From: a virus
Strand: one strand, 5' to 3'
Length of the DNA stretch: 37,716 nt
IMG/VR virus record: IMGVR_UViG_3300027749_000252
Location: 1-37,716 of that record
Both the position numbers and the translations under genes were made by a program. Numbering within the stretch: position 1 is the first letter of the stretch; every line of letters begins with the position of its first letter. Shown piece by piece: positions 1-37,716 of this stretch. Below the pieces are notes generated by a model. The model was not told the DNA's origin. It ran no database searches and saw only the letters and a list, made by a program, of their open reading frames with translations.

Positions 1-127
1 TAATTAAAAACCCAGTACCAAATGACGCATTTGTTTTGAACGCAATTCCGGTTGCAGCTGAAGATCCATCCGCAACAAACGAAGTGCAAGAAGATCCTGT
101 GACTCGACCAATGACAGCATTTGAAGA
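1..127. repeat. Terminal direct repeat, left copy (assembly overlap)
   Basis: Bases 1-127 are identical to 37590-37716. A 127-base exact end overlap is what a k=127 de Bruijn assembler leaves on a circular or circularly permuted molecule. The fiber gene reads through the join in frame, so this is most likely one locus seen twice and not a biological terminal repeat. Unique length is 37,589 bp. Confidence 0.9.
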
Positions 128-3100
128 GGCGTTCGTTTGCTCGAATCCGGCTGTAGCCGACGAATTGCCTGAAGTTGATCCAGAAGCGTACAGCGTGAAT
201 CGGTTGGTTAGAGTGACGTTTGTCCCTGCGATGGGTGCACCAGCAAGATACAAAGAAGCCGAATTGGTGTACGTTACCGAAGCATTTGTTGATGCAAGTG
301 TCGGTACACCAAACGAATTGACCATGTTGTTAGTTACGGTCGTAGATGCAGCGGTACTTGTATCTGTGAAGGTTGCAGGCTCGTGATACGATTGAATACC
401 AGTCAAGCCCCATGCTGACGCAGAAATTGCGCCACCAACATCAAGTCTTGCCGTTGGAGTGTTTACACCAATACCAACAAATCCGTTGGTATCAATTCGC
501 ATTTGTTCTGTTGCTCCAAAGGTGTTTCCAGCAGTTAAGCCAATATTTGTGAAGAACCTATGCGCTCCTGAATCTTGCCAGTAGCCTGCCGCACTTGTTT
601 CAGTGGCAGTAAAATTCGTGCTGTTATAATAAGCCCCGGTTGAACTGATCATCGAGTTTGTATTTCTTGTTGTTAAGAAATAACCCGTAGCACCCGATCC
701 GGTCGCATTAACTGTAAGGCCTGTATAAAACGTGCCGAGATAATTTGTTAGGTTGTTCGAGGCAAAAGCCCCTAAAGTCCACCATCCACGATCAAGAGAC
801 ATTCTCCTTGTTGGAGTGTAAGTGTTTCCTGACGTTAATCCTGTGTCAGAATAAAATGTCATTACGGCCGCATTGAATTGAATCAACCCGTTAGCCGTTC
901 CGACCGCTTGCGGAGTTTGTGCCGATGTTCGAGCGTTACCGACGTAAGTTCCACTGGCGTTGGTGTCGCTGATATAAAATCCTGAAGTAGTATTGTTGTT
1001 GTAACCAACACGAAGTCCAGATGATCCACCGTTTGCGAGAACTTCAAAAGTGGCATTCGATCCCGATAACGCACCGCTTGCCCCAGTCCCGACAACCATT
1101 GAACCTGACTGGATTGAAACCATCGGAGCTGTTGTGGAGTTTGTTGTGAAAATATTAAATCTTGGAGACGCCGTTGTGCCGTAAGCCTGAATATAGAATT
1201 GGTTTACAGCGGATTGACCAAAGGCAAACTTTCCAGTGTTTGCGCCAGTGATGTTTTGAAAAACCATTCGATCACCGGCAGATTGAGATCCTGCGAGTGC
1301 TGGAGCAGCAGTTGAACCGTTAAAAAACCATGCACCAGAATTTGAGTATCCTGTGTAAGCGTTACTCAATGTGACGTTTGTTCCTGCTGTCGGAGGGCCA
1401 GCAAGATAGAGTGTTGAAGCATCAGTAAAAGTAACTGCCGTATTTGTTGCGGCAAGAGTTGGCGTTGCAATCGCATTCACCATGTTGGTCGCAACCGTAG
1501 TGGATGCAGCAGTGCTTGTGTCGGTGTATGTGACCGCATCTTGTCTGACTGCAATACCACTTGATCCCCAGGCCGATGCACTTAGGGCAGTCGTGCCCAT
1601 GTGTAACCTAGCAGATGGAGTCGATGAGCTGAATCCAACAAAACCCGTTGGAGTCATGGACAATCTGCTTGTACTACTGACTTGATAATCAAAGATTCTT
1701 GAGTTTGCGCCCGATGCAGTGTTTGTTATGTTGATCAACGATCCTGTGAATGCGCCTGAAGCATTATTCCATGTCTGGGTATAAGACTGAGCCGTCAACG
1801 TGGAGGCCGTCGTGAATGACGCCGGAGTGTATGAAGTAATCCCTGAGGTATTTAACAACGTCCAGAAAATCGTCGATATTCCTGCGCTTGAGGTACTTCG
1901 ATCACGGAACGCAATTCCGTTTGATCCGCTCAACAGAGTGGTATAACCCCCTGCCGATCCGAATGAGTATTGAGTTCCGTAAAGGATTGACCCATCTTGA
2001 ACGATAGATAGAATGTTTGATGCCGCACTGTTTTTAACAATCAACATCGGCGTTGTTTGAGTCGGCGCACCTTGTAGGATCAATGCGGTTTCATCGACGG
2101 TCGGAGAGGTCGTTACATGGATTTTTGCAAGCGGAGTTTGGTTGGTATAAGCCGCATTTAAAAACTGAACTCTGCCGATAGCCAAAAAAGAACTGCCATT
2201 CACCGCAGTAACATTCACTCGATAATATCGAAACGATACTGGACTTGCCAATGAGTAGGATCGAGACTCCGCAGATCCCCATGCTGTTTGGGCTGATCTT
2301 GTATCAATTACGGTTTGTTCTCCTGCAAACGCACCAGTGTTTGATCCAAGTAATTGCCATGCTTGCGCCATACTGCTGTTCGCAGACGAAGACGCAATCA
2401 GGTTATAGCTATTAATTGTTACAGATGTAGTTAAATCAATTTGAACCCACTGAGGGTTTGTAAATGGGAGCGAACTTAACCATTCACCGCCACTTACTCC
2501 AGCAGAAAATGCTTTCCACGCTTGATATGAAACAGAATACTCACTGGATGCGCTTGTGACTTGCGAAGATGTTGGACTCGAAGTTGTATTCGACGTCATT
2601 GCATTAATAGGATATGTCGTCGCTGTGTTGGTCGACCCTACCGCCATTCGAGTGCTTGCAGTAGACCAGTAAAGGTTGATGTTGTCTTGCGCAAGATTGG
2701 TGCTAGCGTCGATGAACGGAATCGAGCCTGAAGTTAAAGAAGCAAATCGAGCCGTTCCGACAAGATGGAATGCCGTAGCAGGAGATGAAGTACCAATACC
2801 AAGGCGGTTATTTGCTTCGTCATACGCAGACGTTCCGAGGTAAATTTTCCCCTTGGTGGCGTTGTTAGTAGAAGAGAGCGTCAATGCTTCACCCGATGCC
2901 GTACCCCCAATCACACCCTGACCACCCGCTTTACCCGTGGAAAGATTAACGGTGATCGTGCTTGAGGTATTGGTCAAACCAGTGCTGAAAGTATATGAGG
3001 CCGCCGGAGGAATGTCAGACAAAAACGCAAGTGTTCCAGAAGAGTCCTGAAGAGTATATCTGCGATTTCCGGTTGCAGAACTTGCAAAAATCCTTTGGTA

Positions 3101-4675
3101 TCCATCACTCTTAGTCCACGCAAATTCACTGTTATCGTCCGCAAAAATTCTAACACCGCTTGCAGGGCCAGACGGAGTGATAGACTGACGTGGAATTTCG
3201 ACAAGCCCGGTTCCAGCCGTTCCGGTAAGTTGAACATTTAATCCACGAATCGCTCCACCCACAACAATTTCATTTGTTACATTAAAATTACCATCACCCC
3301 AGGAAGCGGTCGTAATTCCAGAAGTATCAGCAAGTGTTCTATTTGCAAAGTCTGCCGAAAGTGTTGCGGACGAATCGTTTAAGGTAATGTTTTGCCAATC
3401 AAAAATAACGGTGCTAAATGAGTCCAATAAATATCTATTGTCAATATCAATTGATTTTTGATTATAAGGATCAAAAATTGTGCCGTCGGTTAAATTAAAC
3501 CTTAAAACACTGGTTGAGTAAATGTTGTCAGCCCACACCTTGTCCCACGAAAGGTTATTGTTCCCGAGAGAAAAAGTGGAGGTGGCGTTTGGCACAAGAT
3601 GAGCGTTTATCTCTGTCGGACTAGACAGGTTTGAAAGATAAGTGTTTGCAGGAGTGTAACCAATCGCATCCTGTTTTGCGTTGAAGGTCGCCCAATCAAT
3701 CGCAGACAAAAACCCGTCTTGGGTAGAAGACGATTGCTTCACCTGAATGGTGGTGCCCGTTCCAATGACCGCCCCCAATCCGTTTCCGATTGTAAGAACG
3801 GATGAAGTTGATTCGGTCAGGTTTCCGAAGGTCAGTGCGTTTTGCTTTCCGTTGAATACCGACCAATCCGAATTCAGCAAGTATCCGCTCTGAGTTGCGT
3901 TCGCTTGTTGAATGCTGAATTGTCCAGTGCTCGAATTATAGGAAAGAGGAGTGAGGGCAGAAAGAACACCACGGGCCAATGCACTCGTGAAGTAAAGATT
4001 GGTCGATCCTTGAGAGATGTTGTCAGTATTGAGAACCACCGCTCCGGTCAAACCATTGACTGAAGTTACGGATTCATAGTTTGCAATTTTATCCCAATAA
4101 GATCCGTTGAAGATAATCCAGTCACCAACCGACCAAGACCCAATTCCATCAATGACGGTGTTTCCGGCTATGCTTACCTTGTAGTAATCGCCGTTTGTCC
4201 CGACTCCGCTGACAATGATCGGGGTATTGGTGGAGGCATTCCACAATCCAAGGAAATTAAGACCACCGATGATTCCAGATGGGATGTATCCAACGGGAAT
4301 GTGATTGGTGCTATCAAGGGGAGCGTATCCGTTGGCAACTCCCTTGTTCGCCAAGTTCTCTGGAGTAAACCCAAGAGCCACTTGTTTGGCGTTGAAAACC
4401 GCCCAATCAACCGATGAAAGATATCCGTTTGAAGATGGCCCCGATTGAAGGATTGAAATGTTGTTTGCGGTAACAACGATCGGAGGAGTCCCGGTCATCC
4501 CAAGACCGGAATCAATCCACTCGGTGTCGTAATTGGTGCCCGATGCTTTGGCAAGAATCTGTCCGGCTGACCCACCTGGGGGCACACCTTCCCCAACCGC
4601 ACCTTGAACCCCAGTATCTTGAATGATGATGATTTCAGGATCGGAATTTAAAACGATGATTTGATTTTGGCTCAT
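1..4675 (-). CDS. Long tail fiber protein, N-terminal part (continues at 36541-37589)
   Basis: I read this frame from the ATG at 4675 to base 1 and found no stop. Through the end overlap it continues to the TAA at 36541, for about 1,907 residues (5,724 bp, divisible by three). The N-terminus has a glycine-rich, collagen-like stretch (about residues 20-40) and three 'GYLSSVDWAVFNAKQ'-type repeats (near residues 82, 263 and 318). Shaft repeats such as 'LGIGTSSPATAFHLVG' recur further on. Residues about 705-840 resemble a discoidin (F5/8 type C) carbohydrate-binding domain, with 'PQWVQIDL' and 'SFRYYRVNVT'. Two roughly 50-residue repeats with 'LYLAGAPIAGTNV'-like cores lie near residues 1048-1107 and 1433-1493. 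The role is host recognition at the baseplate. The start overlaps the previous stop as ATGA. Confidence 0.9.
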   Translation of the reverse strand, partial: MSQNQIIVLNSDPEIIIIQDTGVQGAVGEGVPPGGSAGQILAKASGTNYDTEWIDSGLGMTGTPPIVVTANNISILQSGPSSNGYLSSVDWAVFNAKQVALGFTPENLANKGVANGYAPLDSTNHIPVGYIPSGIIGGLNFLGLWNASTNTPIIVSGVGTNGDYYKVSIAGNTVIDGIGSWSVGDWIIFNGSYWDKIANYESVTSVNGLTGAVVLNTDNISQGSTNLYFTSALARGVLSALTPLSYNSSTGQFSIQQANATQSGYLLNSDWSVFNGKQNALTFGNLTESTSSVLTIGNGLGAVIGTGTTIQVKQSSSTQDGFLSAIDWATFNAKQDAIGYTPANTYLSNLSSPTEINAHLVPNATSTFSLGNNNLSWDKVWADNIYSTSVLRFNLTDGTIFDPYNQKSIDIDNRYLLDSFSTVIFDWQNITLNDSSATLSADFANRTLADTSGITTASWGDGNFNVTNEIVVGGAIRGLNVQLTGTAGTGLVEIPRQSITPSGPASGVRIFADDNSEFAWTKSDGYQRIFASSATGNRRYTLQDSSGTLAFLSDIPPAASYTFSTGLTNTSSTITVNLSTGKAGGQGVIGGTASGEALTLSSTNNATKGKIYLGTSAYDEANNRLGIGTSSPATAFHLVGTARFASLTSGSIPFIDASTNLAQDNINLYWSTASTRMAVGSTNTATTYPINAMTSNTTSSPTSSQVTSASSEYSVSYQAWKAFSAGVSGGEWLSSLPFTNPQWVQIDLTTSVTINSYNLIASSSANSSMAQAWQLLGSNTGAFAGEQTVIDTRSAQTAWGSAESRSYSLASPVSFRYYRVNVTAVNGSSFLAIGRVQFLNAAYTNQTPLAKIHVTTSPTVDETALILQGAPTQTTPMLIVKNSAASNILSIVQDGSILYGTQYSFGSAGGYTTLLSGSNGIAFRDRSTSSAGISTIFWTLLNTSGITSYTPASFTTASTLTAQSYTQTWNNASGAFTGSLINITNTASGANSRIFDYQVSSTSRLSMTPTGFVGFSSSTPSARLHMGTTALSASAWGSSGIAVRQDAVTYTDTSTAASTTVATNMVNAIATPTLAATNTAVTFTDASTLYLAGPPTAGTNVTLSNAYTGYSNSGAWFFNGSTAAPALAGSQSAGDRMVFQNITGANTGKFAFGQSAVNQFYIQAYGTTASPRFNIFTTNSTTAPMVSIQSGSMVVGTGASGALSGSNATFEVLANGGSSGLRVGYNNNTTSGFYISDTNASGTYVGNARTSAQTPQAVGTANGLIQFNAAVMTFYSDTGLTSGNTYTPTRRMSLDRGWWTLGAFASNNLTNYLGTFYTGLTVNATGSGATGYFLTTRNTNSMISSTGAYYNSTNFTATETSAAGYWQDSGAHRFFTNIGLTAGNTFGATEQMRIDTNGFVGIGVNTPTARLDVGGAISASAWGLTGIQSYHEPATFTDTSTAASTTVTNNMVNSFGVPTLASTNASVTYTNSASLYLAGAPIAGTNVTLTNRFTLYASGSTSGNSSATAGFEQTNASSNAVIGRVTGSSCTSFVADGSSAATGIAFKTNASFGTGFLI

Positions 4676-5049
4676 GATGTTACCTCCGGCGATACAAAGA
4701 CCGCGCCCTGAATCAGTCGTCTTACTTCTGATCCAGTATTGAGAAAAATATCCCAAGTGTAATTGGTGGTGTTGTTTTGAAAATCGACTGCCGGATTAAC
4801 TGGAATGGAAGCAGTCTGAGCAGAGGTCAATGAAATACTAAATTGACCGACTGTTGCAGGAACGGTTTGATTAGCGATAACAATAGTAAAAGATTGAGTG
4901 ATAGTAGGATCACTATACGAACGGCGAATCTGCGCATTTAAAGTCATTCCAGTAAGATTGATGGCGGTACCAGTGGAATCTTTATACTGCATGGTTCGGG
5001 TAAATGTCGCTCCCTGTTCAATCAAAAGATCATAAATTCCTGCGCTCAT
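4672..5049 (-). CDS. Small baseplate/fiber-associated structural protein (BppU-like fold)
   Basis: A 125-residue, beta-rich protein. It has the pattern 'IEQGATFTRTMQYKD...G', 'INLTGMTLNAQIR' (residues about 30-43) and a C-terminus ending 'FVSPEVTS'. This layout recurs in small phage proteins next to fibers or upper-baseplate proteins and suggests an Ig-like or BppU N-terminal fold. It sits between the o-spanin and the giant fiber, overlapping the fiber start by ATGA, so it may form the fiber attachment or collar. The family resemblance is from memory of the pattern. There are no cysteines and no signal peptide. The exact role is unproven. Confidence 0.6.
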   Translation of the reverse strand: MSAGIYDLLIEQGATFTRTMQYKDSTGTAINLTGMTLNAQIRRSYSDPTITQSFTIVIANQTVPATVGQFSISLTSAQTASIPVNPAVDFQNNTTNYTWDIFLNTGSEVRRLIQGAVFVSPEVTS

Positions 5050-5352
5050 TTATTTGACCCCACCATTCCTACATTGTAACAGTTCTTCTTGGATTTTAAA
5101 AACATAGCCAGAATAGTCTTTGAAAGTATTCAAGTCCATGCAATGTGCATTTTTAAAGTCCGGATCTGAGACGCGAAATTCTTTCGCAATAGACGGATCT
5201 TTGATCCGATTGCACAAAAAAACAGAGTTTAAAGGCTCGGCCTCATCATAGAAAAAAGTGCAGACCCATCCGTCCGGCTGATCGGGCAAGCTCGCGCATC
5301 CATTAATAACGACTAAGCTAAGGAATGTTAGTAGTGATTTCCTTATTCGCAA
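5050..5352 (-). CDS. o-spanin, Rz1-like outer-membrane lipoprotein
   Basis: About 100 residues from the TTG at 5352. This start is preceded by AAGAAGAGG with six bases of spacing and gives a textbook lipoprotein signal: 'RIRK', a hydrophobic core, then lipobox 'VINGCAS'. The frame is open to an ATG further upstream (5409), but that would place about 20 extra charged residues before the signal. The mature part has further cysteines, for example in 'GWVCTFF' and 'LQCRNGG'. The 5' end overlaps the 3' end of the i-spanin gene in another frame, as in Rz/Rz1 pairs. It would be anchored in the outer membrane and bridge the periplasm with the i-spanin to fuse the membranes at lysis. The lipobox supports a Gram-negative host. 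Confidence 0.7.
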   Translation of the reverse strand: MRIRKSLLTFLSLVVINGCASLPDQPDGWVCTFFYDEAEPLNSVFLCNRIKDPSIAKEFRVSDPDFKNAHCMDLNTFKDYSGYVFKIQEELLQCRNGGVK

Positions 5353-5521
5353 TTTGCGCCTCTTCTTTGGTTTTGGCAATCTTGGCTTGTTCGATGGCCT
5401 TTGCTTCATTTGAAGCCCGGGACCGCTCTTTTGCAAGCTCAATTTCTTTAATCAAAGACCCGATTACTGAGAAGATTTTGGGAAGCGCAACGATAACTTG
5501 AAGGATTAAACTCAGGCTCAT
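5318..5521 (-). CDS. i-spanin, Rz-like inner-membrane protein
   Basis: 67 residues with one N-terminal hydrophobic segment ('LSLILQVIVALPKIFSVIGS', residues 2-21), followed by a strongly charged helix rich in Lys, Glu and Ala likely to form a coiled coil. An inner-membrane anchor with a periplasmic coiled coil is the i-spanin design. The overlapping lipoprotein gene downstream completes the pair. It is shorter than lambda Rz (about 150 residues), so this call rests on architecture and context. The start overlaps the upstream stop by ATGA. Confidence 0.6.
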   Translation of the reverse strand: MSLSLILQVIVALPKIFSVIGSLIKEIELAKERSRASNEAKAIEQAKIAKTKEEAQIANKEITTNIP

Positions 5522-5790
5522 TTCTTGATCGCTCCGACGAGCTTCACGATCTCAGGGATAGCAAATGCTACGATCTCAAGTCCTTCAGCCAGTGTAATAG
5601 CTTTAAGGTCTGAAGGCACTTTGTCGATTTCATTATACGCAAGAATGATCTTTTTCTTGAGTTCTTCATTCGCTTGAATCTTAACGATAATATCCGCAAT
5701 GTCGGACGCTTGAACCCCATCTTTAAATTCCTCTGCCAAAAGTCCTGCAATCGCTAAAAGTCCGACCAGTACGTCCTTAGTGTTCTGCAT
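5518..5790 (-). CDS. Small helical protein of the lysis region, unknown function
   Basis: 90 residues. It has two weakly hydrophobic helices, one at residues 7-20 ('VLVGLLAIAGLLAEE') and one near the C-terminus ('LEIVAFAIPEIVKLVGAIKK'), around a charged middle. A strong AAGGATAGG ribosome binding site precedes the ATG at 5790. It lies directly upstream of the spanins and downstream of a membrane/coiled-coil protein. It may belong to lysis (holin-like or accessory), but no family is recognised. The downstream gene starts inside its stop codon. Confidence 0.55.
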   Translation of the reverse strand: MQNTKDVLVGLLAIAGLLAEEFKDGVQASDIADIIVKIQANEELKKKIILAYNEIDKVPSDLKAITLAEGLEIVAFAIPEIVKLVGAIKK

Positions 5791-5791
5791 C

Positions 5792-6037
5792 CTATCCTTC
5801 TTTCTTATCGCTTAAAAATCGACCCTCAAGCCTTGAGAGTGACCGCTCAATATAGGATAGCTTGTCCATGATCTTGGAGTCCAGAGCATCATGCTTTTCA
5901 TCGAGCTTTTGAATGCGAATCGACATTTCTTTGGCCTTATCCTGCACCGCAATAAGTTTGCCTTCGAGCCTCACAAGCCAGATGATCCCACCGACTGCGC
6001 TTAGTACTACAGTTGAAAGTTCAAGTGAAAAGCTCAT
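5792..6037 (-). CDS. Membrane-anchored coiled-coil protein, possible holin or lysis accessory
   Basis: 81 residues. One N-terminal membrane segment ('TVVLSAVGGIIWLV', residues 9-22) is followed by a long amphipathic helix with heptad-like spacing from about residue 30 to 75. GGAGGAT precedes the ATG at 6037. A single N-terminal helix plus coiled coil resembles small holin or XhlA-type accessory proteins and also short i-spanins. The neighbours are lysis genes on one side and a collar fiber on the other. The function is an inference from position and topology. Confidence 0.55.
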   Translation of the reverse strand: MSFSLELSTVVLSAVGGIIWLVRLEGKLIAVQDKAKEMSIRIQKLDEKHDALDSKIMDKLSYIERSLSRLEGRFLSDKKEG

Positions 6038-6038
6038 G

Positions 6039-6476
6039 TCATCCTCCGATCATTGCCTTGATTTCATCATCTGTGAGACCAAGTGCTTTAAGTTTTGCCG
6101 AGGCGGTTTCAAGGCGAGATTGACGGGCTACGCGCTCGGCTTCTCTTTTTTGATCTGCAAGTTTTTGAGCTTCAATGATGGCGTTTTTTGCGTCTTCATG
6201 TTCTTTTTGCTCTTTGGCAAATTTTTCTTTTTGCTCGATAATTGCTTGCTCTTCGGCCTTTTTTGCAAGGTAAACAGGATCATCTCCTGAAACCCATTTT
6301 TCACCATCAAACTTGTATGCTTTGCCTTCTTTTAGCTTTTTTGATGGCAGTTCTACAGTAACCACGTTTTCAGGCGTTAAAAATTCTGGCTCGCCTTCAA
6401 TGTGCGACATTGGGTTTTTTTGGCAGATATGAGTTCCAACAATGAATCCGTCTTGATTGATAATATATGATTCCAT
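6039..6476 (-). CDS. Fiber-associated protein with long charged helix
   Basis: 145 residues. The N-terminal 65 residues look globular and include 'AYKFDGEKWV'. Residues about 70-125 form a Lys/Glu/Ala-rich helix, probably a coiled coil. The C-terminus, 'LKALGLTDDEIKAMIGG', resembles short helical hairpins seen at the ends of tail fiber assembly proteins. It lies directly downstream of the collar-domain fiber, the usual place for a fiber chaperone or a small attachment protein. The role is inferred from position only. Confidence 0.55.
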   Translation of the reverse strand: MESYIINQDGFIVGTHICQKNPMSHIEGEPEFLTPENVVTVELPSKKLKEGKAYKFDGEKWVSGDDPVYLAKKAEEQAIIEQKEKFAKEQKEHEDAKNAIIEAQKLADQKREAERVARQSRLETASAKLKALGLTDDEIKAMIGG

Positions 6477-6483
6477 ATTTTCC

Positions 6484-7341
6484 TCAGAATTTGATGATAT
6501 AATTCAATGAAATGTTGGCAGGTTGAGTTTCGGTTCCGACTCCGTTTGTTGCGATGATTGTTCCCGAATAATCCGTATCAACATAATATGCTCCAGATCT
6601 GTTCGATCCGCTATCTGCATTAGCTGGCCCACTTGTTCCAGAAACTCTGTGTCTGTGATTTCCTCCTCCGTGATCGTGAGCAGGAAATTGGTCATTCTGA
6701 CGGAAGGCATAGGCTCCGGTATATGTGACCGATCCAATCGTCTGAGTTCCTACGCCTCGAACAAAAATACCCCGTGTGTTGGGAAGATTAAAGCTTCCCC
6801 CTGATCCACCGAAGGAATACCCAATTATGCTAAAAAGCCGTGCATAAGTAGTTGTCGATAGAGATGATCCATCACAGTATAAAAAACCGAGCGGAGCAGA
6901 TCCAGGATTTCCGGCATACATTTGAACCGATCCTACCGGAGTCGCAAGGTTGGTATAACTGACCCAGTATGAAAGATTGGTTAAGGCGTTGCCCGTGTTG
7001 TTGTCAGCCAATGAAACGTAGATATTTCCGTATCCATCTTGTGCCAAACCTCCCACATAGTATGTGGTTGATGAGTTCCATTCAGGTACACCCGATTGAA
7101 ACAGGTATGCGAGCTGATAGAATGCCACATAATGAAGCGAGTTCATGTCTTCGATCGCAGGGGAGTTACCACCGAGAACGGCACTAAACCATCCTCCGTC
7201 CCAGTTTCCGAGTGCTTGCATGACCGCAGGATCGGTTGTGGTTGTTGGGCTTCCTGCCGCGAGTGATCCGAATTTACCGATCTCTCCGGCATTAGCCGCT
7301 GATCCGAATAGTTTCTGATAAACTCTGCTTAATCTTGCCAT
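6484..7341 (-). CDS. Tail fiber / receptor-binding protein with phage tail collar domain
   Basis: 285 residues. Residues about 137-198 match the tail collar domain: 'GSVQMYAG', 'APLGFLYCDGSSLS', 'SFNLPNTRGIFVRGVG'. Downstream, 'PAHDHGGGNHRHRV' (220-232) carries paired histidines like the metal-binding HxH clusters of T4-type fiber tips. Residues about 86-128 ('WNSSTTYYVGG' to 'YW') resemble a small carbohydrate-binding module of the CBM5/12 kind. TGAGGAGA precedes the ATG. The likely role is a short fiber tip binding the host surface. It follows the DUF2612 baseplate gene. Confidence 0.8.
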   Translation of the reverse strand: MARLSRVYQKLFGSAANAGEIGKFGSLAAGSPTTTTDPAVMQALGNWDGGWFSAVLGGNSPAIEDMNSLHYVAFYQLAYLFQSGVPEWNSSTTYYVGGLAQDGYGNIYVSLADNNTGNALTNLSYWVSYTNLATPVGSVQMYAGNPGSAPLGFLYCDGSSLSTTTYARLFSIIGYSFGGSGGSFNLPNTRGIFVRGVGTQTIGSVTYTGAYAFRQNDQFPAHDHGGGNHRHRVSGTSGPANADSGSNRSGAYYVDTDYSGTIIATNGVGTETQPANISLNYIIKF

Positions 7342-7353
7342 TCTATCGTCTCC

Positions 7354-8121
7354 TCAAGGCACAACAATGGCGAAGGTGTAATCCAGCCATGTCCATGTTG
7401 TATTGTAATTTCCGTAAGTATTAAACCCGTTTACATTGTAACCACTAAAATATTTCCAGTAAGGTCCATTCACAGGTACGTTATCAAAATTCCCTGAAAG
7501 GATATTCTGATAATACTCTCCCCCATATTGAACCACCTGACCGATTGCGTAAGTAATCGTATTACTCCAAATAGGAAAAGCCGTGATCTCATAGCTGATC
7601 ATGCCAAAAAATTGATTCACATTTGGAGCGTAGATAACCGATCCAATCCCGACTCCCATCGGTTTCGGGAGAAGCCCCTGAATCAAGATCATCTCGGCAA
7701 GCTGTGCTGATCCGATTGCAGTGCTGAAAAAATATGACATTTGCATATTTTTAAAATCAAAGACTAGAAAGTCTCCAGGGAAGAATACAGAAATCAGTTT
7801 TTGAATATCATATAAAGATGAACCGCCGTTGTTTCGGATAATCGCAAACTTGATTAGCTGTCTGAAATCAGAGTCAGATAAAGAAATAGGACCGCTAAAA
7901 TCAGTACCATACCGAGTGATCCCGACGTATTTCCCGATGATGTCGAGCTGTACGCCTTCAGCCGTATCCAGATTATAAGAATTTTGAACGGCAACAGGAA
8001 GTTGATTTACGACCACTTCCTGAGTCAATGCCTCAATCGTCGCATAAGCACGGGCTTTCCCTGCATATTGCTTGATGAGGAGATCGGCATAATACTGTGC
8101 AATTTCAAGATCAGTCATCAT
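7354..8121 (-). CDS. DUF2612-family baseplate/tail protein with C-terminal W-x-Y module
   Basis: 255 residues. The N-terminal 170 residues fit the DUF2612 / tail-protein-I type that follows baseplate J in myophages ('AEGVQLDIIGKYVGI', 'DSDFRQLIKFAIIRNNGGSS'). Residues about 190-230 add 'TYAIGQVVQYGGEYYQN', a pattern of small sugar-binding modules. The likely role is to connect J to the fibers at the wedge tip. The start at 8121 overlaps the J stop as ATGA; a second in-frame ATG lies at 8118. Confidence 0.75.
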   Translation of the reverse strand: MMTDLEIAQYYADLLIKQYAGKARAYATIEALTQEVVVNQLPVAVQNSYNLDTAEGVQLDIIGKYVGITRYGTDFSGPISLSDSDFRQLIKFAIIRNNGGSSLYDIQKLISVFFPGDFLVFDFKNMQMSYFFSTAIGSAQLAEMILIQGLLPKPMGVGIGSVIYAPNVNQFFGMISYEITAFPIWSNTITYAIGQVVQYGGEYYQNILSGNFDNVPVNGPYWKYFSGYNVNGFNTYGNYNTTWTWLDYTFAIVVP

Positions 8122-9518
8122 ACCACCGTGATTGTTGATTGCCCGTAATTTCCAAGATCATCCGTTGCCCTGATAACCGCTACAGTCGGAGAGCCTGGAG
8201 CCGTATAAACTCCCGTGGAAGGATTTACCGATCCACCACCCGAGAAGACTGACCAGGTATAGGATTGATGCCCACCTACTGCCGTAAGCTGTTGAGTATC
8301 ACCTACGTTAATCGTTTTAGTCACAGGAGTGACATAGATCGGAAGCAGAATGATATTCGCAGAAGAGACCGCGAATTGATTGTTGAGCGCAGTCGGAGAG
8401 AGCGTATTTGTATATGACCCACTGACTGAGAGCGAGAATCCGGCATTTGTTACAAGCGTATTCAAATCAAGTTTCTGAACCAAAGTGGCAAGCTCGTTGA
8501 TATTCACTTGAGTACCGACCCCGGGAGTCAGGCTCGTAGGAAGGCCAGAAATGATTCTGGAATAAAACGGAGCATTGATCCCATCGAGTGATGAAACATT
8601 GAACTTGATGAAAAGGTTTTGAGGAGTCACGACATCCCAGGACACAACAAAGGGAGATCCATCGATCTGGGTAACGGTATAGGATACTGATCCTTTCATA
8701 CCGCATCCGGCATTTCGCTTGAGATAGATCGCATTTGCAACATCGGCCGCAGATACTGCGCCGCCCACGATGACCCAAATCGAATGAGAAGGAATCCCAT
8801 TTGCGTCTGTGGTCGGAGTATTGTTCTCGTAAACGTAAGCCGCCGTGATCCCGTTGATATTCTCCAAGGCTCCAATCAAACCCTGAAGGTATCCCTGGGA
8901 AGGGAGAGCAACAGACTTTTGCCGCCTGATCTTTAAAGCGGTATCGGTCTCTTCATTCAAACCGAGACTTGTGTAAGTCGTCGGATTGTTGATCGTAGAG
9001 ACCCCGAGAACGACCGTGATCGGGACGGTAATCGTATTCGGTACGGTAAGAACGGCCCCGACATCCTTTGCGCTGAAGGAATAGGTGTAAACGTCTGCTG
9101 TACTAGGATATTGAGTCGTTTGAAGCTGAAACTGATTTCCGGCATTATCGGACACAGTGAAGGGAGAATCAGGATAAAGATCAAGCCCCTTCAGCGTACA
9201 TGCTTGAGTCGTAATGATATTGATATTCGTGACGGTCTTAGTTCCTGCAAGCCGTTGAATCCCGTTGTATGCTACGCGCTGATCAAGAGTTCTTCCTAAT
9301 GCGTAATCAGGATCAAAATTATTATTTACCTGGGTGATCAGATCAAGATTGTCAGAAATGGCCTGAGCAAAAATCCCGATCATCTGCCCGTCTGGAGAAT
9401 CTGAATCAAGATTGATATCTGATCCGTAAATTGTTTTGAAAGCAGTTACCAGATCCGAGTAAATATCCTGATAAGTCTTTGTAGTCAGCCCCGTGGCTGT
9501 GATTTCATTCGTTGCCAT
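8118..9518 (-). CDS. Baseplate wedge protein J-like (Mu gp47 family) with C-terminal Ig-like domain
   Basis: 466 residues. Residues 1-385 match baseplate J proteins: the N-terminal region with 'IYGSDINLDSDSPDGQMIGI', and 'TDTALKIRRQKSVALPSQGY' with the following 'LIGALENINGITAAYVYENN'. Residues about 395-466 ('KTINVGDTQQLTAVGG', 'SVNPSTGVYTAPG') form a bacterial Ig-like domain of the BIG2/PKD kind, an extension beyond a standard J protein. J forms the wedge that triggers sheath contraction. GTGAGGATTT precedes the ATG. It lies between the gp25-like and DUF2612 genes. Confidence 0.88.
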   Translation of the reverse strand: MATNEITATGLTTKTYQDIYSDLVTAFKTIYGSDINLDSDSPDGQMIGIFAQAISDNLDLITQVNNNFDPDYALGRTLDQRVAYNGIQRLAGTKTVTNINIITTQACTLKGLDLYPDSPFTVSDNAGNQFQLQTTQYPSTADVYTYSFSAKDVGAVLTVPNTITVPITVVLGVSTINNPTTYTSLGLNEETDTALKIRRQKSVALPSQGYLQGLIGALENINGITAAYVYENNTPTTDANGIPSHSIWVIVGGAVSAADVANAIYLKRNAGCGMKGSVSYTVTQIDGSPFVVSWDVVTPQNLFIKFNVSSLDGINAPFYSRIISGLPTSLTPGVGTQVNINELATLVQKLDLNTLVTNAGFSLSVSGSYTNTLSPTALNNQFAVSSANIILLPIYVTPVTKTINVGDTQQLTAVGGHQSYTWSVFSGGGSVNPSTGVYTAPGSPTVAVIRATDDLGNYGQSTITVV

Positions 9519-9872
9519 TTAAATCCTCACCACCGTTGAATAGCTTACTCGCTCAGTGTAGACGGTATTGATCGAATATTGAAGTGTGATTTTCCGATTC
9601 GAGTCGATTGAAAAAGAAGAATCCACGATTCCCGTAACCCCGGGAGTATTCAAAATGACCGCATTGACATCGAGCTGAATCTGAAGTTTGTTCTTGCTCC
9701 CGAGCCGATTGAACCAGTCGATCCCTGCCGAAATATCAAAAAAGCAATCCCCGAGGAAAGACTGAAGCCTAGTCTTTACGTTTTGAGCTATTGCGTCATT
9801 CGCGCTTAGGTAATCATTCCGACCCTTACCGAATAGCCAATCATTCTCTATGTCAATTTTTCGCACAATCAT
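9519..9872 (-). CDS. Baseplate wedge gp25-like protein
   Basis: 117 residues. The size, the position between spike and J, and features such as 'VKTRLQSFLGDCFFDISAGIDW' followed by 'ITLQYSINTVYTE' fit the gp25/GPW lysozyme-like wedge family, which is not an enzyme. In contractile systems this protein sits on the sheath initiator at the tube base and joins J. The start overlaps the spike gene stop. Confidence 0.75.
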   Translation of the reverse strand: MIVRKIDIENDWLFGKGRNDYLSANDAIAQNVKTRLQSFLGDCFFDISAGIDWFNRLGSKNKLQIQLDVNAVILNTPGVTGIVDSSFSIDSNRKITLQYSINTVYTERVSYSTVVRI

Positions 9873-10564
9873 TCAAGTAAGGCTCCCAGATTGGATGATA
9901 AACTAGAAATAGCGGATGATAAAGCAGTAGCGGCAGGGCCGAGGGTAGGCTCGACAGCGGCGGTACTTGTGGCCGTGGCAAAGGTATTGAGAGCATTAGA
10001 AAGCCCGACGAGCAGATTCTTTAAATTCTGGGCATCATTTTTGATTGAAATCTTTTCAGCACCTATCGTCACCTTGGCTTTATCGTTTTGAATTACGATC
10101 CGATCACTGTCGTAATTTGCCACAGCATTTTTTGCGTGTCTGATCCCGACGAGTGCAATCGCATCCGCAATGTTGTGCGTCCTGGCTGTGGTAGGCTCCT
10201 GATTCACTTGTCCAGATGCCCACCATACGTCCATGTCTCGATCATTGAACATGAGAATACAGGTATCGCCCTGCTTGATCGGCATGGTGATATGCCCGGT
10301 CCCACCCGTCAGCATTACGACCGGGCAAGATACTGCCATTGGGTAATCCTTTAAGACCGGATAGTAATTTGATGTTTGTGAATCCCTTGTGAAATAAACC
10401 TGCTTATAATTGAAAGTGACATCGGCGGTCTGCTTGTCAGGATTAAAAACCTGAATCGTTCCAATCGCGTGACAATTTAATTCCAGAAAAATAGTTCTTT
10501 TTAATTCTAATAAATTGTCAATCAATTCAGGAGTATGGCGAATTATTGGATTTAAATTTATCAT
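9869..10564 (-). CDS. Baseplate central spike protein (gpV / Gp138 N-terminal type)
   Basis: 231 residues. The N-terminal OB-fold region ('AIGTIQVFNPDKQTADVTF') and the following 'PVVMLTGGTGHITMPIKQGD' with 'CILMFNDRDMDVWWASG' are typical of the Gp138/gpV spike family. The middle ('DSDRIVIQNDKAKVTIGAEK') suggests a beta-helical stem. The C-terminal 55 residues are Ala/Ser/Leu-rich and could be helical. It would be the membrane-piercing tip under the hub. The start overlaps the hub stop as ATGA. Confidence 0.8.
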   Translation of the reverse strand: MINLNPIIRHTPELIDNLLELKRTIFLELNCHAIGTIQVFNPDKQTADVTFNYKQVYFTRDSQTSNYYPVLKDYPMAVSCPVVMLTGGTGHITMPIKQGDTCILMFNDRDMDVWWASGQVNQEPTTARTHNIADAIALVGIRHAKNAVANYDSDRIVIQNDKAKVTIGAEKISIKNDAQNLKNLLVGLSNALNTFATATSTAAVEPTLGPAATALSSAISSLSSNLGALLE

Positions 10565-11499
10565 AAATCTTTATAAATCCCTGCGTACATTGTTAGAGTA
10601 GTCACAGCCGGAGCGTTAACCGTTGGGCTGATCGTCCCCCGATGCGTGATGTCATAAATCTTGTAGTAAGAATTCATCGCGTAGTAATACCGTTTTTTAT
10701 TAACAGATGCCGCCAAGATTTGTTGTGATCCTGTGGTACTTCTTAAAAATACTCTTTGTCCTACCAAGAATCGAGGCTCAAAAACTAAATCAACACTTAC
10801 CCGATCTGAATTGATTACAGGAGTCCCTAGGAGTCCTGTAGAAGAATTTATTTCTTGCACAATCGGGGGGATGGTTTCGCCTTCTCCGATCACATTCACA
10901 ATATTATTATCAATGAAGCATCCATTATTGCCTAAAAACTGCCTAAGAATGTCCCCCGTATTTCCGTTCAATTGAATTTGTCTTTGCAATGGTTGAGTAT
11001 TGGCAAAAATGCTTTCTGAGATTTTTCCAATTTGAACGACATTATTTTGACCCCCTGCGTTTACAAGGTCATTTAAAAGAGACGTAATGATCTGTTTGTA
11101 CGTTGTACCGATCCCGAATGTGTGGTTTGACTCGGCTATCGCCCAGGCGAACCCTCCATCGAATCCTGTGATCTGGGTGACGAAATTGGTGCCTTCTCGC
11201 ACAGAGAAAGCGTTTCCGACATATCCGGCAAAGATCAAGGACATCTGATCGCCTTCATATCCTGCCTTTAAGAACATTTTTCTTCGCTTTAACGGATCGG
11301 AATAATCTACTCGAATCAGGTTTCGAGTTTCTTCATTCAGATTGTAGACCTTGATCGTAGCGTCTTGTTTTGATGTTTTATAAACTCTGACGATATTAAA
11401 TTCGATGCTGAAAGGCAGTTTGATAACTTTGTATTTTTCAACATCATTCCCCGTATCAAGCTGAATCTTTAATTCATATATTCGATTACGCTTCTCCAC
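10561..11499 (-). CDS. Baseplate hub protein (gp27/gpD-like)
   Basis: 312 residues. Beta-rich, with 'IKVYNLNEETRNLI' and 'VFLRAGY'-type patterns (here 'MFLKAGYEGD', then 'LIFAGYVGNAFSVREG') found in hub proteins that form the trimeric base of the tail tube. It lies between plug and spike, as expected. The start is a GTG at 11499, with AAGGTGA just upstream, overlapping the plug gene by 14 bases; the first ATG lies well inside the conserved part. Confidence 0.78.
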   Translation of the reverse strand: MEKRNRIYELKIQLDTGNDVEKYKVIKLPFSIEFNIVRVYKTSKQDATIKVYNLNEETRNLIRVDYSDPLKRRKMFLKAGYEGDQMSLIFAGYVGNAFSVREGTNFVTQITGFDGGFAWAIAESNHTFGIGTTYKQIITSLLNDLVNAGGQNNVVQIGKISESIFANTQPLQRQIQLNGNTGDILRQFLGNNGCFIDNNIVNVIGEGETIPPIVQEINSSTGLLGTPVINSDRVSVDLVFEPRFLVGQRVFLRSTTGSQQILAASVNKKRYYYAMNSYYKIYDITHRGTISPTVNAPAVTTLTMYAGIYKDL

Positions 11500-11833
11500 G
11501 AGTCACCTTCAAATAATACTGGGTTTCAGTCTTATCGAGGAAATACATAGTGCAAAAACCCGATACAAAATCTTGCTGATTTTGAGGCTCCTGATTGTTT
11601 ATCGTCGTGACGCAAATACCAAAAGGAAGCTGATTAATATATTGATGAAGCATATTCGGGCTGACGCAGATTCTTACTCCATCAAGAATGAATTCTCCGT
11701 ATTGAAGACTCGTGATGAACCAACCGAGTTGCATTGGTTTGAATTCTATTTCAATCGTGACGATGCTTCCATCATAGAGAACGAATCTCTGTTTCTGCCT
11801 TGCGTCTGCTGTGATCTGTTGAATCTGATACAT
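11486..11833 (-). CDS. Phage baseplate plug protein
   Basis: 115 residues with an OB-like pattern: 'RFVLYDGSIVTIEIEFKPMQ' then 'GWFITSLQYGEFILDGVRI' and 'PFGICVTTINNQEPQ'. This matches the small baseplate plug family found between Dit-like and hub genes in DUF3383-sheath phages. It would close the central channel of the baseplate. It overlaps its neighbours by TAATG upstream and 14 bases downstream. Confidence 0.72.
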   Translation of the reverse strand: MYQIQQITADARQKQRFVLYDGSIVTIEIEFKPMQLGWFITSLQYGEFILDGVRICVSPNMLHQYINQLPFGICVTTINNQEPQNQQDFVSGFCTMYFLDKTETQYYLKVTRGEA

Positions 11834-12693
11834 TATTTTACCATCCCTGAAATAACTGAGGATTGACTGACTGGAGCGGCCGGAGGAGTCGAGATCCCAA
11901 GATCCGCGCCCGTTGAAGACCCAGCAGAGAGGCGGCCTGTAGTATTTATTGATTTAATAACGGTGACTGCGTATTCAGTTGATGCGAATTGCATTTTCTT
12001 GAATGTAATTTCAATGTCCGTGATCATTCGGCTATCTTGATTTTGAATGAATCGAAGAGTCTTGATCGCCATGTTGGTCTGCTTGTTCCACGGCGTCTGC
12101 ACAGTCATCAAGGTACGATTAACATAATACCCGTAGAGTTTATTGAATGCCTGTTGCTGTTTGTTCTGAACATTCACCTGTCCAGATGCCCAGTCGAATG
12201 TCTTCACGGATTGATATGTGTTTTGGATGTTCGCGGCAATCTGGAAGGCTTGCGCCGCTTGATTATAGGCTAAAAGCGCGTATGCGGATACTTCAGGAGT
12301 ATAGGCAGAAAGCGCGTAAAATCTTGATAATACCTGAGCCTGGGCAATTTGAAGAGGTTTATTCGGAGCAATGTCATTTAGCTCACCAATAAATCCTTGA
12401 ACAGTCACCTCAAGTGGTTTCTGCGCGATATGATCCTGAATTGCATAGTTCGCCTCTACATAATGATCCGTGATATCGGATTCAATACTGATTGAGTTTT
12501 CTGCTTCGTAGTGAAACAAGAAAGCATCATCCGAGAATGGAGGGATTGGAGTCCCGGGCACTGCATACGCTTGCTGTGATTCGTATCGGTTATTCTGATT
12601 GCTCGGAGTAATCAGAACGACATTACCGAGCGCGTTCGCCCCTGCTGTAATGTTCCCAAGTGCCGGAAGGTTTGTTGATTGGTATGCCATCAT
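11833..12693 (-). CDS. Dit-like phage tail/baseplate protein
   Basis: 286 residues. Residues about 55-110 contain 'FHYEAENSISIESDITDHYV' and 'KPLEVTVQGFIGEL', the signature of Dit-like tail protein N-terminal domains. A helical middle (130-190) and a domain with 'MAIKTLRFIQNQDSRMITDI' follow. It sits between tape measure and plug and should form the ring joining tube to baseplate. Two ATGs in tandem open the gene (12693 and 12690). Confidence 0.75.
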   Translation of the reverse strand: MMAYQSTNLPALGNITAGANALGNVVLITPSNQNNRYESQQAYAVPGTPIPPFSDDAFLFHYEAENSISIESDITDHYVEANYAIQDHIAQKPLEVTVQGFIGELNDIAPNKPLQIAQAQVLSRFYALSAYTPEVSAYALLAYNQAAQAFQIAANIQNTYQSVKTFDWASGQVNVQNKQQQAFNKLYGYYVNRTLMTVQTPWNKQTNMAIKTLRFIQNQDSRMITDIEITFKKMQFASTEYAVTVIKSINTTGRLSAGSSTGADLGISTPPAAPVSQSSVISGMVK

Positions 12694-13847
12694 TTACCTC
12701 TCAAACTTTGTATCGCGCTTTGTGTTGACCTATGCACTTCTGATCCGTGAGCGCGTGACGTTTCTTTCGGATCATTTGATCCGTAGATATTTGTGTTGTT
12801 TGTTTGATTGATTACATTAGCCCCGGCCCCTGCTGGCACTGGAGCAACATTACCCATCATTAACTCTTTAAAACTTGGAAAATTCCCAGACAAAAGACCC
12901 CTTGTGAATTTATTCGCAAATATGTCTTTTGTTTTTTCATTTTGGTAGATGTTTTCTTTTCCCTCTTTGTATTTCTCAAATTCACTGATTAGAAAAACCA
13001 ATCCTGTAACGACAGCCGAAAGAGGATTGAGATAAGCCGCCATCCCTGCAAGCGCAAGTCCGAAGGCTTTGATAAAATCTAGCAATGGACCGCCTTGACC
13101 AGACTTGAATGATCTAATGATCCTAAGAAGGCCTTTCATTGCCAATTCAATATCTTTTATAGCTGGCAAAACGATTTCTGTCGCAAAGTCTGCTCCCACG
13201 CCTTTAGTAAAAGAATCTTTGAGATTTGCAAATTCGACGCCAATTTGTCTAAGTTGTTTTTGTCTTCCTGGGGAGATGATCTGCCCAAAAAGTTTATCCA
13301 TGTTTTTATTATTTTCTCGAAGAAATGGAATCAGCGCATCGCCGCCTAAAAAACTTCTCAATACTTCATTTGCGTACTCTACTTCACCAGGATATTTTTT
13401 TGTGAATTCTTCTAATTTCTTCATGGCATAGAAAATGCCATTTTTTCCGGTCGCTTTATTTACGTCGAAATCAACTACTGTTTGAAGTCTTTTCAATCCT
13501 TCTGGGGGATTGCCTTGCGCCATTTGTGCAAGAACTTTTTTCAGGTTATAGAATGAGGCGGTCGTTTCTTCGGCGGTCGATCCTGACTGTCGAGTCGCGT
13601 TGATCCAAGATTGTAATTGTTGGCTTGAATCTCCTGTCAAAAGAGAAAAGTTTACTAGGCTTTTCCCCATGTCAGCCTCGGCAGAACTAATCTGCTGAAG
13701 CGCATAAAGTAGACCAAGAAATTCAAGCCGAAGAGAATTAACCAATCCCCCCGTTTTTTGGAGATTCGATCCAACAGCGGTCAATCCCTTGATTGTGACA
13801 TCGGCACCCTTTAGGCCGATCTCGACAAGTAATTCACCGATCTTCAC
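12690..13847 (-). CDS. Tail tape measure protein
   Basis: 385 residues. It is mostly helical, with a hydrophobic Ala/Gly/Leu segment at about residues 260-290 ('FGLALAGMAAYLNPLSAVV'), typical of tape measure proteins. Its position directly after the tail chaperone pair confirms the call. It sets tail length; 385 residues would give only about 58 nm. The start is GTG at 13847 with AGGTGAACC upstream. The C-terminus has an Asn-rich linker ('NVINQTNNTNIYGSND'). Confidence 0.82.
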   Translation of the reverse strand: MKIGELLVEIGLKGADVTIKGLTAVGSNLQKTGGLVNSLRLEFLGLLYALQQISSAEADMGKSLVNFSLLTGDSSQQLQSWINATRQSGSTAEETTASFYNLKKVLAQMAQGNPPEGLKRLQTVVDFDVNKATGKNGIFYAMKKLEEFTKKYPGEVEYANEVLRSFLGGDALIPFLRENNKNMDKLFGQIISPGRQKQLRQIGVEFANLKDSFTKGVGADFATEIVLPAIKDIELAMKGLLRIIRSFKSGQGGPLLDFIKAFGLALAGMAAYLNPLSAVVTGLVFLISEFEKYKEGKENIYQNEKTKDIFANKFTRGLLSGNFPSFKELMMGNVAPVPAGAGANVINQTNNTNIYGSNDPKETSRAHGSEVHRSTQSAIQSLRGK

Positions 13848-14106
13848 GGTTCACCTCGTAAAATGCGGATTCGTATTTGTTTACAAAAGTCTCGTAATGC
13901 ATTGCCTGGATTACTTCTCTCGCAGTCATTTCCATAACCTCTCTTAGTGTGCCATATCCGGCCTTCACTAAGCGAAAGAAAATAATCAGATCATCATCAT
14001 CGGCCCTTATGCGAGGCTTTGCTTTACCTTCTCCAACACTGGAGAGAACTTCGCATAAAGGCTTTTCGTAAAAGGCATGATGTTTTCTTTCGCAATCAAA
14101 TAGCAA
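13834..14106 (-). CDS. Tail assembly chaperone, second segment, probably expressed by -1 frameshift
   Basis: The open frame runs from a TTG at 14106 to 13834, but only the part after about 14024 looks like protein ('GYGTLREVMEMTAREVIQAM', then 'FVNKYESAFYEVN'). That part is the expected C-terminal extension of a tail assembly chaperone, just before the tape measure. There is no ATG or GTG near the end of the first chaperone and no ribosome binding site. The two frames differ by -1. Production by frameshifting near 14022-14028 (GGTAAAG, one base away from the lambda GGGAAAG heptamer) is therefore likely. The fused product would be about 180 residues. The slippery site is not a perfect canonical heptamer. 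Confidence 0.65.
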   Translation of the reverse strand: MLFDCERKHHAFYEKPLCEVLSSVGEGKAKPRIRADDDDLIIFFRLVKAGYGTLREVMEMTAREVIQAMHYETFVNKYESAFYEVNREDR

Positions 14107-14387
14107 ACTTCAAAGTAATCGGCCCGGGCTTCGACCGCTTCAAAGGTACTTTCATCAATCCGGCTCCCGTTATAGGTCGCTCGACGAGCGCAGATCATGA
14201 GAGCCGATTCTACTTTTTTAGAGCCTAAGAAAGTGCAGACAAGATCCTTTAAAAGATTAACATCAATTTCAGTGTCTGCATCCACCTTCAAAGCTTTTGC
14301 CTCCTCCAGAATCGCCTGGAGGAGGGCACGAGCTTCGGCAAAAGAGGCCGGGCTGATTTTTAATTCCGCTCCGCTCTGAAGAATCAT
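14007..14387 (-). CDS. Tail assembly chaperone, first segment (gpG-like)
   Basis: 126 residues. It starts 'MILQSGAELKISPASFAEAR', which matches small chaperones placed between tail tube and tape measure in DUF3383-sheath phages, and is otherwise helical. It would coat the tape measure during tail assembly, as lambda gpG does. The start overlaps the tube stop as ATGA. Its last 18 or so codons overlap the open frame of the second segment. Confidence 0.75.
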   Translation of the reverse strand: MILQSGAELKISPASFAEARALLQAILEEAKALKVDADTEIDVNLLKDLVCTFLGSKKVESALMICARRATYNGSRIDESTFEAVEARADYFEVCYLIAKENIMPFTKSLYAKFSPVLEKVKQSLA

Positions 14388-14839
14388 GTAATGGCTCTCG
14401 GAGCATTAGAGAATTTCATGGTGTAAACCGATACAGACTGATCAGTGTCACCTTCGACGTTTACCTTAGCTTCCACTTGCTTAGTAAATACGCCACCAGA
14501 AAGGATATAAATGTCACTGCTAATCGTTCCATCGCCCTTTCCGATCTTCTTTACAAGCTCGCCAATCATTAGCGCGAATCCTGCAAAGTTTGATTGCTGA
14601 TTCACGAGAAGCCCGTTCATGAATTTATCATCCGCAGATCCGCGAATCAGTCGGAGTACAAGTTCTGATTGCTTTCCTGATTCATTGAGACCGTAGATTG
14701 AATTTCCATTCTTCCCGGTCTTCACTTGCGCGATTTCGTTAGGGAAGGTCAAAACTGCGATATCCCCATCCGCGAGATCCGCAAGGATTCGGTTGTTGAT
14801 GGTGATCGTGTCTGCTCCCGATAGTGCTACTGTAGCCAT
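14384..14839 (-). CDS. Tail tube protein
   Basis: 151 residues. The start 'MATVALSGADTITINNRILA' and the compact beta pattern, together with the position right after the sheath gene and before the chaperones, identify the inner tube protein. It polymerises into the DNA channel. A strong AGGAGAAAAG precedes the ATG at 14839, as expected for an abundant virion protein. Confidence 0.82.
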   Translation of the reverse strand: MATVALSGADTITINNRILADLADGDIAVLTFPNEIAQVKTGKNGNSIYGLNESGKQSELVLRLIRGSADDKFMNGLLVNQQSNFAGFALMIGELVKKIGKGDGTISSDIYILSGGVFTKQVEAKVNVEGDTDQSVSVYTMKFSNAPRAIT

Positions 14840-14850
14840 TTTCTTTTCTC

Positions 14851-16296
14851 CTATGCGTTAACTGATACAATTACGTTTGAGCTGTGAATCGCGCCTGCCG
14901 CTTTGATCGCGATTTGAACGAGTGGAGCCTGACGAGCGGCTCTGTTCACTGGGTTCTGCTGTGCTACTGGCGCACTGAAGATGTAATATCCGCGCTGTGC
15001 GACGTTCGCAATCAAGTCAGCCTGATTCCCGAAGAAAGTAGTCGAAGTCCATGAGCCAGGAGCAGAGTATTGATTGGTCACAGCTTGCTCGCAAACTTGA
15101 CGGTAAGCACCTTTAAGGATGCTCATTCCGTTTTCAGTTTGTGGCACCTTAGTACCTACCTGAGCAAGCGCGTTGAATCCTGCCACTTGAAGGGCACCGA
15201 CGAGCCACTGAAGATTGTAAACATCATCAAAGAAGCTGTTTGCGCCTGAGCAGAATACTTTTGAGACGCCTTGAATTGAGATGTAAACATCTGCTCCGGC
15301 AAGCTCGCACTTGTTGAGCAAAGTTTGATTCATGCTCGGATCTGGCTGAATGGTAGCGAGATCCTTTAAGTGCATGGTCAAAGTAGTGTTTGAACCATTG
15401 AAATCTACAGAAAGACCGCGAGAAGCGTAAGCGGCCATCATCTGAAGTGCTTCGCTTACCGCAGTCGCAGAAGATACGCCTGGAGTTATTACCTTTTGAG
15501 TAATTACAACATTCTGAGAAGCAGAATTTGTCAGGGTATTTGATACGATTGTGATTGGGAAAGCCGGGCCATCTACTCCAGCAAAGTAGAATGTGAAGCC
15601 ATTTGCGTAGGTGCCAGACACAACGACTGAAGAAAGCCCAACAAAGGTTCTGAAAATGGTTTGAATCCCTGCCGCATCAGTGGTGTAAGCAAGCGAGCCA
15701 GTGTCATCACCATTATATCCAAGAGTATAACTTCCTGCTGTTGGGACTGAAGAGAAGGTCAAAGACTGTGTTTCGATAATAGCCTGAGATCCGTAGAACA
15801 AGCCCCGGGATTGAGTATATCCACCAGTACGGAGCTTATCGAGCAATCCACCAGATTCTACAGAGGCTGAATCATTAGATACGAATAAAGCAATTTTGTT
15901 CAAGGTCTGGATCAATGCCGCCGCCGCGAGCATATCGGCATCAGATACAATCGCCGCAGTCATTACACCGAAATACTGAATTACGTCTTTAGTTGAAAGG
16001 ATGGTTTCAGCAAGTGTTCCATCAAGCTGAACCACAACAAGGTAACCGCCACCTGCTAGGATGTTTGGTTTTTGAGAGAATACCGCGACCGCCATTTTGT
16101 AAGTATTTGAAGAAGTCCCGAAATCGGTCGCGACATCATCAGGAGAGAGATAAAGTTTATAACCGCTCAATCCGAATGAAAGAGCCGCCACCTCATCAGT
16201 AAAAAGCGCAAGGTTAGAAGTGTTGTATTCTCCAAGTCCGGCACCTGGCTGAAGTACGCTGATATTGATCACGTTTGAAATACTGATTTGACTCAT
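14851..16296 (-). CDS. Contractile tail sheath protein (DUF3383 family)
   Basis: 481 residues. N-terminal 'ISNVINISVLQPGAGLGEYN', then 'VVVQLDGTLAETI', and the C-terminal region 'GADVYISIQGVSKVFCSGAN' with 'DVYNLQWLVGALQVAGFNAL' are typical of DUF3383 sheath proteins. Residues about 180-270 ('AGSYTLGYNGDDTG', 'ANGFTFYFAGVDG') form an inserted beta domain probably facing outward. The sheath surrounds the tube and contracts on infection, which makes this phage a myovirus. GGGAGAAACT precedes the ATG. Confidence 0.88.
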   Translation of the reverse strand: MSQISISNVINISVLQPGAGLGEYNTSNLALFTDEVAALSFGLSGYKLYLSPDDVATDFGTSSNTYKMAVAVFSQKPNILAGGGYLVVVQLDGTLAETILSTKDVIQYFGVMTAAIVSDADMLAAAALIQTLNKIALFVSNDSASVESGGLLDKLRTGGYTQSRGLFYGSQAIIETQSLTFSSVPTAGSYTLGYNGDDTGSLAYTTDAAGIQTIFRTFVGLSSVVVSGTYANGFTFYFAGVDGPAFPITIVSNTLTNSASQNVVITQKVITPGVSSATAVSEALQMMAAYASRGLSVDFNGSNTTLTMHLKDLATIQPDPSMNQTLLNKCELAGADVYISIQGVSKVFCSGANSFFDDVYNLQWLVGALQVAGFNALAQVGTKVPQTENGMSILKGAYRQVCEQAVTNQYSAPGSWTSTTFFGNQADLIANVAQRGYYIFSAPVAQQNPVNRAARQAPLVQIAIKAAGAIHSSNVIVSVNA

Positions 16297-16306
16297 AGTT
16301 TCTCCC

Positions 16307-17014
16307 TCAATTTGTCACGATTTCGGCATTCTGGAAGGTATCAAAATAATCCGATCCAGTCGTCTTCGTTACTTGATATTGTACGACCACATTCACGTTA
16401 AATCTATAGGGGATTGCTGTCCCATCAAGATTTGAAAGATTGTTAAATCCCGTCGAGACCTTCCCGATATGGAAGGAATTAAGTTCCTGCTGTTGCTCTG
16501 CATAATTTGAGCTGAGGGACAAAAGAACCTGTTCTTTGAGATCCCGGGCATCCGGTCCCCGGCTCATGCAATCGATCGAGAGAGTGGCCTTCATGTTTAC
16601 GGATTGGATCTGCTTGCCCGTTGAATAATCAAAATAATTGCTCACCCCGAAAGATTTGCAGTCGATCACTTCAAGAACGACAAAAAGTCCCTCATTGACG
16701 GGCATAAATGCCTTTTGATCCCAGAGGAAAACTCTTCCTTGATCAAGTCCCATTTCTTTCTGGATGATATCGCATACTAGGTGGGGAACTGTCCCCACAT
16801 TCATATTGATCAGCGCAATTCGACCGGAGGCATCGATTGCGCGGATCTGATCGATCCCGAGCTTCGTCCCGGCTGTATAAAGTCCAGTCGAATCAATCGA
16901 GCCTCCGGTATTGTTTTTTGAAATCGCCCAAGTAATCGGATCAGTCCCACTTGTAACAGAAAGAGGCTGTTTTGAATTAAAACCTAAGTAGTAAGAATTT
17001 GAGATGATTTTCAC
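16307..17014 (-). CDS. Tail terminator-like protein with N-terminal Ig-like domain
   Basis: 235 residues. Residues about 75-235 ('VCDIIQKEMGLDQGRVFLWD', then 'FVVLEVIDCKSFG', ending 'FQNAEIVTN') sit where the tail terminator is expected, just before the sheath. Residues about 10-75 ('PLSVTSGTDPITWAISK', 'GSIDSTGLYTAGT') look like a bacterial Ig-like domain of the same kind as at the end of the J-like protein. The start is a GTG at 17014 overlapping the upstream TGA. Such an N-terminal decoration is unusual for a terminator ring. Terminator assignment comes from gene order. Confidence 0.65.
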   Translation of the reverse strand: MKIISNSYYLGFNSKQPLSVTSGTDPITWAISKNNTGGSIDSTGLYTAGTKLGIDQIRAIDASGRIALINMNVGTVPHLVCDIIQKEMGLDQGRVFLWDQKAFMPVNEGLFVVLEVIDCKSFGVSNYFDYSTGKQIQSVNMKATLSIDCMSRGPDARDLKEQVLLSLSSNYAEQQQELNSFHIGKVSTGFNNLSNLDGTAIPYRFNVNVVVQYQVTKTTGSDYFDTFQNAEIVTN

Positions 17015-17397
17015 TTTCTAAAATCCTCAATACATTCAAAAGAGTTATATCCGTATGCTGACCAGTCGTTTTTGTGCATCACTCGGAAAGGCGTTTCTTT
17101 ATAGATGAAAATATCGTCCGGGTTCAAGGTAAGATCAGGAGTTGCCCATACGCTCATTTGCTTCCACTTGCGCTGACCAGTCGGGCTGATATCAAGATTC
17201 TGATGATTCTGGAATTGAACGATCCCCTCGAATTGAATATTCGTGCGAGTTTCCACGACCTCGAAATTGATTGTCTCTTTCTTTACGATCGTGAAAGTCA
17301 GATTCTGAAACCAGTCTGAAATAGTGGCTTCCATATTTGGAAGCGTAGGAGTCATTTGATCGAGCGATCTGCTGTTTGCATTAGTGATGAATTTCAT
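17011..17397 (-). CDS. Head-tail connector / neck protein, putative stopper
   Basis: 128 residues. The pattern 'NLTFTIVKKETINFEVVE', then 'ISPTGQRKWKQMSVWATPDL' and 'FRVMHKNDWSAYGYNSFE', recurs in small neck proteins between the gp10-like protein and the tail terminator of this phage group. It is probably the stopper that closes the head channel or a neck ring. The name is from gene order and pattern; I cannot assign a Pfam family. It overlaps both neighbours by four bases. Confidence 0.6.
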   Translation of the reverse strand: MKFITNANSRSLDQMTPTLPNMEATISDWFQNLTFTIVKKETINFEVVETRTNIQFEGIVQFQNHQNLDISPTGQRKWKQMSVWATPDLTLNPDDIFIYKETPFRVMHKNDWSAYGYNSFECIEDFRK

Positions 17398-17870
17398 TTT
17401 TTGCTCACAGTCGCTTCTTTGACTCTAAAATTAATCGAATCCCGAAGCTGTTGAGATTCGACAAGGGTTTGCTTTACCTTCTTATACCTCATATTTGAAG
17501 GCTTCCAATTACCGAATCCCCTGGTATCAAAGGCATTCAAGATGATTGCTTTTCCTAATGCTCCGAGCTTCATCAAGATTACTGTAACCGATTGCTCCTT
17601 GATGATTTCAAGAATGCCATTTTTGTCCACAGGCAGATTGGCAAGCGCAGGCTTGAATTTCGTTTCAAGCGGCATTCTCAAGAATGATCTTTTCGGGATG
17701 CCTCTAGCGATTGACCCGAATTCATGAACGGCACCGATCTCTGCGTTACCGTTTGCGCCTTCTTTACGGGAATTTTTATCCCCTAAAATCCCGATTTGAA
17801 CCTTGCCCATCGGTTTTTTCAGCGTCTTGATAAAATCTTTAAGTTTTTTATCATCGACGGGAGGCTTCAT
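17394..17870 (-). CDS. HK97 gp10-like / virion morphogenesis neck protein
   Basis: 158 residues. N-terminal 'MGKVQIGILGDKNSRK', 'GAVHEFGS' with 'IPKRSFLRMPLE', and the C-terminal 'LVESQQLRDSINFRV', are the standard signature of gp10-like head-tail joining or virion morphogenesis proteins. It acts at the neck during joining of heads and tails. The start overlaps the DUF4054 stop as ATGA. Confidence 0.78.
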   Translation of the reverse strand: MKPPVDDKKLKDFIKTLKKPMGKVQIGILGDKNSRKEGANGNAEIGAVHEFGSIARGIPKRSFLRMPLETKFKPALANLPVDKNGILEIIKEQSVTVILMKLGALGKAIILNAFDTRGFGNWKPSNMRYKKVKQTLVESQQLRDSINFRVKEATVSKK

Positions 17871-18298
17871 GGCTTTGTACCGCCAAACTTTGAGAACATA
17901 TTTCCGATCAGTCTTGGATAAAGGAGGCTGATATATTTCGCGCCGTAGTAGGTTTTCGCGTAATGGGAAAGCATCGGATCTTTTTTGATGAATTCCGGCA
18001 TATCTTGCCCTTCGGATACTGATCCCACGGATTTGTTAGTGGTCATCCAGGCGAAATTTCCTGCGATCCCTTGAGTCGATGCTCGGAGATCCATCACAAG
18101 ATAGTGAGCAGTAAGATAAAGATAAGAGATGCTGAATTCAGTCTGAGTATCCCAAAGAGACTCGTTAAAATTCACTGAACATTCATCAAGTGCTTTGCTG
18201 ATATCGGAGTCCATCACGGTATTGGTGGCGACTCCGTAAGGAAAGTCCCGGGTAAAATGGTTTTTGAAATCTGTCACGGTCGGAACAATATAGGCCAT
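17867..18298 (-). CDS. DUF4054 head-tail connector (adaptor) protein
   Basis: 143 residues. It resembles DUF4054 proteins: 'VTDFKNHFTRDFPYG', 'ALDECSVNFNESLW', 'AHYLVMDLRA', then 'SVGSVSEGQDMPEF' and 'YYGAKYISLLYPRLIGNMF'. These helical adaptors sit under the portal. It is the first gene after the terminator that follows the capsid gene and opens the connector/tail block. An AAAGGGG ribosome binding site lies about 5 bases upstream of the ATG. Confidence 0.78.
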   Translation of the reverse strand: MAYIVPTVTDFKNHFTRDFPYGVATNTVMDSDISKALDECSVNFNESLWDTQTEFSISYLYLTAHYLVMDLRASTQGIAGNFAWMTTNKSVGSVSEGQDMPEFIKKDPMLSHYAKTYYGAKYISLLYPRLIGNMFSKFGGTKP

Positions 18299-18313
18299 GT
18301 TTTACCCCTTTCT

Positions 18314-18350
18314 TAAAAATGCGCCCCGATCTCATAAGAGACCGAGGCGC
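18314..18350 (-). terminator. Intrinsic terminator after the major capsid gene
   Basis: On the minus strand a 13-bp stem with one mismatch (GCGCCTCGGTCTC / GAGATCGGGGCGC, loop TTAT, at 18350-18321) is followed by ATTTTT. It lies 20 bases after the capsid stop and before the DUF4054 gene. It probably lowers expression of connector and tail genes relative to the capsid. Confidence 0.8.
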
Positions 18351-18370
18351 GTTAGTGTGTGTGTGCGGAA

Positions 18371-19384
18371 TTATCGGCTGAAGTAGTACAATTCAGCCGG
18401 ACGGTAAGCCTGAACTCCGGTGAACTGTCCGTACCCTACATTTTGAAACATAAAGTTATCTACAGAGTTCGCCAGGGTATTGGTGTAATCGACTGGGATA
18501 TCCATGCGGATGGATTCTTCGTCGTAGTTCAAGAGAGCGTAACGGGTAGCACCGAGAGCGTTATAAGCAGTGTCACCGTATGCGCAAGGCAGGATCTTGA
18601 AGTTAGGATTACGGCAAATCAATTTGAATGCCTCTTCAAGAACTTGCAATTTGGTCTTGATTGGGAAAGACGCATCGGTAAGAGATGCCAATCCGTTGTA
18701 ATCACTTTCAGGGATGATGAAGTGAGTTGGGAAAGTGGTACGAGCGCAGTTTGAACGGTACTTCTCAACGATTACAGAGAGAAGGGTGTTCAAGTTAGCC
18801 GCACTCAATCCGCTGATTGGAGCAGTGATGGTGGTGGTATCGTTGGTAACTCCGCTCTGGTTCAAAAGACCAAGAACTGAGGTATCGCCAGTCATTCCGA
18901 GGAACGCCACTTTCTGAATACCGAGATCCCAGTTACGTTTACGCGCTTTTTCTTTAGCGGTAACCAGATCCCAGTTTCCGGCCTTAGCAGCTTGTTCGAG
19001 GTCGAAAATTGACCAACCGATTTGTTTAGCCCAGTTACGAACTTTAACAGTGATCGAGTCAACCCCGGCGTCAGCAGTAGCGAGACGAGAGTTGCTAGAA
19101 CCCATGTTAAGGATACCAGTACCGAAATCATCGCCGAGTTGGAATGAACGGTAAGTTACCAGGTTAGAAGACCATGCACCTTCGCCTACGCGAACGGGAA
19201 CGTAATCAGCAGGAGCAATTTCGAAAAACTTTTGCTCAGTGACTTTTTTCATGATCGTGGTCAAAGTAGTGACGTTTACTTCGTACCCGAGGGCGTTTAC
19301 TTGACGTTGAACTGCATTGGCTACTCGTTCTTCACGAGCATTCAATACAATCGGCTCACCTTGTGAATTCAGAATTTTAGACAT
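18371..19384 (-). CDS. Major capsid protein (DUF2184 family)
   Basis: 337 residues. Matches HK97-fold capsid proteins of the DUF2184 type: 'TTLTTIMKKVTEQKFFEIAP', 'VTYRSFQLGDDFGTGI', 'ARKRNWDLGIQKVAFLG' and the end 'GVQAYRPAELYYFSR'. It forms the icosahedral shell. The upstream leader is AT-rich with a strong AGGAGAAAAAG ribosome binding site. It is followed by a terminator and preceded by the decoration gene, the standard order for this group. Confidence 0.88.
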   Translation of the reverse strand: MSKILNSQGEPIVLNAREERVANAVQRQVNALGYEVNVTTLTTIMKKVTEQKFFEIAPADYVPVRVGEGAWSSNLVTYRSFQLGDDFGTGILNMGSSNSRLATADAGVDSITVKVRNWAKQIGWSIFDLEQAAKAGNWDLVTAKEKARKRNWDLGIQKVAFLGMTGDTSVLGLLNQSGVTNDTTTITAPISGLSAANLNTLLSVIVEKYRSNCARTTFPTHFIIPESDYNGLASLTDASFPIKTKLQVLEEAFKLICRNPNFKILPCAYGDTAYNALGATRYALLNYDEESIRMDIPVDYTNTLANSVDNFMFQNVGYGQFTGVQAYRPAELYYFSR

Positions 19385-19409
19385 TCTTTTTCTCCTATTA
19401 GTTAATTAA

Positions 19410-19874
19410 TTAAACCACTGCACCTGGAAGATCGACGATCACTCGGATCAGATCTCCATCTGCTGAAGCCTTATCGAGAGCGCGACCAACAACCATCATG
19501 CCAGTGGTGGCAGTGACGATTTTGTTGCTTGCGATAACGATAGCGACCTTAGCGTTTGGCACGATTGCGGCAGATGCAGTCATATAAACAGCAGTTCCGC
19601 GAGCAAACGCCACGGTAGCCTTATCACCTGCGCTGAAGGTTTGATTTTTGATGTCGTAAACGATGAAGCCGAAAACATCGTCTGAGTTAAGAGCACATTC
19701 AACAACATTTGGAATGCCGCCTGCGACGTTTACGATCTTCACTGCCTGGCCTGGTACGAGACCGCCTGCAGAAGATGAATCAATATCAACTGCGATTAGG
19801 TTAGATGGTCCGACTTTGAGATCGACCATCCCTTGAATTGCTTGAAGTGCAAACTGGTTAATATTTAAAGCCAT
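19410..19874 (-). CDS. Capsid decoration / structural cement protein
   Basis: 154 residues. Beta-rich, Gly/Ala/Val-rich, with 'VPGQAVKIVNVAGGIPNVVE', 'DVFGFIVYDIKNQTFSAGDK' and the end 'DGDLIRVIVDLPGAVV'. This is the pattern of head decoration proteins encoded between scaffold and capsid genes. It would bind the outside of the shell. AAGGAGAAAAG precedes the ATG, in a leader that resembles that of the capsid gene. Confidence 0.78.
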   Translation of the reverse strand: MALNINQFALQAIQGMVDLKVGPSNLIAVDIDSSSAGGLVPGQAVKIVNVAGGIPNVVECALNSDDVFGFIVYDIKNQTFSAGDKATVAFARGTAVYMTASAAIVPNAKVAIVIASNKIVTATTGMMVVGRALDKASADGDLIRVIVDLPGAVV

Positions 19875-19900
19875 TGTCTTTTCTCCTTAGTTAATTGTTA

Positions 19901-20467
19901 TTAAAACCCTGAACCGTAACGAGATTTTCCACGAGCCACTTTGTCCATTGAAAGATCAATAGTGTCCGAGTTTTTCATCGCAATCGATTCAGCATTTTTC
20001 AGGGCATCAAAATGAGCCGCATTTTTCTTCTTATTCTTTTTAAGATGTTCCATCTCTTCGATTTCGTGTTCTGCGAGTTCGAGGGATTTTTTCAATGCTT
20101 CAGCGTCTGATTCATCATCATGAAGTGCTTTCTCTTCATGATGTTTTTCTTTTGCTTCGTCATTGTGTTCTGCTTTTTCTTCAGCAGGAGATTCTTTCTT
20201 CTCGTGCTCTGAATCGCCTTCGTGCTTCATGCAAAGTTCTTGATAGTGCTTCATAGCATCATGGAGCTTCATCATCTTGCCATTGATCTTCACATGGTGA
20301 TCCATGTTAGCCATAGGATGATCTTCTTTTTTGTGCATCTCATGCTCATCATGCTCATTGATGATTTGAGAAATGGTTTTCTCTACTCCGCTCTTTGGAA
20401 GAACGACTGACATCGTGTCGAATTCTGCGCTATTTTCGACAGTAGTTTTTTTGAAAAAGCTGAACAT
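19901..20467 (-). CDS. Scaffold protein from an internal in-frame start
   Basis: Within the protease gene, the ATG at 20467 (Met187 of the long protein) is preceded by a perfect AAGGAG at 20482-20477 with nine bases of spacing, stronger than many true starts here. Translation from it gives 188 residues: 'MFSFFKK', then a His/Glu/Lys-rich helical region ('EHDEHEMHKKEDHP') and a coiled coil, ending 'GKSRYGSGF'. A nested scaffold in the same frame as a capsid protease is the lambda C/Nu3 arrangement. The internal start is seen directly; its use is inferred. Confidence 0.6.
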   Translation of the reverse strand: MFSFFKKTTVENSAEFDTMSVVLPKSGVEKTISQIINEHDEHEMHKKEDHPMANMDHHVKINGKMMKLHDAMKHYQELCMKHEGDSEHEKKESPAEEKAEHNDEAKEKHHEEKALHDDESDAEALKKSLELAEHEIEEMEHLKKNKKKNAAHFDALKNAESIAMKNSDTIDLSMDKVARGKSRYGSGF

Positions 20468-21025
20468 GGATTTTTTCTCCTTAGTTTTAGAGTTGCTCAG
20501 TTTATTGAGATCAATCTCTTTTTGTTGATTGTATTCTTTAAATTGTTCCGGTGTCAAAATAATTGATTCTTCGTATCTAGGATTGGGAACGAGTGCAAGA
20601 TGTTCGTACTCGCCCTCTTTAACTTCCTTCAGATATTCGACGCCATGCCAGAGTCCGCCGCCCGTGAATGATTTTGGAATGTATGCGTTTGAGAGTTTCC
20701 ATCCCTGCTCGATAGCTCGATGGCCTTCATCGGATACGACGATGAACTCGGCCCAGTGCTTGCCATCGGTAGGATTATAGAAAGATTTGACCACATATCC
20801 GGCGGCTTCTTCTTGTAGCTTGTCCAGGTTTACGTCATCGACATGACGGACATAGACGGGCCGCCCTGCAAAAGATTTGTCCATCTGCTTGATGGTATCT
20901 TCGAGAACGAGAATGCGATAAGGCTCGCCGTTGTTTACTTGTTGCTCTTTGTATTCCGCGACGCCTTCGACCATGTGTAGGCCGTAGTAGACTTTTGGAA
21001 GAGTTTTAGCGTTTTCAATCTTCAT
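19901..21025 (-). CDS. Prohead protease fused to scaffold (DUF2213-like)
   Basis: 374 residues. Residues 1-165 match DUF2213-type prohead proteases: 'FAGRPVYVRHVDDVN', 'AAGYVVKSFYNPTDGKHWAE', 'LSNAYIPKSF', 'YEHLALVPNPRYEESIIL'. Candidate catalytic residues are His61 and Ser112, which I assign only by position. From about residue 187 the chain becomes a highly charged His/Glu/Lys scaffold with a coiled coil at about 290-335. The protease would cut scaffold and capsid before packaging. The start overlaps the previous stop as ATGA. A second, internal start is annotated separately. Confidence 0.8.
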   Translation of the reverse strand: MKIENAKTLPKVYYGLHMVEGVAEYKEQQVNNGEPYRILVLEDTIKQMDKSFAGRPVYVRHVDDVNLDKLQEEAAGYVVKSFYNPTDGKHWAEFIVVSDEGHRAIEQGWKLSNAYIPKSFTGGGLWHGVEYLKEVKEGEYEHLALVPNPRYEESIILTPEQFKEYNQQKEIDLNKLSNSKTKEKKSMFSFFKKTTVENSAEFDTMSVVLPKSGVEKTISQIINEHDEHEMHKKEDHPMANMDHHVKINGKMMKLHDAMKHYQELCMKHEGDSEHEKKESPAEEKAEHNDEAKEKHHEEKALHDDESDAEALKKSLELAEHEIEEMEHLKKNKKKNAAHFDALKNAESIAMKNSDTIDLSMDKVARGKSRYGSGF

Positions 21026-21264
21026 TTCTTTTTGATCCCAACATACCCGTGACCGTAATCAGCGTAAGGATCTCTTTCAGGCTTTTTATATGGGTTTGGA
21101 GTTTGAGATTTTGCGAATTTTTCTTTCAGCTTCTTTTGTTCTTCTGGGCTGAGTTCCAGGATCTCGGATGGGTATGGCTTGATCTCGATTTTGTTTTTCT
21201 TAGAATCTGATTTAACTGACCCGTATTTTTCTTGCCCGAGAGACAAGCTGAATTGTTCTTTCAT
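21022..21264 (-). CDS. Small charged head-module protein, unknown
   Basis: 80 residues from the ATG at 21264, which overlaps the upstream TGA as ATGA. An in-frame ATG 48 bases further up would extend into the neighbouring gene and is less likely. Lys/Glu-rich, with 'LELSPEEQKKLKEKFA' and a Tyr/Gly-rich end ('YADYGHGYVGIKKK'). No family recognised. It lies between a conserved head protein and the protease/scaffold, so a role in head assembly is possible. Confidence 0.55.
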   Translation of the reverse strand: MKEQFSLSLGQEKYGSVKSDSKKNKIEIKPYPSEILELSPEEQKKLKEKFAKSQTPNPYKKPERDPYADYGHGYVGIKKK

Positions 21265-21593
21265 TTTCCTACTTCTCCGACTTTTTCTTTTCCCCACATA
21301 CGACAGGACCAATATCCGGCTGTGGTTTTATCATGTTGAGCATCGCAATGATGACGGGCGCGAAATGATTTTTTATGCTCGGGATCGTCTCGCTTGATCT
21401 CCATGTCGGGATCTCCGAATGTTACCTTGATGACGTTTCCCTTTGGATTCTTTACATAGACCGCGAATTTCTTCGGGCCATCTGGCGTACGGAATGGTTT
21501 ATCAAGCTCGACTTTGCGTCCTTGATATTCAGCATTCTCGGTCGAGCCGTAATTCATAAAGCCCGTTTGAATGTCCAAAGAAGATTCCCTCAC
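21261..21593 (-). CDS. Conserved phage head-module protein with RARHxCD/YWSCxMW motif
   Basis: 110 residues. The core 'FAVYVKNPKGNVIKVTFGDP', 'EIKRDDPEHKKSFRARHHCD' and 'AGYWSCRMWG' is a conserved stretch I recognise from head genes or prohead protease/scaffold proteins of several large phages, where it can be a domain of a bigger protein. Here it is free-standing next to the protease gene. Cys and His in the RARHHCD and WSCRMW motifs could bind metal. The function is unknown. Confidence 0.65.
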   Translation of the reverse strand: MRESSLDIQTGFMNYGSTENAEYQGRKVELDKPFRTPDGPKKFAVYVKNPKGNVIKVTFGDPDMEIKRDDPEHKKSFRARHHCDAQHDKTTAGYWSCRMWGKEKVGEVGK

Positions 21594-21614
21594 GGTATTA
21601 GTTTAGTCTTGACT

Positions 21615-22592
21615 TTAGAATTTAACAATAGGAATTGCGACACATCGACAGTTGTAGTCTCTGCCTGGGTTCTCGCGCCTTCCTTGTGCATCGACTATGG
21701 GAGGATCATCCCATGAGAAAGTTTTTCCGTCATTTAGTCCGTGATAATAGCGCACGTTCCCGGGAGTGTGTTGCTTCGGGCTAGTGTCTTTCGGATTGTG
21801 TACGCATCGCCAGATATATTCATTGATCCCGGCTTGTTTGTATTGGCTCTGCTCGTAAGTCGTTTGGAGTAGCCTAGTCTCCTGACGCGCAAGAAATGCC
21901 GCCTTATTTACGCTTACTCCGTAGGATTTTTTGATGTCTTTTGCAAGAACGTCATATCTTACCCCTGCGAAAGTGCTTGATTCGACTTTCTTCCTAAGAT
22001 CGACGATCTCCTTATTTAAGAAGTCATTAATCGAAAGCTGAAAGTTTTTCGTATATTCTCGAAGAATGTCTTTCCTTCTCTCAGGAGTGAGGTCGGCACC
22101 GACCACAAGTCCATTTGACCGATCCTCCAGGCGTTTGTTTACCCTGATCGTGGTCTGATCAAAGAACTTAGTGACATCGATGCGCTGTGCAATTTCTTCG
22201 GGCTTGAAGTCTTTCAGAAAATCTTGCATGGTCTTTGCCACAGTTAAATATTTGTTTTTGGCTAGAGATATTGCAGACCGGATTTCATAGGAAAGATTTG
22301 ACTGTGGGATCGCCCATCCTCCCGATGAACGATCCCACTTGGCACCAATACGCCGGAACTCCTGGGAGAGTGTGGCGTTAAACTTCCCTTTAAATTTCCC
22401 ACGGTCATAATAGACTTGTCCAGATTGAATCGCTTTAATTAAATCTTTTGGAGCGTTTTCGATCTTTTCCTTTTGCTTGCCGAGCAGGGACATGAGGGGA
22501 GCATAGAATTCCGTCTTCAGGAATTTCTTTAAATACTCCTCGATTTTATCGGCCTCGAATTCGTCAGGCAGGATGGGTTTCAGTAGCATCAT
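21615..22592 (-). CDS. Mu F-like head morphogenesis protein
   Basis: About 325 residues from the ATG at 22592. The frame is open to an ATG at 22670, which would give 351 residues but overlap the HTH gene by over 100 bases; a neighbouring ATG at 22589 is also possible. The C-terminal domain matches Mu gpF / SPP1 gp7: 'FLARQETRLLQTTYEQSQYK', 'YIWRCVHNPKD', 'RYYHGLNDGKTFSWDDPP', 'NPGRDYNCRCVAIPI'. It is a minor head protein, found after the portal in most phages of this type. Confidence 0.82.
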   Translation of the reverse strand: MMLLKPILPDEFEADKIEEYLKKFLKTEFYAPLMSLLGKQKEKIENAPKDLIKAIQSGQVYYDRGKFKGKFNATLSQEFRRIGAKWDRSSGGWAIPQSNLSYEIRSAISLAKNKYLTVAKTMQDFLKDFKPEEIAQRIDVTKFFDQTTIRVNKRLEDRSNGLVVGADLTPERRKDILREYTKNFQLSINDFLNKEIVDLRKKVESSTFAGVRYDVLAKDIKKSYGVSVNKAAFLARQETRLLQTTYEQSQYKQAGINEYIWRCVHNPKDTSPKQHTPGNVRYYHGLNDGKTFSWDDPPIVDAQGRRENPGRDYNCRCVAIPIVKF

Positions 22593-22764
22593 TTTCTTGT
22601 TTCTCGCCTTGCCACTTAGAAAGTTTGTTTTGGATGGTTCGAACGGAGATGCCCAGGGAGTCTGCGGCATGGGTTCGATTGCCTTGATAAAATTTAAGAG
22701 CGGCTAGGATGACTTGCTTTTCTACTTCATCGAGCGTGACGCCTGGTTGCCAGAATAAATCCAT
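22564..22764 (-). CDS. Fis-type helix-turn-helix protein
   Basis: 66 residues. Residues 11-51 closely follow the C-terminal Fis-like HTH of NtrC-family regulators: 'LDEVEKQVILAAL', then 'GNRTHAADSLGIS' and 'VRTIQNKLSKW'. No other domain is present, so it is a free-standing small DNA binder. It lies between portal and Mu F-like genes: the start overlaps the portal stop (TAATG) and the end overlaps the next gene by about 29 bases. It could bend DNA, regulate late genes or act in packaging; none of these is shown. Confidence 0.8.
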   Translation of the reverse strand: MDLFWQPGVTLDEVEKQVILAALKFYQGNRTHAADSLGISVRTIQNKLSKWQGEKQENDATETHPA

Positions 22765-24317
22765 TATTTGATCCCCTTAATTGATTTATAAATCGCCATT
22801 ACTACACCGTACTTTAATTTCCCGTATTGTTTGATGCAGGCTTTTTTAGCTCGCTCCCAGGCTGATTCGTCGATATCGCCCGGGTTCTGGATTTCATTTT
22901 CGACCTGTCGAGTAGCGATCTGCATTGCAGGAAGCTTTGCCTGTCCGATTTCTTCTTGATTATCGTCTGGTGATTTCGCTTCGATACCGATTGCTATGAG
23001 ATCGGAATCGGTCTCCGTTTCGAGATTCACTCCGAGCAGATTGTTTCGATTTACTGCGTCTTTGAATTCTTTATCGGAGATGAGTCCTGATTGTTTCGCT
23101 TGTAGGATTCGATTGAATTGAGAATTCTTTACGTTCTCTTCCTGCTCTGCGGAGAGGATGCGAAGCGGTTTGAATGTGATTGAGAGATCGTCAGGGACGA
23201 AGTCGAATTCCTTTTTGCAGATCAATTCGAGGATTCTGAGAATGTCGAATTTGATCTTTGCGCGGATCTCGCCTTCCACCATTGAGTTATAGTTTTCGAT
23301 CGAATCTTGTCCTGATCCGAATCCTGAAGCGGATTCCCCGAAGATTTTGGATAGCGGCATTCTAAGATCAGCGGCGATCTGCATTCTGATCTCTCGCATG
23401 GTATCGGCAAGTCCTGCGAAAGAGAGTTGTTTTTGAAGGTAATCGTCTTCGGAGTCGAGCGTAATCGCGTTTTGATAGTTCTTGGCTTGATTGGTGGCCG
23501 ATACTCGCTGTTGTACTTTTGCCGTTCCGTTCGCGGATGCGAGAGTGGATGCAAGTCCTTTTAGCTTGAAGACATCGATCTTGAATTCGTCGAGAACTTC
23601 AAAAGAAAGATCATTCGCTTTCAGGTATTGATTGATGGATCTGACGAGAGGCTCAACGATGGAGACTCCCCATCCGCGCATCCTGGGCCGGATGAATGAA
23701 GGAGCGATAATCCCTCGGAGCTTCATGACCCGGGATTTGTGGAGCTTGATCCCGTAATAACTGTAATGAGTGAATTGATGTTCTTGAAGCTGTGGATTAA
23801 ATCCCTCGATATTTTGAAGATCCCAGAAAAGCTCCCAGAGATCGACCGCTCGGAATTCGAGCTTTGAATCACTTTTGATTGCTTCGACATCGAGTTCTGT
23901 GGATGGATCTTGATCAGTGATGATGACGATCCCGGCTCCACCGTATAGGCGATTCCATTTTGAAGCCATTCCGATCACATTATTTAAAATGTCTTCGCGC
24001 TCAATTACGACTTGTAGTTGCTCGATTTGTTCGGGGGAGAGTTGCTTTGATTTAATATCGACGCCGCCCCGGAGTGCATCATCGACGGGTACACCGACAA
24101 CAGCTTGAACTAGGCCATGTTCAATATAGAGTTCGGAGAGAACTTGCCTCATGTTCGAGAGCAGGTACCATCGATTGGAGATGAAAAGGGTATCGAGCTG
24201 AGAAAGCTGAGTGCCTGGAGATCCTGGATTAAATCCCATGATCGCGTCAGAATAGCCGTTTTCTACTTTTTGAGTATTTTCGATTTTCCGTGGTCTGCCT
24301 CTAGGTCGTTTTTCCAT
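22764..24317 (-). CDS. Portal protein (DUF1073 family)
   Basis: 517 residues. Matches DUF1073 portals: 'EHGLVQAVVGVPVDDALRGG', 'SKWNRLYGGAGIVIITDQD', 'GWGVSIVEPLVRSI', 'QIAADLRMPLSKIFGESASG' and 'GSGQDSIENYNSMVEGEIRA'. It forms the dodecameric DNA gate at one head vertex. The first eleven residues contain 'KRPRGRPRK', an AT-hook-like motif, which I do not associate with portals. AAAGGGA precedes the ATG. The C-terminal helical region includes 'ESAWERAKKACIKQYGKLKY'. Confidence 0.85.
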   Translation of the reverse strand: MEKRPRGRPRKIENTQKVENGYSDAIMGFNPGSPGTQLSQLDTLFISNRWYLLSNMRQVLSELYIEHGLVQAVVGVPVDDALRGGVDIKSKQLSPEQIEQLQVVIEREDILNNVIGMASKWNRLYGGAGIVIITDQDPSTELDVEAIKSDSKLEFRAVDLWELFWDLQNIEGFNPQLQEHQFTHYSYYGIKLHKSRVMKLRGIIAPSFIRPRMRGWGVSIVEPLVRSINQYLKANDLSFEVLDEFKIDVFKLKGLASTLASANGTAKVQQRVSATNQAKNYQNAITLDSEDDYLQKQLSFAGLADTMREIRMQIAADLRMPLSKIFGESASGFGSGQDSIENYNSMVEGEIRAKIKFDILRILELICKKEFDFVPDDLSITFKPLRILSAEQEENVKNSQFNRILQAKQSGLISDKEFKDAVNRNNLLGVNLETETDSDLIAIGIEAKSPDDNQEEIGQAKLPAMQIATRQVENEIQNPGDIDESAWERAKKACIKQYGKLKYGVVMAIYKSIKGIK

Positions 24318-24343
24318 GTGTGAATCCCTTTCACTGAATTAAA

Positions 24344-25549
24344 TCAGAGAACATCGAAAATAGATACTCCCCCTGATTGAATCATCGGAGCGAGCGCGTA
24401 ACGCAAGGCATCAAAGCCGTGATTATAAGCATCGACGATATCGGGGAGGACATCGCCGGAGAGTCGATCGGTTTTGTAGGAGTAATTTTTTGCCTCTTCG
24501 ATCATCTCGCGGTTTTCGGGATGGATTACGATTCTTTTAAAATTCTTTAGGTATTCGATCCCGTCTTGAACGGAGCCTTGCCACTTTGGAGCGGATTCGC
24601 ATCGGAAGCCCCGGCGTACCATGTGGGAGATGGTTTCGGGACGGGCAGAATCGGCCCGGATGATGTGATCTTTCGCCCCATCGATTTGGGAGAACATCCC
24701 AGGGAGATGATCGAGTTCGGTGGCATAGCCAAAGATCGCGTTCCGGATCAGGAGTTCGTTTTCGGATGGATTGATATAAGCACGGAGGATGACGGTCGGA
24801 TCATTTGAGAATCCCCAATCGGCTCCGAAGTAAGGTCCGGTGAAATGGGATTCAGGCTCGAATTCTTGAACGGTCCATTTATTTTTAAATATTTGCGCGT
24901 CTGAATGAGTTCGGCACTTGCCGCCCCAGATATGATCGGCAAGGTCTGGGTTTACGGAGTAGAGGCGGTCTTTTTCGGTCTTTAGGACATCGGGAAACCA
25001 TGGGTTATCCTGCCAGTTAATTTTCAGCGTGACTGAATCGTCCCGGGATTTTGGAGATCCGTCAGCGTTCACGAACATAGAATAGACAGGATCGTCCTGG
25101 GAGTCTGGATTGAAGGATACAAAGATTTCGGAGTTAGGTTCGCGGATGGTCGGGATCAAGATGTCCCAGGATTCCTGGGAGATGGTTTGGGCTTCTTCGA
25201 TCCAGAGATGGGTAAGCCCCGTCATGGATTTGATCGACTGCGTATTCATCCTGACGCCTTTAAAGATGAACTCCGTCCCATTTGATCCTGTGATCGAGGA
25301 TTTCGTGACTTCGTAGTGATAGTCCAGGCCGTGGCGATCGATTTCTTGCTTCAGCAATAGGTGAACGGATTCGGTGATTGAGTTCTGAAATTCCCGAGCG
25401 CAGAGAACTCGGATTTTTTTTTGAACCCCTAAGATCAAAAGAAGGTTTGCGATGGTGTATGATTTGGATGAGCCTCGGCCACCATAGAGAACTTTATACC
25501 GTTTTGATTGGAGCAGGGATTTCGTGTATTTCGGCAGTTGTAACTTCAT
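24344..25549 (-). CDS. terL: Terminase large subunit (PBSX/Terminase_3 type)
   Basis: 401 residues. ATPase: Walker A 'GGRGSSKS' (23-30), 'CAREFQNSITESVH' (50-63), Walker B 'LWIEEA' (115-120). Nuclease: 'FGADWGFSND' with Asp244, 'IIRADSARPE' with Asp300, and 'DAYNHGFDALRYAL' near the end. The order and spacing fit a complete packaging motor with RNase H-like nuclease. It overlaps the small-subunit gene by 56 bases. The family includes both pac and cos enzymes, so the packaging type cannot be read from it here. Confidence 0.92.
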   Translation of the reverse strand: MKLQLPKYTKSLLQSKRYKVLYGGRGSSKSYTIANLLLILGVQKKIRVLCAREFQNSITESVHLLLKQEIDRHGLDYHYEVTKSSITGSNGTEFIFKGVRMNTQSIKSMTGLTHLWIEEAQTISQESWDILIPTIREPNSEIFVSFNPDSQDDPVYSMFVNADGSPKSRDDSVTLKINWQDNPWFPDVLKTEKDRLYSVNPDLADHIWGGKCRTHSDAQIFKNKWTVQEFEPESHFTGPYFGADWGFSNDPTVILRAYINPSENELLIRNAIFGYATELDHLPGMFSQIDGAKDHIIRADSARPETISHMVRRGFRCESAPKWQGSVQDGIEYLKNFKRIVIHPENREMIEEAKNYSYKTDRLSGDVLPDIVDAYNHGFDALRYALAPMIQSGGVSIFDVL

Positions 25550-25877
25550 TATGTTGCTCCGGCGTTAATTCAATTACTGATTTGCTATCGATTAGTTCGA
25601 TGCTGATCTTTTTATGTTTTAACTCATCGTCATCGAGTTTTAGCTCAGTTGGGTTAACTCGTGGGTGAATGTACGGCATGGCCATGTTGTAGACGATAGC
25701 GGCTTCCTTCAAGATCGGAAGGCGATGATCGGAGTTTTCTGGTTTCGCGGCTTCGCGCTCGAATTCGGCGGCGATTTCGAGGAGTGCTTCGAGTGGGGTT
25801 CGCTTGCCAGATCGGATGATTTGTTGCGCGATTTTGATCGTCCGAATGTTTTTAGTGCCTTTTTTTCTGCCGCCCAT
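25494..25877 (-). CDS. terS: Terminase small subunit, putative
   Basis: 127 residues. A basic N-terminus 'MGGRKKGTKNIRTIKIAQQI', then 'GKRTPLEALLEIAAEFERE' and 'MPYIHPRVNPTELKL', as in many small terminase subunits placed directly upstream of the large subunit. It would recognise phage DNA and load the large subunit. The basic N-terminal region is the probable DNA-binding part. The 3' end overlaps terL by 56 bases. It is the first gene of the long late block, behind an AT-rich region with repeats. Confidence 0.72.
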   Translation of the reverse strand: MGGRKKGTKNIRTIKIAQQIIRSGKRTPLEALLEIAAEFEREAAKPENSDHRLPILKEAAIVYNMAMPYIHPRVNPTELKLDDDELKHKKISIELIDSKSVIELTPEQHNEVTTAEIHEIPAPIKTV

Positions 25878-25909
25878 TTTTTGAGTTTCTCAAATTTCTA
25901 TTGTTTTTG

Positions 25910-25997
25910 TGTATAGTGTAATTTTTTCATACTTTTACACATTATGTAAACTGGCAACCATGTAATTTTTACATGGCGTCAAGTATTATGTAAACTG
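25910..25997. promoter_or_regulatory. Repeat-rich region upstream of the late block
   Basis: A 13-base direct repeat ATTATGTAAACTG occurs at 25941-25953 and 25985-25997. Between the copies lies a perfect 8-bp inverted repeat CCATGTAA/TTACATGG with a 3-base spacer (25958-25976). On the minus strand a TATACA box lies nearer the terminase start. The layout suggests binding sites for a regulator of the late genes. The second direct repeat falls inside the last codons of the VRR-NUC gene. Confidence 0.55.
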
Positions 25998-26314
25998 TCG
26001 AGCTGTTGCGCTACGTCATCGGCAGATTTCGCCATGAAAGCCAGACCGCCCCGGGAGTTGATCTCGGCAAGAAAGGCGCGTTGATCGGGGGATAGAGTGC
26101 CTCGCTTTGATTTTAGCTCGATTGCGAGCATTCTGCCGCCTGGGAGGATGCCTAAGATGTCGGCAGTGCCTTTGATACGGAAAGGGTTTGAGGATCGCAT
26201 GAAGGAGCCACGGGCGGCGTTGTAGATGCCGACGCTATCGTTGATCCAGAAAAAGATTCCCCGGCGTTTGAGTTCTGCGCAGACTTCGTTTCGGACTAGG
26301 GTTTCGGGAGTCAT
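25979..26314 (-). CDS. VRR-NUC domain nuclease
   Basis: 111 residues, the usual length of a stand-alone VRR-NUC protein. PD-(D/E)XK-like active site: 'GTADILGI' with Asp52, 'LAIELKS' with Glu66 and Lys68, and 'SPDQRAFLAEINSRGG' with Gln78. VRR-NUC enzymes cut branched DNA, and phage versions often act as Holliday-junction or flap nucleases in replication or before packaging. It lies between a ribbon-helix-helix-like gene and the terminase, overlapping the former by four bases. Confidence 0.88.
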   Translation of the reverse strand: MTPETLVRNEVCAELKRRGIFFWINDSVGIYNAARGSFMRSSNPFRIKGTADILGILPGGRMLAIELKSKRGTLSPDQRAFLAEINSRGGLAFMAKSADDVAQQLDSLHNT

Positions 26315-26511
26315 TGGAGATGGTCAGCAATCGGCTTTGCCTGGCTCTCAATAAATTCCTGAGTCGTGGGATGGGTGAGGAGTAGGGCACGAGTAAGCTC
26401 GCTCAGACTGCCTTTGGTGAACTTTCGGGCCATTCTTTTAAATGTGGCCTTTTCTGAGGCCGTGAATCTCACGACGATCGTATCGGTCTTTCTTAACTTT
26501 TTAGGTTTCAT
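26311..26511 (-). CDS. Small ribbon-helix-helix-like DNA-binding protein
   Basis: About 66 residues from the ATG at 26511. A TTG 21 bases upstream could also open the frame. A basic start 'MKPKKLRKTDTIVVRFTASE' gives the beta strand, followed by two helices ('KATFKRMARKF' and 'SLSELTRALLL'), the layout of MobC/Arc-type ribbon-helix-helix proteins. It is next to the origin-like repeats and upstream of the nuclease and late genes, so a repressor or origin-binding role is plausible. The gene is almost leaderless from the predicted promoter. Confidence 0.6.
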   Translation of the reverse strand: MKPKKLRKTDTIVVRFTASEKATFKRMARKFTKGSLSELTRALLLTHPTTQEFIESQAKPIADHLQ

Positions 26512-26517
26512 GGGAAT

Positions 26518-26546
26518 AATGTAATACAACAAAAATCGATAGTCAA
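26518..26546 (-). promoter_or_regulatory. Predicted sigma70-type promoter for the RHH/nuclease genes
   Basis: On the minus strand TTGACT (26546-26541) and TACATT (26523-26518) are separated by 17 bases. Transcription would begin close to the ATG at 26511, leaving little or no leader. Predicted by eye from consensus only. Confidence 0.4.
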
Positions 26547-26658
26547 TATTTGCATTGTTGACAGAAGTTTTTTTGTCAGGTGTGAAAGAAAGAATGCAAT
26601 AATGAAGAAACTATTCTTATAAGTATATAATATCATTAATTATTTATTTATTTAATTC

Positions 26659-26680
26659 ATTCACAGGGGGGTAAACCCTT
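26659..26680 (+). repeat. Inverted repeat, left copy (22 bases)
   Basis: Begins ATTCACAGGGGGGT and ends ACCCTT. It matches the reverse complement of 26739-26760 at 20 of 22 positions, with 58 bases between copies. Confidence 0.85.
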
Positions 26681-26728
26681 TTCTCTTCTTCTTTTCTCCG
26701 ATTAAACTGATAAGGTCTAAAAACAATA

Positions 26729-26761
26729 AATTCACGGGAAGGGTGTACCCCCCCGTGAATT
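26729..26761. repeat. Long hairpin containing the right 22-base inverted repeat copy
   Basis: AATTCACGGG (26729-26738) pairs with CCCGTGAATT (26752-26761), and GGGT/ACCC pairs inside, giving an almost continuous stem. The segment 26739-26760 is also the right copy of the 22-base repeat at 26659. There is no T-run on either side, so it is unlikely to be a simple terminator. Confidence 0.75.
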
Positions 26762-26840
26762 AATTAATTAATTCCTTATTTAATGATTTCAATAACTTAG
26801 GCTGTGAATTTATTAATTATTTCACAGTGAAAGAATTGAT

Positions 26841-28922
26841 TCACTCACTGTGACCAGGCTTGATCTGATAATAGACTTTTGGTCTGCCTGGGCCGGACTG
26901 AGAGACTTCAATGGCTTGAATCTGTCCGGTTTCAACCAAACTGTTGATTGCTTGATTGTAGACCCGTTCATCGACGCGCTGAAATTTGCGCTTCAATTGG
27001 GATTTGGTAATCATCCCCTGAATGCGAATGAAATTCAAGATTTTAATGATTTCACTTTCTAGGGTACTTTCCGCATGGGCTTCCATGAAAAGGGGTGCCG
27101 CATTGTGCCATTGGATCTCAATGACTTCCTTTGCCCATAGAAAGGAATCGACTCCGATCTCATCTTGCCCGATTGCTAGGGAATCCAGGAGCGCAAGTTT
27201 TGCAGAAAGCTCCGCGAAACGAGCAATGAAGGCCGATTCAAAGGATTCCGGATCTCGGCTCTTTTTGTTGTGACATTCCTCCTCAAACTGAAACCAAAGT
27301 TCCATTGCTTCAGGATTGAATGGGACAATCTTATGTTTGTATTTCTTTCCTTCTGGATACGGATTATAAGTCGGATCTTTTTCTTTTGAGCAATCAATCA
27401 GGATGTTTGATTGCCAATTTTTATCAACTTCTTTCTCTACATTGCAAAACTGTTCGACTGTAGTTTTCAGATTCTGAATGAATTTAGGCAGTGCGCTTGT
27501 ATCCTGTCGGCCTTTATATTCTCCGACTTCATGTTGGAAAAAGAGAAGCATTCTGGGCAAAAGTCCTTTTGCGGCCACTTCTCGATTGATTGAGGATCTG
27601 AACCCTTTCGGAGTCGTTGATCCAAGAATCGAGATGTGCGGATTATAAACCGCCCCGAAGCGATCACCATTTGCGACTGAAGTCTGTCCGACATATCTGC
27701 TTGAACCCTTACTGAAAAGCTCAGAAAGAAGCTCGACCATCTGGGATGCGTATGATTCTTTCGATCCCATTGCTGAAAGAATGGTCGAGCATTCATCGAT
27801 CAGATCAAGCCGTTCCTGTTTTTTCGGAAGATCCATAATGATCGAAGTGCCTGATTTATAATTGCCTGATCCGATTAAATTCATCTCTGACAGGATTTCA
27901 TTCAAAATGGTCTGAGGAGTATCTTTACCGAAGCCAGAATATCCAAGATTGATGACGTATGTGTTGGGACAAGTCTTGAGTCCTCGGCATTCGGTGGCAA
28001 ATCGGTTTGATGCCAGAATCGACATCAAAGATATTGCACCCCCTAGCGCGAGCGCGTCTTGTTTCCCTGCGGATCGAAGCTCGCAAGCATGATAAAAATC
28101 AAGGAGTAATCCCCTAGGCTTTGGATATGGCTTGAATTCAAATCCTTTCGGCTTGATGAAATCGGATTCGGCAACAAGGATGGTAGGAGTCTTTTGATTT
28201 TCTCCAAGAGTTTTCGTGACTGATTGAACCATCCTGAAAGCCGCTTTCCTTGCCTGATCTTCAGTTCTTGCTCGATATTGCTCCGTCTGATCGGTGAAAA
28301 GTGGAGGATTGTGAGAATCCCGATCGTATTCATAAATCTCATTTGAGATCGTTTCTTTGTCTTTGCCCTTCTTGTGTGCGGCAGTGATCATTGAAACGAG
28401 TTTGTTATTCCGTCCCACTTGTACGGGTTCACTCACTTTGATCTGATTTGCCTTTAAAGATTCGATGAAATTGGGATCAAGCTCGGGGAGATCATCCCGG
28501 TTAAAGTCTTCAAGCGTATCCGGGGTAAGCCACTGATAGGCCATGCCTTCGGGATGAATCGAAGGAGGGAGCAATACCTGAGAGCCGTTTGAAAAAATTT
28601 CGATTCCGAGATCATGCTTTTTTAAAGATTGGATTTTGTCATTGTATCGAAAGAATCTGACTTCTCCCTTTTTCCCTTTTCTGCGGATTGGGGAAGGAGG
28701 GCAGAGAGAGAGCGCGGAGTCTTTGTCGATATCAACAGCGATGATGCCAGAGGCTCGACCGCAAGCAAGGCCGACATTGAATTGGCCTTTTTCCCATGAA
28801 TCAATTTCTGCATCCGTGGGGAGAGTTTCGCAGTACCTTGACCATTTGCTGATTGCAGGTTTTTTCTCTTTAAATTGGATAGGGATGACGGAAAGGCCAT
28901 TTTCGAAGTAGCGTCTGAACAT
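26841..28922 (-). CDS. Primase-polymerase / helicase replication protein
   Basis: 693 residues from the ATG at 28922, chosen because GGGAGGA stands nine bases upstream; the frame runs on to 29111 through a terminator and is not believed there. Residues 1-150: Prim-Pol fold, with 'GLACGRASGIIAVDIDKD' (catalytic Asp64 and Asp66) and 'SQVLLPPSIHPEG' (His123). Residues about 275-600: DUF3987/helicase-like ATPase with Walker A-like 'GYSGFGKDTP' (327-336) and 'LDLIDECSTIL' (Walker B). The C-terminus (about 640-690) looks like a winged helix ('SQLKRKFQRVDERVYNQAI', 'GPGRPKVYY'). It primes and probably unwinds phage DNA, next to the candidate origin. Confidence 0.85.
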   Translation of the reverse strand: MFRRYFENGLSVIPIQFKEKKPAISKWSRYCETLPTDAEIDSWEKGQFNVGLACGRASGIIAVDIDKDSALSLCPPSPIRRKGKKGEVRFFRYNDKIQSLKKHDLGIEIFSNGSQVLLPPSIHPEGMAYQWLTPDTLEDFNRDDLPELDPNFIESLKANQIKVSEPVQVGRNNKLVSMITAAHKKGKDKETISNEIYEYDRDSHNPPLFTDQTEQYRARTEDQARKAAFRMVQSVTKTLGENQKTPTILVAESDFIKPKGFEFKPYPKPRGLLLDFYHACELRSAGKQDALALGGAISLMSILASNRFATECRGLKTCPNTYVINLGYSGFGKDTPQTILNEILSEMNLIGSGNYKSGTSIIMDLPKKQERLDLIDECSTILSAMGSKESYASQMVELLSELFSKGSSRYVGQTSVANGDRFGAVYNPHISILGSTTPKGFRSSINREVAAKGLLPRMLLFFQHEVGEYKGRQDTSALPKFIQNLKTTVEQFCNVEKEVDKNWQSNILIDCSKEKDPTYNPYPEGKKYKHKIVPFNPEAMELWFQFEEECHNKKSRDPESFESAFIARFAELSAKLALLDSLAIGQDEIGVDSFLWAKEVIEIQWHNAAPLFMEAHAESTLESEIIKILNFIRIQGMITKSQLKRKFQRVDERVYNQAINSLVETGQIQAIEVSQSGPGRPKVYYQIKPGHSE

Positions 28923-28943
28923 TGATGTAAATCCTCCCGGTGC

Positions 28944-29003
28944 AAAAAAAAACCCTCCACGAGTTTTTCTGATAATCGCTAAAAGATCAGGTTCGTGGAG
29001 GGT
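28944..29003 (-). terminator. Intrinsic terminator / attenuator in the primase leader
   Basis: On the minus strand ACCCTCCACGA (29003-28993) pairs perfectly with TCGTGGAGGGT (28962-28952). The loop can form a further 5-bp stem (CTGAT/ATCAG). A run of eight or nine T follows (28952-28944). The primase ribosome binding site begins about five bases later. Its place inside the leader, downstream of the predicted promoter, suggests attenuation. Confidence 0.75.
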
Positions 29004-29085
29004 AGCAGTTCTTGCCCAAAGGAGAGCAGGAAGCATTTTAAAAAATCTTGTTGTTTTTAACCTGAATCTTTTAGCCTGTCCAGTA

Positions 29086-29127
29086 GATACCGAATGGGTA
29101 TCAGAATTCAAGATAAAACCCAGTCAA
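29086..29127 (-). promoter_or_regulatory. Predicted primase promoter with overlapping palindromic operator
   Basis: Minus-strand TTGACT (29127-29122) and TGATAC (29103-29098), spacing 18. The -10 box overlaps a perfect inverted repeat GATACC-N5-GGTATC (29102-29086), a typical repressor site. The resulting leader of about 170 bases would contain the terminator hairpin. Predicted by eye. Confidence 0.45.
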
Positions 29128-29298
29128 AAAGCGGAATTGATTAAAAACCCCTTAAATCTAGGCATTTTGATTGCTTTCTGATTTGTGGCCTAGCGCGTAA
29201 AAAGAAAATTAAAAAAACTGTTTTACATTTTACATTTTTCTGATAGCTTGATTTTGTTCCCGGGACATTCCCGAGAATTTAAACCAAAGGAAAGAACG
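29112..29298. other. Divergent intergenic region between primase and ATPase genes
   Basis: With the primase start at 28922 and the ATPase start at 29299, the whole gap is about 376 bases. It holds the primase terminator, promoter and operator, an A-rich stretch (29200-29217) followed by two TTTTACATTT motifs (29221-29240), and a palindrome close to the ATPase gene. I see no gene in it. Confidence 0.6.
29257..29277. promoter_or_regulatory. Operator-like palindrome upstream of the ATPase gene
   Basis: TTCCCGGGA-CAT-TCCCGAGAA, nine-base arms with one mismatch and a three-base spacer, lies about 20 bases before the ATPase ATG and just upstream of its ribosome binding site. A site for a repressor of the early operon is the simplest reading. 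Confidence 0.5.
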
Positions 29299-30051
29299 AT
29301 GAAAATAACGAATACTAAAAATTTATCTGCGACTTCTTCGCTGAAAATGGTGATTTATGGAACGTCTGGGACGGGAAAGACTACGCTTGCCAAAACGATC
29401 GGCGAGCCTACGCTCCTGATCTCGGCAGAAAGCGGTCTCCTGACTCTCTCAGGATCTGATATCGATGTGATTGATATTAGCCAGGACGATAATGGAAACG
29501 TGATCCCAAAGGAAAAGCGGATCGCAAGACTCGGGGAAGTGTATCAATTTCTCCTCTCAGAAGATGCTCGCAAAAAATACAAGTGGATATTCATTGATTC
29601 ACTGACCGAGATCAGTCAGAACCTTGTCGAGTGTCTCCAGGCTGAGTTTCCAGATCGGAAGGATAGTTTAGTCCTATACGGTGAGAACTCGAAGCGGCTC
29701 CGCTCGCTTGTGAAATCATTTCGGGATCTGCCTCATTATAATGTCGTGATGACCGCTCTCTCCGTGATCGATAAGGATGAGGCCGGAATGAGATTCACCA
29801 CGATTGATCTCGTGGGGAACTTTGCGTCGAAGCTCCCTGGCTTCTTTGATGAAGTTTTCTTTATGGGAGTAGACAAGGACGGAAAAAGATTTTTAGTGAC
29901 CGAGACATCCGAGCGAATGGTCGCAAAGGACAGGAGCGGAAAACTGGAAAGACTGGAAGTGCCTGATCTTTCAGTGATCGCAAAAAAAATCAGGCAATCA
30001 ACAAGTGCAGAAAAACAACAAAAACAAGAAAAGAAAGAAGGAAATAAATAA
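29299..30051 (+). CDS. Sak4-like recombination ATPase (phage AAA/RecA-type)
   Basis: 250 residues from the ATG at 29299, preceded by AAAGGAAAG; an upstream ATG at 29248 has no such site. Walker A 'YGTSGTGKTTLAK' (20-32), Walker B 'YKWIFIDSLTEIS' (Asp100), and 'YNVVMTALSVIDKDEAGM'. The family is the short phage nucleotide-binding ATPases related to RecA (Sak4), which anneal or pair single strands together with an SSB. The SSB-like gene follows at one-base overlap and a YqaJ exonuclease lies in the same operon, which supports the call. The C-terminus is Lys/Gln-rich. Confidence 0.8.
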   Translation: MKITNTKNLSATSSLKMVIYGTSGTGKTTLAKTIGEPTLLISAESGLLTLSGSDIDVIDISQDDNGNVIPKEKRIARLGEVYQFLLSEDARKKYKWIFIDSLTEISQNLVECLQAEFPDRKDSLVLYGENSKRLRSLVKSFRDLPHYNVVMTALSVIDKDEAGMRFTTIDLVGNFASKLPGFFDEVFFMGVDKDGKRFLVTETSERMVAKDRSGKLERLEVPDLSVIAKKIRQSTSAEKQQKQEKKEGNK

Positions 30052-30485
30052 TGGATTTTTCATTTAACATTGATTTGAGTAGCGTAAAATCAGCAGGACC
30101 GCGCACGATCGCGGCAGGGTCTTATACCGTGATTGCGGATGGAGCCGAGATCAAAGCAACGAAAGCCGGGACCGGGGAATATATCTCCGTCAAGTTCAAG
30201 ATCCTGGGCGGCGAGTGTAACGGCCTGACTCTTTGGCATTCATTTAATATTAAGAATCCGAGCGTGAAAGCGGTCGAGATCGGCCTTCAGCAGTTGAAGC
30301 AGTTCGTTCAATGCTCAGGCGCGCCAGAGAAGCTGACTAGCCCGATTGATCTTGTGGGCTACAAAGCGACTGCAGTCGTGAAAATTCAGAGTGACGCGAC
30401 CTACGGAGACAAGTCCGTGATCGCTTATTTCAAGCCAGTATCGGCCCCGACTGATGGTGATAAAGGATCGGACATTCCGTTCTGA
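30051..30485 (+). CDS. DUF669 single-strand DNA-binding-type protein
   Basis: 144 residues. DUF669 pattern: 'FSFNIDLSSVKSAG', 'AAGSYTVIADGAEIKATKAG', 'YISVKFKILGGECNGLTLWH', 'NPSVKAVEIGLQQLKQFVQC'. The chain ends 'GDKGSDIPF', like the acidic tail of bacterial SSB that binds partner proteins. DUF669 genes regularly pair with Sak4 ATPases. It would coat ssDNA during replication and recombination. It is followed by a strong terminator. Confidence 0.82.
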   Translation: MDFSFNIDLSSVKSAGPRTIAAGSYTVIADGAEIKATKAGTGEYISVKFKILGGECNGLTLWHSFNIKNPSVKAVEIGLQQLKQFVQCSGAPEKLTSPIDLVGYKATAVVKIQSDATYGDKSVIAYFKPVSAPTDGDKGSDIPF

Positions 30486-30496
30486 TTTGAAAGGAT

Positions 30497-30528
30497 AGCC
30501 CGGGGGAGAAATCTCCCGGGCTTTTTTT
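30497..30528 (+). terminator. Intrinsic terminator after the SSB-like gene
   Basis: AGCCCGGG (30497-30504) pairs with CCCGGGCT (30515-30522), extended by AG/CT inside, and is followed by seven T (30522-30528). It stands directly before the methyltransferase start, so that gene either has lower expression or relies on antitermination. Confidence 0.85.
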
Positions 30529-30540
30529 ATGGGAGAAAAA

Positions 30541-31314
30541 ATGAATGGGCTGGATTTATTTTCAGGAATTGGTGGAATCGGAATTGCCCTTGAACCATGG
30601 GTCAGGACAGTCGCATATTGTGAGCGCGACCGATACGCACAAGGCGTTTTGTTGTCACGAATGCGGTCAGGTGACATTGATACCGCTCCAATTTGGGATG
30701 ATGTCACAACACTCCGAGGCGATATGTTGCCAAGAATTGACATTATCTTCGGTGGATTCCCATGCCAGGACATCAGCGTTGCCGGAGCTGGAAAAGGTCT
30801 GGACGGAGAGCGAAGCGGTCTTTTCTTCGAAATCGTCCGACTCATCCGAGAATGCAACCCCAGATTTGTTTTCCTCGAAAACGTCCCTGCCATCAGAACC
30901 CGTGGAGGGGAAACAGTGGTTAAAGAATTGGCCCAGGTGGGGTATGACTGTCGATGGACTACTCTTTCAGCCTCCGCAGTTGGAGCCAATCACAAGCGCG
31001 AAAGATGGTTTTTATTGGCCCACGCCAACAGTGTGCGGAAACTATCAGAACAAGGGAAACATGATTGGACTAGCGACCGCAGTAAAAATGTGGCCGACAC
31101 CATGCGCAAGGGATTGGAAAGACACCGGAAAAAGTCCGTCAGAAATGCGCAGGAATTCGGTTACGCTTGCAACAATAGCTGGTGGGCAGTTGAACCCCGA
31201 ATTTGTCGAGTGGCTGATGGGGTACAGAATAGGGCACACCGAATTAGATGCCTTGGTAATTCAGTGGTTCCGCTCCAAGTCAGAGAAGCGTTCAAAAAGT
31301 TGATCGGATTATGA
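30541..31314 (+). CDS. DNA (cytosine-5) methyltransferase
   Basis: 257 residues from the ATG at 30541 (GGGAG five bases upstream; an ATG at 30529 lies in the terminator tail). All main motifs are present: I 'LDLFSGIGG' (4-12), IV 'GGFPCQDIS' with catalytic Cys75, VI 'FLENV' (111-115), VIII 'HKRERWFLLA' (151-160), IX-X 'RVADGVQNRAHRIRCLGN' then 'SVVPLQ'. The target recognition region (about 162-215) is short. It adds methyl groups to cytosine in phage DNA, probably to evade restriction. No cognate nuclease is nearby. The whole gene overlaps another long, family-like frame (30545-31303). The helicase gene starts within its stop (ATGA). Confidence 0.88.
   Translation: MNGLDLFSGIGGIGIALEPWVRTVAYCERDRYAQGVLLSRMRSGDIDTAPIWDDVTTLRGDMLPRIDIIFGGFPCQDISVAGAGKGLDGERSGLFFEIVRLIRECNPRFVFLENVPAIRTRGGETVVKELAQVGYDCRWTTLSASAVGANHKRERWFLLAHANSVRKLSEQGKHDWTSDRSKNVADTMRKGLERHRKKSVRNAQEFGYACNNSWWAVEPRICRVADGVQNRAHRIRCLGNSVVPLQVREAFKKLIGL
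30545..31303 (+). CDS. Overlapping gene in the +1 frame of the methyltransferase (WPTPT / VEWLMG family)
   Basis: 252 codons without a stop, nested in the methyltransferase gene. This frame is itself recognisable. It has 'SSVDSHARTSA' (residues about 68-78), 'NWPRWGMTVDGLLFQ', 'FYWPTPTVCGNY', 'MWPTPCARDWKDTGKSP' and 'GGQLNPEFVEWLMGYRIGHT'. These motifs mark a phage protein type often associated or fused with cytosine methyltransferases. Its ATG lies four bases after the methyltransferase ATG and could share the GGGAG site; internal ATGs at 30698 and 30701 are alternatives. N-terminal residues 1-50 look less protein-like. Function unknown. Confidence 0.6.
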   Translation: MGWIYFQELVESELPLNHGSGQSHIVSATDTHKAFCCHECGQVTLIPLQFGMMSQHSEAICCQELTLSSVDSHARTSALPELEKVWTESEAVFSSKSSDSSENATPDLFSSKTSLPSEPVEGKQWLKNWPRWGMTVDGLLFQPPQLEPITSAKDGFYWPTPTVCGNYQNKGNMIGLATAVKMWPTPCARDWKDTGKSPSEMRRNSVTLATIAGGQLNPEFVEWLMGYRIGHTELDALVIQWFRSKSEKRSKS

Positions 31315-32855
31315 AATTACGAGATTACCAAGAAGAAGCACTGACTGCAATTTTGGAAGATTTATCATCGAATCGAACCGCGCTTTGCGTGATGCCTACG
31401 GGAACGGGCAAGACCGAGCTTTTCCTTGCGCTAATTAATGAAGTATTGATCAGAGATCCGCTTTCACGCGTGGTCGTTTTGGTAAACAAGATCAAACTTC
31501 TTCAGCAGACCAAAAGGCGATTCGCGCCAGTGTTTGGGGAAAGCTCAATCGGACTATACTGCGGATCGGCAGGGTTCTGGGAAACAGATAAGCCGATTAC
31601 GATTGCCTCGATTCAATCCATTTTCGATATCGAGATTGAGAACCTAGGCTTGATCGTATTGGATGAAGTTCACAATGTAGGTCAGGAGTCTGGCCGATAT
31701 CGCGAGTTTTTAGATAGTCACCCTGAGAGCAGGATCGCGGCATTCACTGCGACTCCGTATCGAGCGGATGGCGTGATCTACGGGGAGAGTAGCCTATTCA
31801 AAAAGATCACCTATCAAAAGCCAATCGGCGAGATGATCGAGCGCGGTTTTTTAGTTCGCCCCACCATGAAGAAGCCTGATCATCAACATGAGACAGGCAA
31901 TCTCAGGGTTCGAGCCGGAGAGTTTATGGCAGAGGATGTCGCGCTACTTGTCGGTGATCAAGCGAAGATCAGAAAGCAGATCGCGGATGCTCTGCCCAGG
32001 ATGGAGGGCCGGAGATCCGTGGTCTGGGCTTGCGCGAATATCGCGCACTCGGAGGATGTCAGGAATTCATTGATCGCATCGGGCGAGCTTGCTGTCTGCC
32101 TTCACTCGGATATGACAACAAGGGAGAGGGATCATGCTCAAGAGGATTTCGAGTCGGGCAGAGTTCGGCATCTGGTTTTTGTCTCGATTGTCTCTGAGGG
32201 ATATGATTATCCCCCGATCGATTGCGTGGTTCTAATGCGTCCGATCAAGAGTCCTGTCCTTTATGTGCAGACCGTAGGCCGTGGCTTGCGTCCTGCGGAG
32301 GGGAAGGAAAATCTTCTGGTCATTGATTACGGGCGAGTGATTGAAACGATCGGGCCGCTTGATAGGCCGCTTGTACCAGTGAAGGGGAAGAGGAAAGCGG
32401 AGAAAGCCCCGGTTAAATTTTGCCCGGATTGCTTTGAATATATCGCGATGGCGTCCAGGCAGTGCCCGATTTGCTTGCACGATTTCGGGATTGATGGATC
32501 GCCACTTAAAAGTCTGACGGTCAAAGCTCGATTCGGTGGATCGCTTTTAAGTAGTCGCCAAAAAGAGATCGCTATCCGATCGGTCTCGATGTCTCGCTTT
32601 ATCTCGAAGAATGGGAATGAATGTCTCAAAATGACCTATCACCCCGAGAATCTGCTTGATACCGCCGTGAATGAGTTCTTCGTCTGGGGTACGGATTGGG
32701 GATATAAAAAAGCACAAAAGAGACTTATGGAGCTTCAAGTCGCATTGATGGCGAATTGCTCGGAACAGGCCACCATGCGGATTAATCGAGTCCCCAGATC
32801 GATTGAGGTCGATTTGAGCGGAAAATATCCAGAAATAAAAAAAATATCGTTCTAA
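31311..32855 (+). CDS. SF2 DEAD/DEAH-type helicase with zinc ribbon
   Basis: 514 residues. Motif I 'PTGTGKT' (29-35), Ia 'VVVLVNKIKLLQQT', II 'DEVH' (118-121), III 'FTATPYRADG' (145-154), V-VI 'VSEGYDYPPID' and 'YVQTVGRGLRPAEGK'. Residues about 368-388 hold two CxxC pairs ('FCPDCFEYI', 'QCPICLHDF'), a zinc ribbon. The C-terminal 120 residues may bind DNA. This SSL2/UvsW-like helicase is common in phages without a large replisome and may resolve replication intermediates. The start overlaps the methyltransferase stop. Confidence 0.87.
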   Translation: MKLRDYQEEALTAILEDLSSNRTALCVMPTGTGKTELFLALINEVLIRDPLSRVVVLVNKIKLLQQTKRRFAPVFGESSIGLYCGSAGFWETDKPITIASIQSIFDIEIENLGLIVLDEVHNVGQESGRYREFLDSHPESRIAAFTATPYRADGVIYGESSLFKKITYQKPIGEMIERGFLVRPTMKKPDHQHETGNLRVRAGEFMAEDVALLVGDQAKIRKQIADALPRMEGRRSVVWACANIAHSEDVRNSLIASGELAVCLHSDMTTRERDHAQEDFESGRVRHLVFVSIVSEGYDYPPIDCVVLMRPIKSPVLYVQTVGRGLRPAEGKENLLVIDYGRVIETIGPLDRPLVPVKGKRKAEKAPVKFCPDCFEYIAMASRQCPICLHDFGIDGSPLKSLTVKARFGGSLLSSRQKEIAIRSVSMSRFISKNGNECLKMTYHPENLLDTAVNEFFVWGTDWGYKKAQKRLMELQVALMANCSEQATMRINRVPRSIEVDLSGKYPEIKKISF

Positions 32856-32933
32856 GTCAAAAAAAGTCTTTTCAAAATCAAAAAAACGTATTACATTCTC
32901 TTCAAGCAGTTAAACAAAACAAAGGACAAGAAA
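32856..32933 (+). promoter_or_regulatory. A-rich leader before the small-protein/exonuclease genes
   Basis: The stretch AAAAAAAC-GTATTACATT at 32880-32897 resembles AAAAAAAC-TGTTTTACATT at 29211-29229, upstream of the Sak4 gene. These are the two places on the plus strand where a new transcript is expected. A shared phage promoter or activator site is possible. I could not place a convincing -10 box. Confidence 0.3.
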
Positions 32934-33089
32934 ATGAAATTCACAGAGCAAAATACAATCGGTTATTCACAATCAGAATTAAATGAATTGAACATTAGAT
33001 TTGAAAAAATGAAATTGGAAAATCCTGAGATCGCGGATTCAAATCTGGCAGATATCGTTTGCGAGCAATTTGATTCAGAGAGGAAATAA
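32934..33089 (+). CDS. Small hypothetical protein (51 residues)
   Basis: From the ATG at 32934, with AAAGGA eight bases upstream, to TAA at 33087-33089. The protein is mostly helical, with 'YSQSELNELNIRFEKMKLEN' in the middle and 'ADIVCEQFDSERK' at the end. The next gene begins two bases after the stop. No family recognised. It opens the exonuclease operon. Confidence 0.55.
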   Translation: MKFTEQNTIGYSQSELNELNIRFEKMKLENPEIADSNLADIVCEQFDSERK

Positions 33090-33090
33090 A

Positions 33091-33279
33091 ATGAAAATCA
33101 TCATCAAAAATAGATCAGAGATTTTAAATGAAATGACATTTGAGCAGTGGGTTCAATCCTGCGGCGATGACGAAGCGGTCGCATTAATGGAAGATCAAAA
33201 AGATATCGAGACATCCGTCCAGGATTGGAATCTGAACAATCGTTGCAAGGGATTGACAATTGAGGCGGTGATTCAATGA
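33091..33279 (+). CDS. Small acidic hypothetical protein
   Basis: 62 residues from the ATG at 33091, just after GAGAGGAAATAAA. It starts 'MKIIIKNRSEILNEMTFEQW' and is acidic in the middle ('CGDDEAVALMEDQKDIET'). The end overlaps the exonuclease start as ATGA, which suggests coupled translation and perhaps a role with it. No family recognised. Confidence 0.6.
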   Translation: MKIIIKNRSEILNEMTFEQWVQSCGDDEAVALMEDQKDIETSVQDWNLNNRCKGLTIEAVIQ

Positions 33280-34166
33280 TCGACTGGGTATCGCAAGAGA
33301 GATCCGTAGATGAATCAATTCAAGGCTCCGATGCCTGGCTAGCGGCTCGAAGATCCGGCATCGGATCGAGCGACATCGCGGTCATCATGGGGGTCAGCAG
33401 GTGGGGATCGCTCTATAACCTATGGCTCGATAAAACAGGCCAGTTGCCCGAAGAGAAGCGGTTTAAAGGAAATTGGGCAACACAGCGAGGGCATGATCTG
33501 GAAGGGCCAGCCCGAGCTATTTATGAGCAGAGAATGAATCATTTCTTCCCCCCTGCCGTGATGGTTCACCCGGAGCATAGTTTTGTGAGAGCATCTTTTG
33601 ACGGGATCAATCACCAGATCCGCAGGGTTCTTGAGATTAAATGCCCAGGCAGAGAGGCTCATGAAATGGCTAAAAAAGGGATGGTGCCGCCTTACTACTG
33701 GCCGCAGTGCCAGTGGCTCCTTATGGTATCGAATTACTCGGATCTGGACTACCTATCATGGGATGGCGAAACCGATCCCGTGATTGTGGAAGTGAAAGCA
33801 GATCCGGCATATCAGGCCGAGATGCTCGCGAAGGCTCGCGAGTTCTGGAATCTTGTAGAGACCAAGACTCCTCCCGAGACTGCGGAGATGCAGATCGAGG
33901 ATCAGGAGTTGATCGATCTTCTAATCAACAGGGATAGGCTCAAAGAGAATATCGACGCGCTCACGGCAGAACTTGACGCAATGACGGATCAAGTGAAAGC
34001 CAAAGTGCCAGAGACCGCAGAATGCGGAGATTTTAAAATCACTTGGAGTGAAGTGAAGGGATCGATCGATTACGCTAAGATTCCCGAGCTTAAATCACTC
34101 GATTTGGAGCAGTACCGAAAGAAGCCGACCAAGCGGTTTCAAATAACAAAGAAAAAGCTCGAATAA
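33276..34166 (+). CDS. YqaJ-type viral recombinase exonuclease
   Basis: 296 residues. YqaJ/lambda-exonuclease signature: 'WLAARRSGIGSSDIAVIMG' (21-39), 'GHDLEGPARAIYE' with Glu76, 'ASFDGI' with Asp109 and 'LEIKCPG' with Glu120 and Lys122. The C-terminal part is a long helical region ('RLKENIDALTAELDAMTDQV') seen in phage YqaJ proteins. It would resect double-strand ends to single strands for the Sak4/DUF669 pair encoded upstream. Confidence 0.9.
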   Translation: MIDWVSQERSVDESIQGSDAWLAARRSGIGSSDIAVIMGVSRWGSLYNLWLDKTGQLPEEKRFKGNWATQRGHDLEGPARAIYEQRMNHFFPPAVMVHPEHSFVRASFDGINHQIRRVLEIKCPGREAHEMAKKGMVPPYYWPQCQWLLMVSNYSDLDYLSWDGETDPVIVEVKADPAYQAEMLAKAREFWNLVETKTPPETAEMQIEDQELIDLLINRDRLKENIDALTAELDAMTDQVKAKVPETAECGDFKITWSEVKGSIDYAKIPELKSLDLEQYRKKPTKRFQITKKKLE

Positions 34167-34189
34167 TAAATCCCCGTTTATTTCGAGCT
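34158..34189 (+). terminator. Hairpin over the exonuclease stop codon
   Basis: GCTCGAA-TAATAAA pairs with TTTATTTCGAGC across TCCCCG, with a two-base bulge. It spans the stop codon and is followed by a second, stronger hairpin. It may protect the mRNA end or assist termination. Confidence 0.45.
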
Positions 34190-34192
34190 AAG

Positions 34193-34234
34193 TAGATGCC
34201 TGGATTTGTTTTACTGAGTCCAGGCATCTATTTT
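34193..34234 (+). terminator. Intrinsic terminator after the exonuclease gene
   Basis: TAGATGCCTGGA (34193-34204) pairs perfectly with TCCAGGCATCTA (34219-34230) across a 14-base loop, then TTTT. It separates the exonuclease from the small membrane-protein cluster. Confidence 0.75.
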
Positions 34235-34246
34235 AAAAAGGAAACT

Positions 34247-34414
34247 ATGAACAGAAAAAAAACAAAACCGAAGTGCGTATTTCTCATCAAGTACAAGGGC
34301 AAGCCGTACCGCTACATGGTGAGAGTCAACAAGGAATATGTCGGATGCTTCGAAACCGAAGCAGAAGCCGAGGCAGGGATGAAGAGATTCCTGGAGAGGA
34401 AGAAGAGAAAATGA
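34247..34414 (+). CDS. Small basic AP2-like DNA-binding protein
   Basis: 55 residues from the ATG at 34247 after AAAAAGGAAAC; a longer frame from 34196 would begin within the terminator. Three beta strands and one helix are suggested by 'CVFLIKYKGKPYRYMVRV', 'YVGCFETEAEAEAGMKRFLE', the layout of AP2/integrase-type DNA-binding domains found in phage proteins. The ends are very basic ('NRKKTKPK', 'RKKRK'). The stop overlaps the next start as ATGA. Confidence 0.6.
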   Translation: MNRKKTKPKCVFLIKYKGKPYRYMVRVNKEYVGCFETEAEAEAGMKRFLERKKRK

Positions 34415-34554
34415 CGCCAGAAGGATTTTTTTTAAAAGTAGTTTTGATTTTAGGATTGTCAATATTTATTGCCTTTAACGCGCCGGGATGGGTAACGGCT
34501 TTGCTTTTATTGGCCTTCTTTATTTGGGCTTTCTCAAAGGATGATCAAAAATGA
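34411..34554 (+). CDS. Tiny membrane protein 1 (47 residues)
   Basis: The ATG at 34411 overlaps the upstream TGA, with GGAAGAAGAG as ribosome binding site. Two hydrophobic segments ('FFLKVVLILGLSIFIAF', 'WVTALLLLAFFIWAF') are separated by 'NAPG', giving a helical hairpin with a charged tail 'SKDDQK'. The first of three consecutive, coupled membrane microproteins. A holin, antiholin or superinfection-exclusion role is possible. Confidence 0.6.
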   Translation: MTPEGFFLKVVLILGLSIFIAFNAPGWVTALLLLAFFIWAFSKDDQK

Positions 34555-34679
34555 GTCAATTCTGGTTTGAAGTGGGATGCGTGATCGCCTGGGGAATCGC
34601 AGGAGCGGCAGGGATTGGGTGTGGAATTTTAGTATTTTGGCTTTTTAGCGGAGACAAAAATGGAAGACTTTTTTACTGA
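34551..34679 (+). CDS. Tiny membrane protein 2 (42 residues)
   Basis: The ATG at 34551 overlaps the previous stop as ATGA; AAAGGA lies nine bases upstream. Starts 'MSQFWFEVGCVIAWGIAGAA', continues as one Gly/Ala-rich membrane helix with 'GILVFWLF' and a short charged tail 'SGDKNGRLFY'. Small-xxx-small glycines could pack against another helix. Its 3' end overlaps the next gene by 20 bases. Confidence 0.55.
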   Translation: MSQFWFEVGCVIAWGIAGAAGIGCGILVFWLFSGDKNGRLFY

Positions 34680-34770
34680 AATCTGGGTTCTAGTATTCGC
34701 GTCTGGATTTATTGGATCGATTGCGTTTTTGATTTTTATAACAGTTATTGAATGGAGGAAAAAGAAATGA
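34660..34770 (+). CDS. Tiny membrane protein 3 (36 residues)
   Basis: The ATG at 34660 follows GGAGA and overlaps the previous gene; the stop overlaps the next ATG as ATGA. Acidic start 'MEDFFTE', one membrane helix 'VFASGFIGSIAFLIFITV' and a basic end 'EWRKKK', which predicts an N-out, C-in single-pass protein. No family recognised. Confidence 0.5.
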   Translation: MEDFFTEIWVLVFASGFIGSIAFLIFITVIEWRKKK

Positions 34771-34943
34771 ATGATCCAGATCAAGTGATCAGAATCCCGA
34801 AGCTCACTCTTCAGCTCACCATTTTGGACGCTGAAGAGCGTGGTTATAAAAAGGCGGTAGAGGCTTTGTATGGCGATGGTTTTGATGAAGCTGGGGAGTT
34901 TTTAGATAAGGTTAGAAAGAAAGCGTTGAAAGGTGGGGAGTGA
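34767..34943 (+). CDS. Small helical protein, related to the next gene
   Basis: 58 residues, ATG at 34767 with GGAGG eight bases upstream. 'LTILDAEERGYKKAVEALYG' and 'FLDKVRKKALKGG' form charged helices. The segment 'AEERGYKKAVEAL' resembles 'AEFNRGVKSAIDML' in the next protein, so the two may be ancient duplicates. No family recognised. Confidence 0.55.
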   Translation: MNDPDQVIRIPKLTLQLTILDAEERGYKKAVEALYGDGFDEAGEFLDKVRKKALKGGE

Positions 34944-35149
34944 TGGAAACAACAAAAGAGAAAAATATGGACGAGTTTTTGCACATACATAAAGCGCAGT
35001 TTGAAGAGATTTTAAACGCTGAATTCAATCGAGGAGTGAAAAGCGCGATCGATATGCTGTCTGGCTATGATCCGCAATCAGAAGAGATCAAGTGCTGTAT
35101 CCATTCAAAAGAATGGGCCGAATGGCTAGAATCAAAGCGTAATAAATAA
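34943..35149 (+). CDS. Small helical protein, related to the previous gene
   Basis: 68 residues from the ATG at 34943, which overlaps the previous stop (TGATG). 'FLHIHKAQFEEILNAEFNRG' and 'VKSAIDMLSGY' parallel the previous gene, followed by an extra C-terminus with 'IKCCIHSKEWAEWLES'. Unknown function. It is the last gene before a terminator. Confidence 0.55.
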   Translation: METTKEKNMDEFLHIHKAQFEEILNAEFNRGVKSAIDMLSGYDPQSEEIKCCIHSKEWAEWLESKRNK

Positions 35150-35171
35150 TTTCTGCATGGTGCAGATAAGC

Positions 35172-35224
35172 TCCCCTCTCGTCTCATTAAAACCTAGATT
35201 CAATTCGGGAGGGGGGATTTTAAA
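35172..35224 (+). terminator. Terminator-like hairpin after the small-protein genes
   Basis: TCCCCTCTCG near 35172 pairs with CGGGAGGGG(GG)A near 35206-35217 with one mismatch and a loop of about 24 bases, followed by ATTTTAAAA. A small perfect hairpin CTGCA-TGG-TGCAG stands upstream at 35153-35165. Confidence 0.55.
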
Positions 35225-35233
35225 AGAGGTCTT

Positions 35234-35518
35234 ATGATTTTTTGGTTTTGTGTTGCGGTTATTTGTTTTGTATCGATTTTTTATTCATTAGTAAAAAAAG
35301 GAAAAAATGATCCTTTATTCAAGGAATGGCAGTTCTGGGTTTGGATTTTTTGTATTTCATTTATTTTAACAAAATCAGAAATTCCATTCATGATAAATGC
35401 CCTTTTAGGATGGGGTTTTATCTATTTTTATAAATGGACGGGGATTCCAAAATATCTGACCTCTTCGGCTTTTAATCTTGTAAAAAAATTTAAAATCATT
35501 CAAATTACAAAATATTAA
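35234..35518 (+). CDS. Membrane protein with about three helices, unknown
   Basis: 94 residues, AGAGG upstream. Hydrophobic segments at residues about 1-19 ('MIFWFCVAVICFVSIFYSL'), 32-45 ('WQFWVWIFCISFIL') and 52-66 ('FMINALLGWGFIYFY'), rich in aromatic residues, with a basic C-terminus. The coding sequence is much more AT-rich than the neighbouring early genes, which may mean recent gain. It could be a holin or a superinfection-exclusion protein; it ends six bases before a tRNA gene. Confidence 0.6.
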   Translation: MIFWFCVAVICFVSIFYSLVKKGKNDPLFKEWQFWVWIFCISFILTKSEIPFMINALLGWGFIYFYKWTGIPKYLTSSAFNLVKKFKIIQITKY

Positions 35519-35523
35519 AATAT

Positions 35524-35598
35524 TCACCCTTAACTCAGAAGTAGAGTGCCAAGCTGTTAACTTGGAAGTGCTAGGAGCGTTACCTAGAGGGTGAGCCA
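35524..35598 (+). tRNA. tRNA-Asn(GTT), with atypical D- and T-loops
   Basis: All stems are perfect: acceptor TCACCCT/AGGGTGA, D-stem ACTC/GAGT, anticodon stem CCAAG/CTTGG, T-stem CTAGG/CCTAG. The anticodon loop CTGTTAA is canonical, anticodon GTT at 35556-35558. G and an encoded CCA end the gene. The D-loop is AGAAGTA, without the usual GG, and the T-loop is AGCGTTA in place of TTCRANN, so the standard elbow contacts are changed. It may be a functional divergent tRNA or a degenerate one. T-rich sequence follows. Confidence 0.7.
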
Positions 35599-35608
35599 TT
35601 TTTTAAGG

Positions 35609-35684
35609 CGGCCCGTCCCGAGTCGAACGGAATCATCAAGGAAGCGTCCTTACCTTGATTGCTCTGCCATTGAGCTAACGGGCC
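35609..35684 (-). tRNA. tRNA-like element without a normal anticodon loop
   Basis: On the minus strand: acceptor GGCCCGT/ACGGGCC, D-arm GCTC-AATGGCA-GAGC and a canonical T-loop TTCGACT with stem TCCG/CGGG. The anticodon arm is 25 bases, not 17: ATCAAGG/CCTTGAT (7 bp) with an 11-base interior that can close as AAG/CTT around GACG. No arrangement gives a 7-base loop on a 5-bp stem. CCA is not encoded (CCT). It begins four bases after the endolysin stop and is convergent with the tRNA-Asn. No amino acid can be assigned. Confidence 0.55.
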
Positions 35685-35688
35685 ATAA

Positions 35689-36072
35689 TCAAGGCATATA
35701 AAAGCGTTTGCCGGACATTGGAGGTGATATTTGAAAGTGCATCCACCCCACGGTCGCGCTCGGATGCTCGCACCACAGGCCGATCCTGGCGAGTGTGGCT
35801 TCGTTCTCCAGACACCACTTACCGAGTGATCCGCCCTTGTCGGCAATATCGCAAGCTGATCCACTAAGATGGAGTGATAGTTTTGCCTTTGTTTTACCCT
35901 GGGCAATCAGTTCCGCTTGTTGTGCGTCTGATCTGAGTCCCGAGGTAACAATCATCGGTTTTGCCCAGATCGCTCGAAGTTCGTTCATGCGTTCGAGCAG
36001 AATGCCGAGATTCTTGTCGATAACCGGAGTAGTGGGATATTTGTGCGGATTTAATTCTTTTAATACGATCAT
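35689..36072 (-). CDS. M15-family peptidoglycan endolysin
   Basis: 127 residues. Begins 'MIVLKELNPHKYPTTPVID', typical of phage M15_3 peptidases. Zinc ligands are His68 and Asp75 in 'LHLSGSACDIAD' and His112 in 'GWMHFQI'. 'VTSGLRSDAQQ' (42-52) is also conserved. It would cut the peptide cross-links of the wall. There is no signal peptide, so export needs a holin. A hairpin stands directly upstream of the start and could hide the ribosome binding site. It is the last protein gene of the late block. Confidence 0.9.
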   Translation of the reverse strand: MIVLKELNPHKYPTTPVIDKNLGILLERMNELRAIWAKPMIVTSGLRSDAQQAELIAQGKTKAKLSLHLSGSACDIADKGGSLGKWCLENEATLARIGLWCEHPSATVGWMHFQISPPMSGKRFYMP

Positions 36073-36082
36073 AAAATGGAAC

Positions 36083-36106
36083 GGCCCCTTCCCGAAGGAA
36101 GAGGCC
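36083..36106 (-). promoter_or_regulatory. TTCG-capped hairpin before the endolysin start
   Basis: On the minus strand GGCCTCTTCC-TTCG-GGAAGGGGCC forms a 10-bp stem (one G-T pair) with a very stable UUCG loop, ten bases from the endolysin ATG. The only Shine-Dalgarno-like sequence (GAAGGGG) is in the 3' arm. It may be a translation-control hairpin or a weak terminator; the T-run after it is poor. Confidence 0.5.
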
Positions 36107-36151
36107 CTAAAAAGTAGGATTTTATCCCCAGTCCCTCACAAAACCAATGTA

Positions 36152-36322
36152 TCAAGCCTCTGATTTAACTTCTTCAAGTTTCGGTGCTTCAGGTGCTTTT
36201 TCTTCGATTGCTTGCGCACCTTGTTGAATTTCCTGAACGAGACCCAATACAGACTTCGCAGGAAGTTCTAGGATTACAGCCACCATTTTATCAAACAGTT
36301 CTTTTGACAGTACAATTTTCAT
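36152..36322 (-). CDS. Small hypothetical protein (56 residues)
   Basis: ATG at 36322, preceded by AAGGAGATTGAT, so the longer frame from 36370 is not used. 'KIVLSKELFDKMVAVILELP' and 'VLGLVQEIQQGAQAIEE' are helices; the end is Pro/Glu-rich ('KAPEAPKLEEVKSEA'). It lies between two other small late genes and the endolysin. No family recognised. Confidence 0.6.
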   Translation of the reverse strand: MKIVLSKELFDKMVAVILELPAKSVLGLVQEIQQGAQAIEEKAPEAPKLEEVKSEA

Positions 36323-36350
36323 ATCAATCTCCTTGTCTGCAATTTTTGCA

Positions 36351-36530
36351 TTAGGCTTGCAAATAGTCAATAATTGCTTGCACCCGAGCGATTTCAGCCT
36401 CGATCACTCTTTCCTGATTTTTAAGATTCGCAAGTTCGTACTGACGTTCAATCAGATACTGATCTTTTTCCACGGTAGTCTGGGTTGTGATGATTACGCT
36501 GTCTTCCTGTACTTCAATTTGATCTGCCAT
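36351..36530 (-). CDS. Small coiled-coil protein (59 residues)
   Basis: ATG at 36530 with AAAGGAGAAAAT upstream, TAA at 36353-36351. An N-terminal stretch 'MADQIEVQEDSVIITTQTTV' is followed by one long helix ('ERQYELANLKNQERVIEAEI') likely to form a coiled coil. It follows the giant fiber stop by ten bases, the place of small fiber-associated proteins. Function not known. Confidence 0.6.
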   Translation of the reverse strand: MADQIEVQEDSVIITTQTTVEKDQYLIERQYELANLKNQERVIEAEIARVQAIIDYLQA

Positions 36531-36540
36531 ATTTTCTCCT

Positions 36541-37716
36541 TTAGTTAAGAACCTGTACGCTTAAATTTGTCACGGTAATCGTTCGCGTTGCCGATGCCGC
36601 ACCCCATTGTGCGGTCACGGTGATTGCTTGCGATGTAGTGGTGTCCACAGTCACTGGAGCCGTGTTAGTCATTTGTCGAAAATTTGGTGAGGTACCGATT
36701 TCGGTGTAAACGCCCTGACCTGCGACTGTTCCGGTTGCTCCTGTTGTTCGGCAAGTGATCACCGTATCCATGATGATTCCAGCATTAGTATCCGGTCCAC
36801 TTGTCCCCGATGCTGTTAGAATCGTCGTTGATCCAAGTTTTACTCGAATCGTAATCGTGGTACCGCTCGTTGATGAGTGGAATCCGTACGCCTGAAGTTT
36901 GATTGTTTTACCAGCAACAAAAAAGTTTGCAGGAAGCGTAAGCGTTCCAACCCCAGTTGAGGTCAGTGTGGTTTCAGTCGTAGTATTTGCACACGTTGCA
37001 TCAGCAGTTTGCGTGAACAAAGTACCTGAGTGAGATTGATTTACGCCTGCGTTATTTATGTACGTCGTTTTTTGCGTTGCATCATGCCAAACGTCGCCCG
37101 AGTTTGGAGATGTTGGAGCCGTTCCCGTTGCAATGTTCATTGATGCACGAGTCGTTGTTGATCCTGCGAGAGAAAGAAGTGCTGTAGGATTGGTGACACC
37201 GATACCAAGGTTTGTACCTTGGAGTCTCATCCGTTCTGCTACAGTACCAGCGTTTACAGTACCCCATGCAAGCGCACCAACTTGGCTCCCACCAGTATTA
37301 TCAATGAGCAAAGATCCAAAATATGCGGCCTCATAAAATGTACCGCCAGTGGCCATGTAGTTGAATGACTGAAGTAAGTTTACGCCGTTCACTGAAGCGG
37401 TAGTGAGATACCCATGCGCTACTGAGGTATATCGGTAATCTGCGGCATTTGTTCCACCGTTATTCCCGATGCGAATTGCGAGAGCATTCGGATTTTGAGT
37501 GTTGTTATTGTTTACTGTTAAGGTCATTAAACCTGAGCTTGAACTATAAGCAGATCCGTTTACGCCTGAAATTGTGTTTGAATTTGCTGTAATTAAAAAC
37601 CCAGTACCAAATGACGCATTTGTTTTGAACGCAATTCCGGTTGCAGCTGAAGATCCATCCGCAACAAACGAAGTGCAAGAAGATCCTGTGACTCGACCAA
37701 TGACAGCATTTGAAGA
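36541..37716 (-). CDS. Long tail fiber protein, C-terminal part (continued from 1-4675)
   Basis: This is the downstream end of the giant fiber; 37590-37716 duplicates bases 1-127. The part unique to this end is the last 349 residues. It begins in shaft repeats ('ALAIRIGNNGG', 'GVTNPTALLSLAGSTTTRAS'), then 'SGDVWHDATQKTTYINNAGV', a linker repeat typical just before fiber tips, and ends with a beta-rich domain of about 155 residues ('LKLQAYGFHSS'-like, 'TITIRVKLGSTTILTASGT') as the probable receptor-binding tip. There is no chaperone-like self-cleaving domain at the end. TAA at 36543-36541. Confidence 0.85.
   Translation of the reverse strand, partial: SSNAVIGRVTGSSCTSFVADGSSAATGIAFKTNASFGTGFLITANSNTISGVNGSAYSSSSGLMTLTVNNNNTQNPNALAIRIGNNGGTNAADYRYTSVAHGYLTTASVNGVNLLQSFNYMATGGTFYEAAYFGSLLIDNTGGSQVGALAWGTVNAGTVAERMRLQGTNLGIGVTNPTALLSLAGSTTTRASMNIATGTAPTSPNSGDVWHDATQKTTYINNAGVNQSHSGTLFTQTADATCANTTTETTLTSTGVGTLTLPANFFVAGKTIKLQAYGFHSSTSGTTITIRVKLGSTTILTASGTSGPDTNAGIIMDTVITCRTTGATGTVAGQGVYTEIGTSPNFRQMTNTAPVTVDTTTSQAITVTAQWGAASATRTITVTNLSVQVLN
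37590..37716. repeat. Terminal direct repeat, right copy (assembly overlap)
   Basis: Identical to 1-127; see the left copy. Confidence 0.9.

Follow-up and report, generated by a model that had tools for sequence, protein, structure and literature searches.

Around 770 bases of phage DNA encode two proteins in different reading frames within the window, the window being the whole stretch of 37,716 nucleotides analysed here (IMG/VR record IMGVR_UViG_3300027749_000252). The first, alpha, is a C5-cytosine methyltransferase chain of 257 amino acids with the large domain motifs I to VIII and X (30541–31314, plus strand; ATG at 30541, stop at 31312–31314). The second, beta, is a predicted recognition and motif IX subunit of 252 amino acids in the +1 frame with respect to alpha (30545–31303, plus strand; ATG at 30545, stop at 31301–31303). 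Both starts fall within ATGAATG (30541–30547, plus strand), the beta start being four bases on from that of alpha, and they have in common a Shine-Dalgarno-like GGGAG (30531–30535, plus strand) placed 5 nt upstream of the alpha ATG and 9 nt upstream of the beta ATG. Coordinates, the 252-codon open +1 frame, the closely spaced starts and the GGGAG are all as the original prediction described them. A further ATG at 30529, also in frame with alpha, comes where a T run ends and lacks a Shine-Dalgarno site.

A strong intrinsic-terminator-like hairpin (30497–30528; 11-pair stem, T-rich tail) lies a few bases before the GGGAG, and no promoter-like site was found between 30300 and alpha. The methyltransferase is either expressed by read-through past this hairpin or regulated by it. 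Nearby are genes for a Sak4-like annealing protein and an SSB-like protein, for a helicase with an ATG that overlaps the stop of alpha, and for a RecE-like exonuclease; since terminase, portal and tail-sheath genes are present in the window as well, the locus is the recombination module of a contractile-tailed phage. An antisense ORF of 224 codons (30315–30989, minus strand) overlaps alpha, beta and the SSB-like gene; it was rejected as a third gene, antisense frames averaging 3–7 stops in relatives, and is probably a by-product.

Relatives of the overlapping pair

Relatives were collected by searching viral contigs with beta and alpha and bacterial genomes with beta, and together with four phage records they make a set of 334 sequences, the window included. 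Wherever beta matched in these 334 loci, the match lay over an alpha gene and in its +1 register, and the sole locus lacking a beta match (L089) is cut off at its contig end. No stand-alone beta was seen in the 334 loci, nor did the matches found in 296 genomes of a single phylum include one. A search with the alpha profile, which kept the loci most like the window, found beta in 80 out of 80. The overlap spans phages and prophages of several bacterial phyla, and a plasmid search gave three matches, all weak. Canonical bacterial C5 enzymes have 4–29 stops in the +1 frame (14 in E. coli dcm), and so beta is a feature of one branch of the C5 family; in two trees of the catalytic domain the beta-bearing branch stands apart from the canonical enzymes with support of 0.82 and 0.64.

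In Stenotrophomonas phage SOVA965 what is annotated as 'DNA-cytosine methyltransferase' is the beta frame (L091, 1552–2052) and alpha is unannotated, while in Paenibacillus phage Leyra both overlapping frames are annotated as DNA-cytosine methyltransferase (L092, 822–1859 and 1006–1710). For the E. coli matches just one DNA cytosine methyltransferase is listed, with beta omitted.

Coding and selection in the beta frame

After synonymous shuffling of the codons of the window's alpha, 0.2% of the shuffled sequences have no stop in the +1 frame, the expected number being 5.1 stops. An open frame of this length is unlikely by chance, as originally argued, although the 6e-6 then given came from a uniform-base model and gives way to the 0.2% of this fairer null. 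Among loci selected through alpha, 89 of 90 are open from motif VI to motif X against 7.5 expected, and the frame is open in 258 of 258 loci against a mean probability of 0.010, most of these loci having been selected through beta. The pattern NPx[FW][VTI]EWLMG is found in 213 of the same 258 loci against 0.04 expected under the synonymous shuffle, in a set partly selected via that motif, and so the openness of the alpha-selected loci is the cleaner test. These counts make it hardly credible that the open frame, with its motifs, simply follows from the codon use and composition of alpha, even though high GC favours open frames (mean probability of openness 0.027 in the highest GC class), and such an origin is further contradicted by the de-overlapped loci described below, where the beta sequence persists with the alpha frame full of stops.

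Substitutions were compared in 58 independent pairs. At alpha third positions, which are beta second positions, the difference is 0.31, compared with 0.44 for neighbour genes. NN/NS comes to 0.58 in the +1 frame, 1.24 in the +2 frame and 0.8 in the neighbour genes used as controls. Over residues 158–212 (motifs VIII to IX) the amino acid identity of beta (0.60) exceeds that of alpha (0.48), and it is alpha position 1, equal to beta position 3, that varies most, the signature of a beta third position. Judged from these patterns beta is under purifying selection beyond the alpha frame's own.

The start codon of beta is also a selected feature. Where codon 2 of alpha is Asn and precedes a G, the AAT:AAC ratio is 106:6 as against 823:1287 elsewhere in alpha (106/112 and 823/2110; Fisher 2e-34), and AAT before G is what creates the beta ATG; control genes with a Shine-Dalgarno site have a ratio of 16:27 (16/43). 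The ATG at +4 is present in 128 of 259 loci, and in many others beta opens further downstream. Openness, motif, substitutions, conservation across motifs VIII–IX and start codon, five tests in all, agree and indicate from alignments that both overlapping frames are real and coding. The dual-coded pair of the original prediction is in this respect borne out, by the +1 register of the recovered loci and by the tests of selection, with both frames open in homologous loci and the beta frame under purifying selection.

Domain content and its division between frames

Alpha matches PF00145 (2.2e-42) and phrog_363 (6.8e-68), the former being restricted to profile positions 1–209. The catalytic motifs I, IV (PC), VI (ENV) and VIII are present together with the AdoMet fold, and PC and EN are invariant in the alignment. 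An AF2 model of alpha has block means of 88–98 across residues 1–160 and is confident also for the C-terminal helices of motif X, located by alignment as RCLGNSVVPLQV (31246–31281, plus strand). Residues 166–225 (31036–31215, plus strand), mostly of pLDDT below 50, make a disordered gap between motifs VIII and X, a low-confidence linker at the expected site of the target recognition domain. The best PDB match of alpha is to M.HhaI, in the large domain only (E 8.5e-17, 33% identity, 169 columns), and a separate profile match to HhaI ends at profile position 172, before the HhaI recognition domain; from the pLDDT and the end of the profile match, a folded target recognition domain and motif IX are absent from the alpha chain. 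What had been taken for a complete methyltransferase with motifs I–X does indeed have I, IV, VI, VIII and X, but falls short of completeness in its partial PF00145 match and in the disordered stretch from VIII to X. In the published layout of C5 enzymes the small domain consists of the variable region and motif IX, and the large domain of motifs I–VIII and part of X (PMC3404938, PMC5944983). Taking this layout with the disordered linker and the M.HhaI match, alpha is a large domain that lacks the small one, and on the models beta becomes the obvious candidate for the missing part.

Beta itself is less readily placed. Searched separately, as had been proposed for both translations, it finds a phage family, its best match being phrog_1008 (8.9e-22; matched by all 108 aligned beta proteins), and finds nothing in Pfam, NCBIfam or PDB profiles. 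The label of PHROG 1008, 'DNA methyltransferase', is that of an enzyme, whereas beta has no catalytic motifs. Modelled alone beta is poor (pLDDT 59.5, pTM 0.29), with no PDB fold match to this low-confidence model, and profile comparison of beta with canonical enzymes gave no significant match. By isoelectric point its N-terminal half is acidic (4.7) and its C-terminal half basic (9.4), and the alpha linker is basic (10.1).

The WPTP of beta is conserved in the alignment, and translation of the window gives two copies, WPTPT (31016–31030, plus strand), overlapping the end of alpha motif VIII (LLAHAN), and the WPTP of WPTPCARDWKD (31091–31102, plus strand). These WPTP or LPTP repeats of some 30–40 amino acids vary in number between relatives, from the two in the window to about six, and there are several in L395, in L396 (2885–3752) and in L423 (1409–2555). 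Further downstream beta has GGQLNPEFVEWLMGYRIGH (31184–31240, plus strand), which fits the NPx[FW][VTI]EWLMG pattern and is predicted to be the motif IX equivalent by position. A canonical motif IX matrix does not pick out LNPxFVEWLMG above shuffles and does not score the single-frame forms well either, so the motif IX label is a positional one, resting on agreement of position in the single-frame and de-overlapped forms. The N-terminal half of beta and the segment over alpha motifs VI–VIII have no counterpart in canonical small domains, and so beta may do more than fill a small domain role.

How the motifs are divided between the frames varies. In the main type, 288 of 302 distinct motif-scored loci, the +1 frame carries LNPxFVEWLMG and the alpha frame carries motif X, at a spacing of 59 nt in 277. 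In five loci (L237, L321, L423, L450 and L462) motif VIII is the last motif of alpha, whose frame has 4–26 stops before motif X, and beta alone has WPTP repeats, LNPxWVEWLMG and then EPxIPRVxxGIxNRVxRLKCLGNAVVPQ in tandem, a segment that elsewhere is encoded by alpha. Two peptides whose bases are shared in the main type thus follow one another in these de-overlapped loci, and neither is lost. The five tips are scattered on the tree and require five changes by parsimony, some of the placements being weakly supported. The original prediction could have failed on homologues with stops in the +1 frame and no stand-alone second protein; what is found is both frames open in the homologues, and the C-terminal half of the second protein free of overlap in these five loci.

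L360, L395 and L403 have motifs I–VIII, LPTP repeats, an LNPxF-like motif and motif X all in one frame, and against these single chains the beta profile gives matches of 2e-8, 9e-14 and 1e-11. They belong to an actinobacterial-type group nested inside the family with support of 0.93–0.95. Intermediate forms (L355, L398 and L399) have the repeats in the +1 frame and motifs IX and X in the alpha frame, and in L355, L360, L399 and L403 the LNPxF-type motif and, after it, motif X share a single frame. Five loci with a single frame switch that one indel could explain in each case (L060, L062, L276, L298 and L138) were left out as evidence. Also left uncounted was L447, an interrupted relative of L450 with a similar C-terminal end split into several frames (1466–2934), perhaps a decayed copy or the result of assembly errors. 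Lineages therefore divide the motifs differently between frames and keep the sum, a pattern that supports, at the level of alignments, a reading of the pair as a split enzyme.

Two other explanations accept that the beta frame is translated. A programmed frameshift from alpha could make an alpha-beta fusion, with beta never made alone; phages use programmed frameshifting elsewhere, and the existence of the single-frame forms demonstrates the viability of a fused order. It is nonetheless very improbable, because the ATG at +4 of alpha is under selection, because a fusion in the main type, where motif X stays in the alpha frame, would lack motif X, and because the part of beta that lies before any shift site is likewise under constraint (NN/NS 0.56–0.85 against 1.1–1.8 in the +2 frame). 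Alternatively both frames are genuinely coding, with beta as an independent protein, such as a regulator, an anti-restriction factor or a toxin-like protein, that happens to share DNA with a self-sufficient methyltransferase. The absence of a recognisable fold and the extended N-terminal part with no counterpart in C5 enzymes are what this has in its favour, but it seems quite improbable when beta is never found apart from alpha in the loci and genomes surveyed, when alpha has no folded recognition domain of its own, and when motifs move between frames with the sum kept, to the point that beta segments are part of the alpha chain in L360, L395 and L403. The original idea of a separate phage protein acting upon the methyltransferase gives way to one in which beta is, most probably, another subunit of that enzyme. 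The accompanying suggestion of a part in target recognition for the second protein is supported, as far as sequence comparison allows.

A probable split methyltransferase and its known counterparts

Overall we consider it probable (about 0.83) that the two frames encode two polypeptides of one C5-cytosine methyltransferase, alpha being catalytic and beta contributing recognition and motif IX, with a two-subunit enzyme like M.EcoHK31I as the simplest reading. Sequence comparisons support the coding nature of both frames, selection for the beta start, the lack of a folded recognition domain in alpha and a division of motifs that shifts between lineages. Ribosomes would load at one site and initiate either at the alpha ATG or at the beta ATG four bases downstream. 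Alpha would then form the large catalytic domain, motifs I–VIII and the motif X helix with a disordered linker between, and beta would supply in trans the parts that alpha is missing, a WPTP-containing target-recognition region and LNPxFVEWLMG as the motif IX equivalent. A physical association of the two chains would give a holoenzyme in need of both, which would methylate phage DNA at a sequence picked by beta, and methylation would presumably protect the phage DNA from host restriction. Counting against beta as the recognition subunit is the placing of the predicted recognition domain of M.EcoHK31I in its large subunit (PMC3404938). A bolder version seems to us rather unlikely. In it beta would be a target-recognition subunit of an undescribed kind, its WPTP/LPTP repeats would make up a modular array for reading DNA, with their number and content setting specificity, and the same-strand overlapping pair would be old and widespread, with motifs able to migrate between frames.

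Few long overlaps on one strand are known in which both products are under selection, and most of these have a narrow distribution. The present one comes with internal controls, in the five de-overlapped loci and three single-frame forms, and makes testable the classic question of how two domains of one enzyme end up in two frames. In practical terms databases label beta as a methyltransferase (PHROG 1008, SOVA965) or omit it (the E. coli matches), and a phage methyltransferase cloned as alpha only may appear inactive in tests because beta is missing.

The overlap is not new in kind, as total overlap of two C5 methyltransferase ORFs was already noted in the 5093-group phages of S. thermophilus, with the same cited for pneumococcal phage MM1 and for transposon Tn5252 (PMC5601072). 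Compared by description, these resemble the present pair in using the same DNA in different frames for two products labelled C5 methyltransferase, and in the relevant part of that source the overlap is an annotation curiosity, with no selection test, breadth or mechanism attached. Within the open-access literature searched, most subscription papers being beyond reach, no description turned up of the breadth, of the two-frame selection, of selection on the start codon or of de-overlapped and single-frame loci.

M.HhaI and the monomeric C5 methyltransferases share the catalytic domain fold of alpha, but alpha has no recognition domain and the canonical enzymes have stops in the +1 frame. Lee, Kam and Shaw are reported to have found in 1995 that the small polypeptide of M.EcoHK31I is encoded inside the gene of the large one in another reading frame, with both needed for methylation. 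Both M.EcoHK31I and M.AquI are two-polypeptide C5 methyltransferases (PMC3404938, PMC5944983). M.AquI (CYCGRG) is a split enzyme with a division similar to that in the five de-overlapped loci, whereas the window has motif X in the large subunit. In M.EcoHK31I (YGGCCR) the large polypeptide has motifs I–VIII and X and the small one motif IX (PMC3404938), and by this published description it is like the main type here (288 of 302 loci) in having two polypeptides, the large one with motifs I–VIII and X, but its predicted recognition domain is in the large subunit, and it belongs to a restriction-modification system where the present pair belongs to a phage.
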